Origin: Adhaeribacter radiodurans
GTDB lineage: Bacteria > Bacteroidota > Bacteroidia > Cytophagales > Hymenobacteraceae
Assembly (NCBI RefSeq): GCF_014075995.1
Contig: NZ_CP055153.1
Location: forward strand, 2,790,001 to 2,854,000
Direction: 5' to 3'
DNA length: 64,000 bases
Below the pieces are notes generated by a model, which had not been told where the DNA came from, ran no database searches, and was given only the letters and a program-made list of their open reading frames with translations. This document shows positions 1 to 64,000 of the stretch, in pieces. How positions within the stretch are numbered: the stretch's first letter is position 1; each line of letters begins with the position of its first letter. The position numbers were made by a program, and so were the translations under genes.

Positions 1-1432
1 CATCCCGGTATTGTCTTTTTACAAACTGATTGGCAACATCAAAATTAGTAATTTTCATATTTTGTCCGTCCCAGAGTAGCTTTTTACGGCCAGGGTTCGT
101 GTAATCTTTGCCATCAGCGGTGGGTTGCTGGTAACTGTAGCTGCGTACAGCCAGATTTCCCATTAAAATGGTTTCTGTTAAAGGTCCTGCTATTTCAAAC
201 GGCGAACTGGTATAAGCTCCGTGCCCTTGTTTACACGCTTTCACCCATTGTTGCTGGTGTCCATCGGGCCCTCCTTCTACTAATGGCACGGTTACTTGCG
301 GTAAGTTATTTTGCATGCGCGAGGTAGGTAAAAGCGTAGGTTTTCTGCCCCACATACCGGCGCTAATTTTTCCTTTCGTACCAATAAAAATCATTCCCCC
401 ATCCCGGTCACCTAAAGGTTCATCGGGCAATAGTTCTTCGGGGCGCTTCGGTAAAATACCCCCATCCGACCAACTAAAATCTACTGCCGGCATATTACCA
501 CGGGCCGGAAATCTAAAATAAATAACCGACGAAGGAGGGCAACTATCGGTAAAATGCGCTTCTTTAAAAAAGTCGACGTACACAGAACCCACACTACACT
601 CTACCGATTCCGGATAATTTAATTTTAAGGCCCTGAACGGAACATCCATAATGTGGCAAGCCATATCACCTAAAGCACCCGTACCAAAATCCCACCAACC
701 GCGCCACCGGAAAGGCATATACGCCTCGTGGTAAGGACGAACTGGTGCCGTACCTAACCATAAATCCCAGTCAACGGTTTTGGGAACGGGCATGGCTTGG
801 GTGGGCGTAGGAATACCCTGCGGCCAAACAGGGCGGTTCGTCCAGGTATGTACGGTATGAACGTCTCCAATAAGGCCTTGCTGAATCCAGGTTTCTATGG
901 TGCGGGTATCGTTGCCGCTGCTGCCCTGGTTACCCATTTGCGTAACTACTTTATAACGCTTGGCAGCCTGGGTAAGCATACGTGCTTCGTATATATCGTG
1001 GGTAAGCGGTTTTTCTACGTAAACGTGTTTGCCTAACTGCATGGCGGCCATAGCAATTGGTGCGTGCATGTGGTCAGGGGTACTTACAATTACGGCATCA
1101 ATATCTTTTACTTCTTTTCGGGTAAGCAAGTGCCGGTAATCGTGGTAGAACCGGGCATTTGGCCATTTTAATCTTGCCTCCTGAGCTTGCCGCCCATCTA
1201 CGTCGCATAAGGCTACAATATTATCCGTACCATTATTAAAAGCTCTTTCTAAATCTACTAAACCTTTACCCCCTACTCCTACCGAGGCAATGTTTAATTT
1301 ATCGCTGGGAGCAATAAAATCAGTCCCTCCCAAAACATATCGCGGCACAATAAAAAAGCTGGCAACTGCCCTAGAACTGGTTTTCAAGAAAGTACGTCGG
1401 TTTGAAATTGTAAAATCGGATGCAGCAGTCAT
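1..1432 (-). CDS. Gfo/Idh/MocA family oxidoreductase, Tat-exported (3' end cut off by window)
   Basis: Reading the minus strand from the ATG at 1432 gives an open frame to the window edge (about 477 residues, C-terminus missing). It starts with a twin-arginine signal (SNRRTFLKTSS near residue 9) and a hydrophobic stretch, so export is likely. A Rossmann domain follows, with IASVGVGGKG, the STPDHMHAP strand-end motif and the family catalytic EKPL lysine. The second half (MPFRWRGWWDFGTGALGD) fits the bacterial-type C-terminal domain of long Gfo/Idh/MocA proteins from Bacteroidota and Planctomycetes. Members oxidise or reduce sugars and sugar derivatives with NAD(P); the substrate cannot be read here. 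It is divergent from the related gene at 1841. Confidence 0.85.
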   Translation of the reverse strand, partial: MTAASDFTISNRRTFLKTSSRAVASFFIVPRYVLGGTDFIAPSDKLNIASVGVGGKGLVDLERAFNNGTDNIVALCDVDGRQAQEARLKWPNARFYHDYRHLLTRKEVKDIDAVIVSTPDHMHAPIAMAAMQLGKHVYVEKPLTHDIYEARMLTQAAKRYKVVTQMGNQGSSGNDTRTIETWIQQGLIGDVHTVHTWTNRPVWPQGIPTPTQAMPVPKTVDWDLWLGTAPVRPYHEAYMPFRWRGWWDFGTGALGDMACHIMDVPFRALKLNYPESVECSVGSVYVDFFKEAHFTDSCPPSSVIYFRFPARGNMPAVDFSWSDGGILPKRPEELLPDEPLGDRDGGMIFIGTKGKISAGMWGRKPTLLPTSRMQNNLPQVTVPLVEGGPDGHQQQWVKACKQGHGAYTSSPFEIAGPLTETILMGNLAVRSYSYQQPTADGKDYTNPGRKKLLWDGQNMKITNFDVANQFVKRQYRD

Positions 1433-1840
1433 AAAAGTAATTGGCTTTAAGCTTAGAGATGGATTTAGATAAACAAGCATTAATTTACACTTATTTACTT
1501 ACATACCAGTAGAGTTTACTTACTAAATACGACTTCAATCTGGTAAGTGAAATAGGAAAATGCATTATTAACTAAAAAAGTAAATTTTTCTGAATACCCG
1601 GGCTAAAAACAAACCTGACCCTAACACCATTTTAATTTGAGTTGCCAGGTATTCCTGCTTCTTCAAGCTTACAGGTCTATTTATTTCTATTTCTTTCTTA
1701 TTTTCTGAATGCAGATAAAGTAAGAATATTCTTATTTTGATTCTGAATATATTCTTATATTGGAAAAGCAAAGCTTGTATCTGTTCTAATCGGATTGGCT
1801 TTAAGGTAGTGTTCAGATTTTTTAAATAATCTTTTCAACC
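1433..1840. promoter_or_regulatory. Divergent intergenic region between two exported oxidoreductase genes
   Basis: This 408-base AT-rich stretch separates two genes read outward, so it should hold both promoters. The sequence TATATTGG at 1756-1763 is one base from the Bacteroidota -7 consensus TAnnTTTG and faces the right-hand gene, but its spacing to the nearest TTTG (1736-1739) is short, so it is only a weak candidate. I see no convincing gene or hairpin here. Confidence 0.4.
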
Positions 1841-3259
1841 ATGTCAACTTCTTCTCGTCGAAAATTTATGCAACAATTAGGAGCCTCTGGTCTTTTACTA
1901 GCAGGTGGTTCTGTGCAGGCCTTAACCGAATCGCCGGAAACTATTGAGCAGCGAATTTTAGCCGTCGAAAAAAAGATTTCGGCAAATGACCGCATCCGGA
2001 TTGCCTGCATTGGCATGGGCATTATGGGATATAACGATGTTCGTTCGGCGCTACAAGTACCAGGCGTGGAACTGGTTGCTGCCTGTGATTTATATACCGG
2101 CCGTTTAGAACGGGCAAAAGAATTATACGGAGCTAACCTAATTACTACCCGTGATTACCGCGAAATACTGGAACGTAGCGATATTGATGCCGTGATTATT
2201 GCCCCCAGCGATAATTGGCACGCCCGCATGACCATTGATGCCTTAAACAAAGGAAAAGCGGTGTACTGCGAAAAACCCATGGTGCAAAAAATTAGCGAGG
2301 GATTACCGGTAATTGAAGCGCAACGCAAGACAGGTAAACCATTGCAGGTGGGCAGCCAATGGGTAAGTGGTTTATCGGTGCAAAAAGGCCGGGAATTTTA
2401 CAAAGCCGGCGAAATTGGGCAGCTTAACTTAATAGAAGCATCCACCGATCGTCAAAGCGCCTTGGGTGCCTGGCAATATACCATGCCTTTAGATGCCTCA
2501 CCGGAAACAATTGACTGGGACCGTTACATTGCCGGAATGGGTAAAATACCATACGACCCGAAAAAGTTTTTCTGGTGGCGGAATTATCGCGATTTTGGTA
2601 CCGGCATGGCTGGCGATTTATTTGTGCATTTGTTATCTACCATTCATACCGTACTCGATTCAAAAGGACCCACCAAAATATTTTCGACCGGAAATTTAAA
2701 TTACTGGAAAGATGGCCGCGATGTACCCGATGTAATGACGGCCGTAATGGAATATCCGCAAACTGCCGAGCACCCGGCTTTTGAAGTAATGTTGCGGGTC
2801 AATTTTGTAAGCGGCATGGGTGAGGCAGGTACTTCCCGGTTTGTGGGCAGCGAAGGAGTTATGGAAATTGGAGGAAATTCGGTAACCGTGCGCCATAATA
2901 AAATGACAAAAGCACCCGGCATTGGTGGTTGGGATGCTTTGAACACCTATCCGCAAGCGATGCAGGAAAAAATACGGCACCAGTATAATCAGAAATACTC
3001 ACCCGAGGACCAGAGCCCAGGACTTAAAACTTCTTTTGTGTATCAAACTCCTGGTGGTAACGACATGCATTTAGCCCATGTTACTAACTTTTTTGAAGCC
3101 GTGCGCAACGGTAAAAAAATTGTAGAAGATGCTGAGTTTGGATTTCGGGCTGCTGCTCCTAGTTTAGCCTGCAACGATAGCTATTTTGAAAAAAAGATTA
3201 TCAACTGGGACCCCGTAAACATGAAAGTGGTGAAAGAAGGTAAAAAGTCAAAAACGTAA
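1841..3259 (+). CDS. Gfo/Idh/MocA family oxidoreductase, Tat-exported
   Basis: A 472-residue protein. The N-terminus has a twin-arginine motif (SSRRKFMQQLG, residues 4-14) and a short hydrophobic segment ending near VQA, so it is probably sent to the periplasm by Tat. The nucleotide-binding domain shows IACIGMGIMGYN, IIAPSDNWHA and the catalytic-lysine motif YCEKPM. The C-terminal half contains FFWWRNYRDFGTGMAGD, which matches the same long subfamily as the divergent gene at 1-1432. The family acts on sugars, glycosides or cyclitols; exported members have been linked to 3-keto-glycoside chemistry. The DUF2071 gene follows 30 bases later, so the two may share a transcript. Confidence 0.87.
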   Translation: MSTSSRRKFMQQLGASGLLLAGGSVQALTESPETIEQRILAVEKKISANDRIRIACIGMGIMGYNDVRSALQVPGVELVAACDLYTGRLERAKELYGANLITTRDYREILERSDIDAVIIAPSDNWHARMTIDALNKGKAVYCEKPMVQKISEGLPVIEAQRKTGKPLQVGSQWVSGLSVQKGREFYKAGEIGQLNLIEASTDRQSALGAWQYTMPLDASPETIDWDRYIAGMGKIPYDPKKFFWWRNYRDFGTGMAGDLFVHLLSTIHTVLDSKGPTKIFSTGNLNYWKDGRDVPDVMTAVMEYPQTAEHPAFEVMLRVNFVSGMGEAGTSRFVGSEGVMEIGGNSVTVRHNKMTKAPGIGGWDALNTYPQAMQEKIRHQYNQKYSPEDQSPGLKTSFVYQTPGGNDMHLAHVTNFFEAVRNGKKIVEDAEFGFRAAAPSLACNDSYFEKKIINWDPVNMKVVKEGKKSKT

Positions 3260-3289
3260 TTTTATTTTTCTAATTCGTAAAAAACAAAC

Positions 3290-4009
3290 ATGAGTTTTCT
3301 AAAAGCTGAATGGCGTAAGTTAGCTTTTATCAACTACGAAATACAGCCCGACCTTTTAGAAGCGTTTTTGCCTTATGGTACCGAATTAGATTTTTATGAT
3401 GAGAAATGCTACATAAGTCTGGTTGGGTTTCGGTTTCTAAATACCCGGTTACTGGGAGTTAAAATACCTTTTCACATAAATTTTGAAGAAGTAAATCTGA
3501 GGTTTTATGTAAAAAGATGGAAGAATAATGCCTGGCACCGGGGAGTTGTTTTTATAAAGGAAATTGTACCTAAACCAGCCATTACTTTTGTGGCCAATAA
3601 TTTTTACAACGAAAAGTATGAAACATTGTCCATGCAACACCAATGGCTCGAAGATGAAAATTCAAGAGAAGTAGAATACCGGTGGAAGAAAAATAAAAAG
3701 TGGCAATACCTTAAAGTAAAAGCTGAAAAAGCAGCTACGCCCATTGTTACTGGAAGCGAAGCGGAATATATAACCGAACATTATTGGGGCTATGCCAAAG
3801 TAAACAATCAATGCAGCAATGAATATGAAGTGAAACACCCAAAATGGCTACAATACCACATTCTGGATTATGACTTAGCAGTAGATTTTACTTTGAATTA
3901 CGGACCGATATTTAAGTTTTTGAATAACTGTTCACCTACTTCTGTATTATTAGCTGAAGGCTCAGAAGTATCAATCGAAAATAAAGCAATATTAAAATCT
4001 AGTTCATAA
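3290..4009 (+). CDS. YqjF/DUF2071 family protein
   Basis: A 239-residue soluble protein without signal peptide or membrane segment. The opening WRKLAFINYEIQPDLL, then LPYGTELDF and YISLVGFRF, followed by VNLRFYVK, are characteristic of the DUF2071 (YqjF-like) family, and the length is usual. Biochemical function is unknown. It begins 30 bases after the oxidoreductase, which suggests co-transcription, although the family is found in many contexts. No catalytic motif is recognised. Confidence 0.8.
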   Translation: MSFLKAEWRKLAFINYEIQPDLLEAFLPYGTELDFYDEKCYISLVGFRFLNTRLLGVKIPFHINFEEVNLRFYVKRWKNNAWHRGVVFIKEIVPKPAITFVANNFYNEKYETLSMQHQWLEDENSREVEYRWKKNKKWQYLKVKAEKAATPIVTGSEAEYITEHYWGYAKVNNQCSNEYEVKHPKWLQYHILDYDLAVDFTLNYGPIFKFLNNCSPTSVLLAEGSEVSIENKAILKSSS

Positions 4010-4228
4010 GTCAAACTAAATTAATCTGTACAAACTTTTCTGAATGTATCTGATTATAATACTTTTAACTATTACAATTTTCTTTTTAATAAAATTACAA
4101 TTAAATAAAGCTAGTTGAATGAAATTTACCTAACCTAATTATCTTAAATAAAATTTATTACCTACAATATGGCTTTGTTTTTATCTTATTCATTACTACT
4201 TATTACTTACAATTACGCCTACTAACTT

Positions 4229-5143
4229 ATGAAAACTTCCCGCAGAACATTTATTAAAACCAGTGCGGTAGCATTAGCTGGCTCGGCTCTTTGGAGCAAG
4301 CAGCTTTTTGCCGCTAAAAACCCAAAAGAAATCGTTGGTGTTCAACTTTATTCGGTGCGCGACGAGATGAAAGCCAACCCGCTGGATACGTTGCAAAAAG
4401 TTGCTAAAATGGGGTACAAAAACGTAGAGCACGCGGGTTATAGTAATGGTAAATTTTATGGCTACGAGGCATCTGAATTTAAGAAAATTCTGAATGATTT
4501 AGGCCTGAAAATGCCGAGCGGACACTCTGTTTTGGGAAAGCAACATTACGATGCTGATAAAAAGGACTTCACGGATGAATGGAAAAAAACCGTAGATGAT
4601 TCAATTACAGTAGGTCAGAAATACGTGATTAGCCCTTCGATGGATGAGAGTTTACGGGAAGATGCAGATGGCTTAATGCGCTTTTTAGATGTATTTAACC
4701 AATGCGGGGAACTCTGCAAAAAAGCCGGCGTTAAATTTGGCTATCACAACCACGATTTTGAGTTTACAACCAAGCTGAATAATAAAACAATGTTCGATAT
4801 TATTATGGAAAACACCGACTCAAAACTGGTGGCCCAACAGCTGGACATAGGCAATATGTATGGTGCGGGCGGACGGGCATTGGATATCATGAAAAAGTAT
4901 CCGGGAAGGTTTGAATCGATGCACGTGAAAGATGAAATTAAAAGTGAGAAAGGTGAAATGGGTGGTTACGAAAGTACTATTTTAACCATGGGCGTGATAC
5001 CCGTTAGGGAAATAATGGAACTAGGCCGGAAAATGGGCGGCACTACTCAGTTTATCATCGAACAAGAATCCTATCAAGGTAAAGAGCCATTAGTATGTAT
5101 AAGCGAAGACTTAGCCATGGTGAAAAAATGGGGTTTCAAATAA
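4229..5143 (+). CDS. Sugar phosphate isomerase/epimerase family protein, Tat-exported
   Basis: A 304-residue xylose isomerase-like TIM-barrel protein. The N-terminus carries a clear Tat signal (KTSRRTFIKTSAVALAGSA). Family features are VGVQLYSVRDEM at the first strand, GYHNHDFEF in the middle (metal-site region), QQLDIGNMYGAG, MHVKDE and the late IIEQESYQG glutamate. Cytoplasmic relatives isomerise or epimerise sugars or keto-sugars; exported relatives are common beside exported Gfo/Idh/MocA proteins, as here. The substrate is unknown. A strong terminator follows directly, so this gene ends the plus-strand group beginning at 1841, although a 219-base gap precedes it and it may have its own promoter. 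Confidence 0.85.
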   Translation: MKTSRRTFIKTSAVALAGSALWSKQLFAAKNPKEIVGVQLYSVRDEMKANPLDTLQKVAKMGYKNVEHAGYSNGKFYGYEASEFKKILNDLGLKMPSGHSVLGKQHYDADKKDFTDEWKKTVDDSITVGQKYVISPSMDESLREDADGLMRFLDVFNQCGELCKKAGVKFGYHNHDFEFTTKLNNKTMFDIIMENTDSKLVAQQLDIGNMYGAGGRALDIMKKYPGRFESMHVKDEIKSEKGEMGGYESTILTMGVIPVREIMELGRKMGGTTQFIIEQESYQGKEPLVCISEDLAMVKKWGFK

Positions 5144-5161
5144 GAGTAAAAAGTTAAAATT

Positions 5162-5202
5162 AAAAAAGCCTTTCTCCCCTAAGAGGAAGGCTTTTTTATT
5201 TT
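5162..5202 (+). terminator. Intrinsic terminator after the isomerase gene
   Basis: Arms 5162-5175 and 5184-5197 pair over 14 positions with one G-T wobble around an 8-base loop. The distal arm ends in six T residues. The A-rich 5' flank would also let it act in the opposite direction. Confidence 0.85.
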
Positions 5203-5271
5203 CGATCTAATTTATTTTTAGAGTATTTAATGCAAGTTTTACATACTACATTCCATAATAATATCTAATAG

Positions 5272-5620
5272 TAAAAAGAACCTTATAGAGTTCAAGTACC
5301 ACAAATTTTCAAAACAGGATTGTTGGGGAATAGAAGTTTAAAACAGTTTTTTCTACTTACTCCCGTCTTCCTGGAAGTATTTAACCGATTTAGAATGACT
5401 GCCGCAGATTAGTCTAGAAAGTTATAGTAGTTAATCTCTTTTACTACCAATAATCTGTTCTTCTTTTCTGCCGGTTAGATCCTTCCAGGATGACAAAAGA
5501 GGAAGAAGTATGTATTACTTAATTACAGCTCAGGCAGGTTTTCGACATTCCTGTTTTCAATACCCATCAGGTTGGCTTCTTTTTAATCTACTCTTATGAT
5601 AATTAGTACATACTGGCTGT
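5272..5620. repeat. Dispersed fold-back intergenic repeat, copy A
   Basis: This stretch aligns over its length with 31136-31463 (copy B) and 34913-35262 (copy C). An 18-base block, TTCTTTTCTGCCGGTTAG, is identical in all three copies (here 5461-5478), as is a 17-base block starting AATAGAAGTTT (here 5329-5345). The element is also an imperfect inverted repeat: the sequence near AAAACAGGATTG (about 5311) recurs inverted near 5541-5559, and an inner pair occurs around CCTGGAAG (5370s) and its inverse (5480s). No reading frame is shared by the copies, so it looks non-coding. It could be a MITE-like element or a structured RNA; no transposase is nearby. Confidence 0.75.
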
Positions 5621-5711
5621 TAATAAATATTTAGGTAAACAGAAGTTTTATTCCGCATTGATAAGGATCAAAAGTAACCAAAAACTTTTTAAACCTTCTC
5701 TAAAGTACCTT

Positions 5712-6281
5712 TCAGGTGCGTGATATTTGTAGTTTATCCGTAATCCAAAGAATAAATATAGCTTCCGCAACCAATGTAAACGGAATCACAGATAAATTTT
5801 TAAAGAAAAGTAAAATTGTCCATTCCGAGGAGGTAGTCATTAAAATACCTTTATTTTTGAGGGATAGCAAAAGGCAAGTTTTATAAGCTAGGTGCTCTAT
5901 TAATAAATTTATTAGAAAAGCTATCAGCAAAAAGCAGGCAAAGTTAAGCAGTATGGCTACCCATTGCTTTTTTATTCTTCGCTTTGCTGCTACCAATAGT
6001 TGTCGTCGGTTAGCTTTCTGCGTTAAAAATAGCTTAATTCTGACCAGCCCTTTTTTTAAACTGGCGAACCCAAGCACGTAGACAAAAAGTAAAATACGCG
6101 CCGATTAAATAATTACTTCTAAAGCAATATTTAACCACAAAGGTATTTGACCAAAGCCACCTAATTGAATTACTCGGCCAAAGGCCGCTACCAAGCCAAG
6201 TGCTAATGTTAAATTAAAGTGCTTTTTTACAAAATAAAGTAATCGACTAGCCAGGTAGCTTCAGAAGTCAGATTATATCAT
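5712..6281 (-). pseudogene. Decayed multi-pass membrane protein gene
   Basis: The minus strand has one open piece from 6077 to 5712 (121 residues) with two hydrophobic segments (WVAILLNFACFLLIAFLI and a C-terminal IPFTLVAEAIFILWI). The same frame continues upstream with membrane-like sequence (NLTLALGLVAAFG, then QIPLWLNIALEVII) and is broken by TAA at 6107-6105. Further stops lie at 6263-6261 and 6275-6273, just after an in-frame ATG at 6281. In-frame, composition-compatible protein sequence on both sides of the stops points to a longer integral membrane protein damaged by nonsense changes. The family is not recognised. The 121-residue remainder could still be expressed. Confidence 0.55.
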
Positions 6282-6612
6282 TTCATGTCCTTAATTATTA
6301 AAGTTCAAAAACTTTTATAATCAGGTTAATATACAGGGAAGCTGTTTAGCATTTAAAAAAGTAAAAAATTTTGCCTTAGGTGGTGTCCTCGTCACGTCAC
6401 TTTGAAGGAGCTGACAACAAATTAATTGAGGCGAAAATTAACTGGTAATGGAAAAACTACTATAATGCGAAAAAGCTTCAGAAAAAATTTACTAAATTTT
6501 AACTATGTTGAAAATAGATTCAGCTACTTAACCTTTATAACGCTTCCTTGAAAATAAGATTTGATTTATTGTTTTTGAAAAGAGGTAATAAATTCATTTA
6601 ATCAAAATGAAG
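6282..6612. other. Intergenic, nothing recognised
   Basis: An AT-rich gap between the decayed membrane gene and the methionine aminopeptidase gene, both on the minus strand. No plausible reading frame, hairpin terminator or shared repeat was seen. Confidence 0.4.
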
Positions 6613-7380
6613 TTAATTTTCCCAAATCTGATTCATTTCTGTTAACACAATGGGTGTACTATCGGTAATAATAATGGTATGTTCGTGCTGTGCCACAAAA
6701 CCGCCTTTATTGCCTATCAAAGTCCATCCATCTTTTTGGGTAAGCGCTTTGGTAGAAGCGGTTGAAATAAACGTTTCTACGGCTACAACCGAATTTTTCT
6801 TAAACCTGGTTAAGTTAAATTTGTCCCGATAATTAGCTATTTCGTGGGGTTCTTCGTGTAAACTGCGGCCAATACCATGGCCCGTTAAATTCTGAATAAC
6901 TTTATAGCCCGCTTTTTTCGCTTCAGTTTCTATTAAATAGCCAATATCAGAAATACGAACTCCACCTTTTATGTTAAAAATGGCTTTCCGTAATATTTGT
7001 TTAGAAGCTTCTATTAAAGGTTGATGCTGATGAATGTCTTCGCCTAAAACAAATGAGCCACCATTATCCGCCCAATAACCATTTAGCTCCGCCGACACAT
7101 CAATATTAATTAAATCGCCTTCTTTTACTATTTTCTGAACAGAGGGTATTCCGTGCGCAATTTCGTTGTTCAGGCTAATACAAGTCCAACCCGGAAAATT
7201 ATAAGTCAGCCGCGGAGCCGATTTCGCACCTAAGTCGTTTAATACCTGACCGCCAAATTCATCAATTTCCAGAGTAGTCATCCCTGGCCGCACGTAATTC
7301 CTCATTTCTTTTAACGTATACGCTACCGCTGCGCTGGCATTTTGCATCCCTATTAAATCGGCTTCTTTGGAGATGGACAT
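6613..7380 (-). CDS. map: Type I methionine aminopeptidase
   Basis: A 255-residue cytosolic metalloprotease that removes the initiator methionine from new proteins. All metal ligands of the pita-bread fold can be placed: D94 (NIDVSAELNG), D105 (YWADNGGSF), H168 (LTGHGIGRSLHEEP), E202 (VAVETF) and E233 (QHEHTI). H76 (EIAHGIP) is the conserved substrate-side histidine. Length is normal for a bare catalytic domain, without the N-terminal zinc-finger extension. It stands alone rather than in the ribosomal-protein/secY context usual for the housekeeping copy, so it may be a second paralogue. The ATG at 7380 is the first start that fits the domain. Confidence 0.93.
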   Translation of the reverse strand: MSISKEADLIGMQNASAAVAYTLKEMRNYVRPGMTTLEIDEFGGQVLNDLGAKSAPRLTYNFPGWTCISLNNEIAHGIPSVQKIVKEGDLINIDVSAELNGYWADNGGSFVLGEDIHQHQPLIEASKQILRKAIFNIKGGVRISDIGYLIETEAKKAGYKVIQNLTGHGIGRSLHEEPHEIANYRDKFNLTRFKKNSVVAVETFISTASTKALTQKDGWTLIGNKGGFVAQHEHTIIITDSTPIVLTEMNQIWEN

Positions 7381-7512
7381 ATATTTAATTAATTAGGTGA
7401 AAAACTAGAATAATTATATAAGTAGTTTACTCATCTTTTCAGATTTAAAAGATGAATACACTTGTAACTTTAATTTAAAGAAACGAATTACTTTACATAA
7501 TATTAGCAATAA

Positions 7513-8577
7513 TTATCTACTAAAAGGGAGAGTCCGTTTTTCGGCGCTGCTTTGCCGGGCCAGTTCAATAATCCGGATAGTTTGGCGGGCTTGTTCGGGC
7601 GTTACGGCTAGTTCAGTTTCTCCGCATAGAACCTGGTAAACATTCACGTAAAATTCGCGGTAATCACCGGGTTCACTTTCTATTTTACCCATTAAGTGCT
7701 GGCCTTGGTACTCGGTGTTAATAGTTCCCCAATTTGCCTCCGGTTCTTTTCCCCAATTGGGTGTATGGAGCGGGTGCAAACCTTCCTTTAAAGCAGCTTC
7801 CTGCACATCCAGGCCGTACTTAATGTACGTTCCATTTTCGCCGTGTAGTACGTGAACCGGGCCTAATTGGCGCACCAGCATACCAGCTTTTAAGGTAACC
7901 TTTAACTGCGGATAATCTAAAACAATGGTAAAATTATCAATGGTTTTTCCGTTAGTGCGTTGTATGCGTTCATCGGCAGTAATGGCTTCGGGTAAACCAA
8001 ACAAACACTGGGCTTCGTCGATTAAGTGGGCACCTAAATCATACAAAATACCGGAACCAGGAGTATCTTCTTCGCGCCAGGCACCGGCTCGTAAAAAAGG
8101 CCGGTAACGGTCGAAGTGAACTTCTAATTCTATTATTCGCCCCAACATTTGGTTTTCTATTATCTTCCGGAGAGTTTTGGCATTGCTGTCCCAACGGCGG
8201 TTATGGTGAACCGTTAATACCCGATTTTGCCGCGCCGCTAAATCAATTAATTTATCTGCTTCCTCTGCCGTTATGGTAAAAGGTTTATCCACCACCACGT
8301 GCTTACCCGCCAGAAGTGCTTTTTCGGCCAATGAATAATGAGAACTGTTGGGAGTAGCAATTACTACTAACTCTATTTCCTGATCCGAAATAATAGCTTC
8401 CGAATCCGGAACAATTACCGCATCGGGGTAACGCGCTTGAGCCAGTTGAATATTGTCGGGTTTGGTTTCCCTGATTTTGGTTAGTTGAAGTCCGGGCACG
8501 GCCGTAATAACCGGCGCATGAAAAACCTGGCCGGCCATACCGTAACCAATTAAACCAACTTTAATATTTTTAGGCAT
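7513..8577 (-). CDS. Cytoplasmic Gfo/Idh/MocA oxidoreductase, IolW/YdgJ-like
   Basis: A 354-residue protein without a signal peptide, so unlike the exported relatives at 1-3259 it should act in the cytoplasm. It begins with a dinucleotide-binding site (KVGLIGYGMAGQVFHAP), then VVIATPNSSHY and the catalytic motif VVDKPFTITAEEAD. HHNRRWDSNAKTLR and DLGAHLIDEAQCLFG are typical of the NADP-dependent scyllo-inositol dehydrogenase-like branch (IolW, YdgJ, YvaA). Likely role: reversible NAD(P)-dependent oxidation of a cyclitol or sugar. It precedes map on the same strand with a 132-base gap, too loose to claim an operon. Confidence 0.87.
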   Translation of the reverse strand: MPKNIKVGLIGYGMAGQVFHAPVITAVPGLQLTKIRETKPDNIQLAQARYPDAVIVPDSEAIISDQEIELVVIATPNSSHYSLAEKALLAGKHVVVDKPFTITAEEADKLIDLAARQNRVLTVHHNRRWDSNAKTLRKIIENQMLGRIIELEVHFDRYRPFLRAGAWREEDTPGSGILYDLGAHLIDEAQCLFGLPEAITADERIQRTNGKTIDNFTIVLDYPQLKVTLKAGMLVRQLGPVHVLHGENGTYIKYGLDVQEAALKEGLHPLHTPNWGKEPEANWGTINTEYQGQHLMGKIESEPGDYREFYVNVYQVLCGETELAVTPEQARQTIRIIELARQSSAEKRTLPFSR

Positions 8578-8904
8578 ATAGATAGGTGAAATGTATAAAA
8601 TAAATTAATGAAGGATGCGAGCAAAACTACTAACTAAAATTTAAATTTAACCAGGAAAATTGCTTCGTTTAAAGTAAATTAAATACAGCTATTTAATTAA
8701 GATTATCCCGACGATTAAACCTTTCTTCTCCTTGGCAAGCTGGTTAAATTTACTAAATTAGGAGCGATTCAAATGAACCCTATTCTAATTTAAAAATTCA
8801 CTTTAAATATTAATACAGTTTAATTAAGAAGAAAAATCTAAATTGTGACTTTTATCAACATTACATAAGAACCTGTATTTGACACACCTTTACCTGTAAC
8901 AAAA
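8578..8904. promoter_or_regulatory. Divergent intergenic region
   Basis: An AT-rich 327-base gap between outward-facing genes that must contain at least the promoter of the acyltransferase gene. No exact TAnnTTTG box, operator-like palindrome or RNA structure was recognised. Confidence 0.35.
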
Positions 8905-10038
8905 ATGGCTATTACTACAGCTGCTGCTACCCAGCGATTTACCGCCCTGGACGTTTTCCGGGGAATGACGGTTTGCTTTATGATTATTGTGAACACCCCA
9001 GGTAACGGTGCTACTACCTTTAGCCCATTGCTGCACGCCAAGTGGCACGGGTTCACTCCGACGGATTTAGTTTTCCCGTCCTTCCTTTTTGCGGTGGGTA
9101 ATGCTCTGAGCTTTGTCATGCAACGTTACCGCACTATGGCTCAGGGCCAGGTAATAAGCAAGATTTTAAAACGGGTTTTTATTATTTTTATGCTGGGTTA
9201 CCTTATGTACTGGTTTCCGTTTGTGCATTACGAACAAGGTCAGTTAGTGGGTAATCCCATTGAAAATACCCGCATTTTTGGGGTTTTACAGCGCATTGCT
9301 TTGGCCTTTGGCATAGCGGCACTTTTAATTTATTTTCTACAATGGCGAAGAGCGTTGGTAGTTTCTATCATCGGACTTTTTGTGTATTGGGCTTTGCTGT
9401 TAATTTTTGGAGAACCGGGTGCTCAATTGACCTTGCATGGCAATGCGGTTTTAAAACTGGATAATTGGCTGATTGGACCTTCGCATTTGTACATGGGCGA
9501 AGGGGTACCTTTTGACCCGGAAGGATTATTGAGTACGTTACCTGCCATTGCCAATGTGACCGCTGGATTTGCAGCGGGTTATTTCCTGCAAAAACAAGGC
9601 AAAAACTTCGAAGCTCTGGCTAGATTACTTTTAGTAGGTTGCGTGTTATTGTTTATAGCTTATGCCTGGAATTTAGCCTTCCCGATTAACAAGAAATTAT
9701 GGACGAGCTCTTTTGTAGTGCTAACGGTAGCCATAGATTGTATTTTACTAGGCATGCTGGTGTACGTAATTGATCTGCGGCATAAAACCCGCTGGACGTA
9801 CTTTTTTGAAGTATTCGGTCGTAACCCCTTGTTTATTTATTTACTTTCCGAAGTGCTGGCAATTTTGCTATACTTTTTTCAGAGCGGTGAAGGAAGTTTA
9901 TACAGCGCTATTTACCAAAAAATATTTTCCCCTTTAGGCGGCTATCTAGGTTCACTAGCATTTGCCTTAAGTTTCATGCTGCTTTGCTGGTTTGTAGGTT
10001 ATTTGCTGGATAAGCGAAAGATTTATATTAGGGTGTAA
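8905..10038 (+). CDS. HGSNAT/NagX-like membrane acyltransferase (DUF5009-related)
   Basis: A 377-residue integral membrane protein with about ten hydrophobic segments. The N-terminal signature RFTALDVFRGMTVCFMI, the WHGFTPTDLVFPSFLFAVG loop and the later FGRNPLFIYLLSE are characteristic of bacterial homologues of heparan-alpha-glucosaminide N-acetyltransferase (COG4299). Family members are thought to move acetyl groups across the membrane onto amino sugars; genes of this type often sit beside amino-sugar catabolism genes. The sugar target is not shown by neighbours here. The preceding bases hold a weakly A-rich leader and no Shine-Dalgarno, as is usual in Bacteroidota. Confidence 0.85.
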   Translation: MAITTAAATQRFTALDVFRGMTVCFMIIVNTPGNGATTFSPLLHAKWHGFTPTDLVFPSFLFAVGNALSFVMQRYRTMAQGQVISKILKRVFIIFMLGYLMYWFPFVHYEQGQLVGNPIENTRIFGVLQRIALAFGIAALLIYFLQWRRALVVSIIGLFVYWALLLIFGEPGAQLTLHGNAVLKLDNWLIGPSHLYMGEGVPFDPEGLLSTLPAIANVTAGFAAGYFLQKQGKNFEALARLLLVGCVLLFIAYAWNLAFPINKKLWTSSFVVLTVAIDCILLGMLVYVIDLRHKTRWTYFFEVFGRNPLFIYLLSEVLAILLYFFQSGEGSLYSAIYQKIFSPLGGYLGSLAFALSFMLLCWFVGYLLDKRKIYIRV

Positions 10039-10041
10039 TAT

Positions 10042-10256
10042 CATTTACCATTTATCAGTTACCATTTACCAAGTTCCATTTGCCATTTACCAAGTGCCAT
10101 GTTACAGTAAATAGCGTTTAGTAGTTTAAATAACAAAATAGCTTTTTTTTACGAATTGCTGAATGCTTTTAATAAAACAATGTTTTGAAATTTATTCTTA
10201 TAAGGTTATTATTTAATAATAATATGTAAATGGTAAATGGTAATTGGTATATGTTT
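10042..10256. repeat. Degenerate ATTTACCA repeats in inverted arrangement
   Basis: Between two convergent genes, 10042-10102 holds five or six imperfect copies of a CCATTTACCAAGT-like unit, and 10226-10256 holds the complementary unit (GTAAATGGTAAATGGTAATT). The two arrays can pair. The reason for such low-complexity arrays is unclear; one possibility is a bidirectional termination or slippage-derived spacer. Confidence 0.6.
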
Positions 10257-10260
10257 AATG

Positions 10261-11145
10261 TTAATCCCAGTATTCTGCTATTTTGCGGCGTAGGAAAGTT
10301 ACGCTACGTTCTAGTTGGTCCATTCCTTCTACTCCATCTTCAATACTAATCCAACCATTAAATCCAACTTGTTTTAACTCAGTAAAAATAGCATCGTAAT
10401 CGTTTAAACCTTTGCCTATTTCACCGTGGCGTAAACGTTTGGCGTAACCGGCGGCACCACCTTCTTCTTTTCGTAAATCTTCCAGAGTACCTTCTATTAA
10501 ATAGCGGTCGCTGGCGTGCATGGTAACTACCCGCCGTGCTACTAAACGTAATAATTCTAAAGGATCATCGCCCGCCAGGTAGGCATTACTTGGGTCATAA
10601 TTAATCCCAAAATTGGGATGTTGTACCTGTTGCACCAAGTCCCAGAATACATCCATCTTTTGAGCAAACTCCGGATATTCCCAAAAATCGTCCTTGTAAT
10701 GATTTTCCAAAATCAAAGTAATTCCCCGCTCCTGGGCGTAAGGTAAACAAGCTTCAATACTCCTGGCGGCTAAGTTAATTCCTTCCTTAATCGTAAGTTC
10801 CGGGCGTCTTTGCCCCGAAAGCACCCGGCAATACGAAGAGCCGAGCGTATAAGCCATATCAATCCAGTTTTTCTGCTTTTCAATTTCTTTTTCCCGGAAA
10901 GCAGCATCCGGATGCGTGAAATCCGGTGAGCAGCACAACATTGGAATAACTTTTCCGTGATCTTCTACCTCTTGCCGAAAACGGGACCAGTTACTTTTAT
11001 CGGTCATTTCCAAAAAACCTGCGTACCATTCCAAGCCATCAATATCTAGTTTAACGGCCAGGTTAATCCATTCAGAAACCTGCATGGTACCATCTTTACA
11101 AAGAGCTTGCATAAAGGCTTTCGGAAAAGCAGCTAACTGAGGCAT
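10261..11145 (-). CDS. Sugar phosphate isomerase/epimerase family protein (cytoplasmic)
   Basis: A 294-residue TIM-barrel protein with no signal peptide. Motifs of the xylose isomerase-like family are LDIDGLEWYAGF, MLCCSPDFTHPD, ITLILENHYKDD (metal-binding glutamate and histidine), FGINYDPSNAYLAGDD, VVTMHASDRY and the final GWISIEDG glutamate. It is the most downstream gene of a minus-strand cluster with an SDR, an alcohol dehydrogenase and an HPS-like aldolase, so it probably isomerises or epimerises a keto-sugar intermediate of that pathway. The 133-base gap to the SDR gene carries a short repeat and could include a separate promoter. Confidence 0.86.
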   Translation of the reverse strand: MPQLAAFPKAFMQALCKDGTMQVSEWINLAVKLDIDGLEWYAGFLEMTDKSNWSRFRQEVEDHGKVIPMLCCSPDFTHPDAAFREKEIEKQKNWIDMAYTLGSSYCRVLSGQRRPELTIKEGINLAARSIEACLPYAQERGITLILENHYKDDFWEYPEFAQKMDVFWDLVQQVQHPNFGINYDPSNAYLAGDDPLELLRLVARRVVTMHASDRYLIEGTLEDLRKEEGGAAGYAKRLRHGEIGKGLNDYDAIFTELKQVGFNGWISIEDGVEGMDQLERSVTFLRRKIAEYWD

Positions 11146-11158
11146 AAATCGTTATTCC

Positions 11159-11193
11159 TTATTAGTTGTGCGTTGTTGGATTAGTAAATTTAG
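11159..11193 (+). repeat. Short dispersed TTAGTTGT repeat
   Basis: 33 bases (11159-11191) match 56718-56750 at 29 positions; a more degenerate relative lies at 40797-40830. It lies 14 bases beyond the start codon of the minus-strand isomerase gene, within its presumed leader. Confidence 0.55.
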
Positions 11194-11278
11194 GTAACAA
11201 GTCAATCAGCATAAAAAGCAGTATTACTAATTTCTTTAAAATGCTTAATGTTATGAATATAAGTTGTTTACAGGCATC

Positions 11279-12094
11279 CTATTTGCTTTCTTCTTTATCT
11301 GCCTTGGGAATGGTAGAAGTATCTTTTGGCGGGTTACGGCCAATAAAGGGATGTTGCTCTAAATCGACCACCTGCCCACTAATAGGTCCGCTTTCGTCGG
11401 CTAACCAATAAACAGCGGCGGCGGCTATTTCCGAAGGCCACAAAATACGACCCGCCGGAGCAAACACGGAAGGTATTTCGGTGTACCAATCTTCGGGTAG
11501 TCCTTGTTCGTGTTTGCGTTGGACTTCGTTTTCGGTGAGTACCCAACCCGGATTTATTTGGTTCACCCGTACGCCATTTTCGCGGTGAAGCGTGTCGCCT
11601 AAATTACGCGTTAAAGTCATAAGCGCCCCTTTAGACACACTGTAGGCCATTAAATTAGGCTCTCCGCTATAGGCATTTACCGAACCAATATTCAACACAG
11701 AACCCCGTACCTGGCTCAGGTGCGGTAAAGCTGCTTTAATTAAAGCAAACGGGGCTATGGTATTAATTTCTAAAACCCGCCGCATAAAAGCTTCATCGGT
11801 AGTATGAATGTTGGAGCTGGTAACCCACGCCGCATTATTTACGACAGCATCCAACCGGCCAAAAACTTGCAATGCCAAATCTACTAAGCGTTGCGGAGTA
11901 CCTGGATTAGTTAAATCTTCAATGTGCAGCGTAGCTTTATCGGCTCCCAAACGTTCTACTACTGCTTCGCCTAATTCTTTTTCTAAACCATGAATAATAA
12001 CTTGGGCACCTTTGGCTACGCAGCGTTCGGCAATGGCTTTACCAATACCCGTACAACTACCGGTAACAATAATTACTTTGTTTTGCAGCCGCAT
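11279..12094 (-). CDS. Short-chain dehydrogenase/reductase
   Basis: A 271-residue classical SDR. The cofactor motif TGSCTGIG is at residues 11-18, NNAAW near 86, the catalytic serine at S138 (NIGSVNAYSG), and the YSVSK catalytic pair at Y151 and K155. No basic residue is obvious just after the glycine motif, so NAD or NADP preference is left open. The last 15 or so residues are a charged tail beyond the usual fold. The start codon is 2 bases from the stop of the zinc alcohol dehydrogenase gene, so the two are almost certainly co-transcribed and probably catalyse linked alcohol/ketone steps on a sugar or sugar acid. Confidence 0.9.
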   Translation of the reverse strand: MRLQNKVIIVTGSCTGIGKAIAERCVAKGAQVIIHGLEKELGEAVVERLGADKATLHIEDLTNPGTPQRLVDLALQVFGRLDAVVNNAAWVTSSNIHTTDEAFMRRVLEINTIAPFALIKAALPHLSQVRGSVLNIGSVNAYSGEPNLMAYSVSKGALMTLTRNLGDTLHRENGVRVNQINPGWVLTENEVQRKHEQGLPEDWYTEIPSVFAPAGRILWPSEIAAAAVYWLADESGPISGQVVDLEQHPFIGRNPPKDTSTIPKADKEESK

Positions 12095-12096
12095 AA

Positions 12097-13122
12097 TTAT
12101 ACGGGTTTAAGCACACTCTTTACTACTTCGCCGCGGTGCATTTTTTCAAACGCTTCGAACCATTCGGTTATGGGCCAAACACCTCCAATTATGGGTTTTA
12201 CATTTAATTGTCCGCTGGCTAACAAAGCTATTACCCGCTCCCAAACCGGCCAATTATGGCTAAAACTACCTTGCAGCGTAATGTTTTTTTGTACCAATGG
12301 ATCGAGAGAAAAGTTTAAAGGTTGTGGTCCCCAACCTACTTTCGCAATTTGCCCGTTCGGACGTACCAGTTGCAAAGCCATTTTTAAAGTAGCACTTACC
12401 CCGGCCGCATCAATCACACAATCAGCTCCTAATCCATCCCGTTGTTGCGACCAGGCAGTAGCATCTCCGATAATAGGTTCACAACCATATTGTTTCCCGA
12501 TTTCTAACCGGTGCCTATCGGCTTCCAAGCCTACTAAAGCCACTTCCGCCCCGCAAAGTTTAGCCATGGCCGCGCATAAAATTCCAATAGTGCCAGGTCC
12601 TAATACCACCACCCGATCGCCGGGCTTTAACCGGGAATTTTCTACCACCGCGTTAAAAGCCACGCAGCAAGGTTCAGTTAAGCAGGCTTCTTCAAATGCC
12701 AGATTTTCGGGCACCCGGTGCAAGCAACGGGCTGGTACCCGTACAAACCGGGTCATGGCCCCATTTACACCGTAACCAAACCCTTTCCGGGTTGGATCTA
12801 AGTTATACAAACCGCTCCGGCTCATAGGATTATTAGGATCAATAACGGCGGCCGTTTCACTAACTACCCGGTCTCCTTCTTTCCAGCCTATAACTTTGCT
12901 TCCTAATGCCGCAATGTGCCCGCCAAACTCGTGGCCCAATACTACCGGATAATTAACCGGCCAACTATGATCGGCCGTCCATTGGTGCAAATCGGAACCG
13001 CAAACGCCTACGTTGGCTACTTCCAGGAGCACATCCTCTTCGCCTATAGTAGGTTCAGCAATTTCCCGTACTTCCACGGATCCTTTTTGAGGAGCAAAAT
13101 TGACAACAGCAGCAGATTTCAT
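12097..13122 (-). CDS. Zinc-type alcohol dehydrogenase (MDR family)
   Basis: A 341-residue medium-chain dehydrogenase. Catalytic zinc ligands are visible: C41 (GVCGSDLH), H64 and E65 (VLGHEFGG), and the Rossmann site GPGTIGILCAA is in the second half. The four cysteines of the structural zinc lobe are absent: where they are expected the sequence reads VSETAAVIDPNNPMSRSG, as in several sorbitol- or threonine-dehydrogenase-like subfamilies without structural zinc. Likely reaction: NAD-dependent oxidation of a polyol or sugar-acid hydroxyl. It is upstream of the SDR gene by 2 bases and downstream of the HPS-like gene by 290 bases, with degenerate TTGAAGG and ACTTACT repeats in that gap. Confidence 0.9.
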   Translation of the reverse strand: MKSAAVVNFAPQKGSVEVREIAEPTIGEEDVLLEVANVGVCGSDLHQWTADHSWPVNYPVVLGHEFGGHIAALGSKVIGWKEGDRVVSETAAVIDPNNPMSRSGLYNLDPTRKGFGYGVNGAMTRFVRVPARCLHRVPENLAFEEACLTEPCCVAFNAVVENSRLKPGDRVVVLGPGTIGILCAAMAKLCGAEVALVGLEADRHRLEIGKQYGCEPIIGDATAWSQQRDGLGADCVIDAAGVSATLKMALQLVRPNGQIAKVGWGPQPLNFSLDPLVQKNITLQGSFSHNWPVWERVIALLASGQLNVKPIIGGVWPITEWFEAFEKMHRGEVVKSVLKPV

Positions 13123-13412
13123 ATTATAGGTTGAAGGTTTTTGGTTGAAGGTTATATGTTAAATAAAGAGATACATGTATCAAGATAGTAGACTTATGCC
13201 TAAGTATGTAGCAGCTTATCCATTTACTATTTCTTCCATTTAGATATCAATAATAGTAAATAAATCTTGTCCAGTTACTTAATTATTGTAGGAACATAAA
13301 GTAAAAAACGGCTATCGAATTTAATGCTGGATAGTGAATTACTCACAAGGTTGCTCAGCAGACAAAATAAAGTAAATAATAAACTTACTACTTACTACCT
13401 TTTACTTACTAC

Positions 13413-14126
13413 TTAACCTTTGCCAACCGGCACATCGCCATAAGCGTGTATTTTGTCGCATATCATTCGCAAGGACCTTTCCAGATCACCATCGGCGGTT
13501 CTAAAAGCATCTGCATCAATGGTTAAAGGTGCGCCGAGCACTACTAAAGGAGCACCGTACTCCGGACAACGAATGGCTTGTTCCAGAGAAAGGCCACCAA
13601 CTGCTTGCACGGGTACATTTACCGCCTGTACTACTTCCCGCAACTGATCTAAAGGGCTGGGCATCCGTTTTCCCTGAGCAGCAATTCCCCGGCGTTCGTC
13701 GTAACCAATATGATGAATGACGTAATCACAACCTAAATCTTCGAGCCATTTTGCCCCATCCACCATATCAGGGCACACCATATTATCGCCCATTACCTTT
13801 ACGCCAAAATCCTGGCCCGCTTTTACCACGCATTTTATGGTTTCTTCGTGCGCTCTTGCCATTACCACCACGTGGGTAGCTCCCGCTTTTGCCATCATTT
13901 CCACTTCCAGATAGCCGCCATCCATTGTTTTTAAATCAGCCACTAAAGGAACACCCGGAAAATTTTGGGCTAACTGCCGTACCCCGTGTAAACCTTCGGC
14001 CAGAATAAGGGGGGTGCCCGCTTCTAACCAATCTACGCCAGCCCGGCGGGCTAAAGCAGCCGTTTGCAAGGCTTCTTCGATATTCGTAAGGTCAAGCGAA
14101 ATTTGTACAATAGGTTTCATGAGCAA
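13413..14126 (-). CDS. OMP decarboxylase-superfamily aldolase/decarboxylase, hexulose-6-phosphate synthase-like
   Basis: A 237-residue (beta/alpha)8 protein. The DxKxxD signature (LVADLKTMDGG; D64, K66, D69) is the catalytic centre of hexulose-6-phosphate synthase and 3-keto-L-gulonate-6-phosphate decarboxylase. Further family landmarks are AGTPLI near residue 36, HHIGYDER and VQAVGGLS followed by VVLGAPL (phosphate site). Known members cleave or form 3-keto-hexulose phosphates or decarboxylate 3-keto sugar-acid phosphates. In this cluster it could be the carbon-carbon bond step after oxidation. An alternative start two codons later (14120) is equally plausible. Confidence 0.85.
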   Translation of the reverse strand: MLMKPIVQISLDLTNIEEALQTAALARRAGVDWLEAGTPLILAEGLHGVRQLAQNFPGVPLVADLKTMDGGYLEVEMMAKAGATHVVVMARAHEETIKCVVKAGQDFGVKVMGDNMVCPDMVDGAKWLEDLGCDYVIHHIGYDERRGIAAQGKRMPSPLDQLREVVQAVNVPVQAVGGLSLEQAIRCPEYGAPLVVLGAPLTIDADAFRTADGDLERSLRMICDKIHAYGDVPVGKG

Positions 14127-14326
14127 CGCGTGAAAAAGTACAAAAGCATTTAAATTTCTGCGAGTTGCAGAAGTACAAAATAAATAGTTAGTAAAATAGG
14201 AAATAATATGATTAAATACCTAAGTAGCTTGAAGTAAAGTTTTTTAGATATAGACTTTAGTAATTTTGTTAATACCGTATAAATGTAAACCGATTTTCTA
14301 TTGTAAAGCAAGTATTATAAACTCAA

Positions 14327-15229
14327 TTAAAAAGGCAGTTTTACGCCGTACACTTCAATTTTGGTAGTAAAATGCTGTTGCAATTTGCTCAGAATATCTG
14401 AGCCGTGCCGGTTTAATATCGTACGGCCATCTATTTCCTGCACGGGGGTAAGTTCTCCCATGGTTCCGGTAGCGAACACCTCATCAGCATTATAAAACTC
14501 CGTTAGGGATAAATTTTTTTCGATAGCCGGTATATCTAAATCTGTCGCCATTTCCAAGACTAATTTTCGGGTAATTCCGGGTAAACAGGCATCTGGTAAT
14601 GGCGTGTACAAAATATTTTTTTTCACCATAAATAAATTAGTAGCGTTAGTTTCGGCCACAAAGCCTAAGATGTCGAGCATTAAAGCATCATCAGCGCCAG
14701 CCAAGTTGGCTTCTATTTTGGCTAAAATATTATTTAGTAAATTATTATGGTGAATTTTAGAATCTAAGAACTGCGGATTATTGCGGCGAATGGCGCTGCT
14801 TACTAAACGAATACCCACTGAGTTATCGTAAACCGGGGGCTTGTGTTCGGCTAGTACAATTAAAGTGCAGCCCGCCTGGTTTAATCTGGGGTCCATGCCC
14901 GAAGTTATTTTTTCGCCGCGGGTAAGCGTTAACCGGATATGCGCCCCATCGTGCATGTTATTTGCTTGCAAAGTAGTAATTACAGCTTCTTTAATTTCTT
15001 CCCGGCTTGGAATCTGGGCAAAAGCAAGCGCATGCGCCGACTCCTGAAGCCGGTCAATGTGCTGCTCCAGCATAAAAGCAAAACCATTATAAATCCGGAT
15101 TCCTTCCCAAACCGCATCACCGCCTTGCACCACACTATCAAAAACCGAGACCCGGGCATCTTGCCGGGAACATAAACCATTTACCCAAACTTTAATATCC
15201 GCATTGCGGGAGTCATATTGTTGCAGCAT
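14327..15229 (-). CDS. Class IV PLP-dependent aminotransferase (BCAT/D-amino-acid aminotransferase fold)
   Basis: A 300-residue cytosolic enzyme. The PLP lysine is K158 in LDSKIHHNNLLNN, and the AETNATNLF glutamate (E193) contacts the cofactor ring nitrogen. GGDAVWEGIRIYNG and the late FATGTMGELTPV are typical of fold IV. It is close in style to branched-chain aminotransferases, but substrate (L- or D-amino acid, or aminodeoxychorismate-like lyase activity) is not certain. The start codon lies 2 bases after the stop of a sulfotransferase-like gene, so translation is probably coupled. I recall plant BCAT-like proteins with both domains in one chain; that recollection would support a joint role. 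Confidence 0.87.
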   Translation of the reverse strand: MLQQYDSRNADIKVWVNGLCSRQDARVSVFDSVVQGGDAVWEGIRIYNGFAFMLEQHIDRLQESAHALAFAQIPSREEIKEAVITTLQANNMHDGAHIRLTLTRGEKITSGMDPRLNQAGCTLIVLAEHKPPVYDNSVGIRLVSSAIRRNNPQFLDSKIHHNNLLNNILAKIEANLAGADDALMLDILGFVAETNATNLFMVKKNILYTPLPDACLPGITRKLVLEMATDLDIPAIEKNLSLTEFYNADEVFATGTMGELTPVQEIDGRTILNRHGSDILSKLQQHFTTKIEVYGVKLPF

Positions 15230-15231
15230 AA

Positions 15232-15945
15232 TCAGGCTAAAAGAGCGTATTGTTTTAAAGTAGTATAATAAGGTAAAGCGGCCTCGTAAGTGGCCCTTAG
15301 AGAATTAGGTAAAGGAGAACTATCGGTATCGGGCGCCATAAATTTAGTAGATTGATGCACTTTAGCGTACCAGAACGGAGCCCAACAACCATCTTCTGCT
15401 CGCGGACCAGCCGGCCAGTTAAGCATTGCTTGGTTAAATGGTAAGCCTAAGCCATCGCATAGCTGTTGTAATACATGTTCCGGGTTTTTTCTAAGTTCAT
15501 TACCATCTAAAACCAGAGGATTTTGACCTTCGGCTTGCAGCCAGGTGAAAAGCTCGGCTTGTTGCTTTAAACCAATGTCATTTAAAGTAGGCTCTTCCCT
15601 TACTTTGGCATAAGACAATAGCATTTGCCCCGGGTCCCGGATAAGAAAAACATTCTGGTAATGTTTTATCGGACTGTAATCAAAGCCCTGCAAATGGTGG
15701 CCCATGTTTTTGACGAAAACATTATTAAAAGTTTGCTCTTGTTCTTGAATCTGCCCAAATACTTTTACAGGATCCGGTTCCAGGGTTTTTAAAATTTCTT
15801 CTTTCCCGGGGTGTTCTAATTGGCTATAAATTAAATAATAAGCATAAAAAGGTTCATCCATTACTTTCACGTCCAGTCGTTGGGCAAAAGAGTACATCAG
15901 CGCGGTAGAAATGTTGCGAGGGCCGGAGATTAAATGTATAACCAA
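15232..15945 (-). CDS. Sulfotransferase-like P-loop protein
   Basis: A 237-residue protein with an N-terminal phosphosulfate-binding-type loop (LISGPRNISTALMYSF, residues 6-20) and the second nucleotide motif FLIRDPGQMLLSYAKV (R103, S111), which in sulfotransferases contacts the 3'-phosphate of PAPS. The segment MDEPFYAYYL after the loop is typical of this subgroup. No signal peptide. Whether it transfers sulfate or only keeps the fold is not known. It is first in a two-gene unit with the class IV aminotransferase (2-base gap), so it probably acts on the same metabolite. Confidence 0.8.
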   Translation of the reverse strand: MVIHLISGPRNISTALMYSFAQRLDVKVMDEPFYAYYLIYSQLEHPGKEEILKTLEPDPVKVFGQIQEQEQTFNNVFVKNMGHHLQGFDYSPIKHYQNVFLIRDPGQMLLSYAKVREEPTLNDIGLKQQAELFTWLQAEGQNPLVLDGNELRKNPEHVLQQLCDGLGLPFNQAMLNWPAGPRAEDGCWAPFWYAKVHQSTKFMAPDTDSSPLPNSLRATYEAALPYYTTLKQYALLA

Positions 15946-16287
15946 AGTATAATGCCAAACTTTAAATAGACGAATGATGGGAGAAGGTACCTGTTCTGCT
16001 TACTTATTCTCGCGGCCAATATACTCAAACTAATGAAGGAGTAAGTATTTTTACTGAAAGAAGTTTCCGGAAGAAAAATCATTTTCCACCTACTTCCTGA
16101 ACTTCAACTGGCAAAAAATTTACTTATACCTATTAGTACACCAGATAATTTTTTATTAAGGAGAATGAATAAGGTTACGAGCTTCCATTTTCTGCGAAAA
16201 AGCCATTAAAATGTTATTAGAAAAAGCTAAGTATACCTGTAATAAGCCATAGATTTATTAATTTGCGGCACTTCTGGCTATTAAAAT
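15946..16287. promoter_or_regulatory. Divergent intergenic region
   Basis: A 342-base gap between the sulfotransferase-like gene and the AraC-type regulator gene, read outward. It should contain both promoters. No exact -7 box, operator-like dyad or small gene was seen. Confidence 0.35.
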
Positions 16288-17547
16288 ATGAGTTTTACCC
16301 AAATTCTGCAGTTCATCATTGTTGGTGGAGCATTGCAGGGAATTTTACTTGCATTTTTACTATTTACCCGTAAAACAAATCAATTAGCTAACCGGCTACT
16401 GGGAGCTTTAATCTTTTTAATGTCGATGCAATCTATTTTAGTTGCCTTCGATACCCGGGAGTTCTTTATTACTTTTCCGCATTTGAGTAAAGTTAGCTGG
16501 CTTATTCCGCTTTTCTTTGGTCCTTTGTTGTACCTTTTTACCCGGAAAATTACATCACGGGTTCCCCGGTTCAAACAGGTGGATGTGATTCATTTTATTC
16601 CGGCCGTAATTACTTTTTTTTATTTGCTGCCTTACTATTTAAAATCCGCCGCCGATAAAATTGCTTATTTAAATGATTTTGAAACTGCCCGTAAAGACGA
16701 TTTTGGTTTAATTGGTCAGGCTACTTTGTTCCAGATTCTTTTTTATCTGGTTTATTCTTTAAAAGCTTTATATCGTTACGAAAGGAAAATATTTGACACT
16801 TATTCCGAATTAGAAAAAATCCGGCTACAATGGGTAAAGCAATTTATCTATTCAATCTTAAGTATTTTTTTTGTAGCAGCAATCGCCTTTTACGCTAAGA
16901 AATGGTATGTGCCCGTATTTACTGAAATCTACCATTATCATCTGCATTACTTAATGGTAGTGGCTTTGGTGTATTGGATTGGTTACAAAGCATTGGCGCA
17001 ACCGCAGGTTTTTGTAAACCGGCTAGTAGCAGCTTTCCCTGCACCGACGAACATAAATTTAGAAAACTCGGAAGGTCTAATTGAAAAAGAGCCTTTACCT
17101 ACCCCAGCGCAGGAGTTATATGATTTGGAAACAAACGAGGATTTGGGAAAGAAATACCAAAAATCCAGTTTAAAGCCGGAAGAAAGCCAAAAGTATTTAA
17201 ACCGTTTGCTGGATTATATGGAAGAAGAAAAACCCTACCGGCAAAGTAATATTACTATTCAGGATTTGGCGGCGCTGCTCCAGATTCCGAAACACCATTT
17301 ATCACAAATTATTAACAACAAATTAGATAAAAACTTTTACGATTTTATAAATCAATACCGGGTGGCGGAAGCGCAACTACTATTAGTGGATCCTAAATTT
17401 AAACATTTAACTAATTTGGCAATTGCAGAAGAAGCTGGCTTTAATTCCAAAGCTACCTTTAATGCAGTTTTTAAAAAACAAACCGGGCAAACTCCTTCCG
17501 AATACGTGCGGAGCTATGCCCAGAGCCGTCCGACCTTAGCGGATTAA
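16288..17547 (+). CDS. Membrane-anchored AraC-type transcriptional regulator
   Basis: A 419-residue protein. Residues 1-245 form about seven hydrophobic segments (first FIIVGGALQGILLAFLLF; another SILSIFFVAAIAFYA), followed by a linker rich in acidic residues. The C-terminal 110 residues form a double helix-turn-helix: IQDLAALLQIPKHHLSQIIN and NLAIAEEAGFNSKATFNAVF, then KKQTGQTPSEYV. This 7TM-HTH arrangement is common in Bacteroidota and senses a signal in or across the membrane. The next gene downstream (exported S41 hydrolase, 96 bases away) is the likely target. It resembles, in position, the LytTR regulator at 25357. Confidence 0.9.
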   Translation: MSFTQILQFIIVGGALQGILLAFLLFTRKTNQLANRLLGALIFLMSMQSILVAFDTREFFITFPHLSKVSWLIPLFFGPLLYLFTRKITSRVPRFKQVDVIHFIPAVITFFYLLPYYLKSAADKIAYLNDFETARKDDFGLIGQATLFQILFYLVYSLKALYRYERKIFDTYSELEKIRLQWVKQFIYSILSIFFVAAIAFYAKKWYVPVFTEIYHYHLHYLMVVALVYWIGYKALAQPQVFVNRLVAAFPAPTNINLENSEGLIEKEPLPTPAQELYDLETNEDLGKKYQKSSLKPEESQKYLNRLLDYMEEEKPYRQSNITIQDLAALLQIPKHHLSQIINNKLDKNFYDFINQYRVAEAQLLLVDPKFKHLTNLAIAEEAGFNSKATFNAVFKKQTGQTPSEYVRSYAQSRPTLAD

Positions 17548-17612
17548 CCAACAAAACACCAGTAAAAGCGTCTGAACTTAGCGGGTAAGACGACAACCGT
17601 TTTCAGCGGCGA

Positions 17613-17620
17613 TACATTTG
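17613..17620 (+). promoter_or_regulatory. Candidate -7 box for the S41 peptidase gene
   Basis: TACATTTG matches the Bacteroidota -7 consensus TAnnTTTG exactly and lies 23 bases before the start codon at 17644. No clear TTTG -33 element is seen at the usual distance. Confidence 0.4.
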
Positions 17621-17643
17621 CAACGTTCTTTTCGTCTAAAAAC

Positions 17644-19155
17644 ATGAAAACAGTAACCTTCTTGAAACGTTGTCTATTATCCTCGCTGTTAGTGTTCGGC
17701 TCGTACAAGGGCATGAGCCAGCCTAATTCATCCACCCCCACTGCGGCTGAATCAAATCAGCAGTTCACTCCAGCTCAGTTGCAAGCCGACCTGAAAGTAA
17801 TGCGTACCATTTTAGAAGAGTCTCACCCGGGATTTTACCGCTATACGCCTAAAGCCCGCTTTGATGTACTTTTCGATAGTATTCATCAGACTCTTAACCG
17901 ACCTATGACGCAGCAAGAGTTTTACGTGGCAGCCACTCCCCTTATCGTCGCTTTAAAAGATGGCCACGTAAAATACATGCCACACGAGCGCCCGCATTGG
18001 CAGTATTATTACAACTTGGATAAACTCTTTCCCTTGGACTTATATTTTCCGGGTAAAGAGGCCTACCTCGTGCGTAATAATGCTGGTTCGGATAACATCC
18101 CCTTAGGTTCTGAAATAATTGCTATTAACGGAGAACCCATCAAAAACTTAATCGATAAGTTATTACCTACCGTGTATTTTGCCGATGGTAATAGTCAAGC
18201 CGTTAAGTATTTATCTTTAACTAAATTTTTCCCTTTTTACTACGGCACATACGTGGGTGGTTCTGGCACTTATGAAATTACTTACCGGGAAAAAAATAAT
18301 CCAGAGGTAAAAACGGTTTCTATACCTGCCATTGATTTAGCTACGATTCAAAAATTAGAAAAAGAAGATCAGCCAGCACCGCGTTTGCCTATGCGGCTGC
18401 AATACAAAGAAAACAGCACGGCAATTTTAACCATTGATAATTTTAACGTGTACAAAGACCAGATGGATGTAAAGAAATTCTATCGGGATACATTCTGGCA
18501 GCTCAACGCTAAAAATATCCAGAACTTAATTATTGATGTGCGCGGCAACGAAGGCGGAATAGATAAATGGGGCGCTTTACTTTACAGCTATCTCAGCGAC
18601 AAACCTTTCCGGTATTATGATGAAATAAGGGTGGCTCAAAAGAAAAAATTCAGCTTTACCGAACACATTGCCTGGGTACCGAAAATGTTTCCGGTGTACC
18701 GTCGCTTCCTAATTCGGAAAAGTAAAGACGGAATGTATACCTTTCCTTTCAAAAAATTACTAAAAACCCAAAAACCGCAATCGCATCCCTTTAAAGGCGA
18801 CGTTTATATTTTAACGGATGGATACAGTTTTTCGGTTACTTCGGAGTTTGCTGCCATTGCGCATTCTAACAACCGGGCTACGTTTATAGGGCGCGAAACG
18901 GGTGGTGGTTATTATGGTAACACCAGTGGTTTTTTTGTAGTTGCCGTTTTACCCAATACTAAAATTGAATTAGCTACGCCGCAATGGGGTTACTACATGG
19001 CCGTAGAAGATTATCCTTACCCAGACCGGGGCATTTTACCTGATCACGAAGTAATTCCCACCATAGAAGATATTCTTCAAAAACACGATGCCGATCTGGA
19101 ATTAACGCTCGACTTAATCCGCAAGAAAAAAAGCGCCTCGGCTACAAAAAATTAA
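17644..19155 (+). CDS. Exported S41-family peptidase
   Basis: A 503-residue protein with a signal peptide (hydrophobic LLSSLLVFGSY ending near GMSQ). The N-terminal third (LQADLKVMRTILEESHPGFY) is the helical cap found in Bacteroidota S41 proteins. A PDZ-like region follows (GSEIIAINGEPIKNLIDKLL), then the core strand NLIIDVRGNEGG. The nucleophile is S397 in TDGYSFSVTSEF, followed by RATFIGRETGGG; the general-base lysine of CtpA is not present, as in tricorn-like members. The glutamate is shifted one position from the more common TFSAAE pattern. Acts in the periplasm or on the surface on peptides of unknown origin. It lies between an AraC regulator and a beta-barrel gene. Confidence 0.85.
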   Translation: MKTVTFLKRCLLSSLLVFGSYKGMSQPNSSTPTAAESNQQFTPAQLQADLKVMRTILEESHPGFYRYTPKARFDVLFDSIHQTLNRPMTQQEFYVAATPLIVALKDGHVKYMPHERPHWQYYYNLDKLFPLDLYFPGKEAYLVRNNAGSDNIPLGSEIIAINGEPIKNLIDKLLPTVYFADGNSQAVKYLSLTKFFPFYYGTYVGGSGTYEITYREKNNPEVKTVSIPAIDLATIQKLEKEDQPAPRLPMRLQYKENSTAILTIDNFNVYKDQMDVKKFYRDTFWQLNAKNIQNLIIDVRGNEGGIDKWGALLYSYLSDKPFRYYDEIRVAQKKKFSFTEHIAWVPKMFPVYRRFLIRKSKDGMYTFPFKKLLKTQKPQSHPFKGDVYILTDGYSFSVTSEFAAIAHSNNRATFIGRETGGGYYGNTSGFFVVAVLPNTKIELATPQWGYYMAVEDYPYPDRGILPDHEVIPTIEDILQKHDADLELTLDLIRKKKSASATKN

Positions 19156-19272
19156 GTTCTACTACCGGCAACCATCTTGCTGGTAAAATCACCTTCGAGT
19201 TTTCCTTATCCTAAACCGGCTGAATAATCCGCCTTACCTCCTTATTGCCCAAATTCTAAGATTTAAACAACT

Positions 19273-20100
19273 ATGAAACCTATTATTACTTTTAAGTGGC
19301 TGCTTGCTTTATTCCTTTTAGTAAGTACCAAATTTATCCAGGCCCAGGATCTGAAAAAAAGTTCTTTGCAAATAGCTTATGTCCGCAGCAATTTTCACTT
19401 TTTAGACAAGCAAGCGTCGCCCCTGGTGTACCAGGCCAATTTAAATGGACTTGGCCTCACCTACGAACACACCGCTCCCAAATCCAGAAGGTACCTTCAT
19501 TTTCAGGCAGGCACAGGTACGGCTTTGCCTAAGGGTTTTGGAGCCCGGGAATTTATTATGAGCAGCACTGATTTTTACGGCGAAACAAACACTTTCAAAA
19601 TACTCCATGCGCCTACCATATACCTCGGGCAGTTAGAAGCCGGATATTTACACCGCATTAAAAACAAAAATTTATTTGCCGGCATTAGTTTACAAGAATG
19701 GATTGGGTACTCCGATAATATTGGTTTCTGGAGCACCTGGGGAATGAATAGCACGGCTTTAAACGCCGCCTTGCAGTACGACAAAGCTTTAACCAGTAAA
19801 CAAAAAATAAAATTAGGAGCTTCTGTTCCAATTTTTGCTTTGCTTTCCCGAATGCCTTACAGCAACAGCATCTCGGACCCGGAAAAAGGTAACCTTAGAG
19901 CATTTTTTGCCGAGGGTAGCCGCTTTACCTCCCTTCACCAATATCAACGCCTAAATGTAAGTGCTGCCTACCAATACCAATTAAATTACCATTGGCAAAC
20001 AGGAGTAGCCTATAGTTTTAACTGGCAACATTATACCCAACCTCATTCCATCCGGGCGTATCAACAAGATCTTCAAGCCCAATTAAACTATTCTTTTTAA
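19273..20100 (+). CDS. Predicted outer-membrane beta-barrel protein, paralogue 1
   Basis: A 275-residue protein with a signal peptide (WLLALFLLVSTKFIQAQ). The rest alternates in short amphipathic strands rich in aromatic residues and ends in a terminal strand QDLQAQLNYSF, with the final phenylalanine expected of outer-membrane barrels. It is clearly related to the product at 28125-28931: both share the landmark QASPLxY after the signal peptide, the (N/E)FFR or AFFAEGS motif near residue 210 and an (S/P)IRxYxQxL motif before the last strand. Function unknown. The S41 lipoprotein follows 21 bases later, as in the second module. Confidence 0.65.
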   Translation: MKPIITFKWLLALFLLVSTKFIQAQDLKKSSLQIAYVRSNFHFLDKQASPLVYQANLNGLGLTYEHTAPKSRRYLHFQAGTGTALPKGFGAREFIMSSTDFYGETNTFKILHAPTIYLGQLEAGYLHRIKNKNLFAGISLQEWIGYSDNIGFWSTWGMNSTALNAALQYDKALTSKQKIKLGASVPIFALLSRMPYSNSISDPEKGNLRAFFAEGSRFTSLHQYQRLNVSAAYQYQLNYHWQTGVAYSFNWQHYTQPHSIRAYQQDLQAQLNYSF

Positions 20101-20121
20101 AATCCTTTCCATTATAAAATC

Positions 20122-21153
20122 ATGAAAAAACTTTTTAGTAATTTTTTTACACTAATAGGTATTTGGCTGAGTTTATCGGCTTGCGAAGATACTTTAGTCG
20201 GACCAGTTACCCCCAACAACCCGGAGCAAAACTTTGAACAGCTCTGGCATGAATACGATCAATTATCGGCTTTTATTTCGGTGAAAAATATAAACTGGGA
20301 AGCCTTGTATGCCCAATATCGGCCCCAGGTAAAGCCTACTACCACCGATGCCGAACTATTTAAAATTTTTACGGAGATGCTTGCCCCCTTAAACGATAGC
20401 CACCTGACCCTACTCGCGCCGGGTACACCGCCCATGCAGTACGATGGCGGTTTAGCCGGCCAATTAAAACACGAAGATTTTTCTTTAAAAGTAGTAAAAG
20501 AACATTACCTGACAGAGGCTATAGAATACAGCCCGAGCATTACGTATGGTAAACTTGCTCCCCAAATTGGTTATATTTATTTGAAAGATTCGGGCTTAGA
20601 TGAAGGTTATTACCAAAAAGCGCTGGATAAAATTTACGATTATTTAAAAGATACGGATGGTTTGGTGTTGGACTTACGTGATTTTGAAGGAGGTTATGAT
20701 AAGAATAGCGCTTACATTGCCGGACGGTTTGCTACCACTAAAAAACTGTTTATGACTAGTCGCAAACGTAATGGGCCTAAACACACGGATTTTACTACAC
20801 CCGTAAATTGGTACGTACAACCCGAAGGCAAAAACCAATACACCAAGCCTTTAGTAATTTTAACTAACCGGTGGACGACCAGCTCCGGGGAAGTTTTACT
20901 TTGGGCACTTAAAGCAGCTAAACCCGTTGTACAAGTCGGAGATACCACTTTGGGAGCTTACTCCGATCAGGCGCGACGGGAATTGCCTAATGGCTGGTAT
21001 TATACTATTAGCATTAATGATATCCGGGCGGTTGATGGTAAAAGTTACGAAGGCATTGGAATTGCCCCTGATATTTTAGTTGAAAACAAAAAAGCAGAGG
21101 TACTTGCCGGCAAAGATGCTGTTTTAGAAAAAGCTTTAACTGTGGTTCATTAA
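20122..21153 (+). CDS. S41-family peptidase lipoprotein, paralogue 1
   Basis: A 343-residue protein with a lipoprotein signal (SLSAC, lipid-bearing cysteine near residue 21), so it is membrane-anchored outside the cytoplasm. The helical cap EQNFEQLWHEYDQLSAF is followed by LNDSHLTLL, the core strand GLVLDLRDFEGG and the nucleophile motif TTSSGE (S254). The end KSYEGIGIAPDI is typical of S41. It is a close paralogue of 29016-30044: they share PNNPExNFExLW, YRPQVK and the xRRELPNGW motif. Substrate unknown. It is last in the 16288-21153 module. Confidence 0.85.
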   Translation: MKKLFSNFFTLIGIWLSLSACEDTLVGPVTPNNPEQNFEQLWHEYDQLSAFISVKNINWEALYAQYRPQVKPTTTDAELFKIFTEMLAPLNDSHLTLLAPGTPPMQYDGGLAGQLKHEDFSLKVVKEHYLTEAIEYSPSITYGKLAPQIGYIYLKDSGLDEGYYQKALDKIYDYLKDTDGLVLDLRDFEGGYDKNSAYIAGRFATTKKLFMTSRKRNGPKHTDFTTPVNWYVQPEGKNQYTKPLVILTNRWTTSSGEVLLWALKAAKPVVQVGDTTLGAYSDQARRELPNGWYYTISINDIRAVDGKSYEGIGIAPDILVENKKAEVLAGKDAVLEKALTVVH

Positions 21154-21362
21154 TATTTGCCTTGTACTAATTGGTAAACGTACATTTTGCTAAACCCTTT
21201 TTACTAAATCTGTTCCAAAATCGGACACAACTGTATGAAATCGAACACTTTGAAGGGTATAGTTTATTAAAAATAGGACTTTTATTGGCTTAAACTCACA
21301 ATTCAAATTTGGCACAGCAGTTGAAAACCGGCATAACGCTTAAACTGTCTATTTCTGAACAA

Positions 21363-22235
21363 ATGAAAAAATTTTTATTACTAGTAGTGAGTTTCTTTAT
21401 TTTTAGTTTATACGCGCAAGCTCAGGTTAAGGAAGTAATTAATACCGAACGATATTTCGCGAAAATGGCGCTTACTAAAGATACCAGAGCTGCTTTCTTA
21501 GCTTTTATGTCTGAAAACTCCTTGTTAGAAAATAAAGGTAAACTGGTAAAAGGCCGGCCTATTTACCAGTTTATGCCGCCGGATACCTCCGGAAAATTAA
21601 TCTGGGATCCAGTAGTAGCTACCATTGCTGCCTCCGGCGACTTAGGGTACACGTCGGGACCTTATAAATTCCAGGTAAAAGGAAAAGATGTGGCTTTCGG
21701 CGATTTCGCTACAGTCTGGGAAAAACAAGCCGATGGTAAGTGGACATTTGTAATCGATTTAGGTAACTCGCATGGGAACACGGGCATTGCCTGGATGGAA
21801 AATGAAGTAAAAACAATTGAGCCCGCCGCTGAAAAGAACCAGAAAAGAGAAAAAGTAGATTTAATAAAAATAGATCAGAATTTAGCGGCAAAAATTCAGC
21901 CGGGTACACCAGCAGGTTATCAGGAAATTTTGCATCCAGCGGCCCGTTTACTACGCACTGGCAAAGCGCCTTATGTTTCCGAAGCTGAAAAGAAAACTTT
22001 ATTCACCGAAAAAACCAATCTAAAGTTTAAACCCGAAGGTTATAAGCTAGCTGCTGCCCAGGATTTAGGTGTGGTTTATGGTTCTTGTACAGCAACCACC
22101 CAGGATTCAGAAAAGGATACTACTTTAACCGGGGTTTACATGCACGTGTGGCGGAAAGATCCAATTAAAGGCTGGCAATTGTTGCACGAAAGCATTAATG
22201 TTCATCCACCGGTCCCTCCTGCTGAACAAAAGTAA
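21363..22235 (+). CDS. Exported SnoaL-like/DUF4440-type protein with two related halves
   Basis: 290 residues from the ATG at 21363; a longer frame from TTG 21309 exists, but the signal peptide (LLLVVSFFIFSLYAQAQ) begins at 21363. The N-terminal half (INTERYFAKMALTKDTRAAF, then AASGDLGYTSGPY and ATVWEKQADGKWTFVIDLG) has the NTF2-like pattern of DUF4440. The C-terminal half repeats it (AAARLL-type helix, DLGVVYGSC, HVWRKDPIKGWQLLHES). Such exported NTF2-like proteins have no settled function. No operon partner is obvious; 209 bases separate it from the S41 gene. Confidence 0.65.
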   Translation: MKKFLLLVVSFFIFSLYAQAQVKEVINTERYFAKMALTKDTRAAFLAFMSENSLLENKGKLVKGRPIYQFMPPDTSGKLIWDPVVATIAASGDLGYTSGPYKFQVKGKDVAFGDFATVWEKQADGKWTFVIDLGNSHGNTGIAWMENEVKTIEPAAEKNQKREKVDLIKIDQNLAAKIQPGTPAGYQEILHPAARLLRTGKAPYVSEAEKKTLFTEKTNLKFKPEGYKLAAAQDLGVVYGSCTATTQDSEKDTTLTGVYMHVWRKDPIKGWQLLHESINVHPPVPPAEQK

Positions 22236-22345
22236 AGTAGTTCACCATCTTATTTTTCTGAGTAAAAAAAAACGAACAGCCTCATTTAAAACCCAATTGT
22301 ATTTAGCGGTTTCCTATTAAAATGAAGGTAAAATCATTGCGGTAT

Positions 22346-22378
22346 AAACTCGGCAGGTTTTTAAAACCTGTCGGGTTT
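22346..22378. repeat. Near-perfect 33-base palindrome
   Basis: Arms 22346-22361 and 22363-22378 pair over all 16 positions (two as G-T wobbles) around one base, with a CAGGTTTT/AAAACCTG core. It lies in the 373-base gap 22236-22608, which otherwise holds no convincing gene. It may be a terminator for the SnoaL-like gene or a REP-like element; it lacks a distal T-run. Confidence 0.6.
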
Positions 22379-22608
22379 GAACGAAAGAAGTCCCTTTTTA
22401 CTATTTGGTAGATTAAGTTTCATTAAACGAACTTCGAACAAGGTTCCAATTATTTTCCTTGTCAAACAGCTTGGTAGTGCTTTAACTAAAAAAGCCGAAA
22501 CAGTATATTCTTTATTGGATTTCCTGATGCCTGGAACTTTTCAAAATTTTACAAATTCAATCTTATAACTAAACATAATACCTAATCAATCCACAATCCT
22601 ATTTAACT

Positions 22609-23346
22609 ATGAAAAAACAATTTAACCTGAAACAGAAATTTCTTTACACCGGAATTTGGGCCTTAGCTTTACTATTTTTAACTTCTTGTGACGAAGATGG
22701 CCCATTTTGCATTAAAGGTCAGGGTGATATAACTACCCGCACCCTACAATTACAATCTTTTCACGAAGTAGATGTAAACGGCGATTTTGAAGTGTACATT
22801 ACGCAAGGATCTCCCCAAAAAGTAGAAGTAAAAGGTGAGCCCAACATTCTGGATGAATTAAATACCAACGTGCAAAATGGTAAATGGAAAATTGAATTTG
22901 ATAAATGTATCCGGCGGAGTAAAACCGTGCAAGTATACCTTACCGTACCCGAAGTAAGTTCATTCTATATCAACGGTTCCGGTAAAATAATGGGTCAGAA
23001 TAAATTAACAGCTTCTGAATTGTCGGTGGCGGTAAATGGCTCGGGCACTATTCAAGCAGAACTGGCCGCTACTAAAGTAATAGCGCGGGTGATGGGTTCC
23101 GGCGATATGGAACTGGCGGGCACAACCAAACAGCAATCAATTACTATAGCCGGTTCGGGAAAAGTAAAATCTTATAATCTGGCCGCCGAAGATGTACAAG
23201 TGAAAGTAGCGGGTTCCGGCAAGACCCAGGTTTCGGCCAGTAAAACCCTTGATGTAGATTTATCGGGTAGCGGTACAGTTTTTTACCGGGGTAACCCAAC
23301 CGTAAATACTAAAATTAGCGGCTCCGGAAAAGTGGTGCACGAGTAA
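22609..23346 (+). CDS. Head-GIN domain (DUF2807) lipoprotein
   Basis: A 245-residue protein with a lipoprotein signal (LALLFLTSC, cysteine near residue 27). The remainder is a DUF2807 putative auto-transporter adhesin/head-GIN domain: FHEVDVNGDFEVYITQG, then VEVKGEPNILDEL, and after that a right-handed beta-helix with a recurring NGSG/AGSG/MGSG turn every 20-25 residues. It is surface or periplasmic; the family's role is unclear. Convergent with the S74 protein gene and separated from it by a shared terminator. Confidence 0.88.
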   Translation: MKKQFNLKQKFLYTGIWALALLFLTSCDEDGPFCIKGQGDITTRTLQLQSFHEVDVNGDFEVYITQGSPQKVEVKGEPNILDELNTNVQNGKWKIEFDKCIRRSKTVQVYLTVPEVSSFYINGSGKIMGQNKLTASELSVAVNGSGTIQAELAATKVIARVMGSGDMELAGTTKQQSITIAGSGKVKSYNLAAEDVQVKVAGSGKTQVSASKTLDVDLSGSGTVFYRGNPTVNTKISGSGKVVHE

Positions 23347-23385
23347 AAAGAATCTTTTATACTGCTAAACAATTTGCATCCAAAC

Positions 23386-23424
23386 AAAACCCTAGCTATT
23401 TAACTATAGCCGGGGTTTTCTTTT
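23386..23424. terminator. Bidirectional terminator between convergent genes
   Basis: AAAACCCTAGCTAT (23386-23399) pairs with 23406-23419 over 14 positions with one wobble and one mismatch. It has a T-run on the right and an A-run on the left, so it can serve both flanking genes. Confidence 0.75.
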
Positions 23425-23435
23425 TAAATATAAAA

Positions 23436-24872
23436 TTATTGCACGATTAACATTTGCTTCGAAGCGGCCACTTTACCGTTTACCACCAAAGTATACACGT
23501 AAGTACCGGCTTTTAAATCCTGAGCGTTTACCTGCACCTGACCACTAGCTGGGGCAGGCAAAGTTTTAACTAATTTACCCGAAGTAGCTTCATAAATTTT
23601 TAGCAAGCCATTCGTACCAATCGGCAAGGTGTACCGGAAGGTGGTAATCTGATTAAAAGGATTGGGTTGATTTTGCTCCAGCGAGGCTCCAATTAAATCG
23701 GTATTTACGAAATTAGAATTGTTGTTAGTGCCCAAAGTAGCTTCTAATTTAGCAATTCGTTCGGTTAAGGAGCTAATGGTTTGTTGCTGCTCCTGAATGG
23801 CTTTAATGGCCAACACTCCAAATGCACTGTAATCCATGGTATAATGTTCGCTACCATCATCGGCCTTTTGGTGGTGTACTACTTCCGGAAAAATTTTTTC
23901 TACCTCCTGGGCAATCATTCCGTAGTATTTATCATCGGCGGGAGCGTTCTTTTGAAAATGGTACTTTTTAACGCCGAGTTGCAGTACTTTCGGTAAAACC
24001 ACATCGGATTTCTCGATATCTTTTTTCATTTTTAAATCCGAAGCGGCCGTGTACACCCCGGAAACATCGTCGAAAGAACCCCTGAATTGGCCATTTTCAT
24101 ACAACTCCAAAGCGCCGGTGCTGTTTAACACGTAAAAGGTCCAGTTTTCATTATTAGCACCGCTGTTAGCTACTCGTAAGCCATCGGTGTTGCCGGAACC
24201 TATACCATGACGAACATGCAAATCAGTAAGAGGCGCAGTTGTATTTACGCCCACTTTACCGTTACCTTGAACCGTTAAAATGTCGCCGGTAGCACTGTAG
24301 CGGAAATTAAGTTTAGAAGCCGCATTATTCACTGCCGGTAGAGCAGCTATAGCAAAGTAATTTGAGGTACTGGTATTGCCAAAGTGTAAGCGGGCATAAT
24401 CTGAATCATTTTCAAACAAAAATAAGTGCGGAGCACTAGCGGTACTGTTATGATTCACGTGGAGTTTAGCTAAAGGAACAGGTGTACCAAATCCTACTCT
24501 ACCCGCCGCATACAAGCCATTAGTCGGCGGATTATCAAAACCACCGATAGAAAGTCCGCCATTGTTGTGCGCTAAGAATTTAGTGGTACCGTTAATTTGT
24601 ATGCGTAAAGGAATTTGCCCTAAGGCACTATTAATGTGAACTTTCGCGTTAGGTTCGGTTGTGCCAAAACCCCACAAACCCGCATTTGTTACCCGGCCCC
24701 GATCCTCGTTATTAGTCAGGAATATAATTGAATTATTGCTGATCGACCCAATTCTGCCCACACCAGTTAAGCTATTGCCGCCTACTAACCAATTTTGCTG
24801 CGCATAAGCATTATCCGAGATAATGCCGCTGGTTGCACTAATAAGTACCAGAAGAAGTAAGGCTTTTTTCAT
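23436..24872 (-). CDS. S74 (endosialidase-type chaperone) protein with T9SS sorting domain
   Basis: A 478-residue protein with a signal peptide (ALLLLVLISATSGIIS). Residues 30-270 are a repetitive passenger with phage-tail-like motifs (WGFGTTEPNAKVHI, VGFGTPVPLAKLHV, VGVNTTAPLTDLHV). The intramolecular chaperone starts at S278 (SDLKMKKDI) and continues with YGMIAQEVEKIFPEVV and YSAFGVLAIKAIQEQQQ, then a coiled coil. The C-terminus from about residue 395 (LEQNQPNPFNQITTFRYTLP to the end) is a type A T9SS sorting domain, so the protein should be exported by T9SS to the surface. S74 domains trimerise the passenger and may cleave themselves off. Confidence 0.9.
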   Translation of the reverse strand: MKKALLLLVLISATSGIISDNAYAQQNWLVGGNSLTGVGRIGSISNNSIIFLTNNEDRGRVTNAGLWGFGTTEPNAKVHINSALGQIPLRIQINGTTKFLAHNNGGLSIGGFDNPPTNGLYAAGRVGFGTPVPLAKLHVNHNSTASAPHLFLFENDSDYARLHFGNTSTSNYFAIAALPAVNNAASKLNFRYSATGDILTVQGNGKVGVNTTAPLTDLHVRHGIGSGNTDGLRVANSGANNENWTFYVLNSTGALELYENGQFRGSFDDVSGVYTAASDLKMKKDIEKSDVVLPKVLQLGVKKYHFQKNAPADDKYYGMIAQEVEKIFPEVVHHQKADDGSEHYTMDYSAFGVLAIKAIQEQQQTISSLTERIAKLEATLGTNNNSNFVNTDLIGASLEQNQPNPFNQITTFRYTLPIGTNGLLKIYEATSGKLVKTLPAPASGQVQVNAQDLKAGTYVYTLVVNGKVAASKQMLIVQ

Positions 24873-25356
24873 AAATTTTAGTTTTGCTTTGTTGAGATAA
24901 GTTTATTAGAATAACTTCAAAAATCAGACCTCTACCGAGTTAAAAGAAGTTGGAGTATTTAGAAGAATGACCGTAGAAGTATAGGTTTTAAAAGGCTAAA
25001 TAATGCCATTATATGGAGTGCAATCAGGTTTGTAATAGAACAGTGAGCTTATTAGATTAAACTAAATTTATTACAAGCCATTAAATTAAGCTTGATTTTG
25101 TAATTAATATTTTAAATAAATTTAAAGAAAATAATCAAATAATACAAATTAAGCGTTGGTCTAACGTTTTGTTTTGTCGAAAAAGATCAAAAATAACTTT
25201 AATAGTAGTACATCAGGAGTAATTTTAAAAATAAATAAACCAATGCAGAGAGCGTAAGAAAATTTACTAAATCTCATTAAAATTAGGCAGCCATTGGATA
25301 GATAATGCAACCTATTTACCTTGTATCTTCGCCTTTAAAAGTATTTGTTTAGCTTT
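24873..25356. promoter_or_regulatory. Divergent AT-rich intergenic region
   Basis: A 484-base gap between outward-read genes (S74 protein and LytTR regulator). TATCTTCG at 25324-25331, one base from TAnnTTTG, faces the LytTR gene but has no -33 partner at the usual distance. No gene or stable hairpin was recognised. Confidence 0.35.
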
Positions 25357-26199
25357 ATGCCTGCTGAATTAACTCCGTTACAGCCGCTTCCTGTTTACCA
25401 CGATAAATGGATTCGAATTATAGGCATTCCGGTTATAACCGCCTTTGGCTATTACCTCACCTACGACGATATCCAATTTAATAGTTGGTTTGTGTATGAG
25501 GTGCTAAGTGACGCTGTCAAGATATTTTTAGTCTGGCAAATGGTAAGATTAATCATAACCCAGCTCGATAAACACTATCCGTGGCAACAAAACTTCGTAG
25601 TGCGGCTGGTTATTCAGATTATAGCAACTTGTGTTACGGGTATTTTATCCCTTAGTATTTTAGTTTTATTGGAATACCGCTTTATTCGGCCTTACCAAAT
25701 GGAGCATTACTGGAGCCTGGATGTTATAATTGCTTTAATATTTTTACTATTTATTAATGGCATCTACATCGGCTTGTACTTTTATGATTCTTACCTGTAT
25801 ACCCAATCAGAAAAAGAGTCATTAGTGCAGGTGTTACAGCAAGAAACTTCGGTTAACCACGAACATTTGCTGGTTAGGTCCGGAAAAAAAGAAATACGGG
25901 TACCGTACCCCGAAATAAGCTGTGCTTACTCCGAAGCCAAAGAAACTTATTTGCTTACCGCCGATAATAAAACCTACCTGCTGGATTTATCTTTGGATCG
26001 CCTGGAAGAACAACTGCCCGAGAGTCTATTTTTCCGGGCAAACCGTAAGTTTATTTTAACCGCCGATCTGATAGAAAGCTTTACCACCGAAACCCACGGG
26101 AAACTTACGGTTCAACTTAAGCCTCATTCCAAATTACCCGAAAGCTTTACCATTAGCCGCGATAAAGCTCCCGCGTTCCGGCGCTGGCTGAAACGTTAA
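25357..26199 (+). CDS. Membrane LytTR-type DNA-binding regulator
   Basis: 280 residues from the ATG at 25357 (a TTG four codons earlier is less likely). Four hydrophobic segments occupy residues 20-150 (IIGIPVITAFGYYLTY; LVIQIIATCVTGILSLSILV; IIALIFLLFINGIYIGL). The C-terminal 110 residues are a LytTR domain: VRSGKKEIRVPYPEI, AYSEAKETYLLT, SLDRLEEQLPESLFFRANRK and FILTADLIESF. No receiver domain is present, so the membrane part probably senses the signal. The serine hydrolase gene starts 112 bases downstream and is the likely target; the layout parallels the AraC-S41 pair at 16288. Confidence 0.88.
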   Translation: MPAELTPLQPLPVYHDKWIRIIGIPVITAFGYYLTYDDIQFNSWFVYEVLSDAVKIFLVWQMVRLIITQLDKHYPWQQNFVVRLVIQIIATCVTGILSLSILVLLEYRFIRPYQMEHYWSLDVIIALIFLLFINGIYIGLYFYDSYLYTQSEKESLVQVLQQETSVNHEHLLVRSGKKEIRVPYPEISCAYSEAKETYLLTADNKTYLLDLSLDRLEEQLPESLFFRANRKFILTADLIESFTTETHGKLTVQLKPHSKLPESFTISRDKAPAFRRWLKR

Positions 26200-26311
26200 C
26201 CACCAACTCGTCGCTTTTTTATAGGCGTTTCAGTAGCAAAACTGTTCCTGGAAGCAGGAAAGAGGCTTTTCTTGATTTGTTTTGTGCCACTCATTTAAAC
26301 AAAACAAATGT

Positions 26312-28012
26312 ATGAAACCCTTACTTTTACAGCTAGCCTGGAGCCTGATTTTCCTCTTAAGCTTAGGTATTTTTAACTCTACTCAGGCGCAGACCATATC
26401 TCCACCTCTGCAGGCACACATAGATTCTTTATTTTTAACCTGGAATTCGACTAAAACTCCCGGCACAGTTATAGCAGTTATCCGCGACGGACAGGTGCTG
26501 TACCAGCGGGCCTATGGCATGGCTAATATCAAAAAAAAAGAACCACTTACCACAAATCATTCTTTTTGGATTGCCTCTATGGCCAAGCAATTTACGGCTA
26601 TGAGCATTGCTTTATTAGAAGAACAAGGTAAGTTATGCGCTTCGGATGATATCCGAAAATACTTACCGGAACTACCCGATTTAGGCGAAACCGTACGGAT
26701 TGAACATTTAATTCACCATACCAGCGGTCTGCGGGATGGGTTTACTTTGGTTGGGCTTACCTTTAAAGGCGAAAAACAGTACACCAACGCCAATGTGCTG
26801 GCAGCCATGACCCGGCAAAATAATTTAAACTTTAAGCCCGGTGAGCGTTACGAATACCTGAATGGCGGTTATGTTTTACTGGCCGAAATAGTAGCCCGGG
26901 TGAGTGGCATGAGTTTTCCTGAATTTACGGAGCAGACTATCTTCCGGCCATTAGGAATGAACCATAGTAGATTTTACGGTAATTTTAAAGAGACTATTCC
27001 GGGTTTAGTTAAAGGGTACGGCGTTAATTACAAAAAAGGTAAGGTAAGATACCGCCAAAGTGAGTTCCAGGGCAATACGGTAGGTTCCAGTGGATTAGTT
27101 ACTACTCTGGCGGATTTAATTAAATGGAATGAAAATTTTTATCAGAACAAATTAGGTAAAGGCAGCCCCACTTTAATTACTAAAATTTTAACCCCTGGTA
27201 CCCTCAATAATGGCCAGGTAAGCAGATATGCTTATGGTTTAGAAGTAGCTCCTTACAAAGAATATTTAGCTACCAGCCACAGCGGCAGCGACCCGGGTTA
27301 TAAGGCCGAAATGGTCCGGTTTCCGGAGCAAAAAGTAACTGTAATTGGACTGGCCAATACCGATGATATGTATAGCCTTACTCCTAATTTATTACATGTG
27401 GGGGAAAGCGTTATTCAAAATAAAGTAATTCCTGAAATAGCTGGTTTCAATGGTTTGCCTAATAAGGATTTAAGTAAATTAACCGGCATTTATTTAAACT
27501 CAGCCAATAACCAGGAATTAGCCATCATTACTCATGAAAATGAAAAATTATTTTCGGCTACTTCCTTTAATGGGTATAAAGCTCCTTTAACCGCATTAGC
27601 TCCCCAGGTTTACCAAAACCAAGGGTTAAAAGAATACGAGCTCCGTTTTATTAGCTCCGAAGACGGACAAGTAAATACCTTGCAGCAAACACCTATCCGG
27701 GAAGATGGTTTTTTGCTGCAAAAAGTAGCCCCACAAGAACTAACTATTGCTCAATTAAAAACCTACGCCGGTAAATATTACAGCTCCGAACTTAAAAAAA
27801 CCTACCATTTAGTAGTAAGGAAAGAAAAGTTGGGTTTGCTTCTCTATAAAGTAGTGTTTATTCCTTTTCAGCCAATAGAAGGGAATCGTTTTCTCGCGGA
27901 CTTAATCGGTAACAATACCTTGGTTTTTAGTTCGAACACTGCCGGAATACCAACTGGTTTTACGTTTAACCGCACCGCTATTACCAATCTTCAGTTTATC
28001 CGAAAAAAGTAA
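26312..28012 (+). CDS. Exported serine hydrolase, class C beta-lactamase fold
   Basis: 566 residues from the ATG at 26312, which is followed at once by a signal peptide (LAWSLIFLLSLGIFNSTQAQ). Catalytic motifs of the penicillin-binding/AmpC fold are all present: SxxK at S89-K92 (SMAK), the YxN motif at Y182 (YLNGG) and HSG at H323. After about residue 370 comes a C-terminal beta-rich extension, as in D-aminopeptidase and esterase-like members. Probable activity is hydrolysis of a peptide, ester or D-amino-acid bond in the periplasm; resistance to beta-lactams should not be assumed. It heads module 2 with the LytTR regulator. Confidence 0.88.
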   Translation: MKPLLLQLAWSLIFLLSLGIFNSTQAQTISPPLQAHIDSLFLTWNSTKTPGTVIAVIRDGQVLYQRAYGMANIKKKEPLTTNHSFWIASMAKQFTAMSIALLEEQGKLCASDDIRKYLPELPDLGETVRIEHLIHHTSGLRDGFTLVGLTFKGEKQYTNANVLAAMTRQNNLNFKPGERYEYLNGGYVLLAEIVARVSGMSFPEFTEQTIFRPLGMNHSRFYGNFKETIPGLVKGYGVNYKKGKVRYRQSEFQGNTVGSSGLVTTLADLIKWNENFYQNKLGKGSPTLITKILTPGTLNNGQVSRYAYGLEVAPYKEYLATSHSGSDPGYKAEMVRFPEQKVTVIGLANTDDMYSLTPNLLHVGESVIQNKVIPEIAGFNGLPNKDLSKLTGIYLNSANNQELAIITHENEKLFSATSFNGYKAPLTALAPQVYQNQGLKEYELRFISSEDGQVNTLQQTPIREDGFLLQKVAPQELTIAQLKTYAGKYYSSELKKTYHLVVRKEKLGLLLYKVVFIPFQPIEGNRFLADLIGNNTLVFSSNTAGIPTGFTFNRTAITNLQFIRKK

Positions 28013-28124
28013 ATAGCTTTTATGAGAAAACTTCCAGCCTGCTTTTTCTGAGTCAAACACTGGTCATTTTACTTAATTCTTAGTTCTACCCTTTTATCAC
28101 TTACTCTTTCAATTATACAATCCT

Positions 28125-28931
28125 ATGAAAAAATTCTTCATGCTCTTTATTTGCCTCACTTGGCTCCCTGAGTTGTACGCCCAGGACAAAGAAAAAGAAA
28201 TTAGTTTGGCGTATGGCCCTTATCATCAAACCACTTTAGATGCCCAGGCTTCGCCCTTACTTTACAAAACCCATCATTCTAATACGGCTGCTTTCCAGTT
28301 TATTAATCGGGGCGAAAAATCTCGGTTTCTGTTGAAATTAAATCCGGCCTGGGGTAATTACTCTCCGGAGCGCTTTAAATCACGTACCTACGGCGACGAT
28401 AATTATGTTTATGCCATTACACCTACCTTGTATGCCTTGCAATTAAAACTGGCTTATCTGCGCCAAATACCGCTAAAAGCCGCACCAACTTGGAAATTAT
28501 TTGCAGGCGGAGAGTTAAGCAACGGATTTTTATTATCAGACGAAATAGCTAATACTTTCTGGGCAACTAACATCGCCAGCGTAAACGCAGCTATCCTGGC
28601 CGAGTGGGAACCGGCGCGGCACCATAGTTTTAGTACTCAATTAAGTATTCCAGCCTTGGCTATTGTATCGCGGGCTAACTACGCTAATTATCCGAAATCT
28701 ACGCATGGTACTAACTTAACCGAATTCTTTCGACAGGGCAGTAATTTAGCTACTCTTACTAAACTACAGCAAATTAATCTGGCGACTACCTACAACTTGC
28801 ACTTAAGCCGCCGCTTTGCCTTAGGAGCTTCGTATCAGTTCAGTTGGTTTCACTACCCCGATCCTCGGCCTATCCGGTCTTATTCCCAAGCCTTATTGCT
28901 ACAAACCAGTTATCGGTTTTTAGCCATTTAA
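28125..28931 (+). CDS. Predicted outer-membrane beta-barrel protein, paralogue 2
   Basis: 268 residues with a signal peptide (FFMLFICLTWLPELYAQ) and amphipathic strands throughout. It is related to the product at 19273-20100: QASPLLY follows the signal peptide, LTEFFRQGS occurs near residue 205, and PIRSYSQALLLQTSYRF makes the last strand. Sequence drift is large, while order and length are kept. It is followed 84 bases later by the second S41 lipoprotein, the same pairing as in module 1. No function is known. Confidence 0.65.
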   Translation: MKKFFMLFICLTWLPELYAQDKEKEISLAYGPYHQTTLDAQASPLLYKTHHSNTAAFQFINRGEKSRFLLKLNPAWGNYSPERFKSRTYGDDNYVYAITPTLYALQLKLAYLRQIPLKAAPTWKLFAGGELSNGFLLSDEIANTFWATNIASVNAAILAEWEPARHHSFSTQLSIPALAIVSRANYANYPKSTHGTNLTEFFRQGSNLATLTKLQQINLATTYNLHLSRRFALGASYQFSWFHYPDPRPIRSYSQALLLQTSYRFLAI

Positions 28932-29015
28932 TTATTTCTAAATAATTATTACTCATCTAAAACAATCCACCTAATCCGAATACCCATTCTGTAAAAGTCA
29001 ATCCTACTATAAATT

Positions 29016-30044
29016 ATGAAAACCTTATCTCTTTCTCTTTTAATTTTTTTAACATTTTTTACCTTAACCTCCTGCGAAAAAGTATTCCTTGGGCCGCAAG
29101 CCCCCAATAATCCGGAAGAAAACTTTGAAAAACTGTGGCAGGAATTTGATCGCTTGTACGGTTCTTTTGAAGTAAAAAAAATTGACTGGAAGGCTGCTTA
29201 TAACCAATACCGACCTCAGGTAAAAACATCAACCACCGAAGCGGCATTATATTCTATAATGGTAAGTATGCTTACTCCCTTAAACGACAATCACATTTTT
29301 CTCCGGCCTTTGCGTAGTTCCGGATTACCTCCTTACAGCGGCGGTATTTTAGGAAGAAAAACCTTCGAAGATTTTGATAAATCTGTAGCAGAAAAGTATT
29401 TAATTCAAAGAAAAACCTACGGCGATGCTATTGTCTACGGCAAACTTTCGGCCACTATTGGTTACATTAATTTATTGCATTTTGAAAATAATTATCTCTT
29501 TTACGTGAAGGCTATTGATAAAATACTGGATGAATTGCGGGATAGCAAAGGAATAGTTATTGAAATGCGGGAAAATGGCGGCGGAGAAGACCGGGTGAGT
29601 CAGCATATCGCAAACAGGTTTGCTTCCGAAAAGCATTTAGCTTTTACTTCGCGGTTGCGCAATGGTCCCCAACATTCGGATTTTGGCCCTACCCTAAAAT
29701 TTTACACCCAACCCGAAGGTAATTACCAGTTTACAAAACCAGTAGTGGTGCTCACCCGGCGAGCTACCTTTAGCTCCGGAGAAACATTTGTACTCACCAT
29801 GAAACAAAACCAGAACGTAACCATTGTGGGTGATTCTACGGGTGGTGCTATCCCGGATGCTATGCGCCGCGAGTTACCTAATGGATGGGTTTTCCGGGTG
29901 CCCATAGCGGATGTGCACGGTCCGAATGGTGAATCTTACGAAGGAATTGGGATTGCTCCAGATATTTTGATTAAAAATAAAAAGTCGGAACTAACCGCTG
30001 GCAAAGATGCTGCTTTAGAAAAAGCAATTGATTTAATTGATTAA
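29016..30044 (+). CDS. S41-family peptidase lipoprotein, paralogue 2
   Basis: 342 residues with a lipoprotein signal (TLTSCEK, cysteine near residue 20). It keeps the helical cap ENFEKLWQEFDRLYG, LNDNHIFL, the core strand GIVIEMRENGGG and the nucleophile motif ATFSSGE (S253), ending in ESYEGIGIAPDI. It shares with 20122-21153 the mature N-terminus pattern (PNNPEENFE), YRPQVK and MRRELPNGW, so the two genes arose by duplication of the barrel-S41 pair. Substrate unknown. Confidence 0.85.
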   Translation: MKTLSLSLLIFLTFFTLTSCEKVFLGPQAPNNPEENFEKLWQEFDRLYGSFEVKKIDWKAAYNQYRPQVKTSTTEAALYSIMVSMLTPLNDNHIFLRPLRSSGLPPYSGGILGRKTFEDFDKSVAEKYLIQRKTYGDAIVYGKLSATIGYINLLHFENNYLFYVKAIDKILDELRDSKGIVIEMRENGGGEDRVSQHIANRFASEKHLAFTSRLRNGPQHSDFGPTLKFYTQPEGNYQFTKPVVVLTRRATFSSGETFVLTMKQNQNVTIVGDSTGGAIPDAMRRELPNGWVFRVPIADVHGPNGESYEGIGIAPDILIKNKKSELTAGKDAALEKAIDLID

Positions 30045-30290
30045 TACTGAATTATATAAACTAAGTTGATTCATTTAAAACTTTAAGTACATCCATTTAG
30101 GTATTATTTAAAAATCTCTTTAAAGGATAGAATAAATAGTGCCAGTTTTAATTGAGTAAATTGAAGAAGCCGGGTTACCTATTTTACAAGAAGAACTACG
30201 AACAATTAAAAGATGACATTTTAAATTGAGAACTTCTTTTACAAAAGCCGAATGCTAATTTTGGAAACAAAATGCTTAAACTTATTAAAG

Positions 30291-30935
30291 ATGAACATTG
30301 CTATTTTTGGAACGGGGCGGATGGGTAAAGGAATAGTGAAAACTTTTTACCAGTATTCTCCTCACACCATTTTATTTAGCGGTCGGGAAAAAGAACGGGC
30401 GCAAAATGTACTGCACGAATTACAAATTGATTTATTAGCTGTTAGCATGGAAGAAGCGCTTCAGGCTGATGTAATTATTCCGACGTTGTGGTTTAAAGAT
30501 TTACTGCCTTGGGCCGAAAAGTATAAGGAATTATTAAAAGGAAAAATTGTGATAGATATTGTTAATCCGTTTAACGACAATTTTGACGATTTTACCACAC
30601 CTTATAATACTTCTGCCGCCGAAGAATTACAAAAAGTAATACCGGATAGTACCGTAGTAGGTGCTTTTAAAAATACGTATTGGGTAGTTTTTGATAACCC
30701 GGTTTTGCAAGGCTTAAAAAGCGATATTTATGTTACTGCTGATGACGAAAATGCCCGCCAACAAATAAAGGATTTATTAAAACCTTTGCCTTTCCGGGTG
30801 TTAGATGCAGGTTTGTTAAAGAATAATCGAACTATTGAACGGATGACTCTGCTTGCCGCTGAGCTTGCCCGGAAAGCTGGTAGCCATCCCAGAATAAGCT
30901 TTAACCTTTGGGGCTTAGAACACGAAGGTATTTAA
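30291..30935 (+). CDS. NADPH-dependent F420 reductase-like / NAD(P)-binding protein
   Basis: 214 residues from the ATG at 30291; an ATG 13 codons upstream (30252) would add a non-conserved leader. The N-terminal Rossmann site is NIAIFGTGRMGKGI, followed by ILFSGREKERAQ, ADVIIPTLWFKDLLPW, IVIDIVNPFND and VVGAFKNTYWVVF. These match the F420-dependent NADP reductase-like superfamily. Because Bacteroidota generally lack F420, it probably reduces another acceptor or acts as a pyrroline-carboxylate reductase-like enzyme. A standalone gene. Confidence 0.8.
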   Translation: MNIAIFGTGRMGKGIVKTFYQYSPHTILFSGREKERAQNVLHELQIDLLAVSMEEALQADVIIPTLWFKDLLPWAEKYKELLKGKIVIDIVNPFNDNFDDFTTPYNTSAAEELQKVIPDSTVVGAFKNTYWVVFDNPVLQGLKSDIYVTADDENARQQIKDLLKPLPFRVLDAGLLKNNRTIERMTLLAAELARKAGSHPRISFNLWGLEHEGI

Positions 30936-31135
30936 AATTGGTATCTTAAATTAAACGAGTACCATCCAAGAATAAGTTGCTAAAATCAAACAGCTTAAAT
31001 AGTCTTTTATCTTTTTTTAGTTTAATTAGAACTTTCAGTATTGTAGTTGTATTTACTTTATTGTTCCCTCAAAGTACTTATTGTAATTAAACCCAATCAC
31101 CTAAATGAATTGCACTAAGGGGCTATGGCTTTAAA

Positions 31136-31463
31136 TCCGGTAGGTTTAGAAAACAAGATTGTCATAAATAGAAGTTTAAAACAACTTTTATAACCTACCT
31201 CCATCATACTGGAATGATCTTATTAATATGAAGTGACTGCCGCAGAGTGGTCTGGAAAGTTATAGTAGTTAATCTACTTTATCACCAATGATCCAATCTT
31301 CTTTTCTGCCGGTTAGTTCCTTCCAGGATGACGAAAGTGGAGGAAGTATCTATCATCATCAGACTATTGTTACGGGTGGTTTTCGATATTCCCGTTTTCT
31401 AAACCTACCAGTTTGCTCCTTTTTCATATCTATTAGGGTATTTAGTAAATTGTAGTTGGTATT
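31136..31463. repeat. Dispersed fold-back intergenic repeat, copy B
   Basis: The second copy of the element at 5272-5620 and 34913-35262. Its ends include a perfect 16-base inverted repeat, GGTAGGTTTAGAAAAC at 31139-31154 and its complement at 31394-31409. The invariant block TTCTTTTCTGCCGGTTAG is at 31299-31316 and the AATAGAAGTTT block at 31167-31183. It occupies the middle of a 750-base gap (30936-31685) that holds no gene. Confidence 0.75.
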
Positions 31464-31582
31464 ATATGTTAATTAATGAAGTTGATCTTCTATTCATAAA
31501 TCATAATGAGGAATGATTTACCATAATACTTAAGTACCTGGACAAACATATATAAGCGCAGCTTTTATAGAAAAACAACTAC

Positions 31583-31602
31583 CCCTCCTAAACTTAGGAG
31601 GG
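31583..31602. repeat. Short perfect hairpin
   Basis: CCCTCCTAA and TTAGGAGGG form a perfect 9-base inverted repeat with two bases between them. It lies 83 bases beyond the stop of the minus-strand propeller gene and may help terminate it, but no T-run follows on either strand. Confidence 0.5.
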
Positions 31603-31685
31603 AAGCTTTTCCCCTAACTTATCATCTATCATTTAATTGGTCTCTGCCTTTTAAGACCTTTTATTAAAAGAGAACATATAAGGAT

Positions 31686-34600
31686 TTACTTATTCGAAAA
31701 GTAAATCCAATCGAGGTTAAATAAATTTTGTTGATTTGGATTGGTGCCGGTAAAGACAAAATATAAATCGTGGATGCCTTTTGTTTTCTGGTTGAAGGGT
31801 GTTATTACCTCCTGCCACTTGCTTTTAGCATCCGTATTTTTAGCTGCCGGAATAATAATGCTACTTACCAAGGTACCATTAGGCTGATCGAGATGTACTT
31901 CTATGTTTCCGCCAGGGCCGCTGGTTTGCACCCGGTAAGTAAGGCTTTTTAAATGAGTAAGGTCTATATTTTTAAATTTTACGAAACTTTGGTGGTTAAT
32001 AGTAGTGGCGTACGTTAAAAATTCAGTGGTAACGGTACCTAGTTTTACGTTGCCTTCGTCGTAATCTTCTACCTGTACCAAAGGGTTACGCAATAAAATA
32101 TAATCCCGATCACTTAAAGGTTCCATGGCATTGGCTCCTTTATCGGTATACAGGGCTGTTAACAGGTAAGAGCCTTCTTTGCCTTGCCCCAGGTGACTTT
32201 TTAAAGCTAAATTTCCATTAAGTGGCAAAGAGGAAGTTGATTCTTTTAAAGACAAAATATATCGTACTATTTCCGTAGCATCTGCTTCGGGTAAATCCGG
32301 GTGGGCCGACATAGTACGTTGTCCCCAATTACCACTGCCGCCCGTAATTATTTTATGGGCTAATTTTTGTTCAACGCCAACTTTCCCCGAATAACGCGCT
32401 GCCACGGCTACGTAAGCAGGACCAACGGAAGTTTGATTTTGGGAATGGCAGGCTTTACAATCTAAAGTAGATACTAAATACTGACCTTTCGCAAATTGTA
32501 CGTTCACCGAAGTTGGCGAACGGGTGAGCGCTACTGCTACGTCTTTACCTTGCGGCATATAATTCCAGGTAAGGCTTACCCGTTTCGGGTCGATTACTTT
32601 GTCTTCGGTGTCTTTTACTTTTACCTGGTAATCAAGCGAGGTATTGTCCCAGTAGAAACTCCGGTTAGCAGTGGTTGTAATATTTACCTCGGGCGGCGCA
32701 TTGCCAGCTTTTATTTGCACCATTGAAGTACTGCTTTCGCGGTGGTTATCGCTTACTGTTAAAGTTACGTCGTGAATTCCGGGTTGGGTAAATGTATAAG
32801 TTATTTGCTCTCCGGTAAAATGCTTACCTGCTACTTCCCAGGTAAATTGAAGGCTGTCGTTTTTATCATAATCTTTGGAATCAGCGGCCGATAGCTTCAC
32901 TTGAAAAGGCACTGCCCCGTATAAATTATCTGCTTTAATATTAGCTATTGGTTTGCGGTTTCCTTCGGCGTATTCTACCCGTATTAAGCGGGCATCGTTA
33001 TTTTTGGCAAACCAGTTAGTACCGTATTCTAATATATAGATAGCCCCATCCGGAGCAATTTGCATATCTGTGGGAGCCGCAAAGGTTATATGATCCAGAA
33101 AAGGCTCCATGCGCAGGTAATTTTTATTTTCATCGAAAGATACAGCCATAAACCAACGCCTTACCCAATCGTAAATTATAAGCTTTCCATCGTAATATGA
33201 GGGCAATTTGTATGGGGCATTTGGAAATAAATCGGAGTAATAAACCGGCCCTGCCAAAGCCGATTCGCCGCCTTTACCTACCAAAGGAAAATGCTTAGAA
33301 GCTCCGTCGCCGTACCAAATCATGGCCGGTTGGGCCGGGGGTAATTCCCGGATGCCGGTGTTATTGGGAGAATTGTTTATCGGCTTTTGCGGATTAAATA
33401 CAGTAGACCGAAAAGCTTTTGTGGCGTAATCATAGTAAGGAAATACTTCGTTATTTCCTAAAAAGTAAGGCCAGCCATAAAATCCGGGTTTACGGGCCTG
33501 GTTAATTTCATCGTAACTTAAAGTTCCTTCTGAGGCGGGTACTTTGGTATCCGGTCCAATATCGCCCCAGTATACAAAATTATTTTTGGGGTCAACCGAG
33601 AAACGATACGGATTGCGGTGGCCCATGGTGTAAATTTCGGGCCGGGTTTTAGGGGTTCCTACCGGAAATAAATTGCCTTCCGGAATGGAATAAGAACCAT
33701 CCGGCTCGGGTTTAATGCGCAAAATTTTTCCGCGTAAGTCGTTGGAGTTAGCGGCCGTTGCCTGGTCATCCGCCAATTGCCGGCCCGGACGTTCGTCAAT
33801 GGGTATATAGCCTTCGGTTTCTTCGGCGTTGGTATTATCGCCAGTAGCCAAATACAGCAGGCCATCCGGGCCAAAATGCAGGTAACCCGCCGAGTGGCAG
33901 CAATATTTTCTTTGAGTGGGAATTTCGAGTAAAAATTTTTCCGTACTTCGGTCCAGATTATCTTGCCGCAATTCCATTCGGGCCAGGCGGTTTACGGCTT
34001 TTTCGCCGGGTACGGCGTAGTAAAGGTATATCCAGTTGTTTCGGGCGTAGCCCGGATCGGCCGCTACTCCCAGTAATCCATCTTCGATGCCGCTAAATAC
34101 TTCTATATTCGCGATGGTTTTGGTTTGTTTTGAGTTGGCATCAAACAGCTTTACGGCTCCTTTACGTTCTACAAATAATACGTTATTTCCGGGTAGCAGA
34201 GCCATTTGCATAGGTTCGTTCATACCCTGGCTTAAAACCTGATAGGTATAGCGGCTGGAATCCGGCACCGGCAAAGTAGTTGCCTTACTATAATCCGGCA
34301 GGTTGCTTTCAAGGTCAGTTATTTCGAATACGGTTCCAACTTTTTCCGGTGAATGATCAGCTTGGGATAAAAGAAGAAGCTTGCCGCTTTCCGGTTTTAC
34401 TTTTTTATCAAGTATAAAATTTTGTAAATCAGTTCCCCAAGCTTGTGTTTGGGCATTATTACTTGAATCAGTTAAAGCTAGTATTCCTCCCCCGGCCTCC
34501 ATAAACCGTCTCAAAGAAGTAATCTGCCGATGGTTTAGTTGAGAAAGCGAGAAGGACGAAAGTACAAGACGCTGGAAATTTTTTAAAGAATCATCAACTA

Positions 34601-34802
34601 AATAACTACTATTCAAAGCCTTTGTAATTTGCCAATTGGCTTTAGTATTTGTTTTTTCTAATGATTCTCCTATATCAGAAATATCTCCGTATATCAACAT
34701 TCGGGGGTGAACCTGCGAAGCAGTTGTGCTACTGGTGTTAGTTCTGGTGGAACAAGCAACGAGAAAGATGGATAGCCATAGTAGCAAATAATGAGTGCGC
34801 AT
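31686..34802 (-). CDS. Multidomain lipoprotein: sugar dehydrogenase-type propeller, PKD, cytochrome c, CBM6-like
   Basis: 1038 residues from the ATG at 34802, where a lipoprotein signal starts (LWLSIFLVACS, cysteine near 17); an upstream in-frame extension is unlikely. Residues 30-150 resemble a degenerate ThuA/glutamine-amidotransferase-like domain (FMEAGGGILALTDS). Residues 190-600 form a glucose/sorbosone dehydrogenase beta-propeller (GMNEPMQMALLPG; GHRNPYRFSVDP). A PKD domain follows (PGIHDVTLTVSDN), then a monohaem cytochrome c with CKACH at 782-786, and a C-terminal CBM6-like module (VQVEDYDEGN to NLDWIYF). The design suggests a surface enzyme that oxidises carbohydrate and passes electrons to the haem. 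The substrate is unknown. Confidence 0.88.
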   Translation of the reverse strand: MRTHYLLLWLSIFLVACSTRTNTSSTTASQVHPRMLIYGDISDIGESLEKTNTKANWQITKALNSSYLVDDSLKNFQRLVLSSFSLSQLNHRQITSLRRFMEAGGGILALTDSSNNAQTQAWGTDLQNFILDKKVKPESGKLLLLSQADHSPEKVGTVFEITDLESNLPDYSKATTLPVPDSSRYTYQVLSQGMNEPMQMALLPGNNVLFVERKGAVKLFDANSKQTKTIANIEVFSGIEDGLLGVAADPGYARNNWIYLYYAVPGEKAVNRLARMELRQDNLDRSTEKFLLEIPTQRKYCCHSAGYLHFGPDGLLYLATGDNTNAEETEGYIPIDERPGRQLADDQATAANSNDLRGKILRIKPEPDGSYSIPEGNLFPVGTPKTRPEIYTMGHRNPYRFSVDPKNNFVYWGDIGPDTKVPASEGTLSYDEINQARKPGFYGWPYFLGNNEVFPYYDYATKAFRSTVFNPQKPINNSPNNTGIRELPPAQPAMIWYGDGASKHFPLVGKGGESALAGPVYYSDLFPNAPYKLPSYYDGKLIIYDWVRRWFMAVSFDENKNYLRMEPFLDHITFAAPTDMQIAPDGAIYILEYGTNWFAKNNDARLIRVEYAEGNRKPIANIKADNLYGAVPFQVKLSAADSKDYDKNDSLQFTWEVAGKHFTGEQITYTFTQPGIHDVTLTVSDNHRESSTSMVQIKAGNAPPEVNITTTANRSFYWDNTSLDYQVKVKDTEDKVIDPKRVSLTWNYMPQGKDVAVALTRSPTSVNVQFAKGQYLVSTLDCKACHSQNQTSVGPAYVAVAARYSGKVGVEQKLAHKIITGGSGNWGQRTMSAHPDLPEADATEIVRYILSLKESTSSLPLNGNLALKSHLGQGKEGSYLLTALYTDKGANAMEPLSDRDYILLRNPLVQVEDYDEGNVKLGTVTTEFLTYATTINHQSFVKFKNIDLTHLKSLTYRVQTSGPGGNIEVHLDQPNGTLVSSIIIPAAKNTDAKSKWQEVITPFNQKTKGIHDLYFVFTGTNPNQQNLFNLDWIYFSNK

Positions 34803-34912
34803 ACAAAAAAGTAGAAATGTAATCCGGCACAATATAAAAATAAAATACTTGCTAAAGCTAGTGCTTGTTTGTAAGCAATTCACCTGCGAATAAAAGAAAC
34901 TTATACCAAATA

Positions 34913-35262
34913 ATAAAAAGAACCATCAATAGTTCTAACCTGGCAGATTTTCAAAACAGGGATGCCCAAAATAGAAGTTTAAAACAGTTCTTTCTACTTA
35001 CTTCCGTCATCTTAAATGGATTTCAATTTAGAGTGACTGCCGTAATGTTTTCTAGAAAGTTATAACAGGTAATCTCCTTAATTATCTATGATCTGTTCTT
35101 CTTTTCTGCCGGTTAGTTCCTTCTAGGATGACTAAAGAGGAAAAATTATGTATTACTTGAGTATAATTCCAGCAGGTTTCCGGCATTCCTGTTTTTAATT
35201 CCTACCAGGTTGGCTTCTTTATAATATACTCTTGTTGTAAATAGTAAATACTACCTGATATT
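34913..35262. repeat. Dispersed fold-back intergenic repeat, copy C
   Basis: The third copy of the element. The terminal inverted repeat is 34937-34966 against 35182-35211, identical at 24 of 30 positions (AACCTGG near the outer edge, AAAACAGG inside). The invariant TTCTTTTCTGCCGGTTAG block is at 35099-35116, and AATAGAAGTTT at 34970-34986. The copy fills most of the 550-base gap 34803-35352; no gene is seen there. Confidence 0.75.
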
Positions 35263-35352
35263 GTTTGAAAATTGGCGCAATAAAAACAATCAAGGATCGC
35301 GTACTTCTAAAAGGATACAAGGTTTGACATGCCACTAGCTTTAAATAGTAAA

Positions 35353-37068
35353 TTAAGTAGGCCAGTGCGTCTCTATACCCTGCGATCGGATAACTTTTTG
35401 AAATTCTACCAGCAAATTAGTTTTTTCCCGCACCTCACGGGGTAATACTTTTTTCTGTTTGGCAAACGCAATTAACAAGCCTACTGCTTCGCCGATACTC
35501 CACTCTACCGGGTGCAAGCGGTAACAACCGTTGGTAATATGAGTAGTTCCAATGTTTTTACTGGCCGGCAATAAGTTTTCCATTCTTTTGGGAAGAAGGG
35601 CACCTAAGGGAATTTGAAAAGGTAAAGACGCAAAATCGATGTAGTTGTTCCCGCCGCTGCTCGGATGCAAATCAATGTGGTAATATCCAATTCCCACACT
35701 ATCGTAAAACTCCGCGGCCGTATTATCTTTTTCTTTACCGGTTATCAGAGCCCGATTAGCCGCTCCCACGTGTTCTTCTAAAATGGTAAATAGCGCCTGA
35801 ATGCGCCTTGATTCCCGGATGTACGGGTATTTGGCTAACCCATCTTCGGTGCCCAGTATATCGCCGCGTAAACGTAGGCCTGGCCAACCTTGTCCTCCAT
35901 CCGGGCGGGGTGCTTCGGTTTGCAGCCAATAAAAAAGCGATAAGCTTAGTTGCTTCGCCTGCTGCACATGTTTTTTAAAATCATTTTCGCTCACTCCCTC
36001 TAAATTTCCTAAATAATAATCGTTCTGAGGCCAATTTAGGATGCTGCAATCACCGGCGTAGGTACCCGGCACAAAATTGCTTTTATGAATAATCCGGCGG
36101 TAGTTCCAGAGGTTCAAGGCTTGACCAGTTGCCACTCCTTCGGGGTGAAAACCTAAAGCTTTTGTTGCTAAGGTTTTAGGATCAGAATATTCCAAGCTGA
36201 GTAACATACCGGACCAAGCCGGATTCATTTTAGGAGTAAAGTTTCGCCAGAAATTAAAATTGTTAGGTTTATCAATGGTATTGTTAGAACCAGGAACATA
36301 ATCCATGGCCAGGCAAACGGTAAAGGCTTGCTGATTATGGGGGTCCGCCTTTTCGGGAGCATGCAGTTCGCGGGTTTGCTGGCGAGATTCGGTTCCAGTA
36401 ATAAATTCAGTTTTGGTTAAAGGGAGTAATTCACCCAACTCCGTGGCATCCACAAAGTATGGCGCCGTTAATCCTACCTCCTGCTCTTTTTTCAGGTTTA
36501 AGGCTTGCAAGCTCCGGACTTTATTACCGGTAACCTCGGCTTTACTAATTTTATGTTCTAAAAGCAGGGTTAATTTTTTTGAACTGAGATAAGGAGCGAA
36601 CAAGTTATACAATACCGCTAAAGCTACTCGTGGTTCATGCGCTATCCGGGAAACTGCCCCGTTACCCGGATTAAAATATGGCTGGGAACGAGCTTGTTCG
36701 GTAAGCGGATAATTTTGCCGGTAATATTCCCTGATTGCTTTGCGGAAATCGCGGTATAGTTGCGTTGCTCCGTGTGTTTCAATCCATTGATGCTCATCGG
36801 GCGGTACACCCTGTTGGGTAAGCTGCCCACCTAACCAATCTGTTTCTTCGGTAAGAATAACCGTTAAATTATTTCGTAAAGCGGCCAATGCCGCCGCACA
36901 TCCACCTAATCCGCCGCCGGCAATAACTAAGTCTGCCTTTAGTTCCTGGGCCATTTTTCCGGAAGAATAAGATTGTGCCCTGGATTGATTAGCAAATGGT
37001 ACATGCAAGCCACTAACGGCCGCTCCGCTGCCAACCGTTAAAAGCTGAACGAAGTTACGTCGGTTCAT
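35353..37068 (-). CDS. FAD-dependent oxidoreductase, Tat-exported (FAD_oxidored type)
   Basis: 571 residues from the ATG at 37068 (a TTG two codons upstream is less likely). The N-terminus has NRRNFVQLLTVGSGAAVSG, a twin-arginine signal. The FAD site is DLVIAGGGLGGCAAALAAL, with TEETDWLGGQLTQQG shortly after, the hallmark of the PF12831 group. APYFVDATELGELLPL and CYRLHPVEWSIGEAVGLL are further family landmarks. Members are widespread beside glycan-degradation genes, but substrate is unknown. It is followed upstream by the terminator of the GMC/subunit-3 unit, so it has its own transcript. Confidence 0.85.
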   Translation of the reverse strand: MNRRNFVQLLTVGSGAAVSGLHVPFANQSRAQSYSSGKMAQELKADLVIAGGGLGGCAAALAALRNNLTVILTEETDWLGGQLTQQGVPPDEHQWIETHGATQLYRDFRKAIREYYRQNYPLTEQARSQPYFNPGNGAVSRIAHEPRVALAVLYNLFAPYLSSKKLTLLLEHKISKAEVTGNKVRSLQALNLKKEQEVGLTAPYFVDATELGELLPLTKTEFITGTESRQQTRELHAPEKADPHNQQAFTVCLAMDYVPGSNNTIDKPNNFNFWRNFTPKMNPAWSGMLLSLEYSDPKTLATKALGFHPEGVATGQALNLWNYRRIIHKSNFVPGTYAGDCSILNWPQNDYYLGNLEGVSENDFKKHVQQAKQLSLSLFYWLQTEAPRPDGGQGWPGLRLRGDILGTEDGLAKYPYIRESRRIQALFTILEEHVGAANRALITGKEKDNTAAEFYDSVGIGYYHIDLHPSSGGNNYIDFASLPFQIPLGALLPKRMENLLPASKNIGTTHITNGCYRLHPVEWSIGEAVGLLIAFAKQKKVLPREVREKTNLLVEFQKVIRSQGIETHWPT

Positions 37069-37115
37069 AAACAAAATTATTTTTTTGCAAATATCTAAAT
37101 ATAGGGAGCATAAAA

Positions 37116-37144
37116 AAGCCGGTTTAGTAATTCTAAACCGGCTT
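37116..37144 (-). terminator. Intrinsic terminator after the subunit-3 gene
   Basis: AAGCCGGTTTAG (37116-37127) and its exact complement (37133-37144) form a 12-base perfect stem with a 5-base loop. On the minus strand the stem is followed by a T-run (A-run 37112-37117), as expected for the gene ending at 37166. Confidence 0.88.
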
Positions 37145-37165
37145 ATCTTTACTTAAAATTTACTA

Positions 37166-37873
37166 TTACGAATCCCAAGTCATCATTTTACCCCGGTCTT
37201 CATTTTTCAGGCATTGCGCCAAAGTTTTAGCATCGTACTCCAGCCCGTATTGTTTTAATACATCATCGGGTACCCCATCCCAGGCGTTAGGCTGATTCCC
37301 TTTGTATCCGATATCTTCAATACCTATTTTACTAGTAAAAAAGCCGGTAGCTGTTAAGTTACGCATCTGGTTAAAGAAGGCCACCCCTTGAGCATTTTCT
37401 TTGGCTGCTTTATCCGGGTAAGCGATCATATCAACCAGTTGTATTTGCTGTTCTTTGCTTGCATCCGCAAAACCCTTTTCAAAAAGCTTGGTTGATTTTA
37501 TTTCGAGCCAACGTAATCCCCCGCGTAACGGAGTTTGGTAACTGGGTTGGTCTTTCGCCATAAACTCAATAAATTCAGGCACTTTCGCGTCGGTAGCACT
37601 ACCGGAATGGTCATCTTTCGGAATAATAATATCGCACAAAATGGCAATGGTAGCCATTTCTTCTTTCGTGAAAAATTGCTCTTTCATGAGCTTGGCGTCC
37701 CGCTCTTTTTCTTCGGGGGTGCGGCCGTAGCCTTCCGCTTTCGCGTCGTCCTTTACATCCGAAGTGCTTTTCTCATCACCTTTTTCACCGTAATTTTTAT
37801 CGCAACCTACTAACAGGGCACTGGCTCCTAACGAACCAATGGCCAAAACTTTCAGGGATTCTCTTCTGTCCAT
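37166..37873 (-). CDS. Gluconate 2-dehydrogenase subunit 3 family protein
   Basis: 235 residues. The N-terminus combines a twin-arginine pair (MDRRESLKVLAIGSLGASAL) with a lipobox-like LVGC at about 23-26, so it may be a Tat-exported lipoprotein. The core (FFTKEEMATIAILCDIIIPKDD; PEFIEFMAKDQPSYQTPLRGGLRWLE; GFFTSKIGIEDIGYKGN) matches the small subunit of membrane flavoprotein dehydrogenases. In characterised systems the small subunit carries the Tat signal and brings the GMC flavoprotein out with it. Here the GMC gene is 32 bases upstream, in keeping with that. Confidence 0.9.
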   Translation of the reverse strand: MDRRESLKVLAIGSLGASALLVGCDKNYGEKGDEKSTSDVKDDAKAEGYGRTPEEKERDAKLMKEQFFTKEEMATIAILCDIIIPKDDHSGSATDAKVPEFIEFMAKDQPSYQTPLRGGLRWLEIKSTKLFEKGFADASKEQQIQLVDMIAYPDKAAKENAQGVAFFNQMRNLTATGFFTSKIGIEDIGYKGNQPNAWDGVPDDVLKQYGLEYDAKTLAQCLKNEDRGKMMTWDS

Positions 37874-37905
37874 AATATTTTGCTTTATAAGCTAAATAAT
37901 AGCTA

Positions 37906-39648
37906 TTATATATTCCGCTTTTTAAGATTATCAATTATAAATTCAGAGGCCCGCATAGATAAGGCCATAATGGTCCAGGTCGGGTTTTTATCGGCTTGCG
38001 ACACAAAAGGACCCCCATCTACCACAAATAAGTTTTTCACTTCGTGTGCCTGGCAGTTTTTGTTTAAAGCCGATTTGCTTGGGTTATTGCCCATCCGTAC
38101 TGTTCCTACTTCGTGAATAATCCGGCCGGGAACCGCCAAACCGTATTGCTCATCTGCCCCTGGTTTTTCCCCGTTAGCTATGGCACCCATGGCGTGGATA
38201 ATTTCTTCGAAAGTATCCTGCATGTGTTTGGCTTGGTTTACTTCCTGTTCGGTCCACTTATAATGGAATTTAAGCACCGGAATACCGTATTTATCTACTA
38301 CGTTCGGGTCAATTTCGCAGCGGTTGTACTCGCGAGGAACACTCTCACCCCGGCCCGAAAAACCAACGTTTGCCCCGTAAAAGCGGCGATAATCATCTTT
38401 TAAAGACGCACCGTAACCACCGGCATCCTTAGTTTTTCCGTCTTTACTAGGGTATTTTCCGTTCATTCGTTCAATGCCGAAACCAAAACCGTAGGATGGC
38501 ATTCCCAGACCACCGCCTAGTTCAATATGATAACCCCGGGAGAAATTTAGTTTTTTGTTTCCTTCGAGCCACCACGGAATGTACAAGTGCATACCACCCA
38601 CGCCATCTTCGTTGTACCGTTTACGGTCCATTAGTTTCGGTACAAAAGCACTACGCGAAGCCCCGGTAGAGTCGTGCAGGTATTTACCTACCACTCCGCT
38701 GGAATTTGCCAGTCCGTTCGGGTGTTGAGCTGATTTAGAATTTAGTAAAAGTCTTGCCGACTCGCAGGCGCTAGCAGCCAAAATAACTACTTTTCCGTTT
38801 ACCTGGTATTCCTGTAAATCAGTTTTATCGGTATACAAAACACCGGTGGCCAGACCGTTTTTATCGGTTAATACTTCCCGGGCCATGGCGTTAACGTACA
38901 AATCTACATTTCCGGTTTTACGGGCCGGCTTTACTAAAACCGTAGAAGCAGCAAAATCGGCGTGAACCGAGCAACCTCTGCCGCACTGGGAACAAAAGAA
39001 ACAAGAACCCCGGTCTTTGTTAACCGGCCGGGTTAACATAGATAATCTGGCCGGAATAACGGGAATACCAACGCTGGTAGCCGCTTTCTTAATCATTAAT
39101 TCGTGCAAACGTGGTTTGGGCGGTGGCAAAAAATAACCATCCGGATCATTAGGTAAATTTTCGTTCGTACCAAATACCCCTACCATTTTATCTACCCGGT
39201 CGTAATACGGTTTTAAATCCTCGTACGAAAGCGGCCAATCATCGCCCAGCCCATCTATGCTGCCCCGTTTAAAGTCATGTGGCCCGAACCGCAGCGAAAT
39301 ACGTCCCCAGTGGTTGGTGCGCCCGCCGATCATCCGGGAACGGAACCAGTCGAATTCAGTACCTTCCTGGCGGGTATAAGGCTCACCATCAATTTCCCAT
39401 CCTCCATAGGCACCATCAAAATCGCCAAAGGCCCGAGTGGTGTTAGCACCTCGCCGGGGTGACTGGTACGGCCATTTTAATTGGGTTTGCTGATCTGGAT
39501 TGGCAGGATCGTAATCCGGACCGGCTTCTAATAAAGCTACTTTCAGACCAGCTTCAGTAAGAGTTTTAGCAGCCATGCCGCCTCCCGCTCCGGAGCCAAC
39601 AATGACAACGTCGTACAATTCGCCTTTCTTTTTAATTTGAAATGCCAT
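37906..39648 (-). CDS. GMC-family flavoprotein dehydrogenase, large subunit
   Basis: 580 residues without its own signal peptide. The FAD site is VVIVGSGAGGGMAAKTLTEAG (residues 14-34), with GGRTNHWGRISLR at about 109 and the catalytic C-terminal HEVGTVRMG and NPTWTIMALSMRA. Four cysteines, C216, C219, C222 and C226 (SCFFCSQCGRGC), have Fe-S-ligand spacing, as in FAD-dependent glucose/fructose dehydrogenases with an Fe-S cluster. Relatives oxidise sugars at C1, C2 or C3 (glucoside 3-dehydrogenase, LacA). It is probably exported with the subunit-3 partner; the third subunit, usually a cytochrome c, is not adjacent. Confidence 0.9.
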   Translation of the reverse strand: MAFQIKKKGELYDVVIVGSGAGGGMAAKTLTEAGLKVALLEAGPDYDPANPDQQTQLKWPYQSPRRGANTTRAFGDFDGAYGGWEIDGEPYTRQEGTEFDWFRSRMIGGRTNHWGRISLRFGPHDFKRGSIDGLGDDWPLSYEDLKPYYDRVDKMVGVFGTNENLPNDPDGYFLPPPKPRLHELMIKKAATSVGIPVIPARLSMLTRPVNKDRGSCFFCSQCGRGCSVHADFAASTVLVKPARKTGNVDLYVNAMAREVLTDKNGLATGVLYTDKTDLQEYQVNGKVVILAASACESARLLLNSKSAQHPNGLANSSGVVGKYLHDSTGASRSAFVPKLMDRKRYNEDGVGGMHLYIPWWLEGNKKLNFSRGYHIELGGGLGMPSYGFGFGIERMNGKYPSKDGKTKDAGGYGASLKDDYRRFYGANVGFSGRGESVPREYNRCEIDPNVVDKYGIPVLKFHYKWTEQEVNQAKHMQDTFEEIIHAMGAIANGEKPGADEQYGLAVPGRIIHEVGTVRMGNNPSKSALNKNCQAHEVKNLFVVDGGPFVSQADKNPTWTIMALSMRASEFIIDNLKKRNI

Positions 39649-40064
39649 AAGGTGGGTTATATTAGTTGAACAGATTGTTTATTTAATTCCTTTTCTCGGG
39701 TAAGGTTCCTCGCGAAACCTTTAGGTAATATTTAATTCTTCCCCAGCACAAGCCTGCTTCTTTTCGGCGGATAATGTACTTATATTCTTTGGCATTTCCA
39801 CTTAAAAGAGCCCTATTATAGGTTATATTTTTTTATAATGGTTAGCCAGAAAAGCGCAGGAATACAAACGCTACTAGTTATTAACTTTACATTTAAGTAT
39901 TTAAGCTTTTAGCTCTAAACTATTTATCCGGGCAGGCGTTACAAGCTTTTTATTTGTAAATTATAATCGGCAAGTTATTGTAAAAGATTAGTAACCGAAA
40001 CAAAGTAAATTTTTTTTATATGATATAAATGTAATTTGCAAAGAATTAGAAGAAGCAAATATTT
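39649..40064. promoter_or_regulatory. Divergent intergenic region
   Basis: A 416-base gap between the GMC dehydrogenase gene and the Anbu-like gene, read outward. TAATTTG just before the Anbu gene (near 40030) is close to but shorter than TAnnTTTG. A minor dyad AAGGTT/AACCTT lies near 39700. Nothing else was recognised. Confidence 0.3.
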
Positions 40065-40793
40065 ATGACTTACTGCTTAGGAATTAAAGTAAAAGAAGGC
40101 TTGATTGCCTTGGCTGATACGCGCATTACAGCCGGTACTAATACAACTGTTAAAAAAAAGATATTTATTGACCAAAAAGAAAATTATTCCCTCTTTATCA
40201 TGACGAGCGGCCTCCGGTCTGTGCGCGATAAAGCGATTCTTTACTTTCAGGAATTGCTCGATGAAGGAGTAGTTTATAATAAATTATACAAAGCCGTTAC
40301 TGCATTTGGCGAACAGATTAAACGAGTAGCCAACGAAGATAAAGCTGCTTTAGAAAGTGCCGGGTTTAAATTTAATTTAAATACCATTGTGGGCGGGCAA
40401 TTACGGGATGACGCGGAACATAAATTGTTTTTGCTGTACTCCGAAGGCAATTGGGTGGAACTGGACGAAAGCGCTCCTTATATTATAATTGGCAACTCCG
40501 GCCAGGGAAAAGCTATTTTAAACCGGGTGTTACATGCCGATAGTACTATGAAACAAGCCTTAAAGGCCGGTTTTCTTTCTTTTGATTCTACGCGGGTAAG
40601 CAATAACGACGTTGAATTTCCGATAGATGTTATCTTATACAAAAAGGATAGTTTTTCGATGGTAGAGTACCGTTACGAACAAAAAGATTTAGGCGAAATT
40701 TCGGAAGTATGGGCCGCTAAATTAAAATCAGCTTTGGATGCCATTCCGGAAGAATGGATGGAGCTAGCTTTCGATAAACTACCCAAAACTTAA
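40065..40793 (+). CDS. Anbu (bacterial proteasome-like) peptidase
   Basis: 242 residues with no signal peptide. After removal of Met the protein starts with Thr1 (TYCLGIKVKEGLIALADTR), and D17 falls at the expected proteasome position; a lysine cluster at 29-31 corresponds to the catalytic lysine. GNWVELDESAPYIIIGNSGQGK and FPIDVILYKKDS are Anbu landmarks. Anbu forms open rings or spirals of NTN-hydrolase subunits; its natural substrate is not known. The next gene encodes a transglutaminase-like protein, part of the classical Anbu neighbourhood, whereas the ATP-grasp and alpha-E partners are not found here. Confidence 0.92.
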   Translation: MTYCLGIKVKEGLIALADTRITAGTNTTVKKKIFIDQKENYSLFIMTSGLRSVRDKAILYFQELLDEGVVYNKLYKAVTAFGEQIKRVANEDKAALESAGFKFNLNTIVGGQLRDDAEHKLFLLYSEGNWVELDESAPYIIIGNSGQGKAILNRVLHADSTMKQALKAGFLSFDSTRVSNNDVEFPIDVILYKKDSFSMVEYRYEQKDLGEISEVWAAKLKSALDAIPEEWMELAFDKLPKT

Positions 40794-40796
40794 TTA

Positions 40797-40830
40797 AGTA
40801 GTTATTTGTTGTTAGTTGCTTGTTGTTAAA
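40797..40830 (+). repeat. Short dispersed TTAGTTGT-type repeat
   Basis: A degenerate relative of 56701-56750, and also placed immediately after a stop codon: AGTAGTTATTTGTTGTTAG here against AGTAGTTGTTTGTTATTAG there. Confidence 0.5.
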
Positions 40831-40907
40831 CTTATAATATTGCAATAACAAAGGAATTATAAATTATACTTTAACCTATTTTCGCCGAATTACTTATTAA
40901 ATAATCC

Positions 40908-41756
40908 ATGAAGTTTCAGGTTCATAGCGATTTAGAATACCAGGTACTACAACCCAGCACTTTTATTTTAAATATTCATGCTCTCCGCACAGCTACTCAA
41001 ACGGTGCTGGAAGAATCGTTAATGGTAGAGCCTTATATCCGCTTAGAAGAATTTAGTTCAGCTTTAAACGCGAACCGGTTTATCCGCTTAGAAGTAACTG
41101 AACCTTTAATTTTTAAAATTTCCTACAAAGCTACCGTAGATACCATCTCTCAGATAATTGACCAGAAACAAGAAAAAGGCGCTACTCCGGTCGTGCAGTT
41201 AGACGGTGATATTATTCCTAATCTTTTTCCTAGCCGCTATTGCCAATCCGATAAATTGCAGCGGTTGGCTAATAATAAGTTCGGGAAAATAGAGAATACT
41301 TTTGCCCAAGTAATAGCGATAACCGATTGGATTTACGAAAACGTAGAATATTTGAGTGGCAGCACCAATTCGCAAACGTCTGCCTATGATACTGTTTCGG
41401 AACGGGCAGGCGTTTGCCGCGATTTTGCGCATTTAGGTATAGCTTTGTGCCGGGCTCTTTCCATACCCGCCCGTTATTTTACTGCTTACGCATACAATCT
41501 TAATCCCCCGGATTTTCACGCGTGTTTTGAGGCTTATATTGGCGGCCATTGGCTTATTTTTGATGCTACCAAATTGGCTCCTTTAAATGGTTTAGTAAAA
41601 ATAGCCAATGGGCGCGACGCGGCCGATGCAGCTGTAGCCAGTATATTCGGCAATGTAGTTTGTCAATCAATGCAGGTAACCAGCGAAGTGCTGGAAAATA
41701 ATTTTGAGCCTTTTTACTACGATAATAAGCAATTAAAAGGATTGTCTTATGAGTAG
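40908..41756 (+). CDS. Transglutaminase-like cysteine protease, Anbu-associated
   Basis: 282 residues, cytoplasmic. The N-terminal 130 residues are the beta-rich domain found in bacterial transglutaminase-like proteins (LEYQVLQPSTFILNIHAL). The catalytic triad is C170 (ERAGVCRDFAHLG), H204 (PPDFHACFEAY) and D219 (HWLIFDATKLAP). Such proteins usually cleave rather than cross-link. It lies 114 bases after the Anbu gene on the same strand, in keeping with the recurrent Anbu-transglutaminase partnership, so one transcript is plausible. Confidence 0.9.
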   Translation: MKFQVHSDLEYQVLQPSTFILNIHALRTATQTVLEESLMVEPYIRLEEFSSALNANRFIRLEVTEPLIFKISYKATVDTISQIIDQKQEKGATPVVQLDGDIIPNLFPSRYCQSDKLQRLANNKFGKIENTFAQVIAITDWIYENVEYLSGSTNSQTSAYDTVSERAGVCRDFAHLGIALCRALSIPARYFTAYAYNLNPPDFHACFEAYIGGHWLIFDATKLAPLNGLVKIANGRDAADAAVASIFGNVVCQSMQVTSEVLENNFEPFYYDNKQLKGLSYE

Positions 41757-41802
41757 AATTTGTTGTTGCTGAAGGATCGTGTATATCATAGGTTCATTAT
41801 GG

Positions 41803-41881
41803 CGCGGATTTACTTCCGTGCCTCGCCCACATATCTCTTCTCAGTATAGCAAATTATGAAAGTCACGGAAGTAAATCCGCG
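41803..41881. repeat. 79-base element with perfect 18-base inverted ends
   Basis: CGCGGATTTACTTCCGTG (41803-41820) and its exact complement (41864-41881) flank 43 bases. It lies in a 281-base gap between convergent genes. It is unlike the fold-back family; it may be a REP/MITE-like unit or a long hairpin. There is no distal T-run. Confidence 0.75.
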
Positions 41882-42037
41882 AAATGGTAAACTTCTTTTT
41901 CATCTAAGTTAAGAATACCAAAATACCTGAACTTAGACAATCTACACATAGCCAAATTAGAAATACTTACTTTAATAGTTTTAGAATTGATTACCGGACT
42001 AAACCGAAAAGTGGAAAAATCTTAATTTAGTAAATAA

Positions 42038-43120
42038 TCACGGTAAAAGCCTGCCCACAATTTTTCCATTTGTTTCCCAAATACCTAAAACTTGCTGGTT
42101 AGATAAAGCGGCTAAACGCGGGTAGGTTCCGGTGCCGATTGATTCCGGACTCAATTTACCTGGGGCAAGCGCTACAATTTGATTTCCTTGCTGCCAAACA
42201 AAATAGTTACCCTTAGCTGTTTTTACCAAAGAACTAGCCCGGCCCTCTCCTATTTTCTGTTCCATGGTGCCGGGTTCGGCGTAGTAAACCGTGTTTTCGC
42301 GTCGCCAGGTTGATCCCAGGTTACCTTGTTTATTCAGAGCTAAAGCACCGCCATCCATGGGGCAAGCCTTTAATACCCAGGTTCCCATACCTAATTTTTT
42401 AGCCGGGCCAAAAGTTTGTCCGTTATCAGAAGAAGTTACCAGGTACATATCCCTAGAACCATTTAATTCATTACGGAACATAATATACACCTTCCCTTTG
42501 GTATCGGCGGTAATAGAAGGCCGGCAACAAGGACATATTCCACCTTCGGGCGCGGCATAAGCCAGTTTATTTTTCGACCAGGTTTTTCCCCCATTTTTTG
42601 AAGTAGCCGTAAAAATATTGATTTTCTTACTCAATCGTAAGTCCAGCCAGGCAGCATGTAGGGTATTTTCTGTTCCGCTGGCTAAAGCAACAAAACCTTC
42701 TTTCGCCGTTGTATCCCGATCAACGATATTAACGGGCTCACTCCATTTGGTATCGTTATTTTTTAAACGGTAAACTAGTATTTTACCCGTGTGCGCAGCG
42801 GCAGCAATTACTGTATAATCTTTGGTAGTAGTTATTTGCGGGCCACGGGTCATTCCGAGAGCCAATTGTTTTTGTTTTCCTACTTTTTGTGGTGGCGTAA
42901 ACGTTTGGCCGTTATTGCTGGAAGTAGTATAAAATACCTCTTCTTCCTGCCCAAATACCACTTTAATCGTGTTAGCTGCATCTACCGTTACTACCGGCTG
43001 TTTACCAAAAGTGCTTACGGTAACAATAGCCGGCGCTTCTTTTTTATTAAAACTGAAGAATATACCGGAAGCCGTTAGAAGTAAACCTAACGTTATTAGG
43101 GAGAATTTTTGATTGTGCAT
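42038..43120 (-). CDS. Exported Asp-box (sialidase-fold) propeller with Cys motifs
   Basis: 360 residues from the ATG at 43120, where the signal segment starts (FSLITLGLLLTASGIFF). At least three Asp-box repeats are visible: SSNNGQTF, TSKNGGKTW and SSDNGQTF. This supports a six-bladed sialidase-like propeller, but the arginine triad and acid of a working sialidase are not identified, so the enzyme name should not be assumed. Unusual conserved-looking cysteines occur at C196, C198 and C199 (ICPCCRPS) and C253 (KACPMDGG). The gene is divergent from a CopA-type ATPase gene, so metal binding is a reasonable guess. Confidence 0.75.
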   Translation of the reverse strand: MHNQKFSLITLGLLLTASGIFFSFNKKEAPAIVTVSTFGKQPVVTVDAANTIKVVFGQEEEVFYTTSSNNGQTFTPPQKVGKQKQLALGMTRGPQITTTKDYTVIAAAAHTGKILVYRLKNNDTKWSEPVNIVDRDTTAKEGFVALASGTENTLHAAWLDLRLSKKINIFTATSKNGGKTWSKNKLAYAAPEGGICPCCRPSITADTKGKVYIMFRNELNGSRDMYLVTSSDNGQTFGPAKKLGMGTWVLKACPMDGGALALNKQGNLGSTWRRENTVYYAEPGTMEQKIGEGRASSLVKTAKGNYFVWQQGNQIVALAPGKLSPESIGTGTYPRLAALSNQQVLGIWETNGKIVGRLLP

Positions 43121-43272
43121 TTTAAGTGTAATCAATTCAGTAACCAATTCTGCTATAAAGAGGCGTAAATTACCTGTATCAATCAACTAAGTTAAGGTTT
43201 TCACTTTTATAAAAAGCATAATCTTATTACTATTTAGTAAAATTCTGTAACGGTTCGGGCAGGATGTTGGGC

Positions 43273-43280
43273 TACCTTTG
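43273..43280 (+). promoter_or_regulatory. Candidate -7 box for the copper ATPase gene
   Basis: TACCTTTG matches TAnnTTTG exactly and lies 27 bases before the ATG at 43308. A -33 TTTG is not evident. Confidence 0.45.
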
Positions 43281-43307
43281 TGTTAATAATAGTACAATAT
43301 TATTCTT

Positions 43308-45575
43308 ATGGAAACAATTAGTAAACCTTCGCCAACTTCCGTTCTAACGGATAAAGATATACCTAAAGAAGTAATGCTGCCCGTTACCGGTATGACCTGT
43401 TCTGCCTGTGCGGTTAGCGTTGAATCAATGGTAGCCAGTACTCCCGGGGTAATAAATGCCAATGTAAATTATGCCACCCAAACGTTGCAGGTAGCATATG
43501 ACCCGGAAAAAGTTCGCTTAGCTGATATGCGAAAAGTTGTTAAATCTATTGGTTACGATTTAATTATTGACTCTGAAAATGCCCGGGAAAAGCAGGAACA
43601 AGCGCAGCAAAATCATTATCAAACCATAAAAAGAAATACCATTCTGGCGGCAATCCTTACTTTGCCCTTAGTTATAGTGGGTATGTTTTTCATGAACTTG
43701 CCTTATGGTAACTGGTTAATGTTGGTATTAAGTGCACCCGTGCTTTTTATTTTTGGCCGAAACTTTTTTATTAACGCCTTCCGGCAAGCCCGCCACGGGA
43801 AAGCTAATATGGATACGCTGGTAGCCTTAAGTACGGGTACTGCTTTTGGTTTTAGCGTTTTTAATACCCTATACCCCGAGTTTTGGTACGCCCGGGGTTT
43901 GCACCCGCACGTTTATTTTGAATCTGCTGCTTTTATAATTGTTTTTATTCTGCTCGGAAAATTATTAGAAGAACGCGCGAAATCGAATACTTCATCGGCT
44001 TTAAAAAAGTTAATTGGCTTACAACCAAAAACAGTATGGTTAATAGAAAACGACCAAGAACGGGAAGTACCTGTAGCCGACATTCAAACAGGGAATTTAA
44101 TACTGGTTCGTCCGGGTGAAAAAATACCCGTAGATGGCCAGATTACAGCGGGCTCTTCTTACGTGGATGAATCTATGATTAGCGGGGAGCCGGTTCCGGT
44201 TAGTAAACAAATGAATGATAATGTATTTGCCGGCACCATAAATCAAAAAGGCAGTTTCCGGTTTGTGGCTCAAAAAGTAGGTAGCGATACTTTACTGGCT
44301 CAAATTATTAAATTGGTACAGCAAGCCCAAGGTTCCAAGGCTCCGGTACAAAAACTGGTAGATAAAATTGCCGGAATATTTGTACCGGTAGTAGTTGGTC
44401 TGGCACTGCTTAGCTTAATTATTTGGCTTGTTTTAGGCGGTGATAATGGTTTTACCCAAGGTTTGCTGGCTTTTGTTACTGTATTGGTTATTGCCTGCCC
44501 ATGCGCTTTAGGTTTAGCTACCCCAACGGCAATAATGGTGGGAATAGGCAAAGGTGCCGAATTAGGTATTTTAATAAAAGATGCGGAAAGTTTAGAGCAA
44601 GCGCACCAATTAAACGCCTTAGTGCTGGATAAAACCGGTACCATTACTGAGGGCAAACCTGTAGTGAACAACTTAATTTGGGCGGAAAATGTACAACTGC
44701 GGCAAATGGCTTTAGAATCTGTATTGCTCACCATGGAACAGCAATCGGAACATCCTTTAGCCGAAGCTATTGTACGTAACCTACGTGAAAAAAATATTAC
44801 CACTGTTTCGTTAGCTAATTTTGATAGTATTACCGGCCAAGGGTTGCGAGCTATTTGGCAAGACAAAATGTATCGGATTGGCAGTTTGTCCTACATGATC
44901 TCTGAAAAAATTAAAATACCAGCCGAGTTTAACGACTTAGCTACTACCTGGGCCGAGGCGGCTCAAACCATTATTTATTTTTCTGAAGAACAGCAGGTAG
45001 TTGCCCTGGTATCCATTGCGGATAAAATAAAAGAAACGTCAGCCAAGGCTATTCAAACTTTGCAGGAACAAGGTATAACCGTATACATGCTCACCGGCGA
45101 TAATGCCCGTACGGCGGCTTCAGTAGCGCATCAGGTTGGAATTACTAATTTTAAAGCCGAAGTAATGCCCAGCGATAAAGCCGATTTTGTAAAATCGCTG
45201 CAAAACCAAGGGAAAGTAGTAGGTATGGTCGGCGACGGCATTAACGATTCGCAAGCCCTGGCTCAGGCCGATGTGAGCATTGCCATGGGAAAAGGCTCGG
45301 ATATTGCCATTGACGTAGCCAAAATGACACTCATTACATCGGATTTACAATTATTACCAAAAGCTATTAAATTGTCGCGGCAAACTGTATTAGCCATCCG
45401 GCAAAATTTATTCTGGGCTTTTATCTACAACCTGATCGGTATTCCTATAGCGGCCGGTATTCTCTATCCAACCTTTGGTTTTTTGCTAAACCCCATGATT
45501 GCGGGGGCAGCAATGGCATTAAGTTCGGTATCAGTAGTTGCTAATAGTTTAAGGCTAAAAGCAAAAAAGCTTTAA
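43308..45575 (+). CDS. copA: Heavy-metal P1B-type ATPase, CopA-like copper exporter
   Basis: 755 residues. One N-terminal heavy-metal-associated domain has GMTCSAC (C31, C34). The membrane CPC motif is at 397-399 ([12 protein letters not shown]), as in P1B-1 copper(I) pumps. The phosphorylation site is D441 (DKTGTITEG), the nucleotide-domain histidine is in SEHPLAEAI and the hinge is [10 protein letters not shown]. The usual eight membrane segments can be counted. It exports monovalent copper from the cytoplasm to the periplasm; silver is possible. It is followed by a terminator, then DUF6660 and TonB receptor genes, and is divergent from a Cys-motif propeller gene. Confidence 0.93.
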
Positions 45576-45591
45576 AATAAAAATTACTTTT

Positions 45592-45650
45592 CTGCCTGAT
45601 GAATTTCCTGATCACTGACTATTAGGAAATTTACCAGGCTGAATTTTTCT
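45592..45650 (+). terminator. Intrinsic terminator after copA
   Basis: Arms 45592-45612 and 45621-45641 pair at 17 of 21 positions plus two wobbles around an 8-base loop, followed by a T-rich tract (TTTTTCTTT from 45644). Confidence 0.72.
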
Positions 45651-45689
45651 TTACTACCATCTTAAGTGAAGATATGAAATTAAACGAGC

Positions 45690-45697
45690 TATATTTG
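45690..45697 (+). promoter_or_regulatory. Candidate -7 box for DUF6660/TonB receptor genes
   Basis: TATATTTG is an exact TAnnTTTG match placed only four bases before the GTG start at 45702. If real, the transcript would be leaderless or nearly so. No -33 TTTG is evident. Confidence 0.4.
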
Positions 45698-45701
45698 TGC
45701 G

Positions 45702-46028
45702 GTGAAAACGCTGGCTTTACTATTATCGGTTTTTGTATTGCTCCTAGCAACTATACCTTGTTGCCTTGCTGATAATTGCCCAAATGAAAAGCCCAAATCA
45801 GAACAAACCAAGGGTAAAAATTCTAATTCTAGTTCCGAAGCTGGTTTTTGTTCCCCTTTTTATAGTTGCTCCAGTTGCAATGGATTTACTTTTTCTACTT
45901 TAACTTTTAAACTAAATTTAATTACTTTTCCGGAAACGCAAACCCCTACTTGGTTTAAACCGGAATTTGTTTCAAGTTATTCTGCTGCTATCTGGCAACC
46001 GCCTAAATTATTCTTCTTCTTTTCTTAA
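45702..46028 (+). CDS. Small exported Cys-rich DUF6660-like protein
   Basis: 108 residues starting at GTG 45702; there is no in-frame ATG upstream before a stop at 45675. The signal segment ALLLSVFVLLLATIPCCLA is followed by a short mature region with six cysteines in all (C20, C21, C26, C50, C56, C59), including FYSCSSCNGF, and a hydrophobic-aromatic end (PKLFFFFS). Overall it resembles DUF6660 proteins, which occur upstream of TonB receptors in Bacteroidota. The placement between copA and a TonB receptor and the cysteine content suggest metal, probably copper, handling. Confidence 0.7.
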   Translation: MKTLALLLSVFVLLLATIPCCLADNCPNEKPKSEQTKGKNSNSSSEAGFCSPFYSCSSCNGFTFSTLTFKLNLITFPETQTPTWFKPEFVSSYSAAIWQPPKLFFFFS

Positions 46029-46095
46029 TTGTCAGCTACTTACTAATGGTGAGTAAAGCTGGCTGCTTTTTAAAACTTTTTTACTTTTTAAAGAA

Positions 46096-48273
46096 ATGAA
46101 GATTGTAATTCTATTTCTGTGGGCGTGGCTATGTACCACTTTTGCCTACAGTCAAAATACTTTAAATGCTTACATAAAAGATGCCGAAACGCAAGAGCCT
46201 TTAATTGGAGCAACAGTTGTTCTTCTAAACACCAACCTGGGAGCTTCTTCGGATGGACAAGGGCGAATAATTATAAACGGGATACCCAACGGCACTTTTA
46301 CTTTTCGTTTTTCGCACGTAGGTTACACCGAAATTAATCAGGTATTTTCTTTTCCCTTAACCAATTCCGAACCCATTACTGTTCTGCTTCACAGCACCGG
46401 CGAAGAATTGGAAACAGTAGAAATAACTTCTACTCGCAGTTCCCGGACCATCCAGGATATTCCTACCCGGGTAGAGTTTATAGCCGGGGAAGAACTCGAA
46501 GAAAAAGCTAATATGAAACCCGGCGACATCCGCATGATATTAAGCGAAAGTACCGGTATACAAACCCAGCAAACGTCGGCTACTTCGGCCAATGCCAGCA
46601 TCCGCATTCAGGGGTTGGACGGGCGCTATACACAAATTTTAAAAGATGGCTTTCCGTTGTACTCGGGTTATGCGGGTGGTTTGGGTTTGTTGCAAACTCC
46701 TCCCCTGGATTTAAAGCAAGTAGAAATTGTGAAGGGTTCCAGTTCTACCTTGTACGGCGGCGGTGCTATTGCCGGTTTAGTAAATCTTATTTCCAAAACC
46801 CCGCAGCAAAAACCCGAACTCCGCTTTTTACTAAATGGTACTACGGCGGGCGGCCTGGATGTAAATGGTTTTTATGGACAAAAATGGCAAAAGGTAGGAG
46901 TAACGGTATTCGCTGCCCGAAACAGTAATTTTGCCTATGATCCATCCCACTCGGATTTATCGGCTATTCCTCAATTTAAACGCTATACTTTTAACCCAAG
47001 AATTTTCTGGTATCCCTCAACCAAAACAAATTTAAATTTTGGGATAAATACGGTTTTCGAAAACCGGTTGGGTGGCGATATCCATTACATAAAAGGCGAA
47101 AGAAACAATAACCATTCGTATTATGAAGAGAATAAAACCAAGCGCTCTTCAACGCAGCTTGCTTTTAATCATCAATTAAATTCTGCCAGTAAAATAAATT
47201 TTAAAAACAGCATTAGTTACTTTAACCGGGACTTGCAAATTCCGGAGTATTCCTTTAACGGCAAGCAGGTAAATACCTTTAGTGAAGCTACTTATGCTTA
47301 CTCCCGCGAAAAATCAGATTGGGTAGCGGGTTTAAATTTATGGACGGAAAACTTCCGGGAAAGTAAAGCAGATAGTTTTACTTTGCGCAATTACAAGCAA
47401 ACTACTATAGGAGCTTTTGTCCAGAATACGTGGAAAGTAGAAAACTGGCTGCACCTGGAAACAGGGTTAAGGAGTGATTATGTGGTGGATTACGGCTTTG
47501 CCTGGCTCCCAAGGATATCAGCCCTTTTTAAAATAAAACCTAATTTTACCTCGCGGCTAGGCGGTGGATTTGGCTACAAAGCTCCTACTATTTTTACCGA
47601 AGAAACCGAACGCTTGCAGTATCGCGGAATTTTGCCTCTAAATCCGAAGAACAATCAATTAGAGCGCAGTTATGGCACCAACCTGGATTTTACGTACCGA
47701 ACTTCTTTTGCCCAGGAAGCTATCAGCTTTAATGTGAACCATTTATTCTTTTACACCTTTTTAGATCATCCATTAGCCTTGCAATCGCTTGGCAACAATA
47801 CCTATATCTTGCAAAACAGACCGGGTCACCTGGACACGAAAGGCACGGAAACAAACTTTAAAATAGGCTATAAAGATTTTAATATGTTTTTAGGTTATAC
47901 TTTCACGCATACTATTATTCACGAAGGTAAACGTAAAACCATAAATCCTTTAACTCCCAAACACCGCATTAATGCCGTATTAATGTACGAGGCGGAAGAT
48001 AAATGGAAAATCGGTTTAGAGTCTTATTATTTTAGCAAACAAAAACTAACAGATGGTACCACGGGTAAATCTTATGTAATTTCCGGAATTATGGCCGAAA
48101 AATTATTCCAAAAGTTTTCTTTGTACCTCAACTTCGAGAATTTCCTGGATGTGCGGCAAACCCGATTCGATAGCATTTATACTGGCAGCATTACCAATCC
48201 AACTTTCCGGGATATCTATGCCCCACTGGATGGGTTTGTAGTGAATGGAGGTGTTAAGTTAAATTTATTTTAA
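46096..48273 (+). CDS. TonB-dependent outer-membrane receptor
   Basis: 725 residues with a signal peptide (ILFLWAWLCTTFAYSQ). A CarboxypepD-regulatory-like domain comes first (LNAYIKDAETQEPLIGATVV), then the plug (IPTRVEFIAGEELEEKAN; IRIQGLDGRYTQILKDGFPL; VEIVKGSSSTLYGGGAIAG) and a 22-strand-type barrel to the final VNGGVKLNLF. It takes up a small ligand in a TonB-dependent manner. No SusD partner follows, so a metal chelate or small organic ligand is more likely than a glycan. It starts 67 bases after the DUF6660 gene and probably shares its transcript. Confidence 0.9.
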   Translation: MKIVILFLWAWLCTTFAYSQNTLNAYIKDAETQEPLIGATVVLLNTNLGASSDGQGRIIINGIPNGTFTFRFSHVGYTEINQVFSFPLTNSEPITVLLHSTGEELETVEITSTRSSRTIQDIPTRVEFIAGEELEEKANMKPGDIRMILSESTGIQTQQTSATSANASIRIQGLDGRYTQILKDGFPLYSGYAGGLGLLQTPPLDLKQVEIVKGSSSTLYGGGAIAGLVNLISKTPQQKPELRFLLNGTTAGGLDVNGFYGQKWQKVGVTVFAARNSNFAYDPSHSDLSAIPQFKRYTFNPRIFWYPSTKTNLNFGINTVFENRLGGDIHYIKGERNNNHSYYEENKTKRSSTQLAFNHQLNSASKINFKNSISYFNRDLQIPEYSFNGKQVNTFSEATYAYSREKSDWVAGLNLWTENFRESKADSFTLRNYKQTTIGAFVQNTWKVENWLHLETGLRSDYVVDYGFAWLPRISALFKIKPNFTSRLGGGFGYKAPTIFTEETERLQYRGILPLNPKNNQLERSYGTNLDFTYRTSFAQEAISFNVNHLFFYTFLDHPLALQSLGNNTYILQNRPGHLDTKGTETNFKIGYKDFNMFLGYTFTHTIIHEGKRKTINPLTPKHRINAVLMYEAEDKWKIGLESYYFSKQKLTDGTTGKSYVISGIMAEKLFQKFSLYLNFENFLDVRQTRFDSIYTGSITNPTFRDIYAPLDGFVVNGGVKLNLF

Positions 48274-48385
48274 GTTACAAGTAAACGGCTTATTAACGGT
48301 TAGTTTTTGGAGCCGGTTCCCGTCTCCAGGCAGCGGTGCTAACTTGTTTGATATTTCAAGTTTTGCCTCATGGCCGGCGGGCCTC

Positions 48386-48483
48386 GTTTGGCTCTCTCGG
48401 ACGGTTTAGCGAACCTTGGCTCACTCCGTTGCACTAGGCTGCTGCGCCGCACCGAAACGCTAAAAGGCTCTCCTCAGCCAAAC
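48386..48483. repeat. GC-rich imperfect inverted repeat
   Basis: GTTTGGCT (48386-48393) and TTTAGCG (48405-48411) recur inverted as CGCTAAA (48458-48464) and AGCCAAAC (48476-48483), with an 11-base spacer in each arm. The surrounding 48361-48490 is much richer in G and C than neighbouring intergenic DNA. It lies in the 384-base gap (48274-48657) between convergent genes and does not appear to code. Confidence 0.6.
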
Positions 48484-48553
48484 TTGTATCAATATGCTAA
48501 ATTGGGCATTCATTAACGTATTCAGCCTTTTTAGAATTTCCATTTATTATAAC

Positions 48554-48594
48554 AAAAGAGCCAACCTGTTTAAACAAGCTGGCTCTTTTACTTT
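48554..48594. terminator. Bidirectional terminator between TonB receptor and propeller/HEAT genes
   Basis: AAAAGAGCCA (48554-48563) pairs with TGGCTCTTTT (48580-48589), with further weak pairing inside. The A-run on the left and T-run on the right serve both convergent genes. Confidence 0.8.
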
Positions 48595-48657
48595 CTATTA
48601 CTTATATTCAAAAGGAAATTTAAACCTATAAAGTTGATTAATATTAACTTAAACAAA

Positions 48658-51300
48658 TTACTTCTTCTGTTCGGATAAAAAAGTAATGAGGGAGGCAAAT
48701 TCTTCGTAAGATAATGCGTTGGCCAGGCCACTTGGCATCATGGAGGTTTCCATTTCTTTGCGCGATATAATGTCGCTGGTTTTTATGGTAAAAACTTCTC
48801 CGGCAATATTGCGCATCACTACTTTGTCGGCTGTTTCTTCCGAAACAAACCCAGTATACGATTTTCCTCCTTTAGCGGAAATAGTAACAGTTGCAAAACC
48901 TTGCGAGATGGAGGCGTTGGGCTTTAATACGGATTCAGCAATTTGCTCCCGGTTCATGATCGAACCTATCTGCCCCATAAAAGGTCCTTTCAGAACTTCG
49001 CCTTTTTTAATGCTATGGCAGGCCACGCAACCTTGACGGGTGAAAAGACCTTTACCCACCACCGGATCTCCTTTAATTTTAGCAATGGCTAACATTACAT
49101 CTTCAATAGAAGACTTTCCTATTTGTCCTTTCTGATTCCGGATTTTTTCCAGATCTACTTTAATGTCGTCTTTCGCGGCTAAAGAATCTTCCCCGCCAAA
49201 TTCAGTAATGCCCATGCGGTGGCGGCTGTTCAAATCTGCATAAAGTTGTTTATCGGAGGCATCGGCTTTGCTCCATTGTTCTTTTAAGAAGTTTTCGATT
49301 TTAGGTGAAGCCTCCCAGGTTATTCCTTTATAATAAGGACCATGCGAATCGGGTCGGGTACCCCACCACCAGGAAGCATCGTAAGGCGCTTCTTTTTTGT
49401 ACAACCGCGACAAAGTAACCAATATTTGGTTTTTTAGATTTTCGTCTTTTGCTTGTCCATATGCCTTAATTAAACCATCCACTGCCTTTGAGTCGTGGAA
49501 GTACCGCAAAGTCCAAAGCGCAAGTGTAGAATTTTCAGTACCAATTGCGTTAACGCAGGCATCTACCGCATTTAAACTTACTAAAGCCCGCATAGCGAAA
49601 TGGGCTGGAATTATAGTTGAATTAGGAGTAGCATGCGGCCCTTCAACATCTTTGGCTGGAGCTACAAAAGAAGCGGGCACTTTAATTTGCAACAAGGCAG
49701 GTATAGCCTCCGGTTTCCCTAAACGACCCAAACCTATTATGGATGCCGTTTGAACACGTATAGATGGATCTTTTAAACCTTTCAGGAAAGGTTCAACTGG
49801 TACACCGGTTATGTGGGTCTTCCGGTCGCTGAGTGCTCGCAAGGCAAACTCTCGCATATCATTTTCATGGGTTAATTTTACTAAATCGGCATTTCCTTTT
49901 TCGCCGGTAGCTTGGGTGTAGGTATACAGGCCAGCTACCCGGGCATACAAAGGCAAACTTTTATCAGCCACCATTTTCCAGACAGCTTTAGTGGTACTTT
50001 TAGCGGGCCGGGTAAGCAGTTCCTGCTGCGCGTATAGGCGAGCCACGGCACTTTCAGATTTTAGTAAATTAACCAGTTGCTTAACAGATGCTTTTTTCAG
50101 ATCCGGAAATGGTTTGTAAGTCCAATTGGCCGGTACTGCCCGCACCACATAACCTTTAGCGGGGTTACCGGAGTATCCGGCACCATCCCAAGCCGAAAGA
50201 TACATTCGGCCGGAACCATCTACATCCACATCGGTTATTTGGGGTAATTTTATAAATTCTTCGTCTTTCTGCCGAAAACTAGGTCCATCTGGTGTTACCC
50301 GGTGCACGTACAACATACTGCGTCCCCAGTCGGCCATAAGCGGAACACGGTTATATTTTTCAGGCCAGGTTGGCTCGTCTAGGAATAAAGAACCTGCTCC
50401 GGAACCGCCACCTAAATCTACGAGTGCCGGAATAATTTCATCGGTAAAATGTTGAAACAACACCGGATAACCGTATTCTCCGGATTGAATCTGATGACTA
50501 AACCGAATGTTCCAGCCTCCTCCGTCGTTGGTATTACCGCGGGTAAATATATTCATGTACGGGTCAATGGCTACGTCGTAGATATTGCGCATGCCATGGG
50601 TGTATACTTCCATTTCGGTACCATTAGGCCGCACCCGCACAATACCGCCCCCCAACATGGTTAATTTTTTACCGGACCGGTCTACGGCATCATGAAATCC
50701 AAAGTCGCCTACGGCAATGTAAATCCAGCCATCAATGCCCATCCGGATACCATTGGTAGCGTGGTCGGTACCACGGCTTTGTAAAAATTTAGGATTACTA
50801 ATACCCTGAATAAGCGGTTTAGACGAACCATCGGCCACTCCATCGTGGTTTTTATCTTCAAAAACTACTAAATCCATGCCGCTGGCTTTCCCGGTTTCTT
50901 TGGAAAAAGTAGTATGCAAAACAAAAACTTGATCACCTACCGAAATAATACCTCGGGGATTATCTACCTGAGCAAAAGTAGTGTGCTGATCTACGGTGCC
51001 ATCATTGTTGCTATCTACTAAGCGCACAATGCTGCCTTTTCCTGGATCTTTACCCAAGGAGCCAATCATATCCACTCCCACATACACTTCTCCAGTTGGT
51101 GCTACCGCCAAACAGGCCGGACTAGGTGTTAAATCTGGACCGGCAAAATTGGTAATTTTTAAATCGGCCGGCCCTTCTTGAGGAATAACTAAGGTGGAAT
51201 TAGGTACCTTGGAAGAAGATACATCTGGTTGCCGGATGAAACTAATTAAACCAAGAGATATTAAAATAACATAAAAGAAACTTAATGAAATTCTTAACAT
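48658..51300 (-). CDS. Exported propeller-HEAT-cytochrome c protein (PVC-type heme-binding family)
   Basis: 880 residues with an N-terminal hydrophobic signal (LSFFYVILISLGLISF). Residues 50-400 form a glucose/sorbosone-dehydrogenase-like propeller with membrane-bound dehydrogenase signatures (CLAVAPTGEVYVGVDMIGSLG; HGMRNIYDVAIDP). Residues 400-650 contain HEAT-like helices (ASIIGLGRLGKPEAIPALL). A single haem motif GCVACH occurs at 757-762, followed by the typical end region (VLKPNASISQGFATVTI; MMPSGLANALSYEEFASLITFL). The family is abundant in Planctomycetes and Bacteroidota and is assumed to oxidise carbohydrates outside the cytoplasm. Confidence 0.88.
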   Translation of the reverse strand: MLRISLSFFYVILISLGLISFIRQPDVSSSKVPNSTLVIPQEGPADLKITNFAGPDLTPSPACLAVAPTGEVYVGVDMIGSLGKDPGKGSIVRLVDSNNDGTVDQHTTFAQVDNPRGIISVGDQVFVLHTTFSKETGKASGMDLVVFEDKNHDGVADGSSKPLIQGISNPKFLQSRGTDHATNGIRMGIDGWIYIAVGDFGFHDAVDRSGKKLTMLGGGIVRVRPNGTEMEVYTHGMRNIYDVAIDPYMNIFTRGNTNDGGGWNIRFSHQIQSGEYGYPVLFQHFTDEIIPALVDLGGGSGAGSLFLDEPTWPEKYNRVPLMADWGRSMLYVHRVTPDGPSFRQKDEEFIKLPQITDVDVDGSGRMYLSAWDGAGYSGNPAKGYVVRAVPANWTYKPFPDLKKASVKQLVNLLKSESAVARLYAQQELLTRPAKSTTKAVWKMVADKSLPLYARVAGLYTYTQATGEKGNADLVKLTHENDMREFALRALSDRKTHITGVPVEPFLKGLKDPSIRVQTASIIGLGRLGKPEAIPALLQIKVPASFVAPAKDVEGPHATPNSTIIPAHFAMRALVSLNAVDACVNAIGTENSTLALWTLRYFHDSKAVDGLIKAYGQAKDENLKNQILVTLSRLYKKEAPYDASWWWGTRPDSHGPYYKGITWEASPKIENFLKEQWSKADASDKQLYADLNSRHRMGITEFGGEDSLAAKDDIKVDLEKIRNQKGQIGKSSIEDVMLAIAKIKGDPVVGKGLFTRQGCVACHSIKKGEVLKGPFMGQIGSIMNREQIAESVLKPNASISQGFATVTISAKGGKSYTGFVSEETADKVVMRNIAGEVFTIKTSDIISRKEMETSMMPSGLANALSYEEFASLITFLSEQKK

Positions 51301-51740
51301 GATTATTTAATTATGAAATAAAAGAATTTTGTAGAGAAATTTATCCCGGTAAAGTCTGGTGAGTACAAGTAAAATACATTAATCAAAGTTATTCATTTCA
51401 ATCATTCTACCCAAAAGAAGTCGCAAATTATCAAATTTGAGAATTGTTGAACAAGAATTAGTTACCTCACCTCTAGAATATCATATACTATTTAATTTAG
51501 AAATTCAGAGATTGAATTAATAATTAAAATTTATTAATAGTACAGCTCAAAATTGTGGCTTTTACACTATAAATATTTATTGCATTTCATAAATATCTTT
51601 TTGCATTCTATATTTAAATTTCTATTTTTAGCTACTCTCCCAACTGGCTACTGCGCGTAAGGTATTAGTTTCTTAAGTCACCACGCTTTAGTAATTCCTG
51701 ATTTCCATCCAATAGTAATATCACATAAAGTAAAACATTT
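51301..51740. promoter_or_regulatory. Divergent AT-rich intergenic region
   Basis: A 440-base gap with outward-facing genes on both sides. No exact -7 consensus, hairpin or repeat shared with the rest of the window was noticed. Confidence 0.3.
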
Positions 51741-54737
51741 ATGAAACCACGATTTTATCGTTATTTCCTGATCCAAACCCATCAGGTAGAAAGGTATAAT
51801 TGGCGCTGCCTGTGTACTATCTTGTTACTTATTGGCAACTTATGCACCATTAGCTTCGCTCAAACTAAAATCTGGGATAAAACCTTAGGTGGCAGCGGTT
51901 ATGATGATTTATACTCCCTTCAACAAACCCGGGACGGTGGCTACATTGTGGGCGGGTATTCTTCTTCGAACATAAGTGGGGATAAATCCCAAGCTGCCAA
52001 AGGCTATACTGATTATTGGATTATAAAACTACGAGCGAATGGCACCAGAGAATGGGATAAAACTTATGGCGGCAATTACAGCGATGATTTAGCTTTACTT
52101 CAGCAAACCCGGGATGGCGGGTATATTTTGGGTGGTACTTCATTTTCAGGTAAAAGCAGCGATAAAACCGAAGCTAGTGCAGGTCATAGCGCTTACTGGA
52201 TAGTTAAATTAAAAGCCGATGGCAGTAAAGAATGGGATAAAACCTTTGGTGGCAATAATGAAAATTATTTAACTGTCATTCAGCAGACAAGTGATGGTGG
52301 GTATGTATTGGGAGGATATTCTTCTTCGGGCAAAAGCGGAAACAAAACCGAAGGTTCTAAAGGAGGCTATGATTTTTGGGTGGTAAAAACAAGCGCCAAT
52401 GGCACCAAAGAATGGGATAAAACATTAGGAGGCAACGGTTATGATAATTTGTACTCTCTCCGGCAAACCCAGGATGGCGGTTACATATTAGGAGGTACTT
52501 CTGCTTCGGGCATAAGCGGTGATAAAACCCAAATTAATAAAGGTGATTGTGCCGAAAATGGATGCAGCACCACCGATTATTGGATAGTGAAACTAAACGC
52601 TGCCGGCTCCAAAGAATGGGATAAAACTTTGGGTGGCGATGATAATGACAGGCTAAAATCTTTGCAACCAACCAATGATGGTGGCTATATTGTGGGAGGG
52701 CACTCCATATCAGGAAAAGGCGGCGATAAATCGGAAGCCTCTAAAGGTGGCTTTGACTACTGGGTAATTAAACTAAGTGCAACCGGCACGAAAGAATGGG
52801 ACAAAGCATTTGGGGGAAATGATAGTGATTATTTATACTCTCTTCAGCAAACTAGGGATGCGGGTTTTATTTTAGGAGGTAACTCTAAGTCAGGCAAAAA
52901 TAACGATAAAACGGAGGCAAATAAAGGTTCTACAGATTTCTGGGTAGTAAAAATAAGCGCCAACGGCATTAAAGAATGGGATAAAGCTTACGGAGCGGCT
53001 GGTGAAAATTATTTAACTGCTTTCCAACAAACCAATGAGGGCGATTATCTTCTGGGAGGTACTTCTTCGGCAGGCAAAAGCAACGATAAATCAGAAGCCT
53101 CAAAAGGCGGTTTTGATTTCTGGTTAGTGAAGCTAAAAGACGATCAACCCCGCATTGCCGAATGGAATTTACGTTATGGCGGTAATGGTAACGAGGGTTT
53201 TACTACCATAATTAAAACGTCGGACGGGGGTTATCTAGCCGGTGGTTATTCCAATTCAGGTAATGGTGGGGATAAAACGCAAAATAGCCAAGGTAAAAAC
53301 GATTATTGGATTGTAAAAACCGATAAAAATGGTAAAAAAATATGGGATAAACGGTACGGTGGTTCTGGCGATGATTACCTGAATCGCATTATTCCTACCC
53401 AAGATGGAGGCTATTTATTAGCGGGTTCTTCTCTTTCGGGTAGTGGCGGCGACAAAAGCCAGCCTAGTCGGGGTAATCGTGATTATTGGATTGTAAAAAT
53501 CAACAATAATGGCGCAAAACAATGGGATAAGCGTTACGGCGGCTCTGGTTTCGATGAATTGAAGAAAGTTATTCAACTCGCCTCCGGCGAATACCTGTTA
53601 GTAGGTAACAGCAACTCGCCATCCAATGGTGATAAAAGTCAAGATAGCCGGGGTGAGAACGATTTTTGGTTAGTAAAAATTAATAATTCAGGTTCTAAAA
53701 TTTGGGACAAACGCTTTGGCGGTAACTTAGACGAAGCTTTGGGCGGCATAGTATCCACTTCCAATGATGGCTATTTATTAGGTGGTAGTTCTGCTTCGGG
53801 TAAAAATGGAGATAAGAGCGAAGAAAGCCGGGGCGGCAATGATTTTTGGCTGATTAGTCTGGATAAGAACGGCACTAAACTATGGGATAAATCTTACGGA
53901 GGGAGCGGTAACGATGAAGCATACTCTTTAGGCCGGACGGGTAATGATTACTTTATTTCGGGGCAAAGCAATTCTCCTGCCGGAATGGATAAAACTCAGA
54001 ACAGCCAAGGTGGCAAAGATTTTTGGTTAATTAAAGTAACCAGCACAGGCAAAAAAATCTGGGATAAGCGTTTTGGTGGGGCTAAAGAAGAAGAACTCCG
54101 TGCTAGCACGCAAACTAACGACGGTGGATATATACTGGCTGGAACATCGTACTCTGAAAAGAGTGGTAACAAAAGCCAGAATAGCCAAGGCTTAGGCGAT
54201 TATTGGATCGTAAAAACTAATAAGGATGGACAATTCGAGTGGGACAAACGTTATGGTGGCAGCGGAGGCGAAGAATTGCGCGCCGTGATCCAGGCCAATG
54301 ATGGTGGTTTGCTGTTAGCCGGAAAGTCCGCCTCGGGTGTAAGCGGGGACCGGACTCAATCTAGTCAGGGTGGAACCGATTACTGGCTGGTGAAGGTAGC
54401 ATCTGAATTAGTAGAAGCTCCTTTAGCTTTTGCAAAGAAAGTAAATCCAATTGAAGAATCCGCTGATCTTACCAGTCAGGTATATTTAATGGCTTACCCC
54501 AATCCAAGTAAAGAAAAAGTAAAAATCAATTTTTCATTATCCAAAACCCAGTCCGTCAGGTTAAAAGTTTATGACAGCCAAGGAAAAGATGTAATTACAT
54601 TATATCAGGGGGAAGCAACAGCTAATCAAACTTATGAGGTAAACTGGCAAGCGGGTAATCAATCGACGGGCATGTATTTTCTGCAACTTCAAACGGCTAC
54701 TAAAAACCAGCAAGTAAAGCTACTCTTAACTAAGTAG
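51741..54737 (+). CDS. Secreted 14-repeat protein with T9SS sorting domain
   Basis: 998 residues. A signal segment (CTILLLIGNLCTISFAQ) is near residue 28-44. From about 46 to 895 the protein consists of 14 units of roughly 60 residues, each starting WDK(T/R)(Y/F/L)GG, then Q(T)xDGGY(I/L)LGG(T/Y)S, then SGxxGDKSQ and DYWIVK. Units 1-7 read KEWDKTLGG with EASKG, whereas units 8-14 read WDKRYGG with NSQG. The last 80 residues (YPNPSKEKVKINFSLSKT to VKLLLTK) are a type A T9SS sorting domain. Function unknown; it is likely displayed on the surface. The GH105-like gene follows 41 bases later. Confidence 0.88.
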   Translation: MKPRFYRYFLIQTHQVERYNWRCLCTILLLIGNLCTISFAQTKIWDKTLGGSGYDDLYSLQQTRDGGYIVGGYSSSNISGDKSQAAKGYTDYWIIKLRANGTREWDKTYGGNYSDDLALLQQTRDGGYILGGTSFSGKSSDKTEASAGHSAYWIVKLKADGSKEWDKTFGGNNENYLTVIQQTSDGGYVLGGYSSSGKSGNKTEGSKGGYDFWVVKTSANGTKEWDKTLGGNGYDNLYSLRQTQDGGYILGGTSASGISGDKTQINKGDCAENGCSTTDYWIVKLNAAGSKEWDKTLGGDDNDRLKSLQPTNDGGYIVGGHSISGKGGDKSEASKGGFDYWVIKLSATGTKEWDKAFGGNDSDYLYSLQQTRDAGFILGGNSKSGKNNDKTEANKGSTDFWVVKISANGIKEWDKAYGAAGENYLTAFQQTNEGDYLLGGTSSAGKSNDKSEASKGGFDFWLVKLKDDQPRIAEWNLRYGGNGNEGFTTIIKTSDGGYLAGGYSNSGNGGDKTQNSQGKNDYWIVKTDKNGKKIWDKRYGGSGDDYLNRIIPTQDGGYLLAGSSLSGSGGDKSQPSRGNRDYWIVKINNNGAKQWDKRYGGSGFDELKKVIQLASGEYLLVGNSNSPSNGDKSQDSRGENDFWLVKINNSGSKIWDKRFGGNLDEALGGIVSTSNDGYLLGGSSASGKNGDKSEESRGGNDFWLISLDKNGTKLWDKSYGGSGNDEAYSLGRTGNDYFISGQSNSPAGMDKTQNSQGGKDFWLIKVTSTGKKIWDKRFGGAKEEELRASTQTNDGGYILAGTSYSEKSGNKSQNSQGLGDYWIVKTNKDGQFEWDKRYGGSGGEELRAVIQANDGGLLLAGKSASGVSGDRTQSSQGGTDYWLVKVASELVEAPLAFAKKVNPIEESADLTSQVYLMAYPNPSKEKVKINFSLSKTQSVRLKVYDSQGKDVITLYQGEATANQTYEVNWQAGNQSTGMYFLQLQTATKNQQVKLLLTK

Positions 54738-54778
54738 AAAGCATTATTCTTATCTGTTATAAAATAAGGTAATCAGTT

Positions 54779-56710
54779 ATGAAAAAGTTTTTATCCTTAC
54801 TATTAATATTTGCAAGCACTATTTTGCCGGCACCCTTTTCCTATAGCCAAACGCCGGGTAGTTCCTGGTCAGAGAAAATGGCAGCTACTGCTGTAAATAT
54901 TTGGCAAGATTCGCTGGTAACAGAGACCGGCAAGGCTGCTACCTGGTCATTCGACGAAGGCTTAGTACTGGAGGGGTTTACGAATGTTTGGCGGCGAACA
55001 GCAAAAGGAGCCTATTTTAAGTTCGTGCAAACAAGTATGAACCGTTTTGTAAAGCCGGATGGCAGCATAGCCCGGTACAAATCCGAAGATTTTGAGCTTG
55101 ATGATGTTAAGAATGGCCGGATTTTATTAACTCTTTACAAAGTAACTTTGCAGGAGAAATATTATAAAGCGGCCACTTTGCTGCGTGAACAACTAAGAAA
55201 ACAGCCACGTACCAAAGAAGGTAATTTCTGGCACCAAAATATATATCCATATCAAACTTGGCTAAATGATTTATACCTGGCTCAACCGTTTTATGCCGAG
55301 TACGCCGCCACGTTTAATCAACCCGAGGCTTTCGAAGACATCGCTAATCAATTTATTTCTCTGGAAAACCATTTGCGTGATACAGAAACAGGTTTGTTAA
55401 ATCCTGGCTGGGATGAAGCAAGAACACAAAAGTGGATTGATAGGAATACAGATTTATCCTTGTTTTGGGGAAGGGCTATGGGTTTGTACGGTGCGGGTTT
55501 GGTAGATGTACTGGAGTATTTTCCGGTTAAACATCCGCAGCGGACAGCCCTGCTACAAATTCTGGAACGTTTTGCCTTAGCCGTAGAAAAAGTACAAGAT
55601 TCCAAATCCGGTGTCTGGTACCAGATCTTAGATCAGCCAACAAGTAAAAACAATTATTCGGAGGCATCAGCATCAAGTTTATTTGTTTATGCCCTAGGCA
55701 AAGCAGTACGCTTAGGCTATCTGCCTCAGAAATATGAAGCCGTTGCTCTAAAAGGGCATGAAGGAATTGTTAAAGAGTTTATTAAAACAAACGAAACAGG
55801 CCAGGTTAATCTGGAAGGTACGGCAAGCGTCGACAATCTGGGAGGAAGCCCTTACCGAGACGATAGTTATGAATTTTTGTATAGTAAAAAAGTAGTTACG
55901 AACGATCCGAACGGAGTAGGCGCTTTTCTGATGGCTTCTAACGAAATGGAATTACGCACGATTACTACCGTAGGCAAAGGAAAAACTTTGTTGCTGGATG
56001 GGTATTTTAATAATGAGTTTATAAAAGATGCCAGCGGGCAAACCATTCCTTTTCATTATAAATGGGAGGAGCAGGATAATAATGGTTTTTCTTTGTTAGG
56101 CGAACATGCCCGCTACATGAGGGCTCAAACAGCAGAGCTAAAACAAGCTCCTACCGCTCAGAACCTGAAAAATGCTGATGTATATCTTATTGTGGACCCG
56201 GATACGGAAAAGGAAACTGCCCAACCCAATTACGTTCAACCAGCCCATGTAAAAGCTATATCGGAATGGGTAAAAAATGGAGGTGTTCTGTTGTTAATGG
56301 GCAACGATTTACCGAATAACGAATTTGACCATTTTAATACGCTGGCAAAAGCATTTGGCATTGAGTTTAAAAAAGAAACCAAGAATTTAGTTATAGGCAA
56401 TGATTTTGAATTAGGAAAAATTGTGGTTCCCGCTAATCATTCCATTTTCAAGAATGGTCGTCAGCTTTTCTTGAAGGATATTAGCACTTTAAACCTGAAA
56501 TCTCCGGCTAAATCGGTGTTAGATCATAAAGGCGATGTGGTAATGGCAGTAGCCAAAGTAGGCAAAGGCACCGTGTTTGCGGTTGGCGATCCCTGGTTGT
56601 ACAACGAGTATACGGATGGCAGGAAGCTACCAGCCGAGTACCAGAATTTTGAGGCAGGTACGGACTTACTTACCTGGTTGTTCCAGCAAGTGCCTGCAAC
56701 AAGTAAGTAG
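54779..56710 (+). CDS. GH88/GH105-type unsaturated glucuronyl/rhamnogalacturonyl hydrolase with extra C-terminal domain
   Basis: 643 residues with a signal peptide (SLLLIFASTILPAPFSYSQ). Residues 35-370 form the six-hairpin barrel of the GH88/GH105 clan (WSFDEGLVLEGFTNVWRRT; WLNDLYLAQPFYAEYA; RNTDLSLFWGRAMGLYG; NNYSEASASSLFVYALGKA; GSPYRDDSYEFLYS), with aspartates at the sites used for vinyl-ether hydration. From about residue 400 a second domain (DVYLIVDPDTEKE; WVKNGGVLLLMGNDL) resembles DUF4350/glutamine-amidotransferase-like modules. It removes unsaturated uronic acids left by pectin or glycosaminoglycan lyases. Confidence 0.85.
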   Translation: MKKFLSLLLIFASTILPAPFSYSQTPGSSWSEKMAATAVNIWQDSLVTETGKAATWSFDEGLVLEGFTNVWRRTAKGAYFKFVQTSMNRFVKPDGSIARYKSEDFELDDVKNGRILLTLYKVTLQEKYYKAATLLREQLRKQPRTKEGNFWHQNIYPYQTWLNDLYLAQPFYAEYAATFNQPEAFEDIANQFISLENHLRDTETGLLNPGWDEARTQKWIDRNTDLSLFWGRAMGLYGAGLVDVLEYFPVKHPQRTALLQILERFALAVEKVQDSKSGVWYQILDQPTSKNNYSEASASSLFVYALGKAVRLGYLPQKYEAVALKGHEGIVKEFIKTNETGQVNLEGTASVDNLGGSPYRDDSYEFLYSKKVVTNDPNGVGAFLMASNEMELRTITTVGKGKTLLLDGYFNNEFIKDASGQTIPFHYKWEEQDNNGFSLLGEHARYMRAQTAELKQAPTAQNLKNADVYLIVDPDTEKETAQPNYVQPAHVKAISEWVKNGGVLLLMGNDLPNNEFDHFNTLAKAFGIEFKKETKNLVIGNDFELGKIVVPANHSIFKNGRQLFLKDISTLNLKSPAKSVLDHKGDVVMAVAKVGKGTVFAVGDPWLYNEYTDGRKLPAEYQNFEAGTDLLTWLFQQVPATSK

Positions 56711-56750
56711 TTGTTTGTTATTAGTTGTTCGTTGCTGGTTTAGTAAGTTT
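56701..56750 (+). repeat. Short dispersed TTAGTTGT repeat
   Basis: Overlaps the stop codon of the GH105-like gene. Positions 56718-56750 match 11159-11191 at 29 of 33 bases; the start of the segment matches 40797-40830. Confidence 0.55.
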
Positions 56751-56895
56751 TTGGTGCTTAACAAATTACTATAAATAATAGCTTCTACTAATTTCGTTGA
56801 AGTACTTGATAGTATTCAGTTAAAGAGTCATTTAAAACTACTTCGCTGATGGGTTTTAATGTACTCTTAAGGTGGAACAAACATAATTTGAGTGG

Positions 56896-57067
56896 ATTTA
56901 AATAACTTTAAGTGGAATGCAGGTTTTCATCCCGGGAAACTTGCTGAATAAAGCCATCCAATACGATATGCATTATTTGCGTTAAGGCCAATAAGGGTAA
57001 CTACGTTAAGGACACTGCTATCTTGCAATTTGGGGTAAACTATAAGCTAATCCGGACATTCTTATAA
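56896..57067 (+). pseudogene. Remnant of an outer-membrane barrel C-terminus
   Basis: In the 541-base gap 56711-57251, three short stretches in successive frames read as one barrel-like tail: NFKWNAGFHPGKL, then NKAIQYDMHYLR, then NKGNYVKDTAILQFGVNYKL before TAA at 57065-57067. Two frameshifts are needed to join them. Alternating polar and aromatic residues fit barrel strands, but the parent family is not identified. Confidence 0.35.
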
Positions 57068-57251
57068 TACAACAAGTTCTAAACACAACTTCTTCTTAAC
57101 AATCTATTCGCCTTCTACCCTAGCTTTAAGCTTTTTTCGTTGTAACTTCAACTATACAGAGGCGTTAGGTTAACGTAGAATGGTAAAATAATCCTGACAC
57201 ATATGGGTTACAGGAAAATGAAATGGTTGTTAAATTTAAAATTTCAGAACG

Positions 57252-58097
57252 ATGCTAGCAGAAAAAGTAATAAATCCGGCAATAGCAACATACGATGTAG
57301 CCTCAATTTTGGGAGGTTTGTATGGCGATGGTATAATTGCCCTGAAAGGAGCTTTTAGCCGGGAGTGGGTGCAGCAACTCGATGAAGATATATGGGTTTT
57401 ATACGAAGCTGCTTTGCAGCGGCCCGGTGGGGCAGTTGGCCGTGGTCCGAAGCGGCATTACGTAGAAATTCACCCCGAAGATATCCGGGGCTTTGTAGAA
57501 TTAGCGACGCATCCCTGGGTGCAGGCGGTTTCGGAAGCCGTGCTGGGGCCAGATTATAAAATTGTAGAAATCGGGTTTGATATTCCAAATCCGGGAGCAG
57601 TAGAACAGCCCTGGCACCGCGACTTTCCCGCACCGGAAGATACCATTTTAGGTCGCCGGCTAAATTCTTTGGCCTTTAACTTAACCACCGTAGATGTTAC
57701 CGAAGACATGGGACCTTTTGAAATTGCACCCGGCACTCAGTGGGATTTACCAATAAACTTTCAGCACGACATGTTTCCAGCGAAAGAAAGTTACGCCCGG
57801 TACCAGGAACGAGCCCAACGGAAATTTCCTAAAATGGGCGATATCTCCGCCCGGTCGGCTTTAACCATTCACCGGGGTACGGCTAATTATTCAAATAAAC
57901 CCCGGCCGGCTTTGGTGCTAGGCGTAGACTCTCCCACTGCTAAAAATGCAGAACGCCACGATTTACAAATTACCCGTTCCTACTTTGAACAACTTCCGGA
58001 GAGTTTGAAAGAACATTTAACTTACCGGCTAGTGGATAAATTAGAACCTATTTACCAGGCGCATACCATTGAAGGTTTAATGATGGGCGAAGCTTAA
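57252..58097 (+). CDS. Phytanoyl-CoA dioxygenase (PhyH) family protein
   Basis: 281 residues, cytoplasmic. The Fe(II) facial triad can be placed at H122 and D124 (QPWHRDFPAP) and H207 (LTIHRGTANYSNKPRPAL), with R218 as the likely 2-oxoglutarate-binding arginine. The beginning (LYGDGIIALKGAFSREWVQQLDED) is typical of PhyH proteins. It hydroxylates an unidentified small molecule using oxygen and 2-oxoglutarate. It stands alone, ahead of a strong terminator. Confidence 0.88.
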   Translation: MLAEKVINPAIATYDVASILGGLYGDGIIALKGAFSREWVQQLDEDIWVLYEAALQRPGGAVGRGPKRHYVEIHPEDIRGFVELATHPWVQAVSEAVLGPDYKIVEIGFDIPNPGAVEQPWHRDFPAPEDTILGRRLNSLAFNLTTVDVTEDMGPFEIAPGTQWDLPINFQHDMFPAKESYARYQERAQRKFPKMGDISARSALTIHRGTANYSNKPRPALVLGVDSPTAKNAERHDLQITRSYFEQLPESLKEHLTYRLVDKLEPIYQAHTIEGLMMGEA

Positions 58098-58198
58098 AAT
58101 TAAAGAAGTGGTTAGTTACTAATTAATGGATATTCGACTAATATATTTAGGTTAATTATTAAATCAGTATTAACCAAATAGTAAAAAAGTAAACTCCT

Positions 58199-58246
58199 GA
58201 AAGCAGTCCGGAAAAAAGTAAATTTTCCTCCGGACTGCTTTCTTTT
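58199..58246 (+). terminator. Intrinsic terminator downstream of the PhyH gene
   Basis: GAAAGCAGTCCGGA (58199-58212) and its exact complement (58229-58242) form a 14-base perfect stem with a 16-base loop, followed by TTTT. It may also serve the convergent GH43-like gene. Confidence 0.82.
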
Positions 58247-58372
58247 AAGTAAGAAGACAGAAATAGTTTAATATATTGAAGGTCGGGATTATGGTAATAA
58301 GGTTTTGAGCTTCAATTTTACAATAAGCACATTAGTCAAGCATCTAATATCTTTATACTTGTGTCTTCTGGC

Positions 58373-59854
58373 TTATATCTTCCCTAATACTACCCGGTCT
58401 TCTTTAAAAAGAATGGGTATGGACAACAGTGCCCGAAACTGCTTATAACCAGCTTTACCCGGAAAATAACCGTGCAGGAAAAGTTGCGGTTTCCCATTAG
58501 GGTCCACAACTACCGAGGGGTGCCCGGGTGCCCACCACTCGGCTGTTGATTGCAAAAATGGCTGCGGCATTTTCCGGTAAGGGCCTAAAAGCGAATCGGC
58601 AATGGCTACACCAATTCCGTATTGATCGGTAGAAAAATCGTTACCGGCATAGAACAGGTAGAATTTATTCTGGTGATGCGTTACCCACATGCCCTCTACC
58701 AAATGTGCTTCCCAGGCCAGATCATTCTCAATAATTTTAGTTCTTTCTCCTATCAAACTCGATCCATCGGCGGATAGTTGTTGGGCGTACATGGGGGTTT
58801 TCATGTATCGCTGAATAACTGAAATGGCCTGCTGAACTGGCTGTGTTTGTGTATTTTTTAATTCAGTTAAACGATCATAAAAAAGTAAATACCTGCTGAT
58901 TATGGCCTCAATAAAAACCTGGTTAAATAAGAAGCGTTCCATGGGTTCCAGGGTTTGCACCCAGGGCCATAAAATTACTATAAAAGAGGTCGTAATTTGA
59001 TTTTCTTCCTCCTCAAATAAGTCGCGGATGAAAGTTGGATTTTCGAAAAGAAATTGAATTAATTTACCTGGCCAAACATCGTTGTTGTCTTCCTTCCAGA
59101 ATAAATAAGCCAATCCGTTATCCTGCACAAAAACGTGCGGATCAATAACATTGCCTTTTAAAATTGGTTCTTCATCCGCCAAAAAAGGCCCATCCGGATG
59201 AGTAGACTTGGCAACTCCAATGCAGAGCTCCCGGGTATCTTTATCGCGGGCAACGAAGTAAACGTGGAAATTATCGTTAATCTGATGCATTTCGGGTGCC
59301 CAATAATCGCTTACCATTTTATCGTTAGCTGCCCAGGCGGGTTTGCGGTTTTCCGGAAATACAAAGCCTACAAATTCCCAATCCTGTAAATTGCGGGAGC
59401 GAATAATGGGGAAAGCATGCGGGGCATCGTTAGAAGTAGAAAGTAAATAATAGAGCGGTTCTTCTGCACCGGTTTGTTGCTTTACCCGGATTACTGCCGG
59501 ATCGCCGTAGCCATATAAGATTTGCGGGTTTAAATTTTTACTCAGCACTTCCCGGTAAGTAGCTTTAAACTGCGGATTGGTTTGCACCAGTTGGCGGTTC
59601 TGGGGTGTCCGTAACCCGAAATCAAGTGCTAATTTTTCGAATAAATTTAAATAATCCGTATGGTTTCGTTCTTTTAGCTGATAGTAGCAGGTTTTCACCT
59701 GTTTGGTTTGGGGATCAGTGCCAGTAACCGTTAAAGTAAAAATATTATTTACGCCTAATTCTTCCCGAATTAAAATAGTAAAAGAATAATGAGCACTATC
59801 GGGGGAAGTTAATTCCATTTCCGAAATATTGGCGCCATTGCTTTTTTCCTGCAT
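58373..59854 (-). CDS. GH43-like five-bladed propeller protein with a helical insertion
   Basis: 493 residues with no signal peptide. The propeller begins near residue 112 with YGYGDPAVI (D118, catalytic base position), continues with WAPEMH and VIDPHVF (D238, pKa modulator position), and has E387 in LVEGMW (acid position). Between D238 and E387, residues about 266-359 form an insertion predicted to be mostly helical (NPTFIRDLFEEEEN; RFLFNQVFIEAIISRYLLFY), which is not part of ordinary GH43 enzymes. The first 80 residues are also outside the core. Probable substrate: arabinan- or xylan-type oligosaccharides in the cytoplasm, but this is not certain. The preceding gap 59855-60054 appears empty. 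Confidence 0.72.
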   Translation of the reverse strand: MQEKSNGANISEMELTSPDSAHYSFTILIREELGVNNIFTLTVTGTDPQTKQVKTCYYQLKERNHTDYLNLFEKLALDFGLRTPQNRQLVQTNPQFKATYREVLSKNLNPQILYGYGDPAVIRVKQQTGAEEPLYYLLSTSNDAPHAFPIIRSRNLQDWEFVGFVFPENRKPAWAANDKMVSDYWAPEMHQINDNFHVYFVARDKDTRELCIGVAKSTHPDGPFLADEEPILKGNVIDPHVFVQDNGLAYLFWKEDNNDVWPGKLIQFLFENPTFIRDLFEEEENQITTSFIVILWPWVQTLEPMERFLFNQVFIEAIISRYLLFYDRLTELKNTQTQPVQQAISVIQRYMKTPMYAQQLSADGSSLIGERTKIIENDLAWEAHLVEGMWVTHHQNKFYLFYAGNDFSTDQYGIGVAIADSLLGPYRKMPQPFLQSTAEWWAPGHPSVVVDPNGKPQLFLHGYFPGKAGYKQFRALLSIPILFKEDRVVLGKI

Positions 59855-60054
59855 CGGTTTTCCTCAGGGTGATCAGATAAGCTTATCCGCAAAAACGTAC
59901 CTCTTTGTTTTAAAATTAATAATTTTTGAATAAGTACTTATTCGTTATTTGATGATTATGAAGCCGTTAGGGGGAAGTACTCAAACAGAAAAACTTAATC
60001 TTCAAATAGTAATCTTTCTGTTTAAATTGTAAATCCCAAAAAAGTTATCTACAA

Positions 60055-61848
60055 CTATTTCTTTTTAGTGTTTGCTTTTCTTCCTGCGTTTTCCTGAGCG
60101 GCTAGCAAATAAACCAACGAAGCAGTACCGTCCATAGTAGGTTCGTTCGTAGAATAATCACCGAAATCATCGTGGTATACTACTAAATCGCTCTGGAAAG
60201 CAGCGTATTCATCGGGGTTGTACAACTTAATGCCGATTAAATTTTTGTAAATCTGGCCGTAAACCGGACCATCTACCAGCCCGCCATCAATTGGGTAATT
60301 GTTTAAATGCATTAAAGACGAATGCGGATCAACGGGAGTATCACCTTTGGCCGGTAAGCCGTACACCATGGAAGTTCCCCACGGGTTTAGTCCAAATAGC
60401 CAGTCAATATTCGCTTGTTCGAGTTCAGTAAATTGGGAATCGTTGCTTAGTTGCCGGTACCAATAACATTGCAGGGCAAAGGAAGTAGTTAAATTATTGC
60501 TACACCAGATAAAAGGAATTCCCCGGTAAAAAGCATTGTTTTGGGCTTTTTGCCACACCCGGTTAATGCCATCCTGATAGTAATTAATTACAACTTTTCT
60601 CGAATCTTCTGGTAAGCGGCTGGCTAACTCGTAATGCCCCATATTAATAAACGGATACCATTGGTAATGTTTAGCTGTGTCGGTACCTAGCCAAGGAGTT
60701 ACAGGTTCTTTTTGGGCGTATTGTAAAGCTTCTTCTAACCGGTTTTGCCAGGTAGCGGCTAACTCCATATCATCTACCCAATTATCTTCGGCGTAAATGT
60801 AAGGTGCTTTAACCGAGGCGGTTTGCGTAACGCCTGGTTTCTTTAATGCAAAGGCATAAGCCGAAATTGATTTTTGTTTTAAACGCTGGCTATAGTTTGA
60901 GTCTAGTTTGTGATAAAGCTGAGAACCTAAAGCAAAAGCTCCCGAAAATTTAGCTGCAGTTGAGGAAGTTCCCGTGGTATTATTTAAAAATTTACCTCTT
61001 TGTTGCGGCTCTCCGTTAATAAAGTAAATTGGTCGTTCGTAGCCTCGTCCGTAAGCACTATCTTCTTTGGGCAGGCGCATACCAGAATGGTCCCGGTCGT
61101 CGGCAATTTGGTTAAACATCCAATCGTCTTGCGGATGCATTTTTAACAGCCAGTCTAAACCCCAACGGGCTTCATCTAAAACGTCGGCTTGTTTGTTTTT
61201 TCCTTTTAAACCATTGGCTTGGTGCCGATCAGTAAAAACCGGAGCAAAATCGCGGTAAGCCAATAATAAATGATAAGTAGCATTGGCCGACGTAGTAGAA
61301 TATTGTAAATAATCGCTGGCATCATGCCATCCGCCTACTACATTTACGTGTGTGCTGTCGGGCATGGGGCCGTACAAAGTATATCCATCATGCGTATGGC
61401 AACTATCTTGTAAAAAAGGATTAAAACCCGAACGTTGCTGCCGCAGGTAGCGCAAGCAAAAATCAGCAGTACCCCGATATACCTCTTTGTTAATCTTAAA
61501 CTCCGGTGAGCGCGCCTGATTCACTCTTAAATAATACCGGCCAGATTTAGTAAAAGAGGTAAAAGCAAGCCGGTAGGTTTGTGTAAATGGACCGTAAGCA
61601 CCAAAAGCCTTACCGGCAGCACCGCGGTACACTACTTTATTTGTTCGGGCATTTACTAATTCAAATTCTTTTATTTCCTGATTTTGCTTGGAACACCATA
61701 CGGCCACTTTCACACCCTCGGGTAAATAGCCCAACTGATTAATGCGAATCCAGGCAAGTTCTTCATTTTTTTTATTAGAAGCGCCTGTTAATAAAATAGA
61801 GAAAAAACAAAGGACAAAATAAATTCTTTTTTGTACCGAAGAGTTCAT
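60055..61848 (-). CDS. GH9 family endoglucanase-like protein
   Basis: 597 residues with a signal segment (IYFVLCFFSILLTGAS). The N-terminal immunoglobulin-like CelD_N domain begins WIRINQLGYLPEG. The (alpha/alpha)6 GH9 barrel has the base motif GGWHDASDY (D176, D179), PHSSLMH near residue 499 (normally PHHR), and the acid in TNEPTMDG (about E569; usual form NEVAID). Because PHHR and NEV are altered, glucanase activity is probable but substrate may differ, for instance mixed-linkage glucan or xyloglucan. It follows the general glycan theme of its neighbours. Confidence 0.88.
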   Translation of the reverse strand: MNSSVQKRIYFVLCFFSILLTGASNKKNEELAWIRINQLGYLPEGVKVAVWCSKQNQEIKEFELVNARTNKVVYRGAAGKAFGAYGPFTQTYRLAFTSFTKSGRYYLRVNQARSPEFKINKEVYRGTADFCLRYLRQQRSGFNPFLQDSCHTHDGYTLYGPMPDSTHVNVVGGWHDASDYLQYSTTSANATYHLLLAYRDFAPVFTDRHQANGLKGKNKQADVLDEARWGLDWLLKMHPQDDWMFNQIADDRDHSGMRLPKEDSAYGRGYERPIYFINGEPQQRGKFLNNTTGTSSTAAKFSGAFALGSQLYHKLDSNYSQRLKQKSISAYAFALKKPGVTQTASVKAPYIYAEDNWVDDMELAATWQNRLEEALQYAQKEPVTPWLGTDTAKHYQWYPFINMGHYELASRLPEDSRKVVINYYQDGINRVWQKAQNNAFYRGIPFIWCSNNLTTSFALQCYWYRQLSNDSQFTELEQANIDWLFGLNPWGTSMVYGLPAKGDTPVDPHSSLMHLNNYPIDGGLVDGPVYGQIYKNLIGIKLYNPDEYAAFQSDLVVYHDDFGDYSTNEPTMDGTASLVYLLAAQENAGRKANTKKK

Positions 61849-62047
61849 GGGTGCTTTTTGGATGAAGCACGAAACTATAAAATAAAGTAAATAATGGTAG
61901 AATTTCGTTTAAATATTTGTTTACTGGGTCTTTGAACTGTTGGAGCAAACTTCGCCCTTGGCTAACCAAACCATTTTCCTAGAAAACTATTCCGAACAAA
62001 GGAATAAAAACCATTAGCATTTAGGCATTATTGTCAATTAAAAAATT

Positions 62048-62892
62048 TTAATTCTTAGTAGACCATAGTGTGTACATTTTAAGAAAAGTATACGCTTCCT
62101 TTTTAGGAAATAATTGAAAATACATGGGCTTATAGTGTTTAAAATCAACTGAGCTACAAGTGCTGAGTTGCTGATAAATTAATTCAGCTATTCGCTGTTT
62201 GGTTTGTCTGCGTATTAAGGCATTTATAGAGTTGAGATAGGATTGGTCTTCTTGAAGTGCCAATCGGGCAATTTTGACGGCACTCAAAAAAAGATTCAAA
62301 TGAAAATCCTTCTTAGCCTCCTCTCGTGCTTATCATTGAGACATTCCCGTGAACTGCTTAGCATCGCGAAAAACGAATTCGAGTTGAAAACGCAGTTAAT
62401 AGTATTGCACTACTTGTTGTGGCTCTTGATGGAGATAGGTTGAGGATAGTAAGACGTACTTGTTGGTTTTTATATTGCGCACTAAAACCACTAACAGACT
62501 GCGATGATACCTTTTAGAATATCGCCATTGTGCGTAGAGTTGCAGGTAAACATAGGTAGTTTCTTCCCCCATTTTTGACCAACTTGCCGAGTCCTCAACG
62601 TTGACTTTCCCGGTATATTTACGGCTCGCTCCTTGCTGTTTGGGTTGGCGGCTACCTTGTGTTATAACTAATATAAATCGGGATCTGAGCGAAGTTTGGT
62701 GATCAGATGTTTGCCTTGCTGTCGAAGCGTAGAATAGGGTGCTCCCCAAATTCTGGACAGGATTAGGGGAGCACCATAACTGTCCTCATAACATTCCACC
62801 AAGTTATTAATATCCTGCCGGAGTTTGGCTACGTAATGCCCCGATTTAGCTAAACCCGGAGTTTGAAGCCTGATTAACTTTGCCAATATCAA
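62048..62892 (-). pseudogene. IS4-family transposase remnant
   Basis: Minus-strand transposase-like sequence in pieces: 62892-62668 in one frame, then 62749-62048 in another (one frameshift). The second piece is broken by TAA at 62398-62396 and consecutive TGA-TAA at 62335-62330. Across the stops the frame reads YY*LRFQLEFVFRDAKQ, which is the Y-(2)-R-(3)-E-(6)-K signature of IS4-family DDE transposases, then DFHLNLFLSAVKIARLAL, also typical. The N-terminal third is missing. Terminal inverted repeats were not found by eye. The element cannot move by itself. Confidence 0.82.
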
Positions 62893-62903
62893 AATTCAAA
62901 AAA

Positions 62904-63830
62904 ATGAAACAGTCACAAACTCCCATCATCAGCTTTAGTCCAATTGTATTATCTGTTCCCGGCCGTCACGTAGACCTTGAAATGAAAGTTTCTGCTCCTG
63001 CAAGCGGAAACAACCTGCCGGTCATTCTTCTTTCGCATGGACATGGGCCCTCTAACTTTCTCTCTTCATACAAAGGTTATGGGCCGCTTGCTGATTTTTT
63101 TGCGGCAGAAGGATTTGTCGTCATTCAACCTACTCACCAGAACTCCAAAGCACTGGGGCTTTCCTCATCCCTTCCTGAAGCACCCTTGTTTTGGAGTTCA
63201 CGAGCAAACGATATGAAATTTATCCTGGATCATTTAGATGAAATTATTTCAACAGTACCAGGATTGAATGGAAGAGTCGACAAAGCAAAAGTTGCAGCCA
63301 TCGGCCATTCCATGGGCGGCCACACCGTTGCTATGCTGGCTGGCATGGATGTGACGGATCCTGCAACAGGTAAAATAGTAAATTCCATAGAACCACGGAT
63401 AAAAGCCCAGGTACTGATCGGCGTGAGCGGTGGTCCCGAAGGTTTTAATGGAGTCAACAGACAGCATTATCCTGTGTTGGCAGCCGGCAATTTTGGCACC
63501 ATGACTTTGCCTGCGCTTATAGTGAACGGGGACAAGGACGTAAACCTTATGTTCTCTGATGTCGACAATTGGAGAGCCGATGCTTATTATCAAAGTCCCG
63601 GCCCCAAGGATCTGCTTACCGTATTCGGTGCCGAGCACATCTTTGGTGGGATATCAGGTTACGATGCCCGCGAAACCAGTGATGAAAACCCCGAGCGTGT
63701 TGCCTTTGTATGTCAAAGCATTCTTGCGTATATTCGGAGTACATTCAATCCAAACGATTCAAGTTGGGAACAGGCAAAGAAAATGCTTAACGGAGTACAG
63801 GGAGCCTTGGGCAGCATTGAAAGCAAATAA
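62904..63830 (+). CDS. Alpha/beta hydrolase (chlorophyllase/dienelactone hydrolase-like)
   Basis: 308 residues from the ATG at 62904. The strand-nucleophile motif AAIGHSMGGHTVAML holds the catalytic serine; LLSHGHGPSNFLSS marks the oxyanion region, LPALIVNGDKDVNL the acid strand and FGAEHIFGG the histidine. No signal peptide. Codon use differs from neighbours: more CTT, CTC, CTG, TCC and fewer TTA codons, with higher GC. It begins 12 bases after the ruined transposase and is followed 12 bases later by a regulator, so it may be part of a transferred segment. Substrate not known. Confidence 0.85.
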   Translation: MKQSQTPIISFSPIVLSVPGRHVDLEMKVSAPASGNNLPVILLSHGHGPSNFLSSYKGYGPLADFFAAEGFVVIQPTHQNSKALGLSSSLPEAPLFWSSRANDMKFILDHLDEIISTVPGLNGRVDKAKVAAIGHSMGGHTVAMLAGMDVTDPATGKIVNSIEPRIKAQVLIGVSGGPEGFNGVNRQHYPVLAAGNFGTMTLPALIVNGDKDVNLMFSDVDNWRADAYYQSPGPKDLLTVFGAEHIFGGISGYDARETSDENPERVAFVCQSILAYIRSTFNPNDSSWEQAKKMLNGVQGALGSIESK

Positions 63831-63842
63831 TAAACAGATAAT

Positions 63843-64000
63843 ATGAAGGATGAAATCTCTAATCATCGATTCGATTCTTTATCAAGGTTGCATAAAGTGC
63901 TGGACATACCGGCACCTATGCACCCATTGGTAAGTTTGATAAATAATGCCACAGGTAACATTCCCCTAGAAAGGCTTCCCAACCCGCACATTTTAAATTT
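63843..64000 (+). CDS. N-terminal part of a probable AraC-family regulator (cut off by window)
   Basis: The first 52 residues only. The style (FDSLSRLHKVLDIPAPMHPL, then LVSLINNATGN) matches N-termini of cytoplasmic AraC-type regulators of Bacteroidota, but no helix-turn-helix is inside the window. It starts 12 bases after the hydrolase stop codon and probably shares its transcript. Confidence 0.5.
   Translation, partial: MKDEISNHRFDSLSRLHKVLDIPAPMHPLVSLINNATGNIPLERLPNPHILN

Follow-up and report, generated by a model that had tools for sequence, protein, structure and literature searches.

A dispersed palindromic MITE family with IS630-type ends, and a palindromic core common to two MITE families, in Adhaeribacter

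The repeated intergenic element of about 360 bp that occurs three times in a 64,000-nucleotide stretch of the Adhaeribacter radiodurans genome (here called the window) very probably belongs to a MITE family, which we call class A, that is moved in trans by an IS630-family transposase whose intact cognate was not found in this genome. As read from the DNA, the family has ends related to those of IS630 elements, is dispersed over the genome and is absent from orthologous sites in a relative, whereas mobilization in trans and duplication of a TA target are what these features would imply. Class A itself is an ordinary, mostly decayed MITE of a familiar kind, and at its apex it carries a palindromic core that also sits in MITEs of an unrelated transposase family.

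An earlier note on this DNA had described three copies of roughly 330 to 350 bp (5272-5620, 31136-31463 and 34913-35262), and these extents held approximately, the terminal repeats placing the ends slightly wider (Table 1). Alignment confirmed that the three copies match end to end in one orientation, and a repeat finder recovered them independently (families D4, D5 and D7). Two blocks are indeed invariant, but the alignment of the three copies gave lengths of 17 (AATAGAAGTTTAAAACA) and 20 bases (TCTTCTTTTCTGCCGGTTAG) rather than the 18 and 17 that had been proposed. The positions are intergenic, as had been stated: none of the 48 window open reading frames (ORFs) of at least 100 aa, the size class used for this test, overlaps any copy, and at ~360 bp the elements are short and without coding capacity. 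Copy 1 lies between the convergent genes 4229-5143(+) and 5712-6077(-), and copy 2 between the convergent genes 30252-30935(+) and 31686-34883(-). The window also contains, at 51741-54737, a 998-aa ORF with tandem repeats of ~180 bases (60 residues), which make up repeat families D1 to D3.

Table 1. Positions of the class A copies, their parts and associated elements (window coordinates unless a genome position is given)
Feature	Position	Strand	Remarks
MITE class A copy 1 (the element first described)	5262..5622	+	extent by terminal repeats
MITE class A copy 2	31089..31461	+	left end degenerate
MITE class A copy 3	34904..35259	+	between tandem minus-strand genes, upstream of a 1065-aa ORF
Left terminal repeat of copy 3 (TACCAAATAATAAAAAGAACC...)	34904..34935	+	end matching IS630-family ends
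Right terminal repeat of copy 3 (TATCAGGTAGTATTTACTATT on minus strand)	35240..35259	-	
Conserved island TCTTCTTTTCTGCCGGTTAG	5459..5478	+	all 20 bases identical in copies 1 to 3; also the best stretch of 18 columns across 14 copies
Palindromic core GTCATCCTGGAAGGATCTAACC	5473..5494 (G000:C2:2795473-2795494)	-	common to IS982-type MITEs
MITE class B, ~121-bp sister element	22290..22410	-	class A left end, small palindrome replacing the long middle
IS982-family element L284	G000:C2:5584576-5585557		982 bp long; 313-codon frame open; same ends as the ~205-bp class E MITEs
IS982-family second copy L283	654776-655761		broken frames

The expectation that the genome would hold many more copies was borne out. 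A single copy used as the query found 25 places in the 6.9-Mb genome, and with the majority consensus, for which E<=10 gave 66 rows (among them short fragments, ends common to other elements and matches of the palindrome to itself), 18 places covered at least 188 of the 366 consensus bases, in addition to fragments. The single orientation seen in the window does not extend to the genome, where both strands are used; 7 of the 18 copies lie on the minus strand and were turned before alignment. The class A element is an imperfect palindrome throughout, without genes, with the ends TACCAAATAGTAAAAAG... and ...CTACCTGGTA. It starts with TACCAAATAGTAAAAAGAACC and ends with CTACCTGGTA, usually with TTA or TAA before and after it, and the terminal inverted repeat TACCARRTAGTA is present at both ends.

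The identity of the likely partner came from the ends. Consensus matches at E<=0.001 were found in six of the eight Adhaeribacter genomes searched, including A. radiodurans itself, and in Adhaeribacter aerolatus NBRC 106133 (G001) the sole match, over consensus positions 1 to 31 (E 1.7e-4), was the end of an IS630-family element. Related elements occur once in G001 and in three copies in a second relative, G004; they are 1,157 to 1,158 bp long, have two overlapping frames with HTH and DDE_3 domains and no stops in the matched frames, and the four copies have ends of the type TACCAAATAGTAAGAAGAACTTTCCATAAG. The left end of the MITE agrees with these four IS ends at 26, 26, 23 and 22 of 32 positions, against a maximum of 20 among the 60,772 32-mers of the window. 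The right end agrees at 20, 21, 21 and 22 of 32, a range in which unrelated window 32-mers reach 21 and which is therefore not decisive alone; the case for this end rests on TACC..NTAGTA plus CCATA at equal spacing, as judged by eye. The DDE half of the transposase scored 106.3 bits with the IS630 model NF033545 (cut-off, 100) and was also above the cut-off for PF13358, and the N-terminal ORF of the G004 element (57.7) fell under the IS630 cut-off.

No intact cognate transposase was found in the A. radiodurans genome, where PF13358 matched two places, both unsuitable: one IS630 element was rejected because it has other ends and an in-frame TAA, and the other because it contains two TGA codons. 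The G001 transposase frame likewise found only two remnants there, at 33 to 35% identity. Separately, an unrelated IS630 element at L136 has, immediately beside its right end near position 2016, 27 bases that resemble the right end of class A (TAATACCAGGAAGTATTTGTTAG).

The class A left end is not confined to class A. By eye, we assigned at least seven class B and five class C elements that have this end joined to other middles, working from an end-pattern search whose 27 matches include chance matches and class A copies (the reversed pattern gave 2). The class C elements (L085, L096, L097, L098 and L103) combine the IS630-type left end with a long GC-rich middle (TTTGCCTCGTGGCCGGCGGGCC...). 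We also noted a further imperfect palindrome (GGCGCGGATTTACTTCCGTGCC / AGTCACGGAAGTAAATCCGCG) at window positions 41792-41892; its motif recurs within L096 (class C), next to the IS630 element in G001 (L060) and, in the relative G007, within two elements (L291 and L293) of class E, which is described below.

Comparison with another Adhaeribacter genome, G003, which is syntenic with the window stretch compared, provided evidence of insertion polymorphism. The anchors around copy 3 are 604 bp apart in A. radiodurans and 234 bp apart in G003, and those around the class B copy 351 and 215 bp apart, so that the elements are absent there at two of three orthologous sites; the copy 2 site is rearranged in G003, with 4,255 bp between the anchors, and is uninformative. 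For copy 3, the only site scored in this way, the G003 sequence aligned better to the joined flanks (score 180) than to the flanks plus the element (105); the comparison with G004 was made against joined flanks only. The G003 flanks are too diverged for the empty site or a duplication to be read base by base. The consensus has TA at both termini, and equal 3-nt flanks were seen in six elements, by a script that found both ends in 18 of 22 and misplaced several.

The genes around the elements were compared with the neighborhoods available in the window. Among 20 loci, the 19 with a gene called on both sides comprised 10 convergent, 9 tandem and 0 divergent arrangements, compared with 6, 17 and 8, respectively, among 31 window gaps of 100 bp or more (Fisher p = 0.018 for divergent and 0.027 for convergent; all calls were simple ORF calls). 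The lack of loci between divergent genes is as expected if insertions that disrupt promoters are lost.

All 15 loci fetched from G003 match the consensus: 14 do so over 138 to 349 bp at 60 to 68% identity, and L251 in pieces no longer than 60 bp. The G003 copies fold as strongly as those of A. radiodurans. Class A therefore predates the split of the two lineages or was active in both. Across 120 genomes of the bacterial family, 21 have a consensus match at E<=0.001. Six are Adhaeribacter; in the other 15 the match is limited to stretches of 22 to 41 bases, for the most part in the 3' half of the core, and one genome (G114) also matches the IS-like end.

The earlier note had left two explanations standing, an old non-autonomous mobile element or a repeated structured RNA. 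The former is supported by the IS630-like terminal inverted repeats, the dispersal on both strands and the absence from two of three orthologous sites. The latter, a regulatory RNA or mRNA 3' structure whose fold is kept by selection and whose mobile origin is long past, now appears highly improbable. Each of 14 near-full copies does fold, at -70.1 to -112.8 kcal/mol, conserved islands are present, and there is a modest excess over shuffles in two of five measures: pairs changed on both sides (21 against 14.9; 11 of 500 shuffles reach 21) and cells with a two-sided change (26 against 18.6; 20 of 500). Two-sided changes numbered 54 against 33.9 expected, and 30.4% of one-sided changes keep the pair against 26.7%. 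However, pairing was 83.2% of cells against 82.8% in shuffles (47 of 500), the covariation score was 0.122 against 0.119 (148 of 500), and further pair types numbered 75 against 76.2. Of the 54 two-sided changes, 25 keep the pair and 29 break it, and one-sided breaks number 263, so that broken pairs far exceed compensated ones. Paired and unpaired columns have diverged almost equally (0.139 and 0.155), RNAalifold gave the 14 copies a poor consensus of -20 kcal/mol (the majority sequence folds at -116.5), and a scan of the whole window against Rfam gave nothing at gathering score, the best of the looser Rfam matches having an E of 0.78. The search for compensatory changes that the earlier note had called for thus went against the RNA: hairpin pairing mostly decays copy by copy, and the class A fold is not being maintained. 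Quasipalindrome correction can produce an excess of two-sided changes, and either this process or the relatedness of the copies could account for the weak excess.

A rolling-circle or Y1 (RAYT/IS200) enzyme moving the element as a REP/BIME-type repeat, in place of IS630, would fit the REP-like palindromes in the interior and the hairpin shape. We disfavor this idea as very improbable, since the full-length terminal repeats match IS630 ends and classes B and C keep the ends and change the middle. On the IS630 reading, a full-length IS630-family element would supply transposase in trans, the enzyme would recognize the common ends (TACC..NTAGTA...) and it would move or copy the element into intergenic sites that are rich in AT and contain TA; the copies in A. 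radiodurans would now be decaying because its genome was found to contain no intact cognate transposase gene.

Decay does not account for every feature of the interior. Conservation is clustered, with a variance of 18-column windows that was exceeded in 1 of 5,000 permutations, and it peaks at CTTCTTTTCTGCCGGTTAG, a block that is also among the best kept between A. radiodurans and G003. The islands are real, are more conserved than the plain decay of a dead MITE predicts and are not fully explained; the likeliest, though unproven, cause is constraint on the copying lineage.

At the class A apex lies a 22-bp palindromic core that is also found at the apex of a second group of elements, class E. 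The ends of class E, TAACGTGMGTTCGANNTAA, were counted 25 times in A. radiodurans (G000), 24 in G004, 34 in G007 and once in G005 (control, 1). They flank the 982-bp element L284, whose ends share their first 13 bases with a class E element and whose frame belongs to the IS982 family (249.4 bits against a cut-off of 130). With up to two mismatches, the core GTCATCCTGGAAGGANCTAACC occurs in 4 of the 120 genomes, all Adhaeribacter (39 matches in G000, 18 in G003, 13 in G007 and 12 in G004), compared with none for the reversed core in these four genomes and one over all 120; the full 22-mer was not found outside Adhaeribacter among the 120. Scans of genomic and viral contigs gave no match to the exact motif, a weak result in which the A. 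radiodurans genome itself was possibly excluded. Among the 33 matches listed of the 39 in G000, 23 lie in class A alone, 8 are near an IS982-type end without being in class A, 1 combines both settings and 1 has neither, and cores near an IS982-type end make up 10 of 12 in G004, 9 of 13 in G007 and 0 of 18 in G003, a genome in which the IS982-type end was not found. The hosts of the core are thus IS630-type elements in G000 and G003 and IS982-type elements in G000, G004 and G007. The core is present in each of the five paired class E elements of ~205 bp in G000; of 12 further paired elements chosen as coreless in the list, 6 keep both halves within 2 to 6 mismatches, and the other 6 have one half or degraded pieces of it.

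Its presence in class A and class E means that one core rides on two unrelated transposases. We tentatively suggest, as a reading that falls only a little short of probable, that the MITE interior carries a separately mobile REP-like palindrome, such that the core, GTCATCCTGGAAGGATCTAACC together with its inverted partner, entered, or was exchanged between, two MITE families and rides on its host's transposase. Its occurrence in both IS630-type and IS982-type elements across four genomes and the finding, in other genera of the family, of shorter sequences that match its 3' half favor this reading, but a common origin through recombination or template switching between palindromes, or convergence when one element is exchanged into another, would look no different, and the full 22-mer is confined to 4 of the 120 genomes, all of one genus. 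It is possible, though less likely than not, that the core is a hitchhiker of the two MITE families that either promotes the spread of any palindromic element hosting it or tolerates such spread, in which case hairpin modules would be exchanged and the core would be the long-lived unit.

The closest known system in its mode of working is RUP with IS630-Spn1. RUP is intergenic and noncoding, has IS630-family-like terminal repeats, inserts at TA and is enriched between convergent genes; it is 107 bp long, with 108 to 110 copies and its IS in the same genome (PMC2229807, PMC3049150). Class A resembles it in all of the former respects, its insertion at TA being presumed, but differs in its length of ~360 bp, its ~18 substantial and more diverged copies, the failure to find an intact cognate and the several middles on one set of ends. 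The Correia/NEMIS elements of Neisseria share TA termini, terminal repeats and longer and shorter forms that differ by an internal segment (PMC2229807); they have other ends and lengths of ~107 and ~155 bp, a comparison of descriptions and not of sequences. Class E shares with class A the core at its apex but has other ends (TAACGTGAGTTCGA), a length of ~205 bp and an IS982-family transposase. The core itself is like the CGTC-tagged REPs (De-novo grouped REP families), which are described as having no transposase dedicated to them and as perhaps being mobilized by a wide range of these enzymes, in its CGTC/xGTC tag, AT first stem bases and short loop (PMC3733652). Unlike them, it is inverted inside larger elements and its tag varies, with CGTC, TGTC, AGTC and GGTC all seen by eye. 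No description of class A was found in the literature searched, most subscription journals lying outside the search.

Taken together, these results name a likely partner for an intergenic repeat family of a little-studied genus and show one set of IS630-type ends carrying several different middles. They also provide a natural case of the same hairpin core in MITEs of two unrelated transposase families, through which the spread of palindromes that lack a transposase becomes testable in laboratory strains; if the core is a hitchhiker, this would explain in concrete terms how palindromes of the CGTC type can spread with no transposase specific to them.
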